A stretch of DNA of 47,773 nt from an uncultured Pseudomonadota bacterium (GTDB lineage Bacteria; Pseudomonadota; Gammaproteobacteria; Burkholderiales; CAIKXV01), in the NCBI GenBank assembly GCA_903831455.1, contig CAIKXV010000289.1:1-47773 (forward strand), in the 5' to 3' direction. The position numbers and the translations under genes were made by a program. Shown here piece by piece: positions 1 to 47,773 of this stretch (its first letter is position 1; each line of letters begins with the position of its first letter). The notes under the pieces were generated by a model. The model searched no databases, was not told the origin of the DNA, and saw nothing but the letters and a program-made list of their open reading frames with translations.

Positions 1-410
1 TAGTCGGACGGCTGGTCCATGCCGTAGCTCCAGCCATTGGCGTAGACGCGGATCCGGTCGCGCACCCGTCCCCCCAGCAGGTTGTGGACCGGCTGGTTGC
101 AGGCCTTGCCGACGATGTCCCACAGCGCCTGCTCGATGCCGCTGATGGCGCAGAACACCTCCACCGAGCCACGGCGGGCCGCGTAGTCGTCGAACGCGAA
201 TTTCGTGAAATGCCGGATGTCGAACGGATTGCGCCCGATCAGGTAGGGCGACAGCGAATCGAGCTGCGCGCACACCGCGCGGTCTCGGTCGTACTGCGAG
301 TAGGCCTCGCCCCAGCCGTGGAGGCCTTCGTCGGTCTCGACCTTGACGAAGATGAGGTTCTTGCGCCAGCCCGGGTGGACGGCGAAGTGGCGGATGCGGG
401 TGATCTTCAT
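1..410 (-). CDS. Mandelate racemase / muconate lactonizing enzyme family protein (N-terminal part)
   Basis: The reading frame opens at the ATG at 408-410 and runs off the left edge, leaving about 136 residues of a protein that is normally 370-400 long. The part seen is the N-terminal capping domain of the enolase superfamily and the start of the barrel: it begins MKITRIRHFAV, continues with FVKVETDEGLHGWGEAY and has the IEQALWDIVGKACNQPVHNLLGG segment that precedes the barrel in these enzymes. Members abstract the proton alpha to a carboxylate, usually as sugar-acid dehydratases or racemases. The catalytic Lys and metal-binding acids would lie beyond the edge, so the substrate cannot be judged. 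The start has no clear ribosome binding site. It is divergent from the operon at 952. Confidence 0.85.
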   Translation of the reverse strand, partial: MKITRIRHFAVHPGWRKNLIFVKVETDEGLHGWGEAYSQYDRDRAVCAQLDSLSPYLIGRNPFDIRHFTKFAFDDYAARRGSVEVFCAISGIEQALWDIVGKACNQPVHNLLGGRVRDRIRVYANGWSYGMDQPSD

Positions 411-432
411 GGGCAGGCGTCCGGGAGGAAGG

Positions 433-765
433 TCAGGCGGGCAGGATGGCCCGCAGGGGGGCGTGGCGATCGCACCGATCGACAACGGTGCGCGTGCATG
501 CAGCGAAGGCCGCGCGCGGGCGGCCCGGCGACCCGGGGCAACTCTCGTCCGAGGTCGTCGCGGCCCCGGCACGCCGGCTCTCGCGGTTCGCCACCGGCCG
601 CGTCCGGTCGGCGAGTCGGGCGTGCAGGCCGGTTGCGCGCACCTGCACGCGGTCGGCGATCGGCCGAGCGGCGGGGGCCGGCAGGGGCAGGTCTCCCGGG
701 GCCGCGCCGCTGCTCGCCCGCGGGCAGCGCATCGCGGGACGGACGGATCGGTTCAGGGCCGGCAT
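433..765 (-). CDS. Possible small hypothetical ORF with a good ribosome binding site
   Basis: A GGAGGAG element (770-776) lies four bases before an ATG at 763-765 on the minus strand and opens a 110-residue frame ending at 433. The predicted protein is rich in Arg, Ala and Pro, has no recognisable domain, and reads like the translation of GC-rich non-coding DNA. It lies directly upstream of the enolase-superfamily gene and on the same strand. The only positive evidence is the ribosome binding site. It may be a remnant of a gene start whose body has been lost, or chance. Confidence 0.2.
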   Translation of the reverse strand: MPALNRSVRPAMRCPRASSGAAPGDLPLPAPAARPIADRVQVRATGLHARLADRTRPVANRESRRAGAATTSDESCPGSPGRPRAAFAACTRTVVDRCDRHAPLRAILPA

Positions 766-910
766 GGTTCTCCTCCGGGAATGAAGCGACCCGGTCTTGC
801 GCCGGGTTCGATCCCGGACTGGCCACCCGGGACTGCGTCGAGGAGGGTACACCAGTCGCGCAGGCCGCAGGCAGCGGGCCGGGGCGAGGACGCGATCAGG
901 CCGGCTGCGC

Positions 911-916
911 CATAAT
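911..916 (+). promoter_or_regulatory. Candidate -10 element for the VOC/hydrolase/LeuCD-like operon
   Basis: CATAAT differs from TATAAT by one base and stands out in very GC-rich surroundings. It lies 35 bases before the ATG at 952. No good -35 hexamer is visible 17 bases upstream, so it may depend on an activator. A GAGG ribosome binding site follows at 942-945. Confidence 0.35.
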
Positions 917-951
917 CCGGGTCGCTCGTTCACACTCGCCCGAGGTGGGTC

Positions 952-1920
952 ATGGATTACACCGGCATCGCTTCCGTCACCTTTGTCGCGACCGATCTCG
1001 GCGAGGCGCGCCGCTACCTGTCCGACTGGGGACTCGCCCGGGCCCGCACCGGCCGCCGCGAACTGCGCGGCGAGACCCGCTCGGGCAGCACGGTGATCGT
1101 GGTCGCCGCCGGCTCGGGCGAGGGTGCGGGCTTCCGCGAAGTCATCTACGGCGTGGCGACGGCCGCCCAGCGCGATGCGATCGCGGCCGAACTCGCGCGC
1201 GACCGGCAAGTGCTGCGCGATGACGGCGGCACCGTGCGAACGGTCGACGACTGCGGCTTCCCTATCGGCTTCCGCGTATGGAAGCCGCGCCGTTCGAAGT
1301 CGCGCCCGGCGCCCACCCGCTGGAACGCGCCGGCAGCGCGCAGCCGCATCGACCGCGAGGCGGTCGCCTTCGGCGAGGGCGCGCAGCCCGGGCAGATCGG
1401 CCACATCGTGTTCGCGGTGAACGATGTCGCGCGCGCCGAGGCGTTCTATCGCGATCGGCTCGGTTTCTGGCTGTCGGACCGCTATGTCGGGGGGGCTGGC
1501 GTGTTCCTGCGCTGGGCTCGTCGCAGCGAGCACCACAACGTCTTCTTCCTGAAGAGCCGCAGCGGCCGCGACGAACTGCACCACCTCGCCTTCGAGGTCG
1601 ACAGCGTGCACGAGGTCTTCGGCGGCGGGCTGGCCTTCTCCCGCGCCGGCTGGAAAACGCAGATCGGCCCCGGTCGCCATCCGATTTCCTCCGCGTACTT
1701 CTGGTACTTCGTGAACCCGATGGGCGGCGCGTTCGAGTATTTCTGCGATCCGGACTACGTCACCGAACGCTGGAAGCCGCGCAACTTCAGGGTCAACCGC
1801 TTCAGCGAATGGCATCTGCCCGCGGGCCTGCCGACGGCAAGCGACGGCCACGCGCGCCCCTCGCTCGCCACCGCCCGGGCGATCGAAGCCGAGGCGGCCG
1901 CGCGCGCCTCGGCGCGCTGA
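952..1920 (+). CDS. VOC-superfamily protein, probable extradiol-type ring-cleavage dioxygenase
   Basis: 322 residues with two vicinal-oxygen-chelate modules, about 1-110 and 145-275, joined by a basic linker. This is the architecture of type I extradiol dioxygenases. The C-terminal module keeps a plausible 2-His-1-Glu iron site: H151 in GHIVFAV, H210/H211 in ELHHLAFEV and E262 in AFEYFCD. The N-terminal module lacks these ligands, as in the known dioxygenases, where it is structural. The likely role is oxygenolytic cleavage of a catechol-type ring; the substrate is not deducible. The start has GAGG six bases upstream. It is the first gene of a five-gene operon, 14 bases before an alpha/beta hydrolase, which is the usual partner of a meta-cleavage enzyme. 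Other VOC activities (glyoxalase, epimerase) are possible but fit the length less well. Confidence 0.8.
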   Translation: MDYTGIASVTFVATDLGEARRYLSDWGLARARTGRRELRGETRSGSTVIVVAAGSGEGAGFREVIYGVATAAQRDAIAAELARDRQVLRDDGGTVRTVDDCGFPIGFRVWKPRRSKSRPAPTRWNAPAARSRIDREAVAFGEGAQPGQIGHIVFAVNDVARAEAFYRDRLGFWLSDRYVGGAGVFLRWARRSEHHNVFFLKSRSGRDELHHLAFEVDSVHEVFGGGLAFSRAGWKTQIGPGRHPISSAYFWYFVNPMGGAFEYFCDPDYVTERWKPRNFRVNRFSEWHLPAGLPTASDGHARPSLATARAIEAEAAARASAR

Positions 1921-1934
1921 GCGGGCACGCCACG

Positions 1935-2810
1935 ATGGCCGAGGAGCGCGTCACCTTCCGCTCCGGCGGGTTCGAGCTCGCCGGCATCGTGCGCGTGCCC
2001 GACGCACAGCCCGCGGGCGAGCGCCGCCCCGCTTTCCTCGTCCTGCACGGCTTCGGCAGCCACAAGGGCGCGGGCAACGTGCTCGGGCCCTGCGGGGTGC
2101 TCGAATCGCTGGGCTACGTGACGCTGCGCTTCGACATGCGCGGTTGCGGCGAGAGCGAAGGGCGGCGTGGGCACCTGATCTGCCTCGAGCAGGTCGAGGA
2201 CACGCGCGCGGCATTGGGCTGTCTCGCCGGACATCCGGCCGTCGACGGCTCGCGCATCGCGGTGATCGGCTCCAGTTTCGGTGCGGCCGTCGCGCTCTAC
2301 ACCGGCGGCGTGGACCCGCGCGTCGCCGCGGTCGTGTCATCCGGCGGCTGGGGGCATGGCGAGATCAAGTTCCGCGGCCAGCACCCGGGCGAGGAGGCCT
2401 GGGCGCGGTTCACCGGGATGCTCGAGGAGGGGCGGCGCCACCGCGAGCGCACCGGCGAGTCGCTGATGGTGCCGCGGATGGACATCGTGCCGGTCCGCGC
2501 CGGCCTGCACCGCGAAATCCTCCCCGGCTCGCTGCAGTCGTTCACCGCCGAGACCGCGCAGAGCATGTTCGACTTCCGGGCCGAGGACGTCGTGGGCGCG
2601 ATCGCGCCCCGTCCGCTGCTGCTGCTGCACAGTTCGTTCGACTCGGTCACCCCGACCGAACAGTCGCTGCGGCTGTTCGCGCGCGCCCGCTCGCCGGTCG
2701 ACCTGCACCTGTTCTCCGACACCGACCACTTCATGCTGGCCGAAGGCAACCAGCGCGTCTGGAACGTCGTTCGCGACTGGCTCGCCCGCTACTTCCCGGT
2801 GACTCCATGA
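1935..2810 (+). CDS. Alpha/beta hydrolase
   Basis: 291-residue serine hydrolase of the alpha/beta fold, cytoplasmic (no signal peptide). Visible features are the oxyanion-hole segment LHGFGSHKG (about 37-45), the nucleophile elbow GSSFG with S114, acid D236 in HSSFDSVTP, and H265 in DTDHF: a complete catalytic triad. The ATG at 1935 was chosen because it lies 14 bases after the VOC stop and the frame upstream is non-coding. The end overlaps the next gene by ATGA, so translation is probably coupled. Beside an extradiol-type dioxygenase the simplest guess is hydrolysis of a meta-cleavage product (C-C bond). An ordinary carboxyl-esterase role is equally compatible with the motifs. Confidence 0.85.
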   Translation: MAEERVTFRSGGFELAGIVRVPDAQPAGERRPAFLVLHGFGSHKGAGNVLGPCGVLESLGYVTLRFDMRGCGESEGRRGHLICLEQVEDTRAALGCLAGHPAVDGSRIAVIGSSFGAAVALYTGGVDPRVAAVVSSGGWGHGEIKFRGQHPGEEAWARFTGMLEEGRRHRERTGESLMVPRMDIVPVRAGLHREILPGSLQSFTAETAQSMFDFRAEDVVGAIAPRPLLLLHSSFDSVTPTEQSLRLFARARSPVDLHLFSDTDHFMLAEGNQRVWNVVRDWLARYFPVTP

Positions 2811-3907
2811 CCTTGCCGAACCTGCTTCCCGTGCGCCCGCGAAGACCCACGAACCTGCCGCCGAGCCCGCGGCGCGGCGCAAGCGGCACCCCGGTCGCCG
2901 CGTTCGCCGGCGCACGCCTGGCGCCATCGGCCGGCGCCGGCCGTGCGCTGTTCGCCGCTGGCGTGGTGCTCGCGCTCGCAGGCACGACCGCCCTCCCCGC
3001 CTGCGCGCAGGACTATCCGGCCCGGCCGATCCGGGTGATGGTGCCCAACCCTCCGGGCGGCGTGACCGACGTGCTCACGCGGCTGGTCGCGCCGCGCATG
3101 TCCGACGCGCTGGGCCAGCCGCTGGTCATCGAGAACCTGCCGGGCGCCGGCGGCGTGCCCGGCACCAACCAGGCCGCACGTGCCACGCCGGACGGCCACA
3201 CCCTGGTGGCGGTCTTCGACAGCTTCGCCACCAACCCCTACCTCTACAACAACGTCCAGTACGACCCGATCAAGGACTTCGCCCCGGTATCGCTGATGGC
3301 GCGCCAGCCCCAGGTGCTGGTCGTCAACGCGAAGCTCGGCGTCAAGACGATCGCCGAACTGGTAGCCACCGCCCGCGCCCAGAAAGGCATGGCGTTCGCG
3401 GTGCCCGGACTCGCCACCTCCAGCCGCTTCTCCACCGAGCTGCTCAAGGGCACGCTGGGCATCGACATCACGGTGGTGCCCTACAAGGGCGGCGCGGCGG
3501 CCATCACCGAGGTGATCGGCGGCCAGGTGCCGGCCATGATCGCCTCCATCGGCCTGGTCCTGCCGCATATCCAGGGCGGCAGGCTGGTGCCACTGGGCGT
3601 GTCCTCGACCCGCCGCACCCCGCAGTTGCCGGCGGTGGCGCCGATCGCCGACAGCCATCCGGGCTTCGAGGCGCAATCGTGGATCGGCATGGTGGTGCCC
3701 GCGCGTACCCCGCGTCCGATCATCGATCGCGTGCGCGCGGTGCTGGTGAAGGCACTGGCCGCCCCCGAGGTGCGCGAGAAGATGGAGTCCCAGGGCATCG
3801 AACTGGTCGGCAGCACACCCGAGGCCTTCGGCGAATGGATGCGCGCGGAGGGCGCTCGCTGGGGGCGCGTGATCCGCGAGCAGAAGATCACGCTCGACGG
3901 CAACTGA
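2807..3907 (+). CDS. Bug-family tripartite tricarboxylate transporter substrate-binding receptor
   Basis: 366-residue periplasmic binding protein of the Bug/TctC family. Family hallmarks are YPARPIRVMVPNPPGG after the signal peptide, IENLPGAGG, ATPDGHTL, VPYKGGAAA, and the C-terminal ligand-binding lobe. The N-terminus is unusually long (about 68 residues): an Arg/Pro-rich lead precedes the hydrophobic core ALFAAGVVLALAG and a cleavage region around PACAQ, which also resembles a weak lipobox. The ATG overlaps the hydrolase stop (ATGA), fixing the start as translationally coupled, although a later start would give a more usual signal peptide. No TctA/TctB membrane subunits are nearby. Its place within the operon suggests it binds the substrate that the neighbouring enzymes degrade. 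Confidence 0.93.
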   Translation: MTLPNLLPVRPRRPTNLPPSPRRGASGTPVAAFAGARLAPSAGAGRALFAAGVVLALAGTTALPACAQDYPARPIRVMVPNPPGGVTDVLTRLVAPRMSDALGQPLVIENLPGAGGVPGTNQAARATPDGHTLVAVFDSFATNPYLYNNVQYDPIKDFAPVSLMARQPQVLVVNAKLGVKTIAELVATARAQKGMAFAVPGLATSSRFSTELLKGTLGIDITVVPYKGGAAAITEVIGGQVPAMIASIGLVLPHIQGGRLVPLGVSSTRRTPQLPAVAPIADSHPGFEAQSWIGMVVPARTPRPIIDRVRAVLVKALAAPEVREKMESQGIELVGSTPEAFGEWMRAEGARWGRVIREQKITLDGN

Positions 3908-3980
3908 ACGGGAGCGCAGCCCCTCGGGCCGCGAAAACGGCCGCGATGGGCTCGCTCGACAGCCAAGGCGGGGCACAGGC

Positions 3981-5261
3981 ATGCCGATGACGGCAGTGGA
4001 GAAGGTACTGGCGCGAGCGAGCGGCCGCAGCGAGCTGGGCGCAGGCGAGGTCGTGGAGCCGGAGCCGGACTTCATCATGGTGCACGACGGCGTCGTGCTG
4101 GCCGCGCGGCGCGAACTCGACGCGCTGGGCATCGACCGGTTGGCGCGACCCGATCGGGTGATGATGGTCACCGACCACGAGGTCATCTACCCCAGCGCGC
4201 GCGCGGCCGAGCGCGGCGCGTTCAACCGCAAGACGGCGCGCGACTGGGGCGTGCGCTGGTTCTTCGACGTCGGGCAAGGCGGACACGGACACATCTTCCC
4301 GATGGAGTCGGGCCTGCTGCTGCCGGGCATGTTCTACTTCGACAACGATCGCCACTCCACCAACGCGGGCGCGATCGGCGCCTTCGGATTCCGCATGGGC
4401 TCGGAGATCGGGCGCGTGCTCGCCACCGGTACCAACTGGGTCATGGTGCCGAAGACCATACGCCTCGTGCTGCGCGGCCGTCCCCGGCCCGGCGTGCTCG
4501 GCCGGGACATCGGGTTCGTGATCGCGCGCCACCTGCGCGAGGGCGGCAGCTGGGGCCTGAACCCGGACTACCGGGTGATCGAGTTCGCCGGCGAGCTCGA
4601 CGTCTACGATCTCGCGCAGCGTACGGCCCTGTGCAGCTCGCCCACCGAGGTGCGCGCCTACGGCACGTTCTTCCCGCCCTCGGAGACGATCCTCGCCCAC
4701 GCGCGATCGGTCGCGCAGCGACCGTTCACGCCGGTCTTTCCGGATGCCGACGCCAGGGTCGAGGCCCAGGTCAGCCTCGATGTCTCGACCCTCGAACCGC
4801 AGGTGGCGCTGCCCGGCGGCGTACATCGCGCGGTGGATGTCTCCGAGGTCGAGGGCACGCGCATCGACCATGCGTTCATCGGCTCCTGCGGCTCGGGTCA
4901 CTACGAGGACCTGCAGGCGGCCGCTCGACTGCTCGCCGGGCGGCGCATCGCCCCCGGGGTGCGCCTGATGATCACCCCGGGCAGCGAGCGCTCGACGCGT
5001 CGCATGCTCGACGACGGGCTGATGAAGGTGTTCGTCGAGGCCGGTGCCGTGGTGCTCCCGGCAGGCTGCGGCGCGTGCAACGACGGGGTGATCGGCCCGC
5101 TGCACTCGGGCGAGGTGTCGATCTCGACCTTCGCGGGCAACAACCACGGCCGACTGGGCCCGAAGGACGCGCAACTGTACCTGGGCAATCCGGCCACCGT
5201 TGCAGCCTCGGCGGTTGCCGGCTGCATCGCCGACGCCCGTCGCATGGAGGCCGCGGCATGA
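3981..5261 (+). CDS. Aconitase-family hydratase, large (LeuC-like) subunit
   Basis: 426 residues, homologous to the large subunit of 3-isopropylmalate dehydratase and related hydro-lyases. Three cysteines in the expected context probably bind the 4Fe-4S cluster: C303 in FIGSCGSG, and C363 and C366 in PAGCGACNDG. In standard LeuC the motif after the strand reads GDSHTxTHGAFG; here the equivalent is NDRHSTNAGAIGAF, so the substrate loop is altered. It pairs with the small subunit that follows by ATGA overlap. The reaction is presumably reversible hydration or dehydration of a hydroxy di- or tricarboxylate. The operon context (ring-cleavage-like enzyme, hydrolase, organic-acid receptor) argues for a catabolic substrate and against leucine synthesis. 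The 73-base gap from the Bug gene keeps it in the same transcription unit. Confidence 0.85.
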   Translation: MPMTAVEKVLARASGRSELGAGEVVEPEPDFIMVHDGVVLAARRELDALGIDRLARPDRVMMVTDHEVIYPSARAAERGAFNRKTARDWGVRWFFDVGQGGHGHIFPMESGLLLPGMFYFDNDRHSTNAGAIGAFGFRMGSEIGRVLATGTNWVMVPKTIRLVLRGRPRPGVLGRDIGFVIARHLREGGSWGLNPDYRVIEFAGELDVYDLAQRTALCSSPTEVRAYGTFFPPSETILAHARSVAQRPFTPVFPDADARVEAQVSLDVSTLEPQVALPGGVHRAVDVSEVEGTRIDHAFIGSCGSGHYEDLQAAARLLAGRRIAPGVRLMITPGSERSTRRMLDDGLMKVFVEAGAVVLPAGCGACNDGVIGPLHSGEVSISTFAGNNHGRLGPKDAQLYLGNPATVAASAVAGCIADARRMEAAA

Positions 5262-5824
5262 GCGCCGACCCCGCGAACCGCCCGATGACCGAGGACACGC
5301 CCCCGGGCTTCGAGTGGCGATTGCGCGGCCGGGCGTGGGTGCTGGGCCATGACATCCAGCACCAGGGGGGCGTGGTGCCCGCCTGGATCGTCACCGGCCG
5401 CCACATGGACCCGGCGGACATCATCCCGCACCTCTTCGAGGAAACCGATCCGGGATTCCACGAGCGCTGCCGGCCCGGCGACATCATCGTGGCCGGGCGC
5501 AGCTTCGGCATGGGCCCCAAGATGAACGGCTACATCGGGATGCAGGCGCTCGGGCTCGGTCTGGTCTGCGAGTCGATGCCCTTCCTCGGCTACCGGGGCG
5601 CCATCGGCGCCGGGCTGCGCGTGCTGACCGACTGCCAGGGCGCCACCGAGGAGTGCGCGACCGGCGACGAACTCGAGGTCGACTTCGCGAGCGGCCTGTT
5701 CATCAACCATACGCGGGGCTCGCACCGCGAATACCCGCCGATGGCCGAATCGCTGCAGGCGGTGGTCGCGCTGGGCGGCAACACCGGCTGGCTTCGCCAG
5801 TGGTGGGCGGCCCGCAACCCCTGA
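5258..5824 (+). CDS. Aconitase-family hydratase, small (LeuD-like) subunit
   Basis: 188-residue swivelling-domain subunit. The family signature appears as AGRSFGMGPKMNG, matching the GxNFGxGSSREH loop of LeuD but without the Arg-Glu-His residues, so the product-binding loop is changed together with the large subunit. Other family features are the DIIPHLFEETDPGFHE stretch, where LeuD has its DTDxIIPxxFL region, and GDELEVDFASGLFIN near the end. The ATG overlaps the large-subunit stop codon (ATGA), as expected for a heterodimer made in equal amounts. It ends the plus-strand operon and is convergent with the Bug gene at 6121. Confidence 0.85.
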   Translation: MSADPANRPMTEDTPPGFEWRLRGRAWVLGHDIQHQGGVVPAWIVTGRHMDPADIIPHLFEETDPGFHERCRPGDIIVAGRSFGMGPKMNGYIGMQALGLGLVCESMPFLGYRGAIGAGLRVLTDCQGATEECATGDELEVDFASGLFINHTRGSHREYPPMAESLQAVVALGGNTGWLRQWWAARNP

Positions 5825-6100
5825 CCGACCGGGTTCGCCCTCGCGGCCACCCTCGCAGCCGCTTCCACGGCAACGTTCACCTCGACTCTCACGGCGAGCT
5901 CCGCGGCCCGGAACGCCCGCGACGTTCCCGCGGACCGCCCGCGATCCCGGCGTCGTCCTCCACCCCGCCGATCACCCGGCCCGGCCGTGAGGCCGCGCGG
6001 CTCCCCGGGGGCGGCCGTTCGCCCGAACCGGGCCCTCCCGATCCCGGTCTTCGGCAGGTCGCCCCACCGATGGAGAGGGCCCGGATGCCGGGTCGCTCGG

Positions 6101-6116
6101 GCCGGATCAGTCCGGC
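6101..6116 (-). terminator. Small GC-rich hairpin just after the Bug gene stop
   Basis: A perfect 6-base stem (GCCGGA / TCCGGC) with loop TCAG lies five bases past the stop codon of the minus-strand Bug gene. There is no U-tract. The string GGATCAGTC is repeated 14 bases apart (6104 and 6118), the second copy containing the stop codon. The remaining 5825-6100 holds no gene that I can support. Confidence 0.25.
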
Positions 6117-6120
6117 TGGA

Positions 6121-7203
6121 TCAGTCGGGCCGGATGCCCCGGCTGCGGATGAGTGCACTCCAGCGCGCGTGCTCGGCCTGCAGCAGCGCGGCGAACTGCG
6201 CCGCGGAATCGCCCACCGGGTCGAAGCCGGCCGTGGACAGGCGTTCGCGCATCGCGGGCTCGCCGATCACCCGCACCACCTCGGCGTTCACGCGCGCGAC
6301 GATCTCGCCCGGGGTCGCGGCCGGCGCCACCAGTCCGTTCCAGTTCGTCGCCTCGTAGCCGGGCAGCGCCGACTCGGCAATCGTCGGCACCCCAGGCAGC
6401 AGCGCCGAGCGCCGTGCGCTGGCAATGGCCAGGGGCCGCAGGCGGCCCGCCTTCACGTGCTGAAGGATCGAGGGCATGTTGCCCATCAGCAGCGAGATGC
6501 GCCCGGCCAGCACGTCCTGCACCGCGAGCGCTCCCCCCTTGTAGGGGACATGGACCACTTCGAGGCCCGCCATCGCGTTGAACAGTTCGAAGGCCAGGTG
6601 CGAAGCCCCCCCGATCCCCGACGAACCGTAGTGCATCTGCCCGGGTCGCGCACGCACCAGCGCGATCAGTTCGCGCGCCGTCCGCGCCGGCAGCGAGGGG
6701 TGCACGACCAGCACGTTCGCGGTGGCGGCGAGGTTGCCGATCGGGGCGAAGTCGCGGTCCCATCGATAGGGCAGCCGTTCGAGCAGGACGGGATTGATCA
6801 CGTGCGCCGGCGTGATCGCAAGCAGCGTGTAGCCGTCGGGCGCGGCGCGCGCGACCAGTTCGGTGCCGATCACCTGCCCCGCCCCGGCGCGATTCTCCAC
6901 GACGAGCGGCTGCCCCCAGGTCTCCGCCAGTCTCGCACCGACCAGACGCACCACGGTATCGGTACCGCCCCCGGGTGCCAGCGGCACGACCACCCTCACC
7001 GGCTTCGCGGGCCACGCGGACTGCGCTCGCGACTCCATCGGAAGCGACAGCACCGCGGCCAGCGACACCGCCCCGGCGAGCAGGGGCGGCATGCGGCGCT
7101 CGCGACGCCTCGCGCGAGCCGGGCGCAGGTCTCGGGCGACCGAGTCAGCCACCGGAATCCGGGCGCCGGCCCATCCTCGCGGCCGCCGTGCCGGACGGGT
7201 CAC
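6121..7203 (-). CDS. Bug-family tripartite tricarboxylate transporter substrate-binding receptor
   Basis: Periplasmic receptor, 360 residues from a GTG at 7201-7203. Motifs in order: WPAKPVRVVVPLAPGGGTD, VENRAGAG, APDGYTLL, VHPSLPARTARELIALVRARPGQ, HVPYKGGALAV and the C-terminal ALIRSRGIRPD. The signal peptide is an Arg-rich stretch RRRERRMPPLL followed by a hydrophobic core and cleavage after SRAQ. An ATG at 7090-7092 (residue 38) would give a shorter n-region and may be the real start. It follows the VOC gene at 7266-7712 by 62 bases on the same strand, so the two are probably cotranscribed. Confidence 0.92.
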   Translation of the reverse strand: MTRPARRPRGWAGARIPVADSVARDLRPARARRRERRMPPLLAGAVSLAAVLSLPMESRAQSAWPAKPVRVVVPLAPGGGTDTVVRLVGARLAETWGQPLVVENRAGAGQVIGTELVARAAPDGYTLLAITPAHVINPVLLERLPYRWDRDFAPIGNLAATANVLVVHPSLPARTARELIALVRARPGQMHYGSSGIGGASHLAFELFNAMAGLEVVHVPYKGGALAVQDVLAGRISLLMGNMPSILQHVKAGRLRPLAIASARRSALLPGVPTIAESALPGYEATNWNGLVAPAATPGEIVARVNAEVVRVIGEPAMRERLSTAGFDPVGDSAAQFAALLQAEHARWSALIRSRGIRPD

Positions 7204-7265
7204 CCGACTCGTGCCTCGCCACCGTTGCGGCGCGCACCGGATCGATCGCGAGGGCCGAACGCCGA

Positions 7266-7712
7266 TCAGTCATGGGCGCGGGAGGGTGGCGCGTCGGACG
7301 GTCCCGCCGGATCCTTGACCGCTCCGCCCCAGCCATTGGCCGTGGTGTCGAAGATCACGCCATCCGGGTCGCGGAACTTCACCTCGTAGAACGCGCCGGC
7401 GTCGGTGGCGACCTCGCCCATGAAGTGGCGCCCGCCGGCAGCCTCGATCGCGCGGCGAGTCTGCTCGACGTCGTCGACCCAGAACCCGATGTGATGCACC
7501 CCGATCCAGTCGCGTCCCCGCTCATCGCCCGCCGCGGAGTCGGTCCGGTAATTGAGCAGGGCGAGGTTGACCACGCCGTCGGTGAGGTAGACACCGCGCG
7601 CGGTCGCCGAGTCGGCTTCGCCGACCTTGCGCAGGCCGAACGCCTGCATGTAGAACTCGGCCGCCTTCCAGGGGTCGGGGACGGTGATCGCGATATGGCG
7701 CAATCTCGACAT
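7266..7712 (-). CDS. VOC-family protein (glyoxalase/epimerase-like), single domain
   Basis: 148 residues with one vicinal-oxygen-chelate domain: RHIAITVPDPWKAAEFY at the start, VHHIGFWVDDVEQTRRAIEAAGG in the middle, and FRDPDGVIFDTT at the end. The usual last metal ligand Glu appears as Asp. The start is supported by a GAGGAG ribosome binding site seven bases before the ATG at 7710-7712; the frame open upstream of it is non-coding. The fold resembles methylmalonyl-CoA epimerases and small glyoxalases. The cluster with two Bug genes suggests a role in a degradation route, but the reaction is unknown. Confidence 0.85.
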   Translation of the reverse strand: MSRLRHIAITVPDPWKAAEFYMQAFGLRKVGEADSATARGVYLTDGVVNLALLNYRTDSAAGDERGRDWIGVHHIGFWVDDVEQTRRAIEAAGGRHFMGEVATDAGAFYEVKFRDPDGVIFDTTANGWGGAVKDPAGPSDAPPSRAHD

Positions 7713-7996
7713 CGGGCACTCCTCGGGGAACAGGGCTCGGCCGGCGGCTCCGCGCGCGCGAGCCGATCCGCGCGATGGTGCCTGCCCGCGGGAGTCCCCT
7801 GCAAGCGACCGCGCCGCCAACGCGCGCGCACAGTCCGTCCGGCGCCAGCGCAGGACCACGGGCGCGCCGCGCGCCCTCGCGCCCGGCCAGGACGGCGAAC
7901 GGGACAGCCTTCATCGCGCGCGGGAGCACCCCGGTTGCACGACGGGCTGCCAGCCTGGCGACCGCGCGTCCGGCCTCGCCGACGCCCGGACGGCGA

Positions 7997-9007
7997 TCAG
8001 TCGATCCTGGCACCGGTGGCCTTCACCACCTTCGCCCAGATCTCGGCGTCGCGCTTGATGATCGCCGCCAGTTCCTGGGGCGTGGAGGTCACGATCTCGA
8101 TGCCCTGCGCGGTGAGCCGCTCCCGCACGTCGGGCTGCGCCAGCACGCGCAGGATCTCGGCATTGAGCCGGTTGACCACCGCGGCGGGCGTACCCGCCGG
8201 CGCAAGGAAGCCCTGCCACGACGTCACCTCGAACCCGGGAAAGCCCGCCTCGGCGAGGGTCGGGATGTCGGGCGCCGCCGGAGTGCGCTTCGCTTGCGCG
8301 ACACCCAGCGCGCGCACCTTGCCGGCGCGTACCTGGGCGATCGCGGTCGGGATGTTGTCGAACATCAGCGACACCTGTCCGGCCACCAGGTCGAGCATCG
8401 CCGGCGCGCCGCCCTTGTAGGGCACGTGGTTCATGCGGATGCCCGCGCGCAGGCTGAACAGTTCGGTGGTGAGGTGCGGCAGCGCACCGGTGCCGGTGGA
8501 CGCATAGTTGAGTTCGCCGGGCTTGCCGCGGGCGAGCGCGATCAGGTCCTTCACGTTGCGGACCGGCAGGGAGGGATGCACCACCAGCAGCACCGGCGTG
8601 ATCGCCGCCATCGCGATCGGGGCGAAATCGGTGAACGGGTTGTAGGGCAGCTTCGCGTAGAGGTAGGGCGCGATCGACTGGGTGGCCGTGACGGCGAGGA
8701 ACAGCGTGTAGCCGTCGGCCGGCGACTTCGCGACGAAATCCGCCGCGATGGTCCCGCCCGCTCCGGCCCGGTTCTCCACGATCACCGGCTGCCCCAGCGC
8801 GTCGCCCAGGCGCGCGCCCACCACGCGCGCGAGGATGTCCGAGATGCCGCCCGGCGCGAACCCGGCCACCAGCCGGATCGGCTTGACCGGCCAGTTCTGC
8901 GCCTGCGCAGGCGGGGACGACAGGACGGCCACGGCGGCCAGGGCGCCGGCGAGCGCGCCGTGCGTCGGCATGCATCGGGGGGCGAGTCGGGGGCGGTCGG
9001 TGTGCAT
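7997..9007 (-). CDS. Bug-family tripartite tricarboxylate transporter substrate-binding receptor
   Basis: 336-residue periplasmic receptor. Signal peptide core GALAGALAAVAVLSS with cleavage near AQAQ, then WPVKPIRLVAGFAPGG, VENRAGAGG, SPADGYTLF, HVPYKGGAPAM and FPGFEVTSWQGFLAPAGTP. The ATG at 9005-9007 is preferred because GGAGAG lies eight bases upstream; the open frame extends further but lacks signal-peptide character. It is divergent from the GntR regulator at 9168, with two palindromes between, so it is a likely regulatory target. The product of the 284-base-distant VOC gene downstream may belong to the same unit. Confidence 0.93.
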   Translation of the reverse strand: MHTDRPRLAPRCMPTHGALAGALAAVAVLSSPPAQAQNWPVKPIRLVAGFAPGGISDILARVVGARLGDALGQPVIVENRAGAGGTIAADFVAKSPADGYTLFLAVTATQSIAPYLYAKLPYNPFTDFAPIAMAAITPVLLVVHPSLPVRNVKDLIALARGKPGELNYASTGTGALPHLTTELFSLRAGIRMNHVPYKGGAPAMLDLVAGQVSLMFDNIPTAIAQVRAGKVRALGVAQAKRTPAAPDIPTLAEAGFPGFEVTSWQGFLAPAGTPAAVVNRLNAEILRVLAQPDVRERLTAQGIEIVTSTPQELAAIIKRDAEIWAKVVKATGARID

Positions 9008-9102
9008 CGGGGCACTCTCCATGGACGGGACGGACGGCGCGACGATCGCACCCGGATCCGGCGGGCACGAGCCCGGCCTGCGACCCACATTGTGCTCCAT
9101 GC

Positions 9103-9132
9103 GCATATCAATATGCTATTGTTGACATGTCA
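9103..9132. promoter_or_regulatory. Two palindromes in the divergent region: candidate GntR operator and promoters
   Basis: In DNA that is otherwise very GC-rich, this AT-rich stretch contains GCATAT-CA-ATATGC (9103-9116, 6-base arms) and the perfect palindrome TGACATGTCA (9123-9132). A TTGACA at 9122-9127 could be a -35 box for the regulator gene, though no good -10 follows. FCD-type GntR proteins commonly bind short palindromes in their own divergent promoter. Either palindrome could be the operator controlling both the Bug gene (7997-9007) and the regulator. Confidence 0.5.
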
Positions 9133-9167
9133 GCGCAGGTCGTCCGAGTCCCTGCCCTCCCCACGCC

Positions 9168-9926
9168 ATGCACCCGCGCACGCTTCCCCCTGCCCCCAGC
9201 GCCTCGCCGTCCACGGAGCCCGCCCCCATCGGCAGCGATACGCCACTGCTGTCCGACCAGGCCTACGAGCGCATCAAGCACGACATCATCGCCTGCACGC
9301 TCGCCCCGGGCGCCGAGATCTCCGAGTCCCAGCTCGGCCAGCAGTACGCGCTGGGCAAGGCCCCGATCCGCATGGCGCTGCAGAGGCTCGCCCACGAGGG
9401 GCTCGTCCGGGCGATGCCGCGGCGCGGCTACGTGGTGACCCCCGTCACCCTGCAGGGGATCCGCGACGTGTTCGAACTGCGGCTGCTGCTCGAGCCGCCC
9501 GCCGCGCGGCTGGCGGCGGGCCGGGTGGATGCCGCCCGGCTCAAGCTGCTCGACGACGTCTGCCGCGCCGGCTACCGCCCGGGTGACGCCGCCAGCACCC
9601 AGCGCTTCCTCGAGGCGAACAAGGCCTTCCACGTGGCCATCGCCCAGGCCACCGGCAACCACCGGCTCGCGCTGGCCATCGCCTCGCTGCTCGACGAGAT
9701 GACCCGCCTACTGCACATGGGGCTCGGCTCGCGCGACCGCAGCACCGAGATGCAGCACGAACATGGCGCGCTGGTGCGGGCACTGCGCCGCGGCGACGGG
9801 GCGACCGCCGAGACCATCTGCCGCGAGCAGATCGAGGCCGCCCGGCAGATGGTGGTGGCCGCCGCGCTCGCCAGCCGCACCCTGATGGATACCGCCATCC
9901 CCGCCCACGCCGGAGGACAACCATGA
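9168..9926 (+). CDS. GntR-family transcriptional regulator (FadR/FCD subfamily)
   Basis: 252 residues. After a Pro-rich 25-residue lead there is a winged helix-turn-helix (about 28-95) with the typical YERIKHDIIACTLAPG start and the recognition segment YALGKAPIRMALQRLAHEGLV ending in RRGYVVTPV. An all-helical FCD ligand-binding domain follows (about 105-235), with potential metal-binding residues such as the H of FHVAIAQATGN and the H-E-H around QHEHGAL. Such proteins usually repress catabolic operons until an organic acid binds. It is divergent from a Bug receptor gene and overlaps the next gene (ATGA), so it probably autoregulates and controls both sides. Confidence 0.93.
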   Translation: MHPRTLPPAPSASPSTEPAPIGSDTPLLSDQAYERIKHDIIACTLAPGAEISESQLGQQYALGKAPIRMALQRLAHEGLVRAMPRRGYVVTPVTLQGIRDVFELRLLLEPPAARLAAGRVDAARLKLLDDVCRAGYRPGDAASTQRFLEANKAFHVAIAQATGNHRLALAIASLLDEMTRLLHMGLGSRDRSTEMQHEHGALVRALRRGDGATAETICREQIEAARQMVVAAALASRTLMDTAIPAHAGGQP

Positions 9927-10441
9927 GCGTCGTGATGACCCCCGCGATGAGCCGCCTCGTGGCCGGCACCACCGCCGCCGCCGCGCGCGTGCGGCGAGAG
10001 CCGCAGCCGATGCTCGATGCCCTCCGCGGCTCGCTGTTCGACCTCGACCTGCTCGCCGAGGAACACCGGCGCGCCAGCCCCGACCGCTATACCCGCCACC
10101 TCGTGCACGCGGACCCCGACGGGCTGTTCTCGGTGCTGGCGATCGTCTGGGGGCCGGGCCAGGGCAGCCCGGTGCATGGCCACCACACCTGGTGCGCGGT
10201 GGGCGTGTACGCCGGCGAACTGGTCGAGACCTTCTACCGCGAGCAACCCGGCCACGCGGAGCCGGTCGCCGTGCGCGAGGTGCGTCGCCGCCCCGGCGAC
10301 CAGTGCTTCGACGCCGGTGGCCCCGGCATCCACCGCATCCGCAACGAGGGCCACGAGGTGGCCATCTCCATCCATGTCTACGGCGTCGGTGCCGATCGCA
10401 TCAGCACCGGCGTCAACCGGATCTACCCACCGGCCGCCTGA
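9923..10441 (+). CDS. Cysteine dioxygenase family cupin (thiol dioxygenase)
   Basis: 172-residue cupin of the cysteine dioxygenase family. The three-histidine non-haem iron site is visible: H85 and H87 in SPVHGHHTWC, and H137 in GGPGIHRIRN. The segment HTWCAVGVYAGELVETFY resembles bacterial thiol dioxygenases including 3-mercaptopropionate dioxygenases, so the substrate could be cysteine or another small thiol, oxidised to a sulfinate. The ATG overlaps the GntR stop by ATGA, an unusual coupling of a regulator with a thiol dioxygenase. No sulfur-related neighbour is present, so its place in this pathway is unclear. Confidence 0.82.
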   Translation: MSVVMTPAMSRLVAGTTAAAARVRREPQPMLDALRGSLFDLDLLAEEHRRASPDRYTRHLVHADPDGLFSVLAIVWGPGQGSPVHGHHTWCAVGVYAGELVETFYREQPGHAEPVAVREVRRRPGDQCFDAGGPGIHRIRNEGHEVAISIHVYGVGADRISTGVNRIYPPAA

Positions 10442-10570
10442 GGCGTCCGGCACCGTCCTCGGCCCCGGCCAGCCGGGTCGCCCGCACCCTGCCGGGCGCC
10501 CGGGTGATACCGTTCCCGACCTTTCGGCCCCAGGGCCGTCTTCCGCAACCCGCCATCCACGGAGTCCCGC

Positions 10571-11575
10571 ATGCGCGCAGTCGTGCTCAGGCAACACGGC
10601 ACCCTCGACAACCTCGAATTCGTCGCCGACTACCGCGACCCGGCCATCAAGGACGGGCACGTCATCCTGCGCACCCGCGCAACCTCGTTCAACTACCACG
10701 ACGTCTTCACCGTGCGCGGCATGCCCGGCATCAAGGTCCCGCTGCCGGTCATCATCGGCCTGGACCTCGCGGGCGAAATCATCGAGGTGGGTGCGGGCGT
10801 GGAGGGCTGGAAGGTCGGTGACCGGGTGCTGGTCAATCCGCTCAACCTGAAGGTCGGCCTGATGGGCGAGATGATGGACGGCGGCCTCGCCGAGAAGTGC
10901 CTCGTGCATGCAAGCCAGCTGATCCGCATGCCCGACGCCGTGTCCTTCGAGCAGGCCTGTTCGCTGCCCGTCGCCTACGGCACCGCCCACCGCATGATCA
11001 TGACCCACAAGACCATCAAGGCCGGCGACAAGGTGGTCGTGCTGGGCGCCTCGGGCGGCGTGGGCACCGGCTGCGTGCTGCTCGCGAAGATGCTCGGCGC
11101 CGAGGTCGTCGCCTGCGCCTCCAGCGAGGACAAGATCCAGCGACTGAAGGAACTGGGTGCCGACCACGTGATCAACTACAAGGACACCGACTTCTCCAAG
11201 TGGGTGATCGAGAAGTACGGCAAGCCCCAGCGGCGCAACTACGAGGGTGGGGCCGACGTGGTGATCAACTTCACCGGCGGCGACACCTGGGTCCCCTCGC
11301 TCAAGTGCGTGAAGCGCGGCGGCAGCGTGCTCACCTGCGGGGCGACCGCGGGCTTCGACCCGAAGGAGGATCTTCGCTACGTCTGGAGCTTCGAGCTCAA
11401 CATCAAGGGCTCCAACAGCTTCTACAACGAGGACCTGACCGCGCTGATGGACATGATCAGCAAGGGCACGATGAAGCCGGTGATCGACGTCGTGCTGCCC
11501 CTGGAGCGCGCGAAGGAAGGCCTGGCCCTGATCGAGAACCGCGAGGTCTTCGGCAAGGTCGTCGTCACGCCCTGA
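10571..11575 (+). CDS. Quinone-oxidoreductase-type (MDR superfamily) NAD(P)-dependent dehydrogenase
   Basis: 334 residues. GroES-like catalytic domain (about 1-125, with VIIGLDLAGEIIEVG and WKVGDRVLV) followed by a Rossmann domain holding LGASGGVGTGCVLLAKMLGA. The zinc-binding cysteines of true alcohol dehydrogenases are missing (SFNYHDVFTVRG replaces the catalytic Cys region), so it is probably zinc-free and acts on enones or quinones. The ribosome binding site GGAG lies seven bases before the ATG. It sits between the thiol dioxygenase (129-base gap) and the thioesterase (128-base gap) on the same strand. A reductase role on an unsaturated pathway intermediate is an inference. Confidence 0.85.
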   Translation: MRAVVLRQHGTLDNLEFVADYRDPAIKDGHVILRTRATSFNYHDVFTVRGMPGIKVPLPVIIGLDLAGEIIEVGAGVEGWKVGDRVLVNPLNLKVGLMGEMMDGGLAEKCLVHASQLIRMPDAVSFEQACSLPVAYGTAHRMIMTHKTIKAGDKVVVLGASGGVGTGCVLLAKMLGAEVVACASSEDKIQRLKELGADHVINYKDTDFSKWVIEKYGKPQRRNYEGGADVVINFTGGDTWVPSLKCVKRGGSVLTCGATAGFDPKEDLRYVWSFELNIKGSNSFYNEDLTALMDMISKGTMKPVIDVVLPLERAKEGLALIENREVFGKVVVTP

Positions 11576-11703
11576 GCGTCACGCCCCGTCGCCCGCGACC
11601 GAGGTCGCGGGCAGCCCCCGGGCGGCATCGTCGCCAGGGGTGCAACCCCACTTTCGAACCCACGAGCGGCCGCCGCGCCGCCCCCCCAGCGAGGAGATGC
11701 CTC

Positions 11704-12141
11704 ATGGCCGATGCACCCACCCCGGAACAGCTCAACGCCCGACTGGCCAAGAGCCCCTTCAACGCCTGGCTGAAGCTCGCCGTGACGAAGATCGAGGGCG
11801 ACACGATCGAGATGACCGCCGGCTGGCGGGAGGAGTGGGTCGTCAACGCCGAGCGCGGCTACACCCACGGGGGCATCCTGGCCGCGCTGGTCGACGTGGT
11901 CGCCGACTACGCGATCGCCGCGAAGAACGGCATGCCCGTGCCCACCATCGACCTGCGCGTCGACTACCACCGCGCCGCCAAGGGCGACATGCGCTGCGTG
12001 GGCAAGCTGGTGCGGCTCGGCAGCCAGTTCACCACCGCCGAGGCGTACGTCTACGATGCCAGCGGCGCCCTGTGCGCCAGCGGCCGCGGCACCTACTTCA
12101 CCGCGCCGCCTGCACCCCCGGCCGCGAAGCCCGCCGCCTGA
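11704..12141 (+). CDS. PaaI-family hotdog-fold thioesterase
   Basis: 145 residues with the hotdog fold of PaaI/YdiI-type acyl-CoA thioesterases. The central helix region reads YTHGGILAALVDVVADYAI, containing the HGG motif and the acidic residue (D) of this family, followed by TIDLRVDYHRAAKGD. It would hydrolyse an aryl- or acyl-CoA. A strong GAGGAG lies eight bases before the ATG at 11704; the frame open upstream is non-coding. The C-terminus is Ala/Pro-rich. It lies 39 bases before the UbiD gene, so they are probably cotranscribed, and it may release the free acid for decarboxylation or oxygenation. Confidence 0.88.
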   Translation: MADAPTPEQLNARLAKSPFNAWLKLAVTKIEGDTIEMTAGWREEWVVNAERGYTHGGILAALVDVVADYAIAAKNGMPVPTIDLRVDYHRAAKGDMRCVGKLVRLGSQFTTAEAYVYDASGALCASGRGTYFTAPPAPPAAKPAA

Positions 12142-12180
12142 GACCGGCCCACCGCGCCGCACGCGTCCCGAGGATCCGCC

Positions 12181-13794
12181 ATGCACGAGAATGAAGACTT
12201 CCGCCAGTTCCTCGACCGCCTGCGCGCGGAAGGCGAACTGGTCGACCTGCACCAGCCGGTCGACATCCGCCACATCGCCACCCTGGTCGACCAGTCGGAC
12301 AAGGCGCTGTATTTCCACGACGTCATCGGCTACGACATGCCGGTGGTGTCGGGCATCATCCGCTCGCAGAAGCGCGCGGTGATGTCGATGGGCGTGGAGC
12401 GCTACGGCGAGATCGAGGCGAAGCTGCAGCGCGGCCTGGTCGCCCCGATTCCCCCGAAGTACGTCGAGAAGGCGCCCTGCCAGGAGATCGTGATCAAGGG
12501 CGACGACGTCGACCTCTATCGCCTGCCGGTACCGATGTCCTCGATCTACGACGGCGGCCCGATGATCACCGCAGGCGTGGTGATCGCGCGCGACCCGGAG
12601 CACGGGATCAACGCCGGCATCTACCGCTTCATGGTGAAGGAGCGCAACCTCACCGGCATCGACATCGTCACGCCCAACAACATGCGCCTGTTCGCGCAGC
12701 GCGCCTACGAGCGCGGCGAGGCGCTCCCGATCTCGATTTCCATCGGCTGCCATCCGTTCGAGATCATGGGCACCGGCTACCGCGCGCCGCTGGGCGTGGA
12801 CGAACTGGCGATCGCCGGCGGCATCCGCGGCTCGGCCGTCGAACTCGCGCAGTGCGAGACCATCGACCTGCCGTGCATCGCCGGCTCGGAGATCGTGCTC
12901 GAGGCCGAGATCCTGCCCACCGGGTGGACGCACCCCGAGGGCCGGTTCGGCGAGTTCACCCGGCTGATGGGAGGCCTGCACTGGAACCCGCTGGTGAGGG
13001 TGAAGGCGGTCACCATGCGCCGCAACGCGGTCTACTACGCGCTGCACATGCCCTGGGAGAACACCTGGCTCGCCGCACCCACCCGCTATACCGCGATCCG
13101 CAGCGCGCTCAAGACGGCCGGCGTGCAGGTCAAGGACATCAACGTCACGCTGGGCGGCTGCGCGTTCTGGCACGCGGTCATCTCCATCCGCAAGCAGGCC
13201 GGCGAGGCCAAGAACGCGATGCTCGCGGCGCTGTCGGTGATGGATCTCAAGCACGTGGTCATCGTCGACGACGACATCGACGTGTTCAACCCGATGGACG
13301 TCGAGTGGGCGATCGCCACCCGCGTGCAGGGCGATCGCGACGTGGTGGTGATTCCCGGCGCCCGCGCCAAGCCGCTGGACCCCAGCCTCGCGGTGATGCC
13401 GCACGGCGTGGTGCCCACCGGTGCGAAGGTCGGCATCGACGCGACCATCGGCGAGGGCATCCCCACCGAGCGCTTCGAGCGTATCGCCTATGCCTATGCC
13501 GATCGGGCGAAGATCGCCGATTACGTGGGTGGCAAGGCCGATGCGCTGCCCGCCTCCGGCCAGGTGGGCGAGGACATGATCGAGACCCTGGCACGGCAAG
13601 TGCTTGAACTCATCGAGCCCGAGCCCCGCTACTACCAGGACATCGCCGCCCACTTCTCGGAGTACGATTTCCAGAGCGTCGCGCGGGCGCTGGGGCACCT
13701 GCACACGACCGGACGGCTGTGGCAGGACCCGAAGGGCAGGATGTGCCTGCGCAACTCGAAGTTCGCGGCGGTGGTGCCGGGCAAGGCCGGCTGA
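12181..13794 (+). CDS. UbiD-family prenylated-FMN-dependent decarboxylase
   Basis: 537 residues, full length for UbiD. The three catalytic residues of the family are recognisable: R149 in NAGIYRF, and E253 and E258 in HPEGRFGEF, the signature loop that holds prenylated FMN. The enzyme reversibly decarboxylates aromatic or alpha,beta-unsaturated acids in the cytoplasm and needs prFMN made by a UbiX partner, not seen here. The last 60 residues (YYQDIAAHFSEYDFQSVARALGHLHTTGRLW) look like a small helical, winged-helix-like extension. A GAGG precedes the ATG. Its position next to a thioesterase and a Rieske oxygenase points to an aromatic carboxylate substrate. Confidence 0.92.
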   Translation: MHENEDFRQFLDRLRAEGELVDLHQPVDIRHIATLVDQSDKALYFHDVIGYDMPVVSGIIRSQKRAVMSMGVERYGEIEAKLQRGLVAPIPPKYVEKAPCQEIVIKGDDVDLYRLPVPMSSIYDGGPMITAGVVIARDPEHGINAGIYRFMVKERNLTGIDIVTPNNMRLFAQRAYERGEALPISISIGCHPFEIMGTGYRAPLGVDELAIAGGIRGSAVELAQCETIDLPCIAGSEIVLEAEILPTGWTHPEGRFGEFTRLMGGLHWNPLVRVKAVTMRRNAVYYALHMPWENTWLAAPTRYTAIRSALKTAGVQVKDINVTLGGCAFWHAVISIRKQAGEAKNAMLAALSVMDLKHVVIVDDDIDVFNPMDVEWAIATRVQGDRDVVVIPGARAKPLDPSLAVMPHGVVPTGAKVGIDATIGEGIPTERFERIAYAYADRAKIADYVGGKADALPASGQVGEDMIETLARQVLELIEPEPRYYQDIAAHFSEYDFQSVARALGHLHTTGRLWQDPKGRMCLRNSKFAAVVPGKAG

Positions 13795-13893
13795 GCCACG
13801 CGGGCGCGAGGCGCCGCAGGGCCGCCGTCGGGCGGCCGGTGCGGACTGCACCCGATCGAGCAAACGACCCGCTCGTCACCAGGAGTTTCAGCC

Positions 13894-14358
13894 ATGTCAG
13901 GACAGTACGAAAAGCGGCTCGCCGAACTCGGCATCACGCTGCCCGAGGTACCCACGCCGGCGGCCAACTACGTCCCGTTCGTGATCACCGGCAATCTGGT
14001 CTTCCTGTCCGGGCAGGTCTGCAAGGCGGGCGGCGCCGTCACCCACCGCGGCAAGGTGGGTCGCGACCTCGATCTCGCCGCCGGCCGCGCGGCCGCGCGG
14101 CTGTGCGCGATCAACCTGATGGCCGCGCTCAAGCTCGCGATCGGCGACCTCGACCGGGTGGTTCGCCTGGTATCGGTACGCGGCTATGTCGCCTCCGACC
14201 CCTCGTTCACCGAGCAGCCGCAGGTGATCAACGGCGCCTCCGACCTGTTCGTGGAGGTCTTCGGCGAGGCGGGCCGTCACTCGCGCACCGCCATCGGCGT
14301 GGCCGTGCTGCCCTCCGACTGCACGGCCGAGGTCGATGCGGTGTTCGAAATCCGGTAA
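13894..14358 (+). CDS. RidA/YjgF family protein (first of two in the cluster)
   Basis: 154-residue member of the YjgF/YER057c/UK114 superfamily, longer than classical RidA (about 130) because of an N-terminal extension. It has ITGNLVFLSGQVC near residue 31, NLMAALKLAIGDLDRVVRLVSVRGYVAS in the middle and the C-terminal strand SRTAIGVAVLPSDCTAEVDAVFEI. The Arg that binds the carboxylate in RidA appears present in the HSRTAIG segment. RidA proteins deaminate imine/enamine intermediates, and relatives in catabolic clusters act on ring-cleavage products. A clear AGGAG lies nine bases before the ATG. It lies between UbiD and the Rieske oxygenase. Confidence 0.88.
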   Translation: MSGQYEKRLAELGITLPEVPTPAANYVPFVITGNLVFLSGQVCKAGGAVTHRGKVGRDLDLAAGRAAARLCAINLMAALKLAIGDLDRVVRLVSVRGYVASDPSFTEQPQVINGASDLFVEVFGEAGRHSRTAIGVAVLPSDCTAEVDAVFEIR

Positions 14359-14445
14359 TCCGGGCCGCCCGCGGCGGCGCGGGCAGTGACCGGCGCGGGT
14401 CCGCAGGGGGCGGGCCCGTGCGTTCTGGCAGGGGAGGCAGTGGCG

Positions 14446-15705
14446 ATGGCGCAGGCGATCGGGGTACGTCCCGTCGAGCAACTGGTGCAATGGCCGACGG
14501 ACGATCTGTCCCGCGTCCCGCTGCACATCTACGGCGACCGCGAGATCTACGCGTGGGAGCAGGACCGCATCTTCCGCGGGCCGACCTGGAACTTCCTCGC
14601 GCTCGAGTGCGAGATCCCGAAGCCGAACGACTACTGCCTCACGCGCGTGGGCGACACGCCGGTGATCGTGGTGCGCACCGAATCGGGTGGCATCAACGCG
14701 CTGGTCAACCGCTGCACCCACAAGGGATCGGTGCTCTGCTACGACTCCCGCGGCGAGGGCAAGCGGGCCTTCGTCTGCCCGTACCACGCGTGGAGCTTCG
14801 ACCAGTCCGGCGAACTGAAGGGCATCGCCTTCGAGAAGGGCGTCAACGGCCTGGGCGGCATGCCGCCGGGCTTCGACAAGTCCAGGCACGCGCTGACCCG
14901 CCTGCGGGTGGAGACGATCGAGGGGCTGGTGTTCGGCACCTTCAGCGAGCAGACCCCGTCGCTTGAGGAGTACCTCGGCGCGCCGATGGTCGCGCACATC
15001 CGCCGCACCATCCGCGGCCGGAAGATGCAGATCATCGGCCGCTACAACCACATCATGCCGAACAACTGGAAGCTGTACGTCGAGAACAGCCGCGACACGC
15101 ACCACCCGTCGCTGCTGCACGCGTTCTTCGCGACCTTCAAGCTCAACCGGCTCTCGGCCGAAGGGGGCATCCGCCACGACCCGCGCAACTGGCACCACAT
15201 GGTGTTCGCCAAGCGGCTCACCGACCAGGGCCACGAGGAGTACTCGCCCGGACGGCTGCGCACGATGAAGGCCGACTTCGGCCTGAACGATCCGTCGCTG
15301 ATCGCGCAGTGGATGGAGTTCGACGACAACATCACCAACGCGCTGATGAGCATCTTCCCCGGCTTCGTGCTGCAGCAGATCCTCAACTCGGTGGGCACGC
15401 GGCAGGTGATCACCCGCGGCCCCGACGAGTGCGAACTGGTGTGGACCGTCGTGAGTTTCGAGGACGACACGCCCGAGCAGCGCGCGATCCGCATCAAGCA
15501 GAGCAACCTCGTCGGCCCGCACGGCTACATCTCGATGGAGGACGGCGCGATCGGCGGCTTCGTGCAGCAGGGCATCCGCGGCGACCTCGACAAGCAGGCG
15601 GTGGTCGAGATGGGCGGCACGACCGCCGACGGCCAGCCCACGCGCGCCTCCGAGACCTCGGTGCGCGGCTTCTACAAGGCGTGGCGCGAGACGATGGGGG
15701 TATGA
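14446..15705 (+). CDS. Aromatic-ring-hydroxylating oxygenase alpha subunit, TphA2-like
   Basis: 419 residues. Rieske 2Fe-2S domain: C90 and H92 in RCTHKG, C111 and H114 in CPYHAW. Catalytic domain: bridging D217, iron ligands H220 and H225 in ENSRDTHHPSLLH, and a third ligand probably D366 in SMEDGAIGGFVQQG. From memory, long stretches (GIAFEKGV, GLVFGTFSE, GFVLQQI, ISMEDGA-GGFVQ, ETSVRGF-KA) closely match terephthalate 1,2-dioxygenase large subunit TphA2; the anthranilate/2-halobenzoate oxygenases are more distant relatives. The ATG at 14446 has GGGGAGG upstream, and the beta subunit overlaps by ATGA. No reductase gene is nearby. The substrate is inferred to be an aromatic carboxylate. Confidence 0.92.
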   Translation: MAQAIGVRPVEQLVQWPTDDLSRVPLHIYGDREIYAWEQDRIFRGPTWNFLALECEIPKPNDYCLTRVGDTPVIVVRTESGGINALVNRCTHKGSVLCYDSRGEGKRAFVCPYHAWSFDQSGELKGIAFEKGVNGLGGMPPGFDKSRHALTRLRVETIEGLVFGTFSEQTPSLEEYLGAPMVAHIRRTIRGRKMQIIGRYNHIMPNNWKLYVENSRDTHHPSLLHAFFATFKLNRLSAEGGIRHDPRNWHHMVFAKRLTDQGHEEYSPGRLRTMKADFGLNDPSLIAQWMEFDDNITNALMSIFPGFVLQQILNSVGTRQVITRGPDECELVWTVVSFEDDTPEQRAIRIKQSNLVGPHGYISMEDGAIGGFVQQGIRGDLDKQAVVEMGGTTADGQPTRASETSVRGFYKAWRETMGV

Positions 15706-16199
15706 ACATGGATCCCGCAGACCAGCTGACCCCGGCCCAGCGCGCGGCCATCGACCGGCTGATGGTCGACTACGTGCACGCGATCGACGAGGGGGAGTAC
15801 GAGCGCTGGCCGGGCTTCTTCACCGAGGACGGCCACTACCAGGTGACCGGCCGCGACAACCACGCCCGCGGCTGGGTGGCGGGCATGCTCCTGTGCGACA
15901 ACCGGGACATGATGATCGACCGGGTGTACTCGCTGCGCCAGGTCAACGTCTGGGAACCGCACGCCTATCGCCACGTGATCGGCCCCACCCGCGTGCTGGC
16001 GGTGGACGCCGACGGCACGGTGCACGCGCAGACCAACTACCTCTGCGTGCGCACCATGCACGATGGCGAGCAGCGCCTGTTTTCCTCCGGCCGATACCTC
16101 GACCGCATCGTGTTCGAGGCCGAGGCGGCCCGGCTGCGCCGACGCGACGTGATCGCCGACTCCAACCGCATCGACACCCTGCTGGTCATCCCGCTCTGA
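15702..16199 (+). CDS. Aromatic-ring-hydroxylating oxygenase beta subunit, TphA3-like
   Basis: 165 residues with the NTF2/SnoaL-like fold of oxygenase small subunits. RWPGFFTEDGHYQVTGRDNHARG, DRVYSLRQVNVWEPHAYRHVIG and RLFSSGRYLDRI are family landmarks and, from memory, resemble TphA3 of terephthalate dioxygenase. It has no metal site; it packs under the alpha trimer to form an a3b3 hexamer. The ATG overlaps the alpha-subunit stop (ATGA), ensuring matched synthesis. A second ATG two codons later (MNMDP) is an alternative start. Confidence 0.9.
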   Translation: MNMDPADQLTPAQRAAIDRLMVDYVHAIDEGEYERWPGFFTEDGHYQVTGRDNHARGWVAGMLLCDNRDMMIDRVYSLRQVNVWEPHAYRHVIGPTRVLAVDADGTVHAQTNYLCVRTMHDGEQRLFSSGRYLDRIVFEAEAARLRRRDVIADSNRIDTLLVIPL

Positions 16200-16361
16200 C
16201 TCCCGGCCGCCGGGGTCGCGTCCACCGGCCGCGGCGTCTGCGTACCCGAATCCGCGTGGGGGATCCGCGAGCCGCCGCACCGTGCCCCGCGCCCAGGGTC
16301 CGCAACACCCCCGCCATCCCGCCCCCAAGCCCCCAAAAGCCCTCGCCCTCGCACCCGCCCC
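16200..16361 (+). other. C-rich leader before the hydroxyacid dehydrogenase
   Basis: A 162-base gap whose last 60 bases on the plus strand are strongly C-rich and poor in G, running straight up to the ATG without any ribosome binding site. Such sequence is the preferred loading site of Rho, so partial Rho-dependent termination after the oxygenase genes is possible. No promoter-like hexamers were seen. Confidence 0.4.
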
Positions 16362-17360
16362 ATGCCCGCCAAGCCCCAGCGCCTCCACGTCCACTTCGAG
16401 AGCAACCGCGGCAAGCCGCGCATCTTCCAGGTACACCCGGAAGACGTGAAGGCCGCCTGCCGGCGGCACCCCGAACTGGCCCGGCGCCTGCGCATCACCG
16501 TGGGCTTCGACCGCGAGATCCTCGCCGACGCGTTGCAGACCGCCGACCTGATGGTCAACTCCGACCCGCCGCGCGAGGACCTGCGGGCGATGGCGCCTCG
16601 ACTGCGCTGGATCCAGACCACCGGTGCCGGCATCGACGGCCTGCTGCCGCTCGACTGGCTGCCCGAGGGCGTGACGCTCACCAACAACAGCGGCGCGCAT
16701 GCCGCCAAGGCGCAGGACTCCGGCGCGATGGGCCTGCTCATGCTCAACGCCGGCGTGCCGCGGCTCGCCGGCGCGCAGCGCGAGCACCGCTGGCAGCCGG
16801 TGTACTCCACCCCGATCGCGGGCAAGACAGCGGTCGTCATCGGCTACGGCGACGTCGGCGCCGCGGTGGGTCGTGCTGCGCGGCGGCTGGGCGTGAAGGT
16901 GATCGCCGTCACCCGCAGCGGAGACGTGCGGGCGCCTGCCGACGAGGCAGTGCCGGTGTCGCGGCTGTCGCGCGTGATCGGCCGGGCGGACTTCGTCGTG
17001 GTCGCCACGCCGCTGACCCCGCTCACCCGGGGGCTGCTCGACGCCGCGATGCTCGCGCGCATGAAACCGGGCGCCGGCCTGCTCAACATCGGCCGTGCGG
17101 CAGTGGTCGACTACGACGCCCTGCGCAGTCGGCTGGCCAGCGGCGCCATCGGCGGCGCGGTGCTCGACGTGTTCACGCCCGAACCGCTGCCGGCCGATTC
17201 GCCGCTGTGGGACACGCCGGGGCTCACCGTGCTGCCGCACATCACCTGCGACGATCCCCGCTACATCGCGCACCTGCTCGATTTCTGGTTCGCCAACCTG
17301 CGCCGCCTGCTCGCAGGGCGGCGGCTCGCCAACATCGTCGATCCCCTGCGCGGCTACTAG
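16362..17360 (+). CDS. D-2-hydroxyacid dehydrogenase (NAD-dependent)
   Basis: 332 residues of the D-isomer-specific 2-hydroxyacid dehydrogenase family. The nucleotide-binding loop is GYGDVG (161-166). The catalytic Arg-Glu-His set is complete: R245 in NIGRAAVVD, E274 in FTPEPLP and H293 in LPHITCDD. The substrate-binding loop reads TTGAGIDGLL. It interconverts a 2-oxoacid and a D-2-hydroxyacid with NAD(P)H in the cytosol; acting on a pathway oxoacid such as a pyruvate or glyoxylate derivative is an inference. No ribosome binding site precedes the ATG. The next gene follows after 24 bases. Confidence 0.9.
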   Translation: MPAKPQRLHVHFESNRGKPRIFQVHPEDVKAACRRHPELARRLRITVGFDREILADALQTADLMVNSDPPREDLRAMAPRLRWIQTTGAGIDGLLPLDWLPEGVTLTNNSGAHAAKAQDSGAMGLLMLNAGVPRLAGAQREHRWQPVYSTPIAGKTAVVIGYGDVGAAVGRAARRLGVKVIAVTRSGDVRAPADEAVPVSRLSRVIGRADFVVVATPLTPLTRGLLDAAMLARMKPGAGLLNIGRAAVVDYDALRSRLASGAIGGAVLDVFTPEPLPADSPLWDTPGLTVLPHITCDDPRYIAHLLDFWFANLRRLLAGRRLANIVDPLRGY

Positions 17361-17384
17361 CGCGCACGCATCGGAGCCTCGCGC

Positions 17385-17783
17385 ATGGCCACCCCCCTGT
17401 TCCACATGGTCTCCGGCGCCCCCGATCCGGTGGCGCCCTTCAGCCACGCCGTGGAGGCGGACGGCTGGGTCTTCGTCACCGGCCAGATGCCCTTCGAGGG
17501 CCTGGCCAACGACTCCTCCTACCCGGAGGGCATCGAGGCGCAGACCCACCAGGTGATGCGCAACCTGCGCACGGTCCTGCAGGGCATCGGCCTCGACCTC
17601 GAGCACGTGGTGCAGGTCCGCGTATTCCTGCGCGAGTTCGACGCCCACTACGCGGCGATGAACGCGGTCTACGCCAGCTACTTCCCCGCGGGTCGCCGCC
17701 CGGCCCGCACCTGCGTCGGCGTGACCGGGCTCGCGCGCGGGGCGCTGGTCGAGATCGACATGGTCGCCCGGCGCCCGGCGTGA
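17385..17783 (+). CDS. RidA/YjgF family protein (second in the cluster)
   Basis: 132 residues, the classical RidA length. Key parts: FSHAVEADGWVFVTGQMPF, HQVMRNLRTVLQGIGLDLEHVVQVRVFL and FPAGRRPARTCVGV, whose Arg in RPARTC is the expected carboxylate-binding residue. Likely an imine deaminase or related hydrolase acting as a trimer in the cytoplasm. A GGAG lies nine bases before the ATG, and the gap to the hydroxyacid dehydrogenase is 24 bases, so the two form one unit. Two different RidA proteins in one pathway suggest two unstable enamine/imine or enol intermediates. Confidence 0.92.
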   Translation: MATPLFHMVSGAPDPVAPFSHAVEADGWVFVTGQMPFEGLANDSSYPEGIEAQTHQVMRNLRTVLQGIGLDLEHVVQVRVFLREFDAHYAAMNAVYASYFPAGRRPARTCVGVTGLARGALVEIDMVARRPA

Positions 17784-17825
17784 GCAACGGGCGCGCGGAA
17801 CCCACCTTCGGCCCTGCGAGCCGCA

Positions 17826-17840
17826 ATCCTCGCCGAGGAT
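17826..17840. promoter_or_regulatory. Near-perfect palindrome upstream of the VOC gene
   Basis: ATCCTCG-C-CGAGGAT has 7-base arms around one central base, in a 253-base gap (17784-18036). It could be an operator for a regulator of the downstream VOC gene or a small hairpin after the RidA gene. The rest of the gap is a pyrimidine-rich, G-poor tract that runs up to the ATG at 18037 with no ribosome binding site, again a possible Rho-loading region. Confidence 0.3.
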
Positions 17841-18036
17841 CTCCCAACCGATCCTGAATCGCCCCCGACCCGCCGCAGCCCCCGCGCGCGCCCGGGCCGT
17901 CGCGCCTGCGGCCACCCCGTCTTCGCCCCCTGTCGTCACTGCCCGTCGCCAGTATCCGTCGTCGGTCCCTGCCGCTACCCTCGCGCCGCCGCGGCCCGCC
18001 GTCACCACCCTCGCTTCGCTGTCGCCTCGCCCTCCG

Positions 18037-18951
18037 ATGCTTGCCCGCCTCCCCGTCCACACCGCCCAGCTGCCTGAAGCCGGCACGCTCAATCTCGACC
18101 ACATCGCGCACTTCGTGCCCGACCGCGAGGCCGCCGCCGATGCGCTCGCGCGGCTGGGGTTCACCACCACGCCGTTCTCCGAGCAGTCGCACCGCACCCG
18201 CCCCGACGCGCCGGTCGAGCCCGCCGGCACCGGCAATCGCTGCGTGATGCTGGAGCGCGGCTACCTCGAGTTCCTGACTCCGTTCGCCGACACGCCGATC
18301 GCCGCGCAGCTGCGCGTGGCGATCGGCCGCTACACCGGCGTACACCTCATCGCCTACGGCAGCGCCGATGCGCAGGCCGATCACCATCGGCTCGAGGCCG
18401 AGGGCTTCGCGCCGCCGGACCCGGTGCGGCTGCAGCGCGAGGTCGACACCGGGGAGGGGACGATGACGGTGCGTTTCACCGTGACCCGCACCGCCCCGGG
18501 ATGCATGCCCGAGGGGCGCATCCAGTTCTGCCAGCATCACTCCCCGGAGGGGGTGTGGCAGACCCGCTGGCTCGCGCACCCGAACGCGCTGCGCGAACTC
18601 AGGGCCGTGCATCTGTGCGTCTCCGACCCGGAGGAGGCCGCGCAGCGTTACGCGCGCTATGCGGGCATCCCGCTCCAGCCGCTGCCCGCCGGTCGCGGAC
18701 GCGGCTACGTCCAGCAGACGGCCCGCGGCCGGCTGGTCGTCTGCGACGCGGCGCGGCTCGACGACCTGCTCGGAATCGAGCCGCCCGCCTTGCCGTGGAT
18801 CGGCGCCGCGGAACTGGCGTCGGCCGATCCGGCCCGCACCGCGACCGTGCTGCGCGACGGTGGCTACGTGCCTGTCCCGTTGCAGGACGGGCGGGCCAGG
18901 GTCGACCTGCCGGATGCGCTGGGCGGCGTGCTCGTGCTCGCCCGCGACTGA
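18037..18951 (+). CDS. VOC-family (glyoxalase-like) two-domain protein
   Basis: 304 residues. An N-terminal glyoxalase-like module begins with LNLDHIAHFVPDREAAADALARLGF (about 19-45) and continues past CVMLERGYLEFLTPF. A second, weaker module starts near RAVHLCVSDPEEAAQRYARYAG (about 190). This matches the PF13468-like glyoxalase proteins of unknown function better than extradiol dioxygenases. A possible metal site is H in DHIAHFV with E in YLEFL. It has no ribosome binding site upstream and overlaps the next gene by one base (TGATG). Whether it is a pathway enzyme or a stray neighbour is not clear. Confidence 0.8.
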   Translation: MLARLPVHTAQLPEAGTLNLDHIAHFVPDREAAADALARLGFTTTPFSEQSHRTRPDAPVEPAGTGNRCVMLERGYLEFLTPFADTPIAAQLRVAIGRYTGVHLIAYGSADAQADHHRLEAEGFAPPDPVRLQREVDTGEGTMTVRFTVTRTAPGCMPEGRIQFCQHHSPEGVWQTRWLAHPNALRELRAVHLCVSDPEEAAQRYARYAGIPLQPLPAGRGRGYVQQTARGRLVVCDAARLDDLLGIEPPALPWIGAAELASADPARTATVLRDGGYVPVPLQDGRARVDLPDALGGVLVLARD

Positions 18952-19382
18952 TGCATCCGGTGCCGCTGCCTCGGGGACGCACGACCGGCGCATGGCTGCT
19001 CGCCGCCGGCCTCGCCGTGCTGGTGCTGGCCGGTGCCTGGCAGCGCGAACGCATCGAACTGCCCACGCATGCACGGCGAGTGCCCGCCGAGGTCGTCGCG
19101 ATCGAGCAGCGCGTACAACGGGGCTCCGACTACGACGAGACCCTCTACGCGTCGCGTGTACGCTACACGGCGATCGACGGACGCGCGGTCGAGTTCGTCG
19201 CCGACGTCTGGTCGGCGACGCCGCTGCATCGACTCGGCGATCCGGTGCACGTGCTGGTCGACACCCGACAGGACGTGGCTGTGCTCGACACCCGCGAGAC
19301 CCTGTATGGCGCGTTTCTCGCGCTCGCCGGGGTGGGCATCGCGCTCATGCTCGCCGGCCTGCGGGCCTGGCGACACGGCTGA
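18951..19382 (+). CDS. DUF3592 membrane protein
   Basis: 143 residues with two transmembrane segments, near residues 10-28 (AWLLAAGLAVLVLAG) and 115-137 (YGAFLALAGVGIALMLAGL). The stretch between holds a beta-rich soluble part containing VEFVADVWSATPLHRLGDPVHVLVD, typical of DUF3592 proteins. The start overlaps the VOC stop (TGATG), so the two are translationally coupled. Function is not known. It ends the plus-strand cluster and converges on the Bug gene at 19493. Confidence 0.75.
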   Translation: MHPVPLPRGRTTGAWLLAAGLAVLVLAGAWQRERIELPTHARRVPAEVVAIEQRVQRGSDYDETLYASRVRYTAIDGRAVEFVADVWSATPLHRLGDPVHVLVDTRQDVAVLDTRETLYGAFLALAGVGIALMLAGLRAWRHG

Positions 19383-19492
19383 ACGACGCCGCTGCCGCGG
19401 CTGCCTCTCGCCTGCACGCCCGCAGGGGCACGCGCCCCGCCGCGCTCCACGCGACGGCCCGCGTCAGCCGTTCGCGTGGCAGCGCGTCCCGC

Positions 19493-20536
19493 TCAGTCCG
19501 CCTTCACGCCCGCATCGCGGACCACCCGCGCCCAGCGCTGCGACTCCGCGCGCATGAACTCCCCGAATTCAGCCGGGCTGGCGGAGAGCAGCACATCGGT
19601 GGCGCCGGTGGCGAAGCGCTCGCGCACCTCGGGTACCGGCAGCGCCGCGGCGATCGCCGCATGCAGGCGCCGGATCGCCTCGGGAGGCGTGCCAGTGGGG
19701 ACCAGCAGTCCCTGCCAGCTGCTCGACACGATATCCATGCCCTGCTCGCGCAGGGTGGGGACCGCCGGGTAGGCGGGGAGGCGCTTCGCGGTGGTGACCG
19801 CGAGCGGCCGCAGCTTGCCCGCGGCGACGAACCCCACGACCGAGGTCAGCGTCTGGATGGTGATGGTGACCTGCCCCGCCACGACATCGCTCACCGCCTG
19901 GCCTGCGCCGGACTTGTACGGGATATGAACCATCTTCAGGCCCGCCTGTCCCGCGAGCAGTTCCATCTGCAGGTGGCTCAGGCTGCCCGGCCCCGCCGAC
20001 GCGTAGTTGAGTTCACCCGGCCGGGCGCGCGCGAAAGCGATCAGTTCCTTCACGCTGCGTACCGGCAGCGACGGATGCACCAGCAGCATCGTGGTGGTGT
20101 CCGACACCAGCCCGACCGGCGCGAGGTCGCGCAGCGGATCGACCTTGAGGCTTGCCCCGAACACGTGGGGATTGACCGCCAGCGTCCCCACGTTGCCCAG
20201 GAAGACCGCGTAGCCATCGGGCGCCGCGCGCGCCGCGGTCTCCAGCCCGAGGTTGCCACCGGCCCCCGCGCGGTTCTCGACCACCACCGGCTGGCCCAGG
20301 TTGTCCTGCAGGCGCGGGGCGATGATCCGGGCGACGAAATCGGAGGCGCCTCCCGCTCCGAAAGGCACGATCATGCGCAGCGGACGCGCCGGCCACGACT
20401 GCGCCTGCGCCAGGGGGGCGAGCAGCGCGAGGCCCAGCGTGGCGAGCACCCAGGACCCGGCAACCCGGCCGGCGGACCACCGCCCGGTCTGCGCGGGATC
20501 GATGGCAACAGGGGAAGCGTGCAACGGGATCATCAT
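19493..20536 (-). CDS. Bug-family tripartite tricarboxylate transporter substrate-binding receptor
   Basis: 347-residue periplasmic receptor. Signal peptide core VLATLGLALLAPLAQAQ, then WPARPLRMIVPFGAGGASD, VENRAGAGGNLG, APDGYAVF, HIPYKSGAGQAV and the C-terminal RWARVVRDAGVKAD. The start is the ATG at 20534-20536, with GAGG six bases upstream; the adjacent ATG one codon later is an equal alternative. A strong 10-base-pair hairpin lies 14 bases ahead of the ribosome binding site. It is the last gene of the long minus-strand run and follows another Bug gene after 357 bases. Confidence 0.93.
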   Translation of the reverse strand: MMIPLHASPVAIDPAQTGRWSAGRVAGSWVLATLGLALLAPLAQAQSWPARPLRMIVPFGAGGASDFVARIIAPRLQDNLGQPVVVENRAGAGGNLGLETAARAAPDGYAVFLGNVGTLAVNPHVFGASLKVDPLRDLAPVGLVSDTTTMLLVHPSLPVRSVKELIAFARARPGELNYASAGPGSLSHLQMELLAGQAGLKMVHIPYKSGAGQAVSDVVAGQVTITIQTLTSVVGFVAAGKLRPLAVTTAKRLPAYPAVPTLREQGMDIVSSSWQGLLVPTGTPPEAIRRLHAAIAAALPVPEVRERFATGATDVLLSASPAEFGEFMRAESQRWARVVRDAGVKAD

Positions 20537-20893
20537 CTTCAACCTCATCGGTGGGAACGAGGCACCCGACCCGGATCGTCGGGTGCCGTGCTGGAACTGG
20601 AACGCCGCCGCACGCGGCAAGGGTGACGCACGGCAGCCGGGCGCACGGATGCAAGCACGCCCCGTGCCATTCGGGCATCCCGGGGGGTCAACTCGCCGAC
20701 GGCCGCACGCTCGATTGCCCGCGCAGTCCCCCTTCGATCCGCACCCGGCCACGGCTGGCGCCTGGCGGCCGCGGGCGGACTGTCGCCGGTTCGGCCGATC
20801 CGGCCCCGGCACGGGTGCAGCCTGCCGGCCGCGGGCGGCCACCCCGCGCGCGGGTACCGGGCATGGATTCACGACGACCGCTCCTGCCACGAC
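20537..20893. other. Intergenic region between two Bug genes
   Basis: 357 bases, very GC-rich, with many short C/G repeats (CCGGCCGCGGGCGG-like strings near 20770-20840). Apart from the hairpin at 20561-20587 no gene, promoter hexamers or terminator with a U-tract could be recognised. Confidence 0.5.
20561..20587 (-). promoter_or_regulatory. Strong hairpin in the 5' leader of the Bug gene
   Basis: GGCACCCGAC / GTCGGGTGCC form a perfect 10-base stem around a 7-base loop, ending 14 bases before the ribosome binding site of the gene at 19493-20536. No U-tract follows on the minus strand. It may protect or regulate the leader, bind a dimeric regulator as DNA, or help end transcription arriving from the upstream Bug gene. 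Confidence 0.45.
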
Positions 20894-22006
20894 TCAGAGT
20901 TCCGCGCGGATTCCCGCGCCCTTGACGATCCGCCGATAGAGTTCGATGTCCCGGCGGATCTCGGCGGCGAACTGCTCGGCACTGCCGGGCGCGGTCTCGT
21001 ACCCCAGTTCGGCGAAGCGCCGCAGCAGTTCCGGCGACCGCAGCGCGGTATTGACCTCGCGATTGAGTCGCTCGACGATCTCGCGCGGCAGACCTGCGGG
21101 CCCCACCAGCCCGAACCAGGGCGACACCTCGAAGCCGGGCAGCCCCGACTCGGCCACGGTCGGGATATCCGGCGCGGTCGGCGACCGTCGCGAGGTGGTG
21201 ATCGCCAGCGCTCGCATGCGACCGGCCTTCGCGTGGGCGAGCGCGAGGCCCATGTCGGCCATCATCAGATCCACGCTGCCGGCAATCACCTCCGTGAGCG
21301 CAGGCGCCGTGCCCTTGAACGGGATATGCACGATGCGCGTACCCGCGCTGGCGTTGAACCACTCCGCCGCCAGGCTGGACATGCTGCCCACGCCCGAGGA
21401 GCCGTAGTTCAGGTAGCCCGGCTTCGTGCGAGCCATCGCGACGAGTTCCTTCACGTTGCGCGCGGGCACGCGCGGGTTGACGACCAGCAGGTAGGGCACG
21501 CGGGCGATATTCGCCACGGGGGAGAAATCCCGCAGCGGATCGTAGGGCAGCTTCGCGTACAGGCTGGGGGCGACCGCCAGGTTGCTGGAGCCGCCCATCG
21601 CGAGCGTGTAGCCGTCCGCAGGCGAGCGGGCCGTCGCCTCGGCACCGATGGTGCCGCCCGCGCCACCGCGGTTGTCGATGATCGCCGGCTGGCCGAAGGC
21701 CTCGCCGAACCGCGCGCCGATCAGGCGGGCCAGCACGTCGTTGGGACCGCCGGGCGCGAAGGGGACGATGATGCGGATCGGCCGAGCCGGCCAGGCCGTC
21801 TGCGCCCATGCCGACGGGAGCAACCCCGCTGCCAGCGCCGCGACCAGCCCGGACAGCACTCCCGCCGCCACCGCCGGCGCGCACGTCCGTCGGGCACGCC
21901 GATCCGAGGGCGGCCGCCGGCCCGGAGGCATCCGAGCCCCCCGGGCGGACGACGGGCGATGGAGTCGAGCCCGAGTGGACGGGCGATTCGGCAGCGGGAC
22001 GGGCAT
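20894..22006 (-). CDS. Bug-family tripartite tricarboxylate transporter substrate-binding receptor
   Basis: 370-residue periplasmic receptor. A basic lead (RRARRT) and the hydrophobic core GVLSGLVAALAAGLL with cleavage after SAWAQ precede WPARPIRIIVPFAPGGPND, IDNRGGAGGTIG, SPADGYTL, HIPFKGTAPAL and the C-terminal RIVKGAGIRAEL. The ATG at 22004-22006 was chosen because GGAG lies six bases upstream; an ATG at 21929-21931 would give a more usual signal peptide length. It lies 231 bases after the ThDP enzyme gene on the same strand, suggesting it delivers the substrate of that enzyme or of its neighbours. Confidence 0.92.
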   Translation of the reverse strand: MPVPLPNRPSTRARLHRPSSARGARMPPGRRPPSDRRARRTCAPAVAAGVLSGLVAALAAGLLPSAWAQTAWPARPIRIIVPFAPGGPNDVLARLIGARFGEAFGQPAIIDNRGGAGGTIGAEATARSPADGYTLAMGGSSNLAVAPSLYAKLPYDPLRDFSPVANIARVPYLLVVNPRVPARNVKELVAMARTKPGYLNYGSSGVGSMSSLAAEWFNASAGTRIVHIPFKGTAPALTEVIAGSVDLMMADMGLALAHAKAGRMRALAITTSRRSPTAPDIPTVAESGLPGFEVSPWFGLVGPAGLPREIVERLNREVNTALRSPELLRRFAELGYETAPGSAEQFAAEIRRDIELYRRIVKGAGIRAEL

Positions 22007-22237
22007 CCGGTTCTCCGGGACTGGCGGTGGCATGTCATCCATGCATCAACCGTACCACTGCCCGCTCCCCTGCCCGGGCGCGCCGGCGTCTGCCCGTGCG
22101 CGAGCCCCCTGTCGAGACCCGGCGACGGACCCCGCGCCCGCCGCGCGTGCGCGGCGAGTGCGCTGCCACGACGGCCACGCACGCCATCCTTCGCAGCGCG
22201 CCGGCCGCGCGGCGCGGCCGGCGCCGACCCGGCGAGG

Positions 22238-23854
22238 TCAGAGCTCGCGGATGATGTCGAACTGCCGTGCGTAGCCGGAGGGGTCGATGCGCGCGACGAG
22301 CAGCGTGGACTGGTCGCGACGCGCGAGTGCCGCCGCCAGTTCGCGGCGGTAGTCGACCGCGTTGTCCACCTCGGCGCAGGCCAGGCCGAAGGCGCGCGCC
22401 AGATCGGGATAGGACGGGGACGGGAAGTCCAGCCCATGGACGCTCTTGCCCAGCTTGGACTGCTTGACCGAGATCAGGCTGTGGCCGCCGTCGGCGAAGA
22501 TCACGTAGACGATGCCCAGCCGCCGGCTCGCACCGGTCACCAGTTCCTGCACCCGCATCAGGAATCCGGCATCGCCGCACAGGCACAGCACCGGCCGCTG
22601 GGGCGAGGCGAGCGCGACCGCCTGGGCCGCCGGCACGCAGAAGCCCATGGTGGCCAGGCCGTTCGACATCAGGAAGTCGCGGGGGGCGAGCGCGTCCCAC
22701 AGCTCGACCGAGATCAGCTTGTTCGCGCCCACGTCGGTGACGACCACGGTGTCGCGCGGGGCCACCTCGCGGGCGGCGAGCACGACCTCGTTGGGCGAGA
22801 ATCCCTCCACCGGCACCGCCAGCTGCTCGCGCACCGACAGCCGGTGCCCGCTGGCCTCCTCGGCGGACCATAGCGAGCGCTCCGCCGCGGGCCGGGCCGT
22901 CACGGCCGAGGCCAGCGCAGCGAGCGATGGGCCGAGATCACCGATCAGTTCGGTCTCCGCGGCGGCGGTCTGCTCGACGTTGGGCACGCTGTCGATCCAC
23001 AGCGCCGGTACCGGCAGCGGCCACGGCCGGGGCAACAGTTCCACCGGGTCGAATCCGGCGAACACCAGGTAGTCGCAGCGCTCGATCAGCGCCTGCTCGA
23101 GCTTGCCACCCATGAACACGCCCGCGCACCACGGATCGTCGGCCGCGATCGCGCCCTTCGCCTTGGCCGAGGTGAGTACCGGCGCGCGCAGGGCGGCGGC
23201 GAACCGCGCCAGCTCCCCGGCGGGCAGGCCAAGCGCACCGATGCCCGCCAGCACGAGCGGGCGACGCGCCTGTGCGAGGCGGGCTGCCGCGGCGGACACC
23301 GCCTCCACGCCCGCGCGTGGCACCGGCGCCGGACGCGTGAGCACGAGGTCCGCCCCGGGGCGTCCGGCCACGTTGTTGGGAAAATCGACGAACACCGGAC
23401 CCGGCCGATCGGAGAGCGCGGTGCGGAAGGCCCGGCGCATCGCGGTCGCCCAGGTGTCCTCGTGCAGCGTGATCTGGGCCTTGGTGACCGGACGCATCAT
23501 CGCCAGGTGGTCGAACTGCTGGCGCAGGGCGACCTCATGCACGCCCGGCCGGTAGCGATCGGCGAAGGCGATCACCGGGAGCCGGTCGAGCGCCGCATGG
23601 GCGAGGCCGTTGGCCAGGTTGGACACGCCGGGGCCGATCGCCGAGAGCGCGACGCCAACCGTCCCGGTGCGCTCGCCGTAGATACCCGCGGCGATGACCG
23701 CCGCGGTCTCGTGCTGCGTGAGCACGAAGTCGATCCCGTGCGCCGAGCTGGCGCTCACCAGTTCCGCGGTCGCACCGCCACCGGGAATGCCGAAGATCCG
23801 GTCCACGCCCGCCTGCCGCAGCGCGGCGAGCACCTGTTCGGCGATCGTCTTCAT
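22238..23854 (-). CDS. Thiamine-diphosphate-dependent enzyme, acetolactate-synthase-like
   Basis: 538 residues with the three domains of the ALS/benzoylformate decarboxylase family: N-terminal pyrimidine-binding domain with catalytic E49 in TQHETAAV, a central domain, and a C-terminal pyrophosphate-binding domain (LCGDAGFLMRVQEL followed by FADGG). The usual metal-binding Asn-Asn is replaced by Ala-Asp, seen in some family members. No FAD-site judgement is possible by eye. It could decarboxylate a 2-oxoacid or join it to an aldehyde. It precedes two Bug receptor genes and follows an SDR gene by 137 bases, which suggests a catabolic role and argues against branched-chain amino acid synthesis; no regulatory IlvN-type subunit is present. 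Confidence 0.88.
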   Translation of the reverse strand: MKTIAEQVLAALRQAGVDRIFGIPGGGATAELVSASSAHGIDFVLTQHETAAVIAAGIYGERTGTVGVALSAIGPGVSNLANGLAHAALDRLPVIAFADRYRPGVHEVALRQQFDHLAMMRPVTKAQITLHEDTWATAMRRAFRTALSDRPGPVFVDFPNNVAGRPGADLVLTRPAPVPRAGVEAVSAAAARLAQARRPLVLAGIGALGLPAGELARFAAALRAPVLTSAKAKGAIAADDPWCAGVFMGGKLEQALIERCDYLVFAGFDPVELLPRPWPLPVPALWIDSVPNVEQTAAAETELIGDLGPSLAALASAVTARPAAERSLWSAEEASGHRLSVREQLAVPVEGFSPNEVVLAAREVAPRDTVVVTDVGANKLISVELWDALAPRDFLMSNGLATMGFCVPAAQAVALASPQRPVLCLCGDAGFLMRVQELVTGASRRLGIVYVIFADGGHSLISVKQSKLGKSVHGLDFPSPSYPDLARAFGLACAEVDNAVDYRRELAAALARRDQSTLLVARIDPSGYARQFDIIREL

Positions 23855-23991
23855 CGCATGTCCCCTGCCCTGTGCGCGCGCCGCGCGCTGTGCGTCTGTC
23901 CGTGCGCGCCCGGTACGCCGCGCACCGTCCGTTGGTCAGCCGGGCGATCGTGGCTCGCCCCGGCTCGCCGTCGCTCGCGACGGGTCCTGCA

Positions 23992-24771
23992 CTACCAGGC
24001 GGTGGTACCGCCGTCGACCGGGATCACCGCCCCGGTGACGAACCGGCTGGCGTCGGAGGCGAGCCACACCGCCACCCCCTTGATGTCGGCATCCCCGCCG
24101 GGGTGACCCAGCGGGATTTCGCGATCGATCTTCTCCGGACGCGACTCGTACACCTTGCGATTGATGTCGGTGACGAAGAAACCCGGGCAGACCGCATTGA
24201 CGCGGATCTCGTGGCGCGCCCACTTGATCGCGAGGTCGCGGGTGAAGTTGACCAGCGCGCCCTTGCTCGAACCGTAGGCGATCGAGTTGTAGGCGTCCGG
24301 GTTGCGTCCCACCAGCCCGGCGATCGAGGCGATGTTGATGATGCTGCCGCGGCGCTGCCGGATCATCTCGCGGCCGAAGGCCTGGGCGAGCATGAACGGG
24401 GCGGTGATGTTGAGGTCGAACACCTGCTGCCAGCGTTCGAGCGGCATGTCCTCGACCGGCGCCACCCACGCGCGACCCGCATTGTTGACCAGGATGTCGC
24501 AGCCGCCGAAGCGCTCCATCACCTGGTCGTGCAGGGTCGCCACCTGCTCGGGACGGGATACGTCGCACGCGGCCGACATCACCTCGCCGCCCCAGCGGCG
24601 CAGTTGCGCCTCGGCGGCGGCGAGCCGCTCGGCCTTGCGCGCGCAGATCACCACCTTCGCGCCGAACTCGGCCAGCGCATCGGCCATCTGCAATCCCAGC
24701 CCCGTGGAGCCGCCGGTGACGACAGCCACGCGGCCGGTGAGGTCGAACAGGTCCTTCAGCGGTGTGCTCAT
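23992..24771 (-). CDS. Short-chain dehydrogenase/reductase (SDR)
   Basis: 259-residue classical SDR. TGGSTGLG cofactor loop (19-26), NNAG near 97, catalytic Ser in IINIASIAG, YxxxK as YGSSK, and the C-terminal PVDGGTTAW typical of FabG-like enzymes. The residues after the second strand (CARKAERL) favour NADP(H). It would oxidise a hydroxyl or reduce a keto group on a small substrate. No strong ribosome binding site precedes the ATG at 24769-24771. It begins after a terminator, so it probably has its own promoter and leads the SDR-ThDP-Bug-Bug unit. Confidence 0.92.
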   Translation of the reverse strand: MSTPLKDLFDLTGRVAVVTGGSTGLGLQMADALAEFGAKVVICARKAERLAAAEAQLRRWGGEVMSAACDVSRPEQVATLHDQVMERFGGCDILVNNAGRAWVAPVEDMPLERWQQVFDLNITAPFMLAQAFGREMIRQRRGSIINIASIAGLVGRNPDAYNSIAYGSSKGALVNFTRDLAIKWARHEIRVNAVCPGFFVTDINRKVYESRPEKIDREIPLGHPGGDADIKGVAVWLASDASRFVTGAVIPVDGGTTAW

Positions 24772-24951
24772 GGGCGGCCTGCCTGTGGATCGAGGGGAGT
24801 CGCCGTTGATCGGGCGACGGGGATGGATCGAACGAACCGCAAGGGATGTCGCGACTCTCAGGGGGGTGGATCAGGCCGGGATCCCGTCGGCGCGGTCGGT
24901 CCGCGACGGGGGTTCCCGGAGCCCGCGCCGGGGCGGGCGGCGCCATCGAAA

Positions 24952-24972
24952 ACGCCCGCACGAAGCGGGCGT
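24952..24972 (-). terminator. Rho-independent terminator after the 457-residue protein gene
   Basis: On the minus strand ACGCCCGC, loop TTCGT, GCGGGCGT, then TTTTC: an 8-base GC-rich stem followed by a short U-run. It begins 24 bases after the stop at 24996. It is the clearest intrinsic terminator in the window and separates this gene from the SDR gene downstream. Confidence 0.75.
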
Positions 24973-24995
24973 CACGAGCGGCGACCGGACGGCGC

Positions 24996-26369
24996 TCAGG
25001 CGCCCCAGGGGCGGATGGCCTGCTTGAGCTTCGCGTAGCCGTCCAGGTACTTCGGACGCACCGGCTCGTAGATCGAGTCGAAGGTCGCGAGCTGGTCGTC
25101 CAGCCACTTGTGCAGCTTCGTGTTGCCCGGGTTCGCCGCCTTGTAGGCGTCGTTGATCAGCACGAAGTGGATGCGCGGATCGTAGGGATCCTTGGTGCCG
25201 CCCACCGTCTCGTCGCCGGCGAGCAGGCGCGTGAGCATTGCATCGGCCGAGCCCAGCGTCTGTTCGAAGATCGGCTCGCCCTGCATCCGGTACATGACGC
25301 TGGTCATGTCGCGACCGTTCTTCATGGTGAAGCCCATGTCGGACCAGACCTTGTTGATGTCGGCACCCGCCTTCACCTGGTCGATCACCATCTGGCCCCA
25401 GTCGCGCAGCACCTGCGGGGCGTCGGCCATCAGGTCGGTGAGGCGGTCGCCGTCCAGATCGGTGGCGATCACGATCGCCTTGCGCTGGCGGATCATGTCG
25501 TGCAGGAGGATGCCGTAGTTGGTGTCGGAGATGTGTTCGCTGATCTCGCCCCCCCAGTTCTCCATGCCCGCCTTGAAGTCCTTGGGCAGCAGGGCGACGA
25601 TCGCGTCGACGTTCTCCTTGTGCTCCTCGTAGGCATCCACCGCGTAGGCGCGGGTGAGCTTGAACTTCGTGCCCTTCATCATCCAGCGCAGCAGGCCGGC
25701 GTTGATCGCATCCTCCTGGGCCTGCGTGGGCTTGGTGGCGATGCGACCGATCTGGCCGGTCTCGTGCACCATCTTGAGGAACAGGCGCCCGGCGTAGGCC
25801 ATGCGGATGCCGGGGGTGTTCATCTCGGAGTGGACGATGCCGGTCTCGCGATCGACCTTGAACTTCTTCTTGTCCTGCGAGTAGGGCAGGCAGGGCATGC
25901 AGCGAACCGTCGTGATCGTGCCGTAGGGCCGCACGTTGCAGTACACGCCCGCAGCGGTGCGCAGCGGCGCGTTCGCCGACTTGCCCAGCACCACCACCTT
26001 CTTGCCGCCGTCGTTGACCAGGAAGTCGCCGGCCGTCGACCACTTGATCGACGTGTAGGGCAGCTTGCCGAACCATTCGAGGCTGGCGAGCTTCGTGTCG
26101 TGCCGGAACTGCGCCATCATCGGCACGCCGATGTAGGGCAGGCCGAGGACGTCGAGGGCCATCAGCGTGCCGTTGAGCGCGAAGGTGTCGGTGAACGTAT
26201 GCGCGACCGGCTTGACGTCGGCGGTGGCGTTGCCGCCTTCCCACAGGATGGCGTCAGGGGAGCCATCCACCTTCACGGCCGAACGCTTGTAGATCGAGTC
26301 CAGGTACTTGAACAGGTCGCCGCTGGCTTCCTCCTGGGCGATCTTGAGCAGGTCGAGGCGGTCGGTCAT
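24996..26369 (-). CDS. Unrecognised 457-residue cytoplasmic protein
   Basis: I do not recognise this family. The protein has no signal peptide or membrane segment. It contains many Lys and Asp residues and few Ala/Arg runs, unlike its neighbours, suggesting a well-expressed soluble enzyme. Notable parts are a helical N-terminus (MTDRLDLLKIAQEEASGDLF), a Cys cluster YCNVRPYG...RCMPCLPYSQ around residues 143-165, a WMMKGTKFKLTRAYAVDAYEEHKENVDAIV region and the acidic ATDLDGDRLTDLM near 320. Cys-x2-Cys with a third Cys could bind metal or a cluster. GGAG lies seven bases before the ATG at 26367-26369, and a terminator ends the gene. It lies between an acyl-CoA dehydrogenase and an SDR gene in a catabolic run. 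Confidence 0.85.
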   Translation of the reverse strand: MTDRLDLLKIAQEEASGDLFKYLDSIYKRSAVKVDGSPDAILWEGGNATADVKPVAHTFTDTFALNGTLMALDVLGLPYIGVPMMAQFRHDTKLASLEWFGKLPYTSIKWSTAGDFLVNDGGKKVVVLGKSANAPLRTAAGVYCNVRPYGTITTVRCMPCLPYSQDKKKFKVDRETGIVHSEMNTPGIRMAYAGRLFLKMVHETGQIGRIATKPTQAQEDAINAGLLRWMMKGTKFKLTRAYAVDAYEEHKENVDAIVALLPKDFKAGMENWGGEISEHISDTNYGILLHDMIRQRKAIVIATDLDGDRLTDLMADAPQVLRDWGQMVIDQVKAGADINKVWSDMGFTMKNGRDMTSVMYRMQGEPIFEQTLGSADAMLTRLLAGDETVGGTKDPYDPRIHFVLINDAYKAANPGNTKLHKWLDDQLATFDSIYEPVRPKYLDGYAKLKQAIRPWGA

Positions 26370-26679
26370 CTGAAGTCTCCGTACGAGGGGGCGAGTCGGG
26401 TCGTGGCCCTGGGGCGACGCCGGGGCGGCAGCCGGGCACGGGCCCGGTGCGGCGATCACGGCGGCGGCGGTCGGCGGCTCTGCGGGCACGTTCCCGACCT
26501 TGCGATTGCCGATGATACCAAGTGTCGTCGCCGGCTGCCCGACGCGGCGCCGATCGGCGGCACCCCCGCACGGCGGCGGGGGCCCCGGTCCACCCCACCC
26601 GCGCCGGGGCCTCGCCGCCGGGTCGCGTGCCGGCGACCGCGCGGCCCGGCGTGCGCGAGGCGACCCGCGCCCTGCCCGG
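26370..26679. other. Intergenic region between acyl-CoA dehydrogenase and the unrecognised gene
   Basis: 310 bases without a gene. The only notable content is the ribosome binding site of the unrecognised gene and the TATCAT box at 26512-26517; the rest is GC-rich DNA without repeats or clear hairpins. Confidence 0.5.
26512..26517 (-). promoter_or_regulatory. Candidate -10 element upstream of the unrecognised gene
   Basis: TATCAT on the minus strand, within an AT-richer patch (26505-26525) of the otherwise GC-rich 26370-26679 gap. It would give a leader of about 135 bases. No convincing -35 box is visible. The remainder of this 310-base gap holds nothing I can support. Confidence 0.35.
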
Positions 26680-27858
26680 TCAGTCGCGCAGCAACTCGCG
26701 GGCGATCAGCGAGCGCTGGATCTCCGAGGTGCCTTCGTAGATGCGCGTGATGCGCACGTCACGAGCCACGGTCTCGATCCCGAAGTCCCGCATGTAGCCC
26801 AGCCCGCCGTGCAGCTGGATGGCGGTGTCGGCGATCCGTCCCACCGCCTCGGTCGCGTGCAGCTTGGCCATCGAGGCCTCGACCGTGCCCCGCGCGCCAC
26901 TCATCAGCGTGCGGATCGCGCGCAGCGTCAGCAGGCGCGAGGCATCACGCGCCACGGCCATGTCGGCGAGCATCCACTGAAGGCCCTGGTAGTCGGCCAG
27001 CCGGTGCCCGCCCTGCTCGCGCGTGCGCAGGTAGTCGACGGTGCGCTCGATCAGCCGGTCCATGATGCCACAGCAGCGTGCGGCGACCGTCACCCGGCCG
27101 GCCGTGAGCGTCTTCAACGCCTGCACGTAGCCCATGCCCTCGGGGCCGAGCAGGTTGGCCGCCGGCACTTCGCACTGCTGCATGACCACCGCGGCGGTTC
27201 CGCAGCCGTGCATGCCCATCTTGCGCTCGTTCGGCCCGACCGACAGGCCCGGAAAGCCGCGCTCGACGATGAAGGCCGAGATGCCGCGCGCGCCCGCGGA
27301 GCGGTCGGTCACCGCCATCACCGTGAACACGTCGGCCATCGGCGCGTTGGTGATGTAGATCTTCTCGCCGTCGAGGATCCAGCGATCGCCGCGCCGCACC
27401 GCGGTGGTGCGCATCGCCGCGGGGTCCGATCCGGCCTGGGGCTCGGTCAGCGCGAAGCAGCCGATCGCCTCGCCCGCGGCCATGCGGGGCAGATAGCGGC
27501 GCTTCTGCTCCTCGCTGCCCAGGTCGACGATGCCGCGGGTGCTGATGCCGGTGTGGTTGGCGATGATCGTGGCGAAGCCGTAGTTGCTGCGGCCCAGTTC
27601 CTGCTCGATCGCGCACTTGCCGGCAAGGTCGAGGCCGATGCCGCCGTAGGCCTCGGGGATGGTGAGGCCGAACAGCCCCATCCCGCGGGCCATCGCCAGC
27701 AGTTCGGCCGGCACGCTGTCGTTCTCCTCGATCCAGCGCGAGCGCGGCTCGACCTCGCCCTCGATGAAGCGGCGCACCTCGGCGGCGAGCGCGGCGACCT
27801 CCGTCGGGCTGGCCGACAGGGCGGCGAATTCTTCGGTCTGGGCAACGGAACCCGTCAT
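26680..27858 (-). CDS. Acyl-CoA dehydrogenase
   Basis: 392-residue flavoprotein of the acyl-CoA dehydrogenase family, full length. FAD-binding signatures are CFALTEPQAGSDPAAM and the WILDGEKIYITNA strand; the C-terminal helical domain carries QLHGGLGYMRD and the catalytic base E375 in IYEGTSEIQ. It introduces an alpha,beta double bond into an acyl-CoA and passes electrons to ETF. The catalytic Glu is present, so it is a true dehydrogenase and not one of the desulfinase-type relatives. GGAG is about ten bases before the ATG at 27856-27858. It follows the ADP-forming synthetase (286-base gap), which would supply its acyl-CoA. Confidence 0.94.
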   Translation of the reverse strand: MTGSVAQTEEFAALSASPTEVAALAAEVRRFIEGEVEPRSRWIEENDSVPAELLAMARGMGLFGLTIPEAYGGIGLDLAGKCAIEQELGRSNYGFATIIANHTGISTRGIVDLGSEEQKRRYLPRMAAGEAIGCFALTEPQAGSDPAAMRTTAVRRGDRWILDGEKIYITNAPMADVFTVMAVTDRSAGARGISAFIVERGFPGLSVGPNERKMGMHGCGTAAVVMQQCEVPAANLLGPEGMGYVQALKTLTAGRVTVAARCCGIMDRLIERTVDYLRTREQGGHRLADYQGLQWMLADMAVARDASRLLTLRAIRTLMSGARGTVEASMAKLHATEAVGRIADTAIQLHGGLGYMRDFGIETVARDVRITRIYEGTSEIQRSLIARELLRD

Positions 27859-28144
27859 GTCGGCTCACTCCGTCGGGGCGGCGGCCCGTGGCGGGCGGCG
27901 CCGGTGGAAGAAGTCGCCCGGGCCGTGGCATCGGCCGGGCGTACGGCCCGAAGTGTGCCCGGGTACGGTCGCCGCGTCAGCATCGCGCCCGAGCCCGTGG
28001 TGCCCGGCCCGATCCTCCCGCGCACGCAGGCGCGGGAAGACGGCCACGGGTGACGTGCGCGCCGACCCCGGGACCTGACCGGACCGGCAGGCGCGGGGGA
28101 CACGGTCGGACCCGCCTTGCGAGCACCGCGCTTGCCGGGATCGG

Positions 28145-30277
28145 TCAGGCCGAACCCGCGCGCGGGCGCGCCAGCGCATCGAGGGCGCGCACGCCGCGCC
28201 CCCGCTCCAGCACGACGAGCGGATTGATGTCCAGTTCGGACAGCCCGTCGCGCAGATCGACCGCCATCGCCGAGAGCGCCAGCAGCGCATCGACCAGCGC
28301 TTCCACGTCCGCCTTCGGCCGGCCGCGAGCGCCATCGAGCAGCGGGAAGCACTTGAGTTCGCGCACCATCGCCTCGGCGACCGAACGGGTCAGCGGCGCG
28401 AGGCGGAAGCTCGTGTCCCGGAACACCTCCGCGTAGATGCCCCCCAGGCCCACCATGACCGCCGGGCCGAACAGCGGATCGTTCTGCACGCCGACGATGA
28501 GTTCGGTGCCTCCCGAGACCATCTCCTGCACCGAGATGCCCTCGATGCGGGCTCCGGGCACGACGGCGCGGGCGCTCGCCATGATCGAGTCCCACGCACG
28601 CTCGACCGCTGCGGCATCGGCCAGCCCGAGGGCCACGCCACCGGCCTCGGTCTTGTGCGCGATGTCGGCCGACTGCACCTTCATCACCACCGGGAATCCG
28701 ATCTCGCGCGCGGCAGCCACCGCCTGCGAGCGGTCGGTGGCGAGCACCTCGCGCGTGACCGGGATGCCGTACTGCGCGACCAGGGCCTTCGCCTCGTGCT
28801 CGGCGAGGTCGGCGGTGCGGGCGGCGAGCAGCGCCCTCGCCTGCGGGCGCTCGAGCGAGAGCACCGGTTCGGCCCGCTCGCGCCCGCGCCGACGCTGGGC
28901 CTCGGCGAAACGGGTGAGCGCCGCCAGCGCCTTCGCGCACGCGACCGGCGTGGGGTAGCGGGGAATCCCGGCCTCCGCAAGCGTGCGGTAGGCCGCCTCG
29001 GCGAACTTGGTGCGCGCGCTCCACGCGGTCATGATGGGCTTGGAGGTCGTGCGGTCGAGTTCGACCAGTTCCTTCGCGCGGGCGAGCGCGATGTCCCCCT
29101 GCAGCGACGCGTTGATCACCACGATCGAATCCACCGAGGGGTCATCGACGATGATGCGCATCGCCTGCGCGAGCATCTCCGGGTTGTTGAAGATGCCGGC
29201 GGTGATGTCGATCGGGTTCTGCCAGGAGCCGAAGGCGGGGATGATGTCCTTCAGTTTCCGCTCGCTCTCGGGCGTGAGCGGCCCCACCGACAGCCCGGAT
29301 TCCACGCACTGGTCGGCCATCAGGATGCCGCCGCCCCCGGAGATGGTGACGATCGCCACCCGGTTGCCGGCCGGCCGCTTGCCACTGGCGAACGCCTGCG
29401 TGTAGTCGATGAGTTCGTTGGCATCACGCACCCGGATCATGCCGCGCTGCTCGAACGCCGCCTCGTAGAGCGCCAGCGCGCCGCCCAGGTTGGCGGTATG
29501 GGAGAGCGCGGCACGGCCGCCCACTTCGGTGTTGCCCACCTTCCACACCAGCACCGGCTTGTCGGCGAGCAGCGCCCGGTCGCCCACCTCGAGCAGGCGG
29601 TACGCGTCCTTCACCCCTTCCATGTAGGCGCCGATCACGCGCGTCTGCGGATCGCGCACGAACCAGTCGATGAAATCGGTGGTGGTGAGGCCCGACTCGT
29701 TGCCGGTACTCACCAGGCTGCGAAAACCCAGGCCCGCTTCCTCGGCGAGGATGATGACCCCGTAGCCGAAGCCACCGGACTGCGTGGTCATCGACAGCGT
29801 GCCCTTGCGGAAGCAGTCGCCGGAGAAGGCCGAGCCGAAGCCGGCGTACACGTCGTCGGTCACGCCGATCATGCCCTGGCAGTTCGGCCCCACGACGCCG
29901 ATGCCGTATTCGCGCGCGATGGCCGCGATCTCGGCCTGCAGGGCGCGTCCCGCCTCGCCGGTCTCGGAGAAGCCCGAGCTGAAGATGATGCAGAAGGCAA
30001 TGCCCTTGCGCCCGACCTCGCGCAGCATCCCCGGCACGCCGGCGGCGGCCACCAGGATGAGCGCGAGATCCGGCACCTCGGGCAGCGCCTCGACCGACGG
30101 GTAGCAGCGGTGGCCCTCGACCTCGTCGTACTTCGGGTTGACCGGATAGAGCCGGCCACGGTAGCCGTGTCCGGCCAGCGCCCACAGCGGCTGGCCGCTG
30201 ATGCTCTTCACGTTGCGCGAGGCGCCGATCACGGCGACCGATCGCGGGTTGAACAGTCGCTCCAGGTCCTGGCTCAT
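28145..30277 (-). CDS. ADP-forming acyl-CoA synthetase (acetate--CoA ligase family), fused
   Basis: 710 residues combining the alpha-type half (CoA-binding Rossmann domain from [10 protein letters not shown] at about 14, succinyl-CoA-ligase-like domains with [14 protein letters not shown] holding the active-site His) and the beta-type ATP-grasp half (about 490-690, with [27 protein letters not shown]). This fused order occurs in bacterial acyl-CoA synthetases (NDP-forming) that activate small organic acids using ATP, releasing ADP and phosphate. The ATG at 30275-30277 has GGAG eight bases upstream; the open frame before it is non-coding. It heads the minus-strand catabolic run and is divergent from tsaD. 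Confidence 0.92.
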
Positions 30278-30329
30278 GCGGCGTGCTCCGGCGATGGCGA
30301 TGCACCGGCGGGCCCGGTGCGGCGGGCGC

Positions 30330-30335
30330 ATCATA
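30330..30335 (-). promoter_or_regulatory. -10 element of the acyl-CoA synthetase promoter
   Basis: TATGAT on the minus strand, a near-consensus -10, about 50 bases before the start at 30277. The -35 position falls in a GC-rich stretch around 30353-30358, where it would overlap the -35 region of the divergent tsaD promoter. Confidence 0.5.
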
Positions 30336-30370
30336 CTGGAGTGGCCGCCAATCCCCCGGGCGGGCGCCGC

Positions 30371-30376
30371 TACAAT
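30371..30376 (+). promoter_or_regulatory. -10 element of the tsaD promoter
   Basis: TACAAT lies 20 bases before the tsaD ATG, which would give a very short leader of about 14 bases. No good -35 hexamer is seen. It sits back to back with the TATGAT box at 30330-30335, so the two divergent promoters share their upstream region. Confidence 0.55.
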
Positions 30377-30396
30377 CCGGCAGAAAGGGCGGGCGC

Positions 30397-31461
30397 ATGC
30401 GAGTGCTGGGCATCGAGACTTCCTGCGACGAGACGGGCGTCGCGCTCGTCGAATCCGGGCGCGGCGTGCTCGCGCACGCACTGCACTCGCAGGTCGACCT
30501 GCACGAGGCCTACGGCGGCGTCGTGCCCGAGCTCGCCTCGCGCGATCACGTACGGCGACTGCTGCCGCTCACGCGCCAGGTACTCGCTCAGGCGGGGCTC
30601 GCGCCGACCGATCTCGACGCCGTCGCCTACACCCGCGGGCCAGGACTGGCCGGTGCGCTGCTGGTGGGGGCCAGCGTCGCGGAGTCCCTCGCATGGACCT
30701 TGCGCATCCCCGCGCTCCCGGTGCACCACCTCGAGGGACACCTGCTCTCGCCGCTGCTCGCCGAGCCCGGCCTCGGCTTCCCGTTCGTCGCGCTGCTGGT
30801 CTCCGGTGGCCACACGCAGCTGATGCGGGTCGACGCGGTCGGCGCCTACAGCCTGCTGGGCGACACCCTCGATGACGCCGCGGGCGAGGCCTTCGACAAG
30901 ACTGCCAAGCTGCTGGGGCTGGGCTACCCCGGAGGCCCGGCGGTTGCCCGCGCGGCGCTGGGAGGCCGCCCGGGTCAGCACCGGCTGCCACGGCCGATGG
31001 CCGCCAGCGGCGACCTCGACTTCAGCTTCAGCGGCCTGAAGACCGCGGTGGCCACCCTGGTGGCCCGGGTACGGCCCGATGCGCAGGGCATCGCCGACAT
31101 CGCGCACGCGTTCCAGGAGGCCGTGACCGACGTGCTCGTCGCCAAGTGCACCGGCGCGCTTCGGGCGACCGGACTGACGACCCTGGTGGTGGCCGGCGGC
31201 GTGGGCGCCAACCGGCGCCTGCGGGAGCGCCTCGATGCCGCCTGCGCGGGGCTCGGCGCACGCGCAGCCTATCCCCCCGTGGAACTGTGCACCGACAACG
31301 GCGCGATGATCGCCTGGGCGGGTCTGTTGCGGCTGGAGGCGGGCGGCGACCCGGCGTCCGATACGGCCGACGGCGCCTTCACGGTCCTGCCGCGCTGGCC
31401 GCTGGAAGGCCTCTCCCCGCCGGGCCGGGGTCGCGCGGCGGACGACCAGCCGGCAGGGTGA
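30397..31461 (+). CDS. tsaD: tRNA N6-adenosine threonylcarbamoyltransferase TsaD
   Basis: 354 residues of the Kae1/Qri7/YgjD family. Opening motif [17 protein letters not shown], metal-binding H111 and H115 in [27 protein letters not shown], and the C-terminal [14 protein letters not shown] with [12 protein letters not shown]. With TsaB, TsaE and TsaC it transfers the threonylcarbamoyl group to A37 of tRNAs reading ANN codons; it is essential in most bacteria. The ATG at 30397 was chosen because the family always starts here. It converges on plsY with 25 bases between; the tsaD/plsY/folB arrangement is common in Betaproteobacteria, though the frequent neighbour rpsU is not present. Confidence 0.98.
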
Positions 31462-31468
31462 CGGGCGC

Positions 31469-31487
31469 ACCCGCCCCTCGCGCGGGT
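31469..31487. terminator. Small hairpin between convergent tsaD and plsY
   Basis: ACCCGC and GCGGGT form a 6-base stem with a 7-base loop, occupying most of the 25-base gap between the two stop codons. It lacks a U-tract on either strand, so it is only a possible bidirectional terminator. Confidence 0.25.
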
Positions 31488-32104
31488 CAGCGGCGCGAGC
31501 CAAAACCCTGTTCGGTACCCGCGAGCAGCTTGCGGATGTTCGACCGGTGCCGCCAGACGAGCAGCACGGCCATCGCGGCGATGGCCGCCAGCAGTGGCGG
31601 CTCGAGTCCGAACCCCCACGCCATCGGCAACGCGATCGCGGTGGCCGCGAGCGCGGCGAGCGAGGACAGGCGCAGGCCCAGCGCCAGCACCAGCCAGACC
31701 GCCAGCACCGCGAACCCGAGCCGCAGGTCGAGCGCAAACAGGACGCCGGCCGCCGTCGCCACGCCCTTGCCGCCCTGGAACCGGAAGAACACCGGGTAGA
31801 GGTGGCCGAGGAACACCGCGACGGCCACCAGCGCGATGACATCGGACGCGAGTCCCGACTGCACCGCGACCCAACGGGCCAGCAGGACCGCCGCCACGCC
31901 CTTCAGGGCATCGCCCGCGAGGGTGAGGACCGCCGCCCATCGACGACCGCTACGCAGCACGTTCGTGGCGCCGGGGTTGCCCGAGCCGTAGGTCCGCGGG
32001 TCGGGCAGGCCGAAGGCACGGCTGACGAGCACCGCGAAGGATACCGATCCGAGCAGGTAGGCGCCGATGACGAGCACGCCCGCGAGAAGGTCAGGGCTGA
32101 ACAT
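31487..32104 (-). CDS. plsY: Glycerol-3-phosphate acyltransferase PlsY
   Basis: 205-residue inner-membrane protein with about five transmembrane helices (for example LAGVLVIGAYLLGSVSFAVLV, and ALLVAVAVFLG-like segments). The three PlsY motifs are present: SGNPGATN, GHLYPVFFRFQGGKGVAT and the C-terminal WRHRSNIRKLLAGTE. It acylates glycerol-3-phosphate using acyl-phosphate made by PlsX, the first step of phospholipid synthesis. The ATG at 32102-32104 gives the usual short N-terminus. A promoter lies so close that the transcript may be leaderless. Confidence 0.97.
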   Translation of the reverse strand: MFSPDLLAGVLVIGAYLLGSVSFAVLVSRAFGLPDPRTYGSGNPGATNVLRSGRRWAAVLTLAGDALKGVAAVLLARWVAVQSGLASDVIALVAVAVFLGHLYPVFFRFQGGKGVATAAGVLFALDLRLGFAVLAVWLVLALGLRLSSLAALAATAIALPMAWGFGLEPPLLAAIAAMAVLLVWRHRSNIRKLLAGTEQGFGSRR

Positions 32105-32110
32105 CCGGGC

Positions 32111-32140
32111 AGTGTAGCGCGTGGCTTGCCAGCGGACTAA
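32111..32140 (-). promoter_or_regulatory. plsY promoter, possibly giving a leaderless mRNA
   Basis: Minus strand: TTAGTC (32135-32140), 18-base spacer, TACACT (32111-32116). Only six bases separate the -10 from the plsY ATG, so transcription would begin at or next to the A of the start codon. No ribosome binding site exists in the gap. Confidence 0.4.
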
Positions 32141-32167
32141 CATGGCGCGCCCTTGCCGGACGTGCCC

Positions 32168-32572
32168 ATGCCTGACCGACCTGCTCCCCGTCCCACCGAC
32201 GGTTCACAGCCTCCCGCCGCCGATACGATCTTCATCCGGGAGTTCCGCCACGCCACCCGGATCGGCGTCTACCCGTGGGAGCGGCTGATCCCGCAGACGG
32301 TGCAGATCGACCTCGAGTTCGACCTTCCCGGTCGCCATGCGGCCGACAGCCGTCGACTGGAGGATACGATCGACTACAGTCGGGTCGTCGCCCGGATGCG
32401 CGACATCCTGGACCGGCACGACGAGACCCTGCTCGAGTCGCTGTCCGAGCGGATCGCCGCCACCCTGCTTGCCGAGTTCCGCATGCCCCGACTGCGCCTG
32501 TCGCTCGCCAAACTGGCGCTGCTCCCCGGCGTCCGGGCGCTGGGCATCACGATCGAGCGACGCCAGCCCTGA
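32168..32572 (+). CDS. folB: Dihydroneopterin aldolase FolB
   Basis: 134 residues, slightly longer than usual because of a Pro-rich N-terminus (about 18 residues). Family features: IFIREFRHATRIGVYPWER with the conserved Glu, TIDYSRVVARM, LLESLSERIAATLL, and RLSLAKLALLPG containing the catalytic Lys. It converts 7,8-dihydroneopterin to 6-hydroxymethyl-7,8-dihydropterin and glycolaldehyde in folate synthesis. The ATG at 32168 was chosen; a TTG fifteen bases earlier is in frame but unlikely. It is divergent from plsY with only 63 bases between. Confidence 0.93.
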   Translation: MPDRPAPRPTDGSQPPAADTIFIREFRHATRIGVYPWERLIPQTVQIDLEFDLPGRHAADSRRLEDTIDYSRVVARMRDILDRHDETLLESLSERIAATLLAEFRMPRLRLSLAKLALLPGVRALGITIERRQP

Positions 32573-33167
32573 GGGTCCGTTGCGCCGGCGGCGGGTCGCG
32601 GGGTGGGGTGGGGTACGGCGCGGCGCGGGCGACCCGCTCCCCTTGGCCCTCGCGCCGTGGCCCCGGCGACCGGCGTCGAAGCCCGCGCCGACGGCCTGCC
32701 CGGCTCCGTCCCCGGGGCGACCGGGTACGGCCCTCCGCCCGCCCAGCCCGGCCCACCGAGCGTGTCGCCCTCCCGCCGGTCGCCCCCGGGGCGCGCCGCT
32801 CGGATACCCCGGCTCCCCCTCGGCGGCCCCCTCGGCGAACGCCCCGCCCGCGCCGCACCGGCCCGGGGGCCGCGACCGCCCCGCTCGAGCGATCGCGGGC
32901 GGCACAGCCACCGCGCCCGTCACGGCCCGGGTCACGCCCGGCGCAGGTGCACATCCGGGTCCAGGGTTCTCAATGAATGGTAGACATCCCGGCGACACTT
33001 TCCGGGGCAATCCGCTGGACCCGGCCTAAACTTTGCGGTCTCGCATCCGTACAGAAACAGGTCATCCGGCACGTCCCTTCTCCCGCACCCATACTCGGTG
33101 CATTTCGCATGTCCGTCCGGTACGCGTCCGTGCGCCGCGCACCGCCCGGTCTTCCCCCAGGCCTCCC
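32573..33167. other. Long GC-rich intergenic region before the c-di-GMP gene pair
   Basis: 595 bases. The first 370 bases are extremely GC-rich without a gene that can be supported. From about 32965 composition changes to a more AT-containing stretch holding the candidate promoter at 33022-33037 and, further on, a 130-base leader up to the GTG at 33168. No RNA gene was recognised. Confidence 0.55.
33022..33037 (+). promoter_or_regulatory. Candidate sigma-54 (-24/-12) promoter
   Basis: CGGCCTAAACTTTGCG places GG (33023-33024) and GC (33035-33036) exactly ten bases apart, with TTGC at 33033-33036 as in the TGGCAC-N5-TTGC consensus. The TAAACTTT inside also resembles a sigma-28 -35 element and TAAACT a sigma-70 -10, so the assignment is open. 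It lies about 130 bases before the HD-GYP gene start. Confidence 0.35.
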
Positions 33168-34880
33168 GTGAACGCAGTCGCCCCGATCGTCGCCACTGGC
33201 TCGCGCGTCCGTATCCCGGTCGCGCTGCTGCAGGTCGGCATGTTCGTCAGCGACCTCGACCGGCCGTGGGCGGACAGTCCGTTCCTGATCGAGGGGCTGC
33301 TGATCGAGCGCGAAGCCGAGATCGCACTCGTGCAGTCGATCTGCCGGGAGGTGACGATCGATCTCGGCCGGTCAGCGTCGGTCGATTTCCCCGGCATCGA
33401 GCGTCCCGAACTCGACGAACTGGAACTCGCCCGGCAGGCCCAGGAGGCCGAGGCCGCTCGGCTGGCCCGACAGGGCGCCCTGATGATGCAGCAGGCGGCA
33501 GCGCCGAACACCGTCGCCACGAGACCCGTCGAGATGCCGGGCGTCCTTGCCTCGCTGGCGCGCTGGGCGTTCGGACGGGGAGTATCCGACGCCAACGCCA
33601 CGCACGCCCGCGCCGACGATCCGCAGCCGCCTCAGTCGCCTCGACCACGGCCTGCCTCGAGTGCGGCGGACATCGCGCCCGACCTCGCGGAGCGCCCGCT
33701 GGGCCTGCTGGAGCGGGTGCGCCGCGTCTTCCACGAACTGGTCGCGCCGGGCAGCAAACGCGACCGCAGGGAACGCAGCGCCACCGCGCTGCCCTTCGAG
33801 TCCGCCGCCAACCCCGGGTCGGTCGCCTCCGACGCGAAGCCGAAGGGCAAGGGGGAGACCGCGCCGGTTCATCTCGGCCTGTCGGTCGCGGAGGCCGCCG
33901 CCGCCGAAGACGAGATCCGGAGTTTCGAACTCGAGCTGCCGATCGCGCGCGAGAAGCTGGCCGACGCCGACGTCCTCATGAACCGGGTGGCGGAACTGAT
34001 CCGCAGCGGCGGACTGCTGAAGATGGAGCAGGTCTCGCCGGTGGCCTCGGCGATCGTCGAGAGCATCACGCGCAACCAGAACGCGATGCTGTGGCTGTCC
34101 CGGCTGCGCGCCTTCGACGAGCGCGCGCACGCAAGGAGCGTGCAGTGCGGCGTGTACATGGCCACGTTCGGGCGCCACCTCGGCCTGAGCCAGGAGGTCT
34201 GCGAGCACCTGACCATCGGCGGCATGGTGCTCGATGTCGGCAAGCTGCGCGTACCGCCCGGCGTACTGGCCAAGCCGGGGCCGCTGGTGGGCGAGGAGGT
34301 CTCCCTGGTCCGCGACCACGTGATGCTGGGCGTCGCCATGCTGGAGAACTCGATGGGCATGCACCCCTCGATCATCGAGACGGTGCTGCGCCACCATGAG
34401 CGCGAGGACGGCAGTGGCTACCCCAGCCGCCTGCGCGAACGCGACATCGGCCTCTACGGGCGCATTGCCGGCATCGTCGACACCTTCCTCGCGCTGACCA
34501 ACCCGCGGCCCTACGCGGCCGAGGTCACCATGCAGGAGGCGCTGCGCGTGCTGCTGGCCGGGCGCGGGACGCTGTTCCACGCGCCGCTGGTCGAGCACTT
34601 CATCCAGTCCATCAGCCTGTTCCCGGTAGGATCGCTGGTCGAACTGTCCAACGGGGAGATCGCGGCCGTGGTCGCGCACAACCGCGTGCGCCGGCTCAAG
34701 CCGCGGGTGATGGTGATGATCGAGCGCGACGGTTCGCGCCGCGAACGTCCCACCATCCTCGACCTGCTCTATTCGCCCCAGGACGAGCACGGGCAGGAGA
34801 TCCGCATCCTGCGCGGGGTGTCGCCCGAGGCCCTGGGCATCGACGCGAGCGAACTGTTCCTGTCGGCCGGACTGTCGTGA
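33168..34880 (+). CDS. HD-GYP domain protein with DUF3391 and a degenerate HD motif
   Basis: 570 residues from a GTG. N-terminal DUF3391-like region (about 12-70: IPVALLQVGMFVSDLDRPW), a long Ala/Pro/Arg-rich linker (90-240), then an HD-GYP domain (about 315-475). The signature HHExxDGxGYP is complete (H409, H410, E411, D414, GYP 417-419), as are H384-like VRDHV and D438. The defining HD is changed: the usual LHDIGK reads VLDVGK, with L355 in place of the metal-binding His. Phosphodiesterase activity against cyclic di-GMP may therefore be weakened or lost, leaving a binding or sensory role. A C-terminal strand-rich tail follows. The stop overlaps the EAL gene (GTGA). Confidence 0.85.
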   Translation: MNAVAPIVATGSRVRIPVALLQVGMFVSDLDRPWADSPFLIEGLLIEREAEIALVQSICREVTIDLGRSASVDFPGIERPELDELELARQAQEAEAARLARQGALMMQQAAAPNTVATRPVEMPGVLASLARWAFGRGVSDANATHARADDPQPPQSPRPRPASSAADIAPDLAERPLGLLERVRRVFHELVAPGSKRDRRERSATALPFESAANPGSVASDAKPKGKGETAPVHLGLSVAEAAAAEDEIRSFELELPIAREKLADADVLMNRVAELIRSGGLLKMEQVSPVASAIVESITRNQNAMLWLSRLRAFDERAHARSVQCGVYMATFGRHLGLSQEVCEHLTIGGMVLDVGKLRVPPGVLAKPGPLVGEEVSLVRDHVMLGVAMLENSMGMHPSIIETVLRHHEREDGSGYPSRLRERDIGLYGRIAGIVDTFLALTNPRPYAAEVTMQEALRVLLAGRGTLFHAPLVEHFIQSISLFPVGSLVELSNGEIAAVVAHNRVRRLKPRVMVMIERDGSRRERPTILDLLYSPQDEHGQEIRILRGVSPEALGIDASELFLSAGLS

Positions 34881-36238
34881 ACACCACCGCCGCGCGGATC
34901 GCGGGCTTCGCCTTCGAGCCGCACCCCGACGACGCATATGCGCTGCGCGGACAGGTCGAGCGCCAGGAACTGCCCGACCTGATCGAGCGCGTCGCGCGCA
35001 CGCACGGGGAGCAGAAAAGCGTTTTCGCGCTGCTCGCGGTGCGGGTGCTTCGCGAGGACATCGCGGCGCTGATGTTCGACCCCGCGACCGAACGCATCCT
35101 GCTCCGGGAAGCCCTGCAGCAGCTCACGCAGGTGCTTCGGGCCAACGATTCGGTCTCGATCATCGCCCCGGACGAAATGGTGCTGGTGCTCACCGGGCTG
35201 CCCAGCGCCGATCTGGCCGAACTCGCGGCGGCGCGCCTGGTGCAATGCTTCGCCGACCCCTTCCTCGTGCAGGGGGCACCGCGGCGGCTCCACGCAGCCA
35301 TCGGCGTCGCCTGCGGCCCTGCGAAGAACACGGGAGCGGGGGAACTGCTGCGCGCGGCCCGCGCCGCCGCGCGCACGGCCGAGACCTCGCAACATGGCTA
35401 CGTGGTCCACCAGGCCAGCACCTCCACCGATCCGTCCCTCGGGCTCGAAGCCGCCTTTCGCCGTGCGGTATCGGCCAACGACCTGTCGCTCGCCTTCCAG
35501 CCGCAGATCGACCTCGCGACCGGCCGCGCCGTCGGCGCCGAGGCGCTGTCGCGCTGGTACGGGCCGCACGGGCAGGCGGTCCGACCCGACCTGTTCATCG
35601 AGATCGCCACCCGCTGCGGGCTGATGCACCAGCTCACCCGCTGGGTGCTCAACGCCTCCCTGCGCGAGTTCTCCGGGGTGTGGGCGCTGGGCTACGCGGT
35701 GGACCTGTCGGTGAACGTCTCGCCGGTGGATCTGCACGAGGCCGACTTCCCCGACATGGTCGAACATGCGCTCGACACCTGGTCGGTCACGGCCGATCGG
35801 TTGACCCTGGAGATCACCGAGACCGCCCCGGTGCGCGAACCGCGCCAGGTGCTCTCGATCCTCGAGCGGCTGCGCAGGATCGGCGTGCGGCTGTCGATCG
35901 ACGACTTCGGAACCGGACACTCGTCGCTTGCGCTGCTGCGCCAGCTACCGGTGAACGAGCTGAAGATCGACCAGCAGTTCGTGCGCGGGATGCGCGAATC
36001 CAAGGCCAGCCTCGACATCGTGCGCACGACGCTGGACCTTTCCCGCAACTTCGGCCTGTCGACGGTGGCCGAGGGCATCGAAGACCCGGAGACGCTCGCG
36101 GCGCTGCGCGACCTCGGCTGCCAGTCGGGACAGGGATGGACGATCGCCCGGCCCGCGCCGATCGACCAACTCGTCGAATGGCTGCGGGCGCGCGCCCCCG
36201 CGGCCTCCGCGGCCCCGGAGGCTCAGCCTCGCGGGTGA
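34877..36238 (+). CDS. EAL-domain cyclic-di-GMP phosphodiesterase with degenerate GGDEF domain
   Basis: 453 residues from a GTG overlapping the HD-GYP stop by four bases. The N-terminal half (about 30-185) has the size of a GGDEF domain, but the active motif reads APDEM, so no cyclase activity is expected. The EAL domain (190-435) keeps the full catalytic set: E222 in EALSRW, N280, E312, D342/D343 in DDFGTG, K363, D365, E399 in VAEGIE and Q419. It should hydrolyse c-di-GMP to pGpG. No transmembrane segments, so cytosolic. The end overlaps xerD by 16 bases, tail to tail. Pairing with a defective HD-GYP protein suggests a joint signalling unit. Confidence 0.9.
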   Translation: MNTTAARIAGFAFEPHPDDAYALRGQVERQELPDLIERVARTHGEQKSVFALLAVRVLREDIAALMFDPATERILLREALQQLTQVLRANDSVSIIAPDEMVLVLTGLPSADLAELAAARLVQCFADPFLVQGAPRRLHAAIGVACGPAKNTGAGELLRAARAAARTAETSQHGYVVHQASTSTDPSLGLEAAFRRAVSANDLSLAFQPQIDLATGRAVGAEALSRWYGPHGQAVRPDLFIEIATRCGLMHQLTRWVLNASLREFSGVWALGYAVDLSVNVSPVDLHEADFPDMVEHALDTWSVTADRLTLEITETAPVREPRQVLSILERLRRIGVRLSIDDFGTGHSSLALLRQLPVNELKIDQQFVRGMRESKASLDIVRTTLDLSRNFGLSTVAEGIEDPETLAALRDLGCQSGQGWTIARPAPIDQLVEWLRARAPAASAAPEAQPRG

Positions 36239-37188
36239 TGGCGCCGGTGCAGTTCGGCGAGCCGCTCGCGCGCGACGTGGGTGTAGATCTGCGTGGTGGA
36301 GATGTCCGCGTGCCCGAGCAGCATCTGCACCACCCGCAGGTCGGCCCCGTGGTTGACCAGATGGGTGGCGAACGCGTGCCGCAGCACGTGCGGCGAGACC
36401 CCCCGAGCGATGCCCGCCACCCGCGCGTGCAGGCGGATCCGGTACCAGAACGCCTGGCGGGTCATCGCCCCTCCTGCGCCGCCGGGGAACAGCCAGTCCG
36501 AGACCCGTCCGTCGAGCAGCCGCGGGCGTGCCTCGACCCGGTAGCGCTCCAGCCAGTCGAGGGCCGGTTCGCCCAGCGGCACCAGTCGTTCACGCGACCC
36601 CTTGCCGGTCACCCTCACCACGCCGGCATCGTGCGACACCTGTGCGATGCGCAGGCCGACCAGTTCGCTGACCCGCAGCCCGGTGGCATAGAGCACCTCG
36701 AGCATCGTGCGATCGCGAAGTCCGAGTGCGGTCGTGGTGTCCGGAGCCACGAGCAGGGCCTCGACCTCGGCCTCCGACAGCGTCCGGGGCAGGCCGCGCG
36801 CACGGCGCGGGGTATCGATCTCCGCGCTGGGATCGACCCGCAACCGGCCGCGATCGACCAGGTGCCGGTAGAAGCGACGCAGGGCCGCCAGCAGCCGGGC
36901 CGTGCTGGACGCGCGTGCGCCTGCCTCCACGCGATGCGCGAGATAGGCGAGAAGATCGGCGCGACTCGCGCCCGCCAGCGTCGTCGCCGCGTCCCCGGAC
37001 CCGGAACGCTCGGCAAGCCATGCGGCGAGCTGGGCCAGGTCGCGCCGATAGCTCTCGATCGACAGCGGCGCCAGCCCGTCTTCCAGCCAGAGCGCGTCGC
37101 AGAACGGATCGAGATCGGGATCCGCGGACGGCCCGCGTCGCACCGTCCGGGGCCGCGCGGACGCGGCAGGCCGGTCAACCGCTGCCAC
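36223..37188 (-). CDS. xerD: Tyrosine recombinase XerD-type
   Basis: 321 residues from a GTG at 37186-37188 (a TTG at 37227 is a longer alternative). N-terminal core-binding domain begins FCDALWLEDGLAPLSIESYRRDL. The catalytic set is complete: Arg in ATGLRVSELVGL, Lys in GKGSRERLVPLG, H-x-x-R in SPHVLRHAFATHL, His in LLGHADISTTQ, and the nucleophile Tyr in QIYTHV. With XerC it resolves chromosome dimers at dif. Length and motifs fit XerD and not a phage integrase. The start lies inside the end of the TRAP permease gene (14-base overlap), and the end overlaps the EAL gene, so it is boxed in on both sides. Confidence 0.92.
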   Translation of the reverse strand: MAAVDRPAASARPRTVRRGPSADPDLDPFCDALWLEDGLAPLSIESYRRDLAQLAAWLAERSGSGDAATTLAGASRADLLAYLAHRVEAGARASSTARLLAALRRFYRHLVDRGRLRVDPSAEIDTPRRARGLPRTLSEAEVEALLVAPDTTTALGLRDRTMLEVLYATGLRVSELVGLRIAQVSHDAGVVRVTGKGSRERLVPLGEPALDWLERYRVEARPRLLDGRVSDWLFPGGAGGAMTRQAFWYRIRLHARVAGIARGVSPHVLRHAFATHLVNHGADLRVVQMLLGHADISTTQIYTHVARERLAELHRRHHPRG

Positions 37189-39280
37189 GCGCGCCCGGTG
37201 CGGGCCTGCGCAGCCACTGGCTGCCAAGCGCCACGACGATCATGAGCGCCCCCAGCGCGTCGGTCACCGGCGTGGTGTAGACGAGCAGTACGCCCGCGCC
37301 GATCAGCAACCAGCGCTCGAACCCTGTCGTGCGCTGCAGCGCCCAGCCCTGCACACCGGCGGCCAGCGCGCAGATGCCCGCCAGCGCCGAGACCGTGACC
37401 CCGACCACGTTCCACCAGCTGCCGCCCGCGGGCAACTGCAGCAGCAGACCTGCGCCCGCGGGCTCCAGCACGAACATGAACGGCACGACGAAGGCCGGTA
37501 GCACGTACTTCCACGACTGCAGGGTGGTGCGATACGGATCACCGCCGGTGATGGCCGCCGCCGCGAACGGCGACAGCGCGGTGGGCGGCGACACCTCGGA
37601 CAACACCGCGTAGTAGAAGATGAACATGTGGGCGGCGAAGTCGGGTACGCCAAGCTTGGTGAGTGCCGGGGCAGCCACCACCGCGCAGATGATGTAGGAC
37701 GCGGTGACCGGCACCGCCAGCCCGACGATCCAGACGATGAGGGCGGTGAAGATCGTCGTGAACAGCAGCCGGGTGCTCGCGAACATCGACTCGGACGGGC
37801 CGATTCCGACCAGCGCGAACAGATCGCTGAATCCGCGGGCGAACACCTCGGCGTAGCCGATCACGATCGAGCTGAACTTCAGGCCCAGCCCGGTCAGCGT
37901 GACCACCCCCACGATGATGCCCGCCGCCGCGCAGGTCACCCCGACGTTGAGCATGCCCACCGTGCCCTCGCGCAGCGCGAGGACCAGGCGCGAATCGCGA
38001 AGTCCGGCCCACAGCGCGGAGGGACGCCAGCCGGAGGGGTGCAGCATCGACCAGGGCAGCAGCGCGCAGTCGCGGTGCATGAAGCTCACCACGAAGGCCG
38101 TGATCACCGCCCAGAACACCGAAGCGGTCGGCGAATAGCCCAGCATCATGTAGACGACGATGGCCACCAGCGACAGGAAGTGGAACCCGTAGCTGCGCAC
38201 GAGCTGCCAGACCGACAGGGGGTTGTCGACCGGTGCGGCGCGGTTGCCGAACTTGCGCGCGTCCAGTTCGACCATCAGGAACAGGCTGAGGTAGAACAGG
38301 AGGGTCGGGATGATCGCCATCCGGATCACCTCCAGATAGCTCACCCGCAGGAACTCGGCGATGATGAACGCGGCCGCCCCCAGCACCGGCGGCGAGATGA
38401 TCGCGCCCAGGCCACCGGCGGCCAGCAATCCGCCCGCCGGGTTCGGCGGATAGCCCGCCTTCTTCAGCATCGGATAGGCCACCGATCCGATGGTCACGGT
38501 GGTGGCCACGCCCGAGCCGGACGGTCCGCCCATCAGGAACGAGGCGAGCACGACGCTGCGTCCCGCATTGGACGGCCGCGAGCCCATGGCGGCGAAGGAG
38601 AAGTCGAGGAAGAACTTGCCCGCGCCCGAGAACTGCAGGAAGGCGCCATAGATGCAGAACAGGATGATCAGCGAGGAGGACACGTCCACGGCGGTGCCGT
38701 AGACCCCCTCGACCGTCATGTACATGGTGGCGGCGATGCGCGCGAAGTCGTAGCCGCGGTGGGTCCACGGGTGCGGCAGCCACGGTCCCGCGAACGCGTA
38801 GAGCAGGAACACCGCCAGCACGACCACCATCACCCATCCGGTGGTGCGCCGGGTCGCCTCGAACAGCAGCGCGATCAGCAGCCAGCCCATCGCCACGTCG
38901 AGCGTGGTCGGAGAGACGTTGCGGTAGGCGAAGTCCCAGCCCTCGAAGAGGACATAGGCCGCGGTCGACAGGCCGGCCAGCGCGAACGCCCAGTCCCACC
39001 AGCGCAACCGGTCGCGGAACCGCCGCGCCAGCGGGAACAGCAGGAAGGCCAGGAAAAGAATCAGTGCGACGTGCAGCGTGCGGAAGAACTGCGCGGGCAC
39101 CACCTCGATCGCGCCGTAGAGGTGGAACAGGGAGACGCCGATCGCGAAGATCGTCACGAACGCCGCGAACCGACCGACCGGACGGCGGGTCACGCCCTCC
39201 TCGCGTTCGATCGCCTCGGTCACGCCGGCGGCGGCAGCGGCCGACACGCCCGGGATACCCGGTCCTGGTTCAGCTGCCAT
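37175..39280 (-). CDS. TRAP transporter fused permease (4TM/12TM, TAXI type)
   Basis: 701-residue polytopic inner-membrane protein that fuses the small (DctQ-like) and large (DctM-like) TRAP subunits. Hydrophobic helices run almost throughout. Landmarks of the large subunit are FLMGGPSGSGVATTVTIGSVAYPMLKKAGY, GGLGAIISPPVLGAAAFIIAEFL and SEVSPPTALSPFAAAAITGGDPY. It imports organic acids using an ion gradient together with the TAXI receptor encoded 119 bases upstream. The ATG at 39278-39280 gives a short cytoplasmic tail. XerD overlaps its 3' end. Confidence 0.95.
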   Translation of the reverse strand: MAAEPGPGIPGVSAAAAAGVTEAIEREEGVTRRPVGRFAAFVTIFAIGVSLFHLYGAIEVVPAQFFRTLHVALILFLAFLLFPLARRFRDRLRWWDWAFALAGLSTAAYVLFEGWDFAYRNVSPTTLDVAMGWLLIALLFEATRRTTGWVMVVVLAVFLLYAFAGPWLPHPWTHRGYDFARIAATMYMTVEGVYGTAVDVSSSLIILFCIYGAFLQFSGAGKFFLDFSFAAMGSRPSNAGRSVVLASFLMGGPSGSGVATTVTIGSVAYPMLKKAGYPPNPAGGLLAAGGLGAIISPPVLGAAAFIIAEFLRVSYLEVIRMAIIPTLLFYLSLFLMVELDARKFGNRAAPVDNPLSVWQLVRSYGFHFLSLVAIVVYMMLGYSPTASVFWAVITAFVVSFMHRDCALLPWSMLHPSGWRPSALWAGLRDSRLVLALREGTVGMLNVGVTCAAAGIIVGVVTLTGLGLKFSSIVIGYAEVFARGFSDLFALVGIGPSESMFASTRLLFTTIFTALIVWIVGLAVPVTASYIICAVVAAPALTKLGVPDFAAHMFIFYYAVLSEVSPPTALSPFAAAAITGGDPYRTTLQSWKYVLPAFVVPFMFVLEPAGAGLLLQLPAGGSWWNVVGVTVSALAGICALAAGVQGWALQRTTGFERWLLIGAGVLLVYTTPVTDALGALMIVVALGSQWLRRPAPGARGSG

Positions 39281-39399
39281 CGCTCATCCTCGCGTCACAC
39301 CCGCCGCTGCGAACCGGCGACGGACCGGCATCCGCCGGTGCCGCCGCGGAGGGCCGCACCGGCGGAGGGCTGCAGCCACCCGCAGGCGGCTGCACCGGG

Positions 39400-40365
39400 T
39401 CACTTCAGGCGCACGCCCTGCTCGCCCCAGAACTTGATCGCGCCCGGGTGGAACGGGATCACCGCGGCAGCGTTCTGCTGCCACTTGAGGTCGATCTCGC
39501 GACCGGCCGGGTGGACCGCACCGAGTTCGGCGCGGTTCTGGTAGGCCGCCCGGGTGATGTTGTAGACCATCTCGGCAGGCATGTCCTCGCGTACCGCGAG
39601 GATGTTCCACACCGCGACGGCGCGGGCCTCGCGCTCCTGCCCGGGGTACGCTTTGGCCGGGATGGTGATCGGCACGTAGATGGGGCCGCTGGCCTTGACC
39701 ATGTTGGGCAGCACTTCGGCGTAATCGATGAGCTGCATCCGGATGCCCGGCGTGGCCGCCAGGTCGGTGATGGCCGGCGTCGGGATGCCGCCGACGAAGA
39801 AGTACGCGTCGAGCTGCTTGTCGCGGATCGCGCGGGTGGACTCCGCCGGGGACAGGCGCTCGCGCCGGATGTCCTTGTCGGGATCGAGGCCCGCCGCACG
39901 CAGGCCGCGCATCGCCATGACCTCGGTCGCGCTGTTCGCGGGACCGGTGGACACGCGCTTGCCCTTCAGGTCCTGGATGGTACGGACGCCCGCGCCCTCG
40001 ACGCTGACCAGATGCATGGTGTTGGGGTAGAGCACCATGATCGCGCGGACCGGCACCTTGTTGCCGGTGAACTTGTCCAGGCCGTTGTAGGCATCCCATG
40101 CCGCATCGGTCTGGCCGAACATGATGTCGGCCTGGTTACGCCCGAGCCGGAACAGGTTCTCCACCGTGCCGGCGGTGGCCTCGACGTTGGCGTTGATGCC
40201 GAGGTGCTTCTGCAGCAACTGGGCAAGGCCGCCGCCCAGCGGGAAGTAGACCGCCCCGGTGGTGCCCGTGGCGATCGACAGGGTTTTCGGCTGGGCGAGC
40301 GCGGCCGAGGGCGCGATGACGGCAGCGGCAAGTACCGCCGCAAGACAGGCGTACAGGCGTTTCAT
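39400..40365 (-). CDS. TAXI-family TRAP transporter solute receptor
   Basis: 321 residues with a classic signal peptide (MKRLYACLAAVLAAAVIAPSAALAQ). The mature protein begins KTLSIATGTTGAVYFPLGGGLAQLLQ, the TAXI signature, followed by EATAGTVENLFRLGRNQADIMFGQTDAA and LKGKRVSTGPANSATEVMA. It binds an organic acid, often glutamate/2-oxoglutarate-like in the few known cases, and passes it to the fused permease. AGGAGG lies seven bases before the ATG at 40363-40365, the best ribosome binding site in the window, suggesting high expression. Confidence 0.96.
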   Translation of the reverse strand: MKRLYACLAAVLAAAVIAPSAALAQPKTLSIATGTTGAVYFPLGGGLAQLLQKHLGINANVEATAGTVENLFRLGRNQADIMFGQTDAAWDAYNGLDKFTGNKVPVRAIMVLYPNTMHLVSVEGAGVRTIQDLKGKRVSTGPANSATEVMAMRGLRAAGLDPDKDIRRERLSPAESTRAIRDKQLDAYFFVGGIPTPAITDLAATPGIRMQLIDYAEVLPNMVKASGPIYVPITIPAKAYPGQEREARAVAVWNILAVREDMPAEMVYNITRAAYQNRAELGAVHPAGREIDLKWQQNAAAVIPFHPGAIKFWGEQGVRLK

Positions 40366-40410
40366 GACGGAACCTCCTGGGATGCTCCCTGGTCGGCCGG
40401 ACGGGCACCT

Positions 40411-40429
40411 GCGAGGTCTGGAGCCTCGC
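40411..40429 (-). promoter_or_regulatory. Small hairpin in the leader of the TAXI receptor gene
   Basis: GCGAGG and CCTCGC form a perfect 6-base stem with a 7-base loop about 45 bases before the start at 40365. It may be an operator half-site pair or a leader hairpin. The rest of the 279-base gap up to 40644 is GC-rich without a recognisable gene. Confidence 0.25.
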
Positions 40430-40644
40430 TGGGGTACCACCGCCGGCAGGTCCGCGGAACGCGGACTCGCCTCATTATCAGCGAGCCCCCGGGCGCCGTC
40501 CATGCGTGGCGGGCTGACCGCCCGACAGGATCGGGGCGAGTTCGGGCCGGTCGATCGAGACCCGGCCCGGCCCCTCGCGGCCGGTCCGCCCGTGGCGTGG
40601 CCGGCCGAGGCCCGCGCGCGGCCATCGCCCCCCGGGGATTTCGG

Positions 40645-41067
40645 CTAGCGGGCGAACAGGGTCGCGATGTCGCGGAACGCCTTGAATTCGAGTGCGTTGC
40701 CCGAGGGATCGAGGAAGAACATCGAGTGCTGCTCGCCCACCTCGCCGACGAAGCGCACCTGCGGCTCGATGATGAAGCGCACGCCGGCCGTGCGCAGGCG
40801 CTCGGCCAGCGCCTCCCAGTCGGCCATCGGCAGGATGGCGCCGAAGTGACGCACCGGCACGTCGTCGCCATCGACCGGCGAGGTATCGGCAAGGCCGCAG
40901 AGGTGCGGCGCGCGGTACGCGACGATCTGGTGACCCCAGAAATCGAAGTCGCACCAGTCCTCGGCCGAGCGGCCCTCGGGGCAGCCGAGCAGCCCCCCGT
41001 AGAAGGCGCGCGCCTCGTCGAGGTCGCGAACCGGAAAGGCGAGATGGAACAGAGGGGTTGCGCTCAT
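40645..41067 (-). CDS. VOC-family protein, glyoxalase-like
   Basis: 140 residues, one VOC domain: [25 protein letters not shown] at the start, [12 protein letters not shown] and [21 protein letters not shown] in the middle, and [16 protein letters not shown] at the end. Likely metal ligands are H8, the His in VRHFGA and the Glu in ALEFKAF. The family is often annotated as dioxygenase or glyoxalase, but the substrate is unknown. GGGAG lies seven bases before the ATG at 41065-41067. It is upstream of the TAXI-TRAP genes on the same strand and divergent from the CoA-transferase. Confidence 0.88.
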
Positions 41068-41271
41068 GTGGACTCCCGGGGACGATGGCGGCCTTGCGTG
41101 CGACGGGCGGCGGACGCCGCTGGCGCCACCGTACGCCTGCGCGCGGCGATGCCGTCGGGGCACCCGCGCTGCGCGCGGGCGCGGCGGCATCCAGGGCGCA
41201 GGCCCTGCACGCGCTTCCTTACCACAGCGGGTCGCCGCCGCGCCGGCGCCGCGCATCGCCCAGGATAGACG

Positions 41272-42456
41272 ATGGATCGTTCACTGCCCCTGGCGGGGCT
41301 GCGGGTCTTCGAGTTCGTGCACATGGTGATGGGGCCGACCTGCGGACTGGTGCTGGCCGACATGGGGGCCGAGGTGATCAAGGTCGAGCCGCCCGAGGGC
41401 GACCATACCCGCAAGCTGACCGCCTCGGGGGCCGGGTTCTTCCCCGCCTACAACCGCAACAAGAAGAGCCTCGCGATCGACCTGCGCTCGCCGCAGGGGC
41501 GCGCGACCATCCGCCGCCTGCTGGCGAGCGCGGACGTGGTCACCGAGAACTTCCGTCCCGGCGCGATGCAGAAGCTGGGGCTGGGCTACGACGAACTCGC
41601 GCGCGAGAATCCCCGGCTGGTCTACTGCTCCCACAAGGGCTTCCTCAGCGGCCCCTATGCGCACCGCACCGCGCTCGACGAGATGGCGCAGATGATGGGC
41701 GGACTCGCCTACATGACCGGCCCGCGGGGCCGTCCGCTGCGCGCCGGGGCGTCGGTCAACGACGTGATGGGCGGGCTGTTCGGCGCGATCGCGGTGATGG
41801 GCGCACTGATGCAGCGCGCGGTCACCGGCCGCGGCCAGTACGTGGAGAGCGCGCTCTACGAGAACAACGTGTTCCTGATGGCCCAGCACATGATGGAGTC
41901 GGTCGCCACCGGGCGCCCGGCGGTGCCGATGCCCGACCGCGTCCGGGCCTGGGCGGTCTACGACACCTTCGCCACGGCCGACGGCGAGCAGGTGTTCGTC
42001 GGCGTGGTCACCGATACCCAGTGGAAGGTGTTCTGCGAATCCTTCGGGCTCGCCGAGTTCCTCGCCGACCCGCTGCTGCAGACCAACCCGCAACGGGTCG
42101 AGCAGCGCGCGCGCACGATCCCGGTGATCACCGGGCTGTTCTCGCGGATGACCAAGGCCGAGCTGATGGCGCGCTTCGAGTCCCTCGGGCTGCCGTTCGC
42201 GCCGATCGCGCGCCCCGAGGACCTGTTCGACGACCCGCACCTGAACGCCTCCGGCGGACTCGCGCCGCTCACGCTCCCCGGCGGGGCCGGCACGAAGGTA
42301 CCGATCCTGCCCATCGAGATGGACGGACGGCGACTGGGCGTGCGCCTCGACCTGCCGCGGGTGGGCGAACACACGCGCGGCGTGCTGGCCGACGGAGGCT
42401 TCAGCCAGGCAGAGATCGACGCGCTCGCCGCGGCCGGTGCCATCCGCGAAGGCTGA
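41272..42456 (+). CDS. Class III CoA-transferase (CaiB/BaiF family)
   Basis: 394 residues. The N-terminal Rossmann-like domain has [40 protein letters not shown] and [17 protein letters not shown], both typical. The catalytic Asp that forms the acyl-enzyme anhydride is probably D136 in [18 protein letters not shown]. It moves CoA from a donor such as succinyl-CoA to a carboxylic acid, activating it for breakdown. AGGA lies eight bases before the ATG. It stands alone on the plus strand between a divergent VOC gene and a convergent reductase gene. Confidence 0.94.
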
Positions 42457-42504
42457 GTCCGCGCACGGGACCGGCTGCCACCGGCCTCGCCTCGGCCGGG
42501 CGCA

Positions 42505-43398
42505 TCAGCGGCGCGAGCGCTCCAGCCTCGCCATCTCGCCCAGTACCGCGCACACCGAGCCGGTGTCCTGCTGCGAGCGGCCCTGGGCCATGGCCGCGTC
42601 GTAGAGCACCGCCGAGGTGTTGAGCAGCGGCGTGGGGCACGCGGCCTGCTTCGCCATCTCGCCGATGATGTGCATGTCCTTCTGCCAGACCGCCACCTTC
42701 ATCGTGGCGGGGTAGTCGTCGCGCGCCATCATCGGGCCGCGGACCTCGAACATGCGCGAGCCGCCGGCACCGTTGCCGGCCACGCGCAGGATGAGGTCGG
42801 GATCGAGCCCCATCTTCATGCCGAACACGAAGGCCTCGGCCGCGGCGCAGTTGTGGATGGCCACCAGCAGGTTGGCCACCGCTTTCATCTTCATGCCGTT
42901 GCCGAATGCACCGACATGGTCCTGCCCACGCGAGAAGCCCGCGAACACCGGGCGCAGCCGCTCGGCGGCCGCGGCATCCCCGCTCATGTAGACGGTGAGG
43001 TCGCCGGTGACCGCCTGCGCGCCGGTACCCGACAGCGGGCAGTCGAGCAGGGTGCAGCCCGCGGCTGCGAGCGCGTCGTGGCTGCGCAGCTTGTCCTCGA
43101 TGGGCAGCGTGGACAGTTCGGCCACCACCAGGCCGCTGCGCGCGGCGTCAAGGATGCCGCCCTCGCCCGCGACCACCGCGTCGAGCGCGGCCACGCTGGG
43201 CAGCGACAGCAGCAGCGCCTCGGCCGACTGCGCCGCCTCGCGCGGGGAGTCGACCAGGCGCACGCCGGCGGCCTGCGCCGCCGCGCGGGCAGCCTGCGAC
43301 ACGTCGTAACCGAGCACCGTGAACCCGGACTTCACCAGGTTCGCCGAGATCGCCGAGCCCATGATGCCCAGGCCGATCACCGCCACCGCCTGCGTCAT
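42505..43398 (-). CDS. 3-hydroxyisobutyrate-dehydrogenase-family NAD(P)-dependent reductase (copy 1)
   Basis: 297 residues of the beta-hydroxyacid dehydrogenase family. Rossmann loop IGLGIMGSAISANL (8-21), substrate loop DCPLSGTGAQAVTGDL with the conserved Ser-Gly, and catalytic K172 in GNGMKMKAVANLL (GxGxxxK spacing). It interconverts a 3-hydroxyacid and a semialdehyde, as in tartronate semialdehyde or 3-hydroxyisobutyrate metabolism. It follows copy 2 by 130 bases on the same strand and converges on the CoA-transferase. Confidence 0.93.
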   Translation of the reverse strand: MTQAVAVIGLGIMGSAISANLVKSGFTVLGYDVSQAARAAAQAAGVRLVDSPREAAQSAEALLLSLPSVAALDAVVAGEGGILDAARSGLVVAELSTLPIEDKLRSHDALAAAGCTLLDCPLSGTGAQAVTGDLTVYMSGDAAAAERLRPVFAGFSRGQDHVGAFGNGMKMKAVANLLVAIHNCAAAEAFVFGMKMGLDPDLILRVAGNGAGGSRMFEVRGPMMARDDYPATMKVAVWQKDMHIIGEMAKQAACPTPLLNTSAVLYDAAMAQGRSQQDTGSVCAVLGEMARLERSRR

Positions 43399-43478
43399 TG
43401 CCTACCCTCCCTCATCGACCGTGCGCCGCGCGGCGGCGAAGCCTTTGCGGCGACAAGCGCGCCGCCCCTGCGCGCCGC

Positions 43479-43501
43479 CCCCGGCATGGCGCCCGCCGGG
43501 G
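43479..43501 (-). terminator. GC-rich hairpin between the two reductase genes
   Basis: CCCCGGC and GCCGGGG form a 7-base stem around a 9-base loop, about 28 bases after the stop of copy 2. No U-tract follows, so it could be a weak terminator or a stabilising element in a shared transcript. Confidence 0.3.
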
Positions 43502-43528
43502 CGCGGGCACTGGCGCCTGCCCCGGGCC

Positions 43529-44461
43529 TCAGCTCAACCCGTCCCCGACCTCGACGTTCTCCGGCGACAACGTGACGCCGGAGGCCTTCGCCTGCAGCAG
43601 CAGCAGCTGCGAGAAGTCCTCGTCGTAGCCGTGGCCGATCAGCGTCTGCACCATGTCGCGGGTGATGGTGGCGGTGGGCATCGGCACCTCGAGCTCGCGC
43701 GCGGCCGAGAGCCCCAGGTCGAGGTCCTTCCTCAGCAGCTCGGCGGTGAAGGTGACGTGGAAATCCATGTTCACCAGGGCCGGCGTCTTGTACTTCGTGA
43801 AGGTCGAACCCATCACGCTCTTGTTCAGGAAGTCGAGGAACTGGTGGCGCTTCATGCCGGCCTTCTCGGCGAGCAGCGTGATCTCGACCAGGTTCTGGAT
43901 CACCACGCCCAGCATCACGTTGTGGCAGATCTTGGCGATGCGCGAAAGCTCGCCGTCGCCGACGTAGGACACGCCCGCGCCCACCACGTCGAGGTAGGGC
44001 AGCGCGAGGTCGAACGCCTCCTGCGGGCCGGAGGCCACGATGGTGAGCTTGCCTGCCTTGATCACCTTGGCGTTGCCCGACACCGGGGCGGCCAGCATCT
44101 GGACCCCGCGCGAGGCGAGCTCGGCGCGGATCTCGGCGGAGGCCTCGATCGAGATCGAGGTCGAGTCGATCACCAGCTTCGGCTTGCCGCCACGGCTCAT
44201 CACCCCGTTGGGCCCGTACAGCACCTCCTTCACGTCATCGCCCGTGGACACCATCGTGAAGATGATGTCGCAGCTCGCGAGGTCGGAGAGGTTGTCGACC
44301 ACCTTGGCGCCGTACTCCTTCAGCGGCTCGGCCTTGGACTTCGTGCGGTTCCACACCGACAGGTCGCATCCCACCTTCGCCAGCCGTGCGGCCATCGCAT
44401 AGCCCATGCGACCGATGCCGATCCAGCCCAGCTTGTGCTTCTTCAGGTTCACCTCAGCCAT
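43529..44461 (-). CDS. 3-hydroxyisobutyrate-dehydrogenase-family reductase (copy 2, divergent)
   Basis: 310 residues. Rossmann loop IGIGRMGYAMAARL (14-27), VWNRTKSKAEPL after the second strand (favouring NADPH), APVSGNAKVIKAGKL substrate loop, and catalytic K177 with N181 in KICHN. The segment between the glycine pair and the Lys (GDGELSRIAK) is three residues longer than in copy 1, and identity to copy 1 looks low, so it is not a recent duplicate. It is richer in Lys than its neighbours. GGAG lies nine bases before the ATG at 44459-44461. It follows the Bug gene by 105 bases. Confidence 0.92.
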   Translation of the reverse strand: MAEVNLKKHKLGWIGIGRMGYAMAARLAKVGCDLSVWNRTKSKAEPLKEYGAKVVDNLSDLASCDIIFTMVSTGDDVKEVLYGPNGVMSRGGKPKLVIDSTSISIEASAEIRAELASRGVQMLAAPVSGNAKVIKAGKLTIVASGPQEAFDLALPYLDVVGAGVSYVGDGELSRIAKICHNVMLGVVIQNLVEITLLAEKAGMKRHQFLDFLNKSVMGSTFTKYKTPALVNMDFHVTFTAELLRKDLDLGLSAARELEVPMPTATITRDMVQTLIGHGYDEDFSQLLLLQAKASGVTLSPENVEVGDGLS

Positions 44462-44566
44462 CTCGTTTCGCTCCGGGGTTTGGACAATCGAATGACGCGG
44501 GTGCGCGGGCGTGCATCCCCGGCGTCGCGGGGGTGGTCGCCGCGCACAGCGCGCGAGGAGCGCCGA

Positions 44567-45553
44567 TCAGTCGGCGCGGATGTTGGCGGCCTTGATCAGC
44601 TTCGCGAACGAGGCGATCTCGGCCTTCACGTAGGCACCCAGCTCCTCGGGGGAACTGGACAGCGCCTCGACACCCAGCGACGCGAATCGGTCGACCACGT
44701 CGGGCATCTTCATGATCTTCAGCAGTTCGGCGTTCATGCGCCCGATCACCGGGGCGGGCGTGCCGGCGGGCACGAACAGGCCCCACCAGTTCACCATGTC
44801 GAAGCCGGGCAGCACCGCGGACATCGGCGGCACGCCAGGTACCAGCGGACTCTCGCGCGGCGAGGTCACGGCCAGCGCGCGCAGCTTGCCGGCCTTCACC
44901 TGCGGCAGCGCCGGGGCCATGTCCGACCAGGCGATCGGGATGTTGCCGGCCACCATGTCCTGCACGACCAGGATCGAACCCTTGTAGGTGACATGGGTCA
45001 TGTCGGTGCCGGTCATGTTCTTGAACTGCTCGGCCGCGAGGTGGGCGAGCGTGCCCACGCCCGAGGAGCCGTAGTTGAGCTTGCCCGCCTGCGCCTTCAC
45101 GAAGGGGATGAGTTCGCGCAGCTGGCGTACCGGCACCGACGGGTGCACCACCAGCAACTGCGGCGAGCGCGCCACCAGCGAGATCGGCGCGAAGTCGCGA
45201 AGCGTCTCGTACTGGTACTTGACCAGCAGGGGATTGATCGAGATCGGGCTGGCATTGCCGACGAGCACGGTGTAGCCGTCGGCAGTGGCCTTGGCCGCCA
45301 CCTCGGTACCGACGCTGCCGCCGGCGCCCGCCCGGTTCTCGATGATCACCGTCTGGCCCAGGGCCTCCTGGAGCTTGGCGCCGATCACGCGCCCGATCAC
45401 GTCCGAAGTCCCTCCGGGCGGAAACGGTGCGATCACGCGCACGGGCTTCACCGGCCAGGCCGGCTGCGCGAAGGCGCGCGGCGCCATCGCGGCGGCACCC
45501 AGCGCGAGGGAGCCGCTGATCGCGCGGCGACGTTGACGGTCTGTCGAGCTCAT
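44567..45553 (-). CDS. Bug-family tripartite tricarboxylate transporter substrate-binding receptor
   Basis: 328-residue periplasmic receptor. The N-terminus MSSTDRQRRRAISGSLALGAAAMAPRAFAQ has an Arg-Arg-Arg pair before a modest hydrophobic stretch, hinting at Tat export, which would differ from the other Bug proteins here. Then WPVKPVRVIAPFPPGGTSD, IENRAGAGGSVG, TADGYTVL, HVTYKGSILVV and LIKAANIRAD. AGGAG is nine bases before the ATG at 45551-45553. It lies between the E2 gene and two reductase genes in one minus-strand series. Confidence 0.95.
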   Translation of the reverse strand: MSSTDRQRRRAISGSLALGAAAMAPRAFAQPAWPVKPVRVIAPFPPGGTSDVIGRVIGAKLQEALGQTVIIENRAGAGGSVGTEVAAKATADGYTVLVGNASPISINPLLVKYQYETLRDFAPISLVARSPQLLVVHPSVPVRQLRELIPFVKAQAGKLNYGSSGVGTLAHLAAEQFKNMTGTDMTHVTYKGSILVVQDMVAGNIPIAWSDMAPALPQVKAGKLRALAVTSPRESPLVPGVPPMSAVLPGFDMVNWWGLFVPAGTPAPVIGRMNAELLKIMKMPDVVDRFASLGVEALSSSPEELGAYVKAEIASFAKLIKAANIRAD

Positions 45554-45759
45554 CGATTCGTTCTCCTGGGTTGGATCAGCCCGCGTCGCGCGGGCTCGGC
45601 AAGGTCAGCGTGCGCCGCGGGCGATTCCGCAGCGCGCGCCGGTGTCAGAACAGTCGGGTTCGAGGCACGAGGCCGGGCCGGGCGCGGCCCGCGGCCGCCC
45701 GTCGGCGCCCTCCGGATCGTGCCTGCGGCAGCGGCGCGACGGGGGGACGGCCGCCGCGT

Positions 45760-47079
45760 TCAGGCCTCGAGGTCCTGGATCCAGTGCCGGGTCTCCATCA
45801 CCGTGCGGACCTCCTTCAGGAACGCCGCGGAGTAGGCGCCGTCCACCGCCCGGTGGTCGAAGCACTGCGCGAGCAGGCCCACCGGCCGGATCGCGATCGA
45901 GTCCCCGGCCGGTCCCTCGATGACGACCGGCTTCTTGCGAACCCCGTCGGTGGAGAGGATCGCCACCTGCGGCACGTTGACGATCGGCGCGGTGATCTCG
46001 GTGCCGAAGACGCCGGAGTTCGACAGGGTGTAGGTGGCTTCCGACAGGTCGTCCGGACGCAACCGGTTCGCCCGCGCGCGCTGCGCGAGGTCGTTGATCT
46101 CGCGCGCGATCTGCGGCAGCGACTTGGACGGTACGTCCTTCACCACCGGCACCAGCAGCCCGTCGAAGTTGACGTCCACCGCCACGCCGAGGTTGATGCG
46201 ACGGTGCAGCACGAGTTCGTCGCCGTCGACGCTGGCGTTGAGGCGGGGAAACTTCGCCAGTGCGATGGACACCGCGCGCGCGACGAACGGCAGGTAGGTG
46301 AGCGAGAAGCCCTCGCGCGCCTTCCACGCCGCCCCCGCGGCGCGGCGCGCCTCCTCCACCCGGTGGTAGTCGACCTCGACCGCCTGCAGCACCGCAGGCA
46401 CCGTCACCCAGGCACGGGCGAGGTGCTCGGCCGTGCGGCGCCGGATCGCGTTCAGGCGCACGCGCTCGGACGGACCGGTCGAGGCCGGGGCGGCGGCGAT
46501 CGGCGCGATGGCCACGGGCGGCACGGCGGCGGCCGCAGGTGCGGACGCCGCCGCGGGCGCCGAGGCTCGCGCGGCGGCTGCGGCAAGCATGTCCTCCCGC
46601 GTCACGCGCCCGCCGCGTCCGGTCCCGGCGACCGTGGTCGGATCGATGCCGTGCTCGGCCGCGAGCTTGCGGGCGATCGGACTGGCCCGCACCTCGGTGG
46701 CCGGCGCAGGCGCCGCGGACGCGGCGGCAGCGGTGGCCTCGGCGGGGGTGACGCTCGTCTCGTCCGCAGCCTCAGCGACCTCGACGGGTGCGGGAGCGGC
46801 GGGCGGTGCGGCGGCGACCAGATCCGCCGGCACCTCCTCCCCGGCCTCGCCGGTGATGGCGATCGGCGCGCCGAGCTCGGCCTCGCCGCCGTCGGGGACG
46901 AGGATCTTGAGCAGCACGCCATCGTCGTAGGCGTTGAGCTCCATCAGGGCCTTGTCGGTCTCGATCTCGGCCAGGACGTCGCCATTCTGGAAGGCGTCGC
47001 CCTCCTGCTTGACCCAGCGCGCGATCGTGCCGCGCTCCATGGTGTCCGACAGGCGGGGCATGACGAGCTCCTCGGCCAC
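45760..47079 (-). CDS. 2-oxoacid dehydrogenase complex E2 (dihydrolipoamide acyltransferase)
   Basis: 439 residues from a GTG at 47077-47079 (MAEELVMPRLSDTMERG; a later ATG at 47059-47061 is possible). One lipoyl domain with K43 in ETDKALME, an Ala/Pro-rich linker, a peripheral-subunit-binding domain (SPIARKLAAEHGIDPTTVAGTGRGGRVTREDM), another Ala-rich linker, and the catalytic domain ending with FDHRAVDG, which holds the active-site His and Asp. It transfers the acyl group from lipoamide to CoA. The start lies two bases after the E1-beta stop, with GGAGGGG inside the end of that gene, so the two are coupled. Confidence 0.94.
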   Translation of the reverse strand: MAEELVMPRLSDTMERGTIARWVKQEGDAFQNGDVLAEIETDKALMELNAYDDGVLLKILVPDGGEAELGAPIAITGEAGEEVPADLVAAAPPAAPAPVEVAEAADETSVTPAEATAAAASAAPAPATEVRASPIARKLAAEHGIDPTTVAGTGRGGRVTREDMLAAAAARASAPAAASAPAAAAVPPVAIAPIAAAPASTGPSERVRLNAIRRRTAEHLARAWVTVPAVLQAVEVDYHRVEEARRAAGAAWKAREGFSLTYLPFVARAVSIALAKFPRLNASVDGDELVLHRRINLGVAVDVNFDGLLVPVVKDVPSKSLPQIAREINDLAQRARANRLRPDDLSEATYTLSNSGVFGTEITAPIVNVPQVAILSTDGVRKKPVVIEGPAGDSIAIRPVGLLAQCFDHRAVDGAYSAAFLKEVRTVMETRHWIQDLEA

Positions 47080-47081
47080 CC

Positions 47082-47773
47082 TTACCCCTCCACCAGCCCG
47101 CAGTCGGCGAGGAGCCGCCGCGCCGCGGCGGCGATCTTGTCCTCCTGGGCGAGCGCGGCGCTCTCCAGGTTCTTGGCGTAGGGCATCGGCGCCTCGGCAC
47201 CACCCACGCGTTCCACTGGGGCGTCGAGCTCGTCGAAGCAGGCGCGGTGCAGGCGGGCGGCGATCTCCGCGCCGATCCCGTAGGTGGCCCAGCCCTCCTC
47301 GGCCACGAGCGCGCGGGTCGTCTTGCGGACGCTCGCGATGCAGGTGTCGATGTCGAGCGGCCGCAGCGAGCGCAGGTCGACGACCTCCACCGAGATGCCC
47401 TCCTGCAGGAAGCGGTCGGCGATGTTGAGCGCGCGGCGCACCGTGTAGGAGTGGGCGATGATCGTGAGGTCGGTGCCCTCGCGCACGACGTTGGCCTGCC
47501 CGAACGGGATGGTGATATCGGAGCCCTCGTCGGGCACCTCGCCGGTCAGGTTGTAGAGGACGAGGTTCTCGACGAAGAGGACGGGGTCGTCGTCGCGGAT
47601 CGCGGTCTTCAGCATCCCGTAGGCGTCCCACGGGTTCGACGGGGCGACGACCTTCAGGCCCGGGACGTGCGCGAACCACGTCTCGAGGCTCTGGGAGTGC
47701 TGCGCCGTCAGCTGCGCGCCGGCGCCGCCGGGGGTGCGGATCACGAGCGGCACCCCCACCTTGCCCCCGAACA
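47082..47773 (-). CDS. 2-oxoacid dehydrogenase E1 component, beta subunit (C-terminal part)
   Basis: About 230 residues, continuing beyond the right edge. The visible part has VIRTPGGAGAQLTAQHSQSLETWFAHVPGLKVVAPSNPWDAYGMLKTAIRDDDPVLFVENLVLY and EVVDLRSLRPLD, standard for E1-beta of pyruvate, acetoin or branched-chain complexes. The H in QHSQSLE is the conserved residue near the ThDP site. With E1-alpha (presumably just outside) it decarboxylates a 2-oxoacid or acetoin. It ends with VEG and a TAA two bases before the E2 start. The exact substrate cannot be settled from this part. Confidence 0.93.
   Translation of the reverse strand, partial: FGGKVGVPLVIRTPGGAGAQLTAQHSQSLETWFAHVPGLKVVAPSNPWDAYGMLKTAIRDDDPVLFVENLVLYNLTGEVPDEGSDITIPFGQANVVREGTDLTIIAHSYTVRRALNIADRFLQEGISVEVVDLRSLRPLDIDTCIASVRKTTRALVAEEGWATYGIGAEIAARLHRACFDELDAPVERVGGAEAPMPYAKNLESAALAQEDKIAAAARRLLADCGLVEG

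Follow-up and report, generated by a model that had tools for sequence, protein, structure and literature searches.

Three types of isocitrate dehydrogenases (IDHs), I, II, and III, are distinguished at present (PMC10574006), and the substrate-binding residues of types I and II are said to show high conservation (PMC4813160). The window analyzed here, a single stretch of 47,773 nucleotides, encodes a 457-aa protein (P0001) that we take, with a probability of about 0.9, to be a highly divergent IDH lying outside the models of all three types. This identity is based on a profile match, a predicted fold, a conserved motif, the phyletic pattern, and the chromosomal locus, and the activity would follow from these taken together. 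No description of this family, or of a fourth or new IDH type, was found in the open-licence PMC literature.

The models of the three types, TIGR00183 (type I), TIGR00127 (type II), and PF03971 (type III), give no match to P0001. Type I NADP-IDH (Icd; TIGR00183, PF00180) and P0001 have in common the SxNx3Rx9R and DxxxD motifs, a chromosomal slot next to clpS-clpA in some genomes, and, as proposed here, the same reaction, but P0001 differs in the missing HMM match and in an extra N-terminal stretch. The spacing also differs in our alignment, with R147 and R156 of P0001 being 9 residues apart and K213 and D282 being 69 apart, versus 24 and 51 for the counterparts in the Icd L166_0. The type II enzymes (TIGR00127) resemble the family in that residues 48 to 453 of the second structure model align with residues 3 to 406 of human IDH1 and in the DGDxxxD stretch, which is also present in P0002 and P0004; they differ in the missing HMM match, in a two-sequence profile that reaches only 0.3% with the family, and in having S/T-P-N-G-T-I-R without the R-x9-R spacing. 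The type III monomeric IDH (PF03971) is found at the identical chromosomal slot in two genomes (G047 and G033) and is the top Foldseek match of our second structure model, but it is a protein of ca. 740 aa without a profile signal with the family (0.1%). 3-Isopropylmalate dehydrogenase (LeuB) shares fold matches, LR-x9-R, a YxNxRP-type strand, and DxxxD with P0001, whereas it is without S-x-N (0/21), and the genome that carries P0001 has a separate LeuB.

The P0001 gene is a minus-strand open reading frame (ORF) with an ATG start and without an internal stop. The gene and its flanking signals are as follows.

24996..26369, minus strand: gene encoding P0001, proposed to be a divergent isocitrate dehydrogenase (open frame and conservation, with fold, profile, phyletic, and locus evidence)

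26376..26380, minus strand: GGAGA, a Shine-Dalgarno-like sequence 6 nt upstream of the ATG, read from the sequence

24949..24973, minus strand: terminator-like hairpin with 9 pairs, a 5-nt loop, and a short T run, from the fold of 24938-24998

The ORF is a real gene, as homologues occur in the genomes of relatives and in contig-collection loci at 76 to 90% identity. The initial annotation had described a single-gene unit with its own ribosome binding site, a candidate promoter, and an intrinsic terminator. The GGAGA agrees with the ribosome binding site, and a hairpin is present after the stop, with only four T following its stem; the promoter part is unsupported, because a scan of 23500-28500 gave no promoter-like site on either strand. 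The hairpin 3' of the stop had a z score of -2.80, with 0/200 shuffles as stable in the fold of 24938-24998, and a simple scan of 23500-28500 gave 2 terminator-like sites versus 1.2 expected. The unusual composition noted earlier was confirmed, as P0001 is higher in Lys (7.4% versus 1.5 to 3.1%) and Asp (8.5% versus 3.1 to 6.2%) and lower in Arg (4.8% versus 7.6 to 10.5%) than the five neighbors measured. The neighbors are also as described: an acyl-CoA dehydrogenase gene flanks the P0001 gene at one end, and SDR, ThDP enzyme, and TctC genes flank it at the other. Two tandem TctC-type (Bug) solute receptor genes (19493-20671 and 20894-22042, minus strand) adjoin the ThDP enzyme gene. On the plus strand, a 634-codon open frame (24846-26750) runs antisense to the P0001 gene and is probably a by-product of high G+C content and codon usage.

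Matches to P0001 were found in 14 of the 60 genomes of relatives, including its own genome, with 13 being near full length and one being cut at a contig end. An order-wide sample contained the gene in 27 of 399 genomes, again including its own, and class-wide (369) and phylum-wide (398) genome samples gave no match beyond the own genome; tblastn identified no homologue in plasmids and phages. In a contig collection, the best 80 of 117 confirmed matches, which are the loci compared here, had identities of 76 to 90%, and none of these 80 was below 76%. The record titles of the homologues are mostly those of betaproteobacterial or Burkholderiales metagenome-assembled genomes (MAGs), with some other taxa, and five gene-bearing records carry the names of cultured species, namely, Sheuella amnicola, Zwartia vadi, Z. 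hollandica, Z. panacis, and Jezberella montanilacus. Several MAG titles (L021, L040, L041, L086, L092, and others) name other groups, among them "Bordetella parapertussis," "Spirochaetes," "Thermoflexus hugenholtzii," and "Deltaproteobacteria," and may reflect mislabelling, contamination, or transfer. A total of 93 near-full-length homologues were compared, including that of the window (L001), and 83 of them are distinct; L015 to L022 repeat genes of the window's genus among L001 to L010, and motif counts are therefore given on distinct proteins. The mean column identity in an alignment of 38 family sequences is 88%.

In agreement with the initial annotation, which recognized no family for the protein, searches of P0001 against Pfam, NCBIfam, and PHROGs and of the PDB sequences, both by phmmer and by profile, gave chance-level matches at most. 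The NCBIfam scan returned a single match, a ferredoxin oxidoreductase model at an E value of 0.13, and PF00180 (Iso_dh) had no match at an E value of ≤10 for P0001 or the 38 aligned family members. Homology to the Iso_dh superfamily is detectable by profile comparison. With hhalign, the family profile (94 rows; Neff 1.4) matched an alignment combining the Icd, LeuB, tartrate-type, and other Iso_dh sequences of related genomes at 92.7% over 141 columns, with an E value of 4.4e-7 for the one comparison. Among the controls, the best of 80 shuffles reached 12.0%, seven unrelated families reached 0.5% at most, and seven reversed profiles reached 0.4% at most; on the same scale, Icd matched the two-sequence eukaryote-type IDH profile at 89.3% and LeuB at 99.8%. 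The matches of the family with single groups were weak, at 2.6% for Icd, 0.8% for LeuB, 2.2% for tartrate-type, and 19.1% for "arch" proteins, and, besides the eukaryote-type and monomeric profiles given above, Icd plus eukaryote-type reached 1.2%. When groups were left out of the combined profile, the match was 90.3% without Icd, 76.3% without the tartrate-type proteins, 50.8% without LeuB, and 35.6% without "arch," and a reduced profile of Icd with two "arch" rows gave 30.4%. The confident pairings are those of KSANAPLRTAAGVYCNVRP with RSINVALRQQLDLYVCLRP of Icd and of DLDGDRLTD with NLNGDYISD. In segment-wise comparisons, only the DLDGDRLTD part gave a signal (19 to 26%), with none from the N- and C-terminal segments, and global-mode hhalign of the family against Iso_dh gave no alignment.

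Structure prediction points to the same superfamily. An AlphaFold model from 38 sequences is of moderate confidence (pLDDT 68; pTM 0.57), and a second model of another lead member, from 78 sequences, also has a pLDDT of 68, with the pTM of the two models being 0.56 to 0.57. For the first model, all 18 Foldseek matches at an E value of ≤0.001 are IPMDH or IDH, with a whole-chain TM of ≤0.32, and each of the 50 rows that VIA displayed is likewise an IPMDH or IDH (Z 9.8 to 11.0), with a tight core of 127 residues at an rmsd of 3.0 Å to 4xxv_A. The relative placement of the parts of the model is not trusted, because the long VIA alignments have rmsd values of 12 to 13. For the second model, Foldseek gave no match at an E value of ≤0.001; monomeric IDH was on top with the best E value of 2e-3, and two RNase J2 chains were among the first 12. 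VIA, which was limited to chains ranked by Foldseek, placed IDH on top for this model (Z 9.7 to 10.5), and it is in this comparison that residues 48 to 453 align with human IDH1. For both models, the VIA rows consist mostly of IDHs that presumably belong to the eukaryote type (type II). P0001 would keep the beta-decarboxylating-dehydrogenase fold at approximately residues 48 to 453, with ca. 47 extra residues on the N-terminal side.

The residues that may form the active site are conserved throughout the family, and the corresponding features, with counts on distinct homologues, are as follows.

25929..25979, minus strand: proposed isocitrate-binding motif S131-A-N133-APL-R137-x9-R147, codons 131-147 (83/83; paired by hhalign with RSINVALRQQLDLYVCLRP of Icd)

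25881..25904, minus strand: R156-x6-Y163, proposed substrate Arg and catalytic Tyr, with C157 and C160 between them, codons 156-163 (R156 83/83, Y163 82/83; from spacing)

25731..25733, minus strand: K213, proposed catalytic Lys, codon 213 (83/83; after strand 207-212 and before helix 218-231 in both models)

25524..25526, minus strand: D282, proposed third metal/substrate Asp, acting in the partner subunit (83/83; at the junction of strand 273-280 and helix 281-293, role deduced)

25434..25448, minus strand: D308-RLT-D312 in DLDGDRLTD, proposed metal pair, codons 308-312 (both 83/83; aligned by hhalign with NLNGDYISD of Icd)

25242..25265, minus strand: E369-QTL-GSAD376, proposed cofactor loop, codons 369-376 (E369, G373, S374, and D376 83/83)

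Nine of these residues (S131, N133, R137, R147, R156, K213, D282, D308, and D312) are invariant in the 83 distinct homologues, and the one exception at Y163 is an F in L035. The Phe163 of L035, in place of the proposed catalytic Tyr, may be due to a sequencing error or may reflect an altered activity. By motif position, the counterparts in the Icd L166_0 would be S114, N116, R120, R130, R154, Y161, K231, D282, D306, and D310, whose roles we take to be those in E. coli Icd, where the S, N, R, and R residues of the RSINVALRQQLDLYVCLRP stretch presumably bind isocitrate. The S-N-R-R, R-Y (7), and D-D (4) spacings are equal in the family and in L166_0, and the order of secondary structure in both models (strand-K213-helix, strand-D282-helix, and strand-DLDGD) fits an Icd-like active site. 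Because hhalign aligns the middle region otherwise, matching the Icd Lys to K251, a position with 47 K and 36 R among the 83 homologues, we infer the roles of R156, Y163, K213, and D282 from spacing and secondary structure, by which they would be equivalent to the third Arg, the Tyr, the Lys, and the partner Asp of Icd. The E369-QTL-GSAD376 loop resembles the superfamily cofactor loop by eye, its hhalign pairing with EATHGTAP being at 0.7%, far under significance, and NAD+ as the cofactor is a guess from this sequence.

The putative isocitrate-binding S-x-N-x3-R-x9-R and the putative metal-binding D-x3-D, as expected of an IDH, are both present in the family. On distinct proteins, S-x-N-x3-R-x9-R is found in 83/83 family members and 31/32 Icd-like proteins versus 0/21 of the LeuB group and 0/10 of the tartrate-type proteins. 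It also occurs in 2 of 21 other Iso_dh proteins (L146 and L147), both of which come from genomes that lack the gene (G017 and G031), and L147 resembles an NAD-type IDH model, under its cutoff. The Iso_dh proteins fetched from gene-carrying genomes, which are part of those found, are without this motif.

Genomes that carry the gene generally lack the three known IDH types searched for. The 27 gene-carrying genomes were compared with 46 gene-lacking genomes of the same order, which are all of the gene-lacking genomes from the search of 60 relatives, for Icd (TIGR00183, E ≤1e-100), monomeric IDH (PF03971), and eukaryote-type IDH (TIGR00127, E ≤1e-20). Icd was found in 1/27 gene-carrying genomes (G876) versus 39/46 gene-lacking genomes, monomeric IDH was found in 0/27 versus 7/46 (G027, G033, G036, G040, G047, G053, and G058), and eukaryote-type IDH was found in 1/27 (G012) versus 2/46 (G031 and G050). 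All 46 gene-lacking genomes thus have a known IDH, the seven without Icd having monomeric (five) or eukaryote-type (two) enzymes, whereas none of the three searched types was found in 25 of the 27 genomes with the gene. Among the gene-carrying genomes that are ≥90% complete and ≤5% contaminated, 17/19 lack all three, and the own genome of P0001 (G000) has no TIGR00183 match at an E value of ≤1e-100 and no TIGR00127 match at an E value of ≤1e-20. Fisher's test gave p values of 1.5e-17 when genomes were counted and 1.1e-6 when genera were counted (8 versus 46), neither of which fully corrects for kinship, and 11 of the 27 gene-carrying genomes belong to one genus. The Icd-like protein of G876 (L193; G876:C153; P0003) scores 550.6 bits, under the TIGR00183 cutoff of 567.3, and passes PRK07006.1. 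This protein is without the S-x-N-x3-R isocitrate motif (SRSLSAALR) and may have another substrate. 2-Oxoglutarate dehydrogenase E1 is present in 27/27 gene-carrying genomes, although contig ends truncate some of the genes, one gene contains an internal TGA, and the fragment in G840 is under the cutoff; the oxidative cycle therefore needs an isocitrate step in these genomes. Three Zwartia genomes are said to encode the TCA cycle in the Z. vadi paper, the text of which lacks the word "isocitrate" (PMC10535154).

The chromosomal position of the gene also points to an IDH. clpS and clpA adjoin the family gene, which occurs there in both orientations, in 31 of the 80 loci (best 80 of 117 matches). 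Other locus genes are rluE-like (21/80), mnmA (20/80), and malate synthase A (18/80, of which 17 are among the 31 clpS-clpA loci), these names resting on one representative each, with RluE and CspD being loose: the RluE representative is under the equivalog cutoff and over the pseudouridine synthase subfamily cutoff, and the cold-shock representative passes CspE and narrowly misses CspD. Icd or monomeric IDH was found in 0/80 family loci within the stretch of sequence examined. For comparison, 20 IDH-centered regions were picked by the analyst from 20 of the 46 gene-lacking genomes, and clpS-clpA was present in 14 of them, 10 being centered on Icd, 2 on both Icd and monomeric IDH (G058 and G036), and 2 on monomeric IDH alone (G047 and G033). 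The slot thus holds an IDH of one type or another. Across the order, it is occupied by Icd, by monomeric IDH, by the two together, or by the new gene, in the manner of a general "IDH slot" (L216 to L235 and L023 to L094). In the other 49 of the 80 loci, those of the window's genus included, no clpS-clpA was seen, the gene being elsewhere or the contig being too short. A gene resembling those of flavin monooxygenases, by eye of the Baeyer-Villiger type, lies 0.9 to 3.0 kb upstream in the same orientation in 18/80 loci (L042, L044, L047, L048, L050, L051, L053, L054, L057, L058, L062, L064, L066, L068, L070, L071, L074, and L078).

The initial annotation had suggested a catabolic enzyme of unknown chemistry in which a Cys cluster with C-x2-C could bind a metal or cluster, and it had named variable Cys positions as grounds for giving up the metal site. 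P0001 does have three Cys residues (C144, C157, and C160), and catabolic-type genes adjoin its gene in the window. C144 is invariant in 83/83 distinct homologues, but it sits in a strand where the NAD-IDH-like L147 also has a Cys (YCNLR), and C157 and C160 are Cys in only 10/83, all from the window's genus (L001 to L010), with most other homologues having F and G at these positions. By the annotation's own measure, the metal or cluster site is therefore rejected, with conservation holding for C144 and failing for the C-x2-C pair. The catabolic reading is unsupported, because the window's neighbors are not those of most homologues and the gene is in the IDH slot in 31/80 loci, and a conserved catabolic operon is rejected for the first of these reasons. 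A catabolic enzyme that uses the Cys cluster to bind a metal or cluster is thus hardly credible.

A closer alternative is that P0001 acts as a beta-decarboxylating dehydrogenase on a different 2-hydroxy acid, such as isopropylmalate, homoisocitrate, tartrate, or a malate-like compound, with a 345-aa Iso_dh paralogue acting as the IDH. The superfamily is common to both readings, R-x9-R is widespread in it, and seven Iso_dh paralogues of the own genome (L118 to L124) score over the Pfam cutoff; at least three of these are without an assigned substrate, because only LeuB and one tartrate dehydrogenase among the five scanned pass an NCBIfam cutoff. However, S-x-N precedes R-x9-R in all family members and in 0/7 of these paralogues, and it is missing from the remaining Iso_dh sequences retrieved from genomes with the gene. 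On this motif distribution, a LeuB- or tartrate-type role for P0001 and a paralogue as the IDH are rejected, and, as the genomes with the gene tend to be those without the three IDH types and the gene occupies the icd slot at some loci, another substrate is unlikely. P0001 might also not have this fold, with the fold and profile matches being weak artifacts and the phyletic pattern reflecting shared ancestry. The moderate confidence of the models, the weak single-group profiles, and the confinement of the gene-carrying genomes from the relatives', order, class, and phylum searches to one order would suit this explanation, but four kinds of evidence agree, and the shuffled, reversed, and unrelated controls are clean. 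Moreover, two families (f11 and f22) are each represented among the 73 genomes by one genome with the gene and one without it, a known IDH occurring only in the latter, and the slot evidence is independent of similarity to IDH, all of which makes an artifact very unlikely.

P0001 is most likely a central-metabolism enzyme with a known chemistry and an unrecognized sequence. In the proposed mechanism, S131, N133, R137, R147, and R156 would hold isocitrate, and D308 and D312, together with D282 of the partner subunit in a presumed dimer, would hold Mg2+ or Mn2+. The hydride from C2 would go to NAD+ or NADP+, and oxalosuccinate would then lose CO2 with the help of the metal to give 2-oxoglutarate, with Y163 and K213 probably handling the proton transfers. 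In most carrier genomes, P0001 would replace the classical enzymes in the conversion of isocitrate to 2-oxoglutarate in the citric acid cycle.

What is new here is the sequence family and the displacement of the known IDHs, and the chemistry is ordinary. The family very probably represents a fourth sequence type of IDH, an extreme divergence within Iso_dh that has displaced types I to III in several Burkholderiales, partly in the icd slot, and a core enzyme that family-based annotation misses. The claim is directly testable, because five of the gene-bearing records carry the names of cultured species. If it is true, this type would stand beside the three known from the literature (PMC10574006), and a central enzyme would have been replaced, in some genomes without a change of locus, by a relative that sequence comparison hardly recognizes any more. 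The family models tried miss this probable core enzyme of the citric acid cycle, and metabolic reconstructions may consequently lack the isocitrate step or patch it wrongly.
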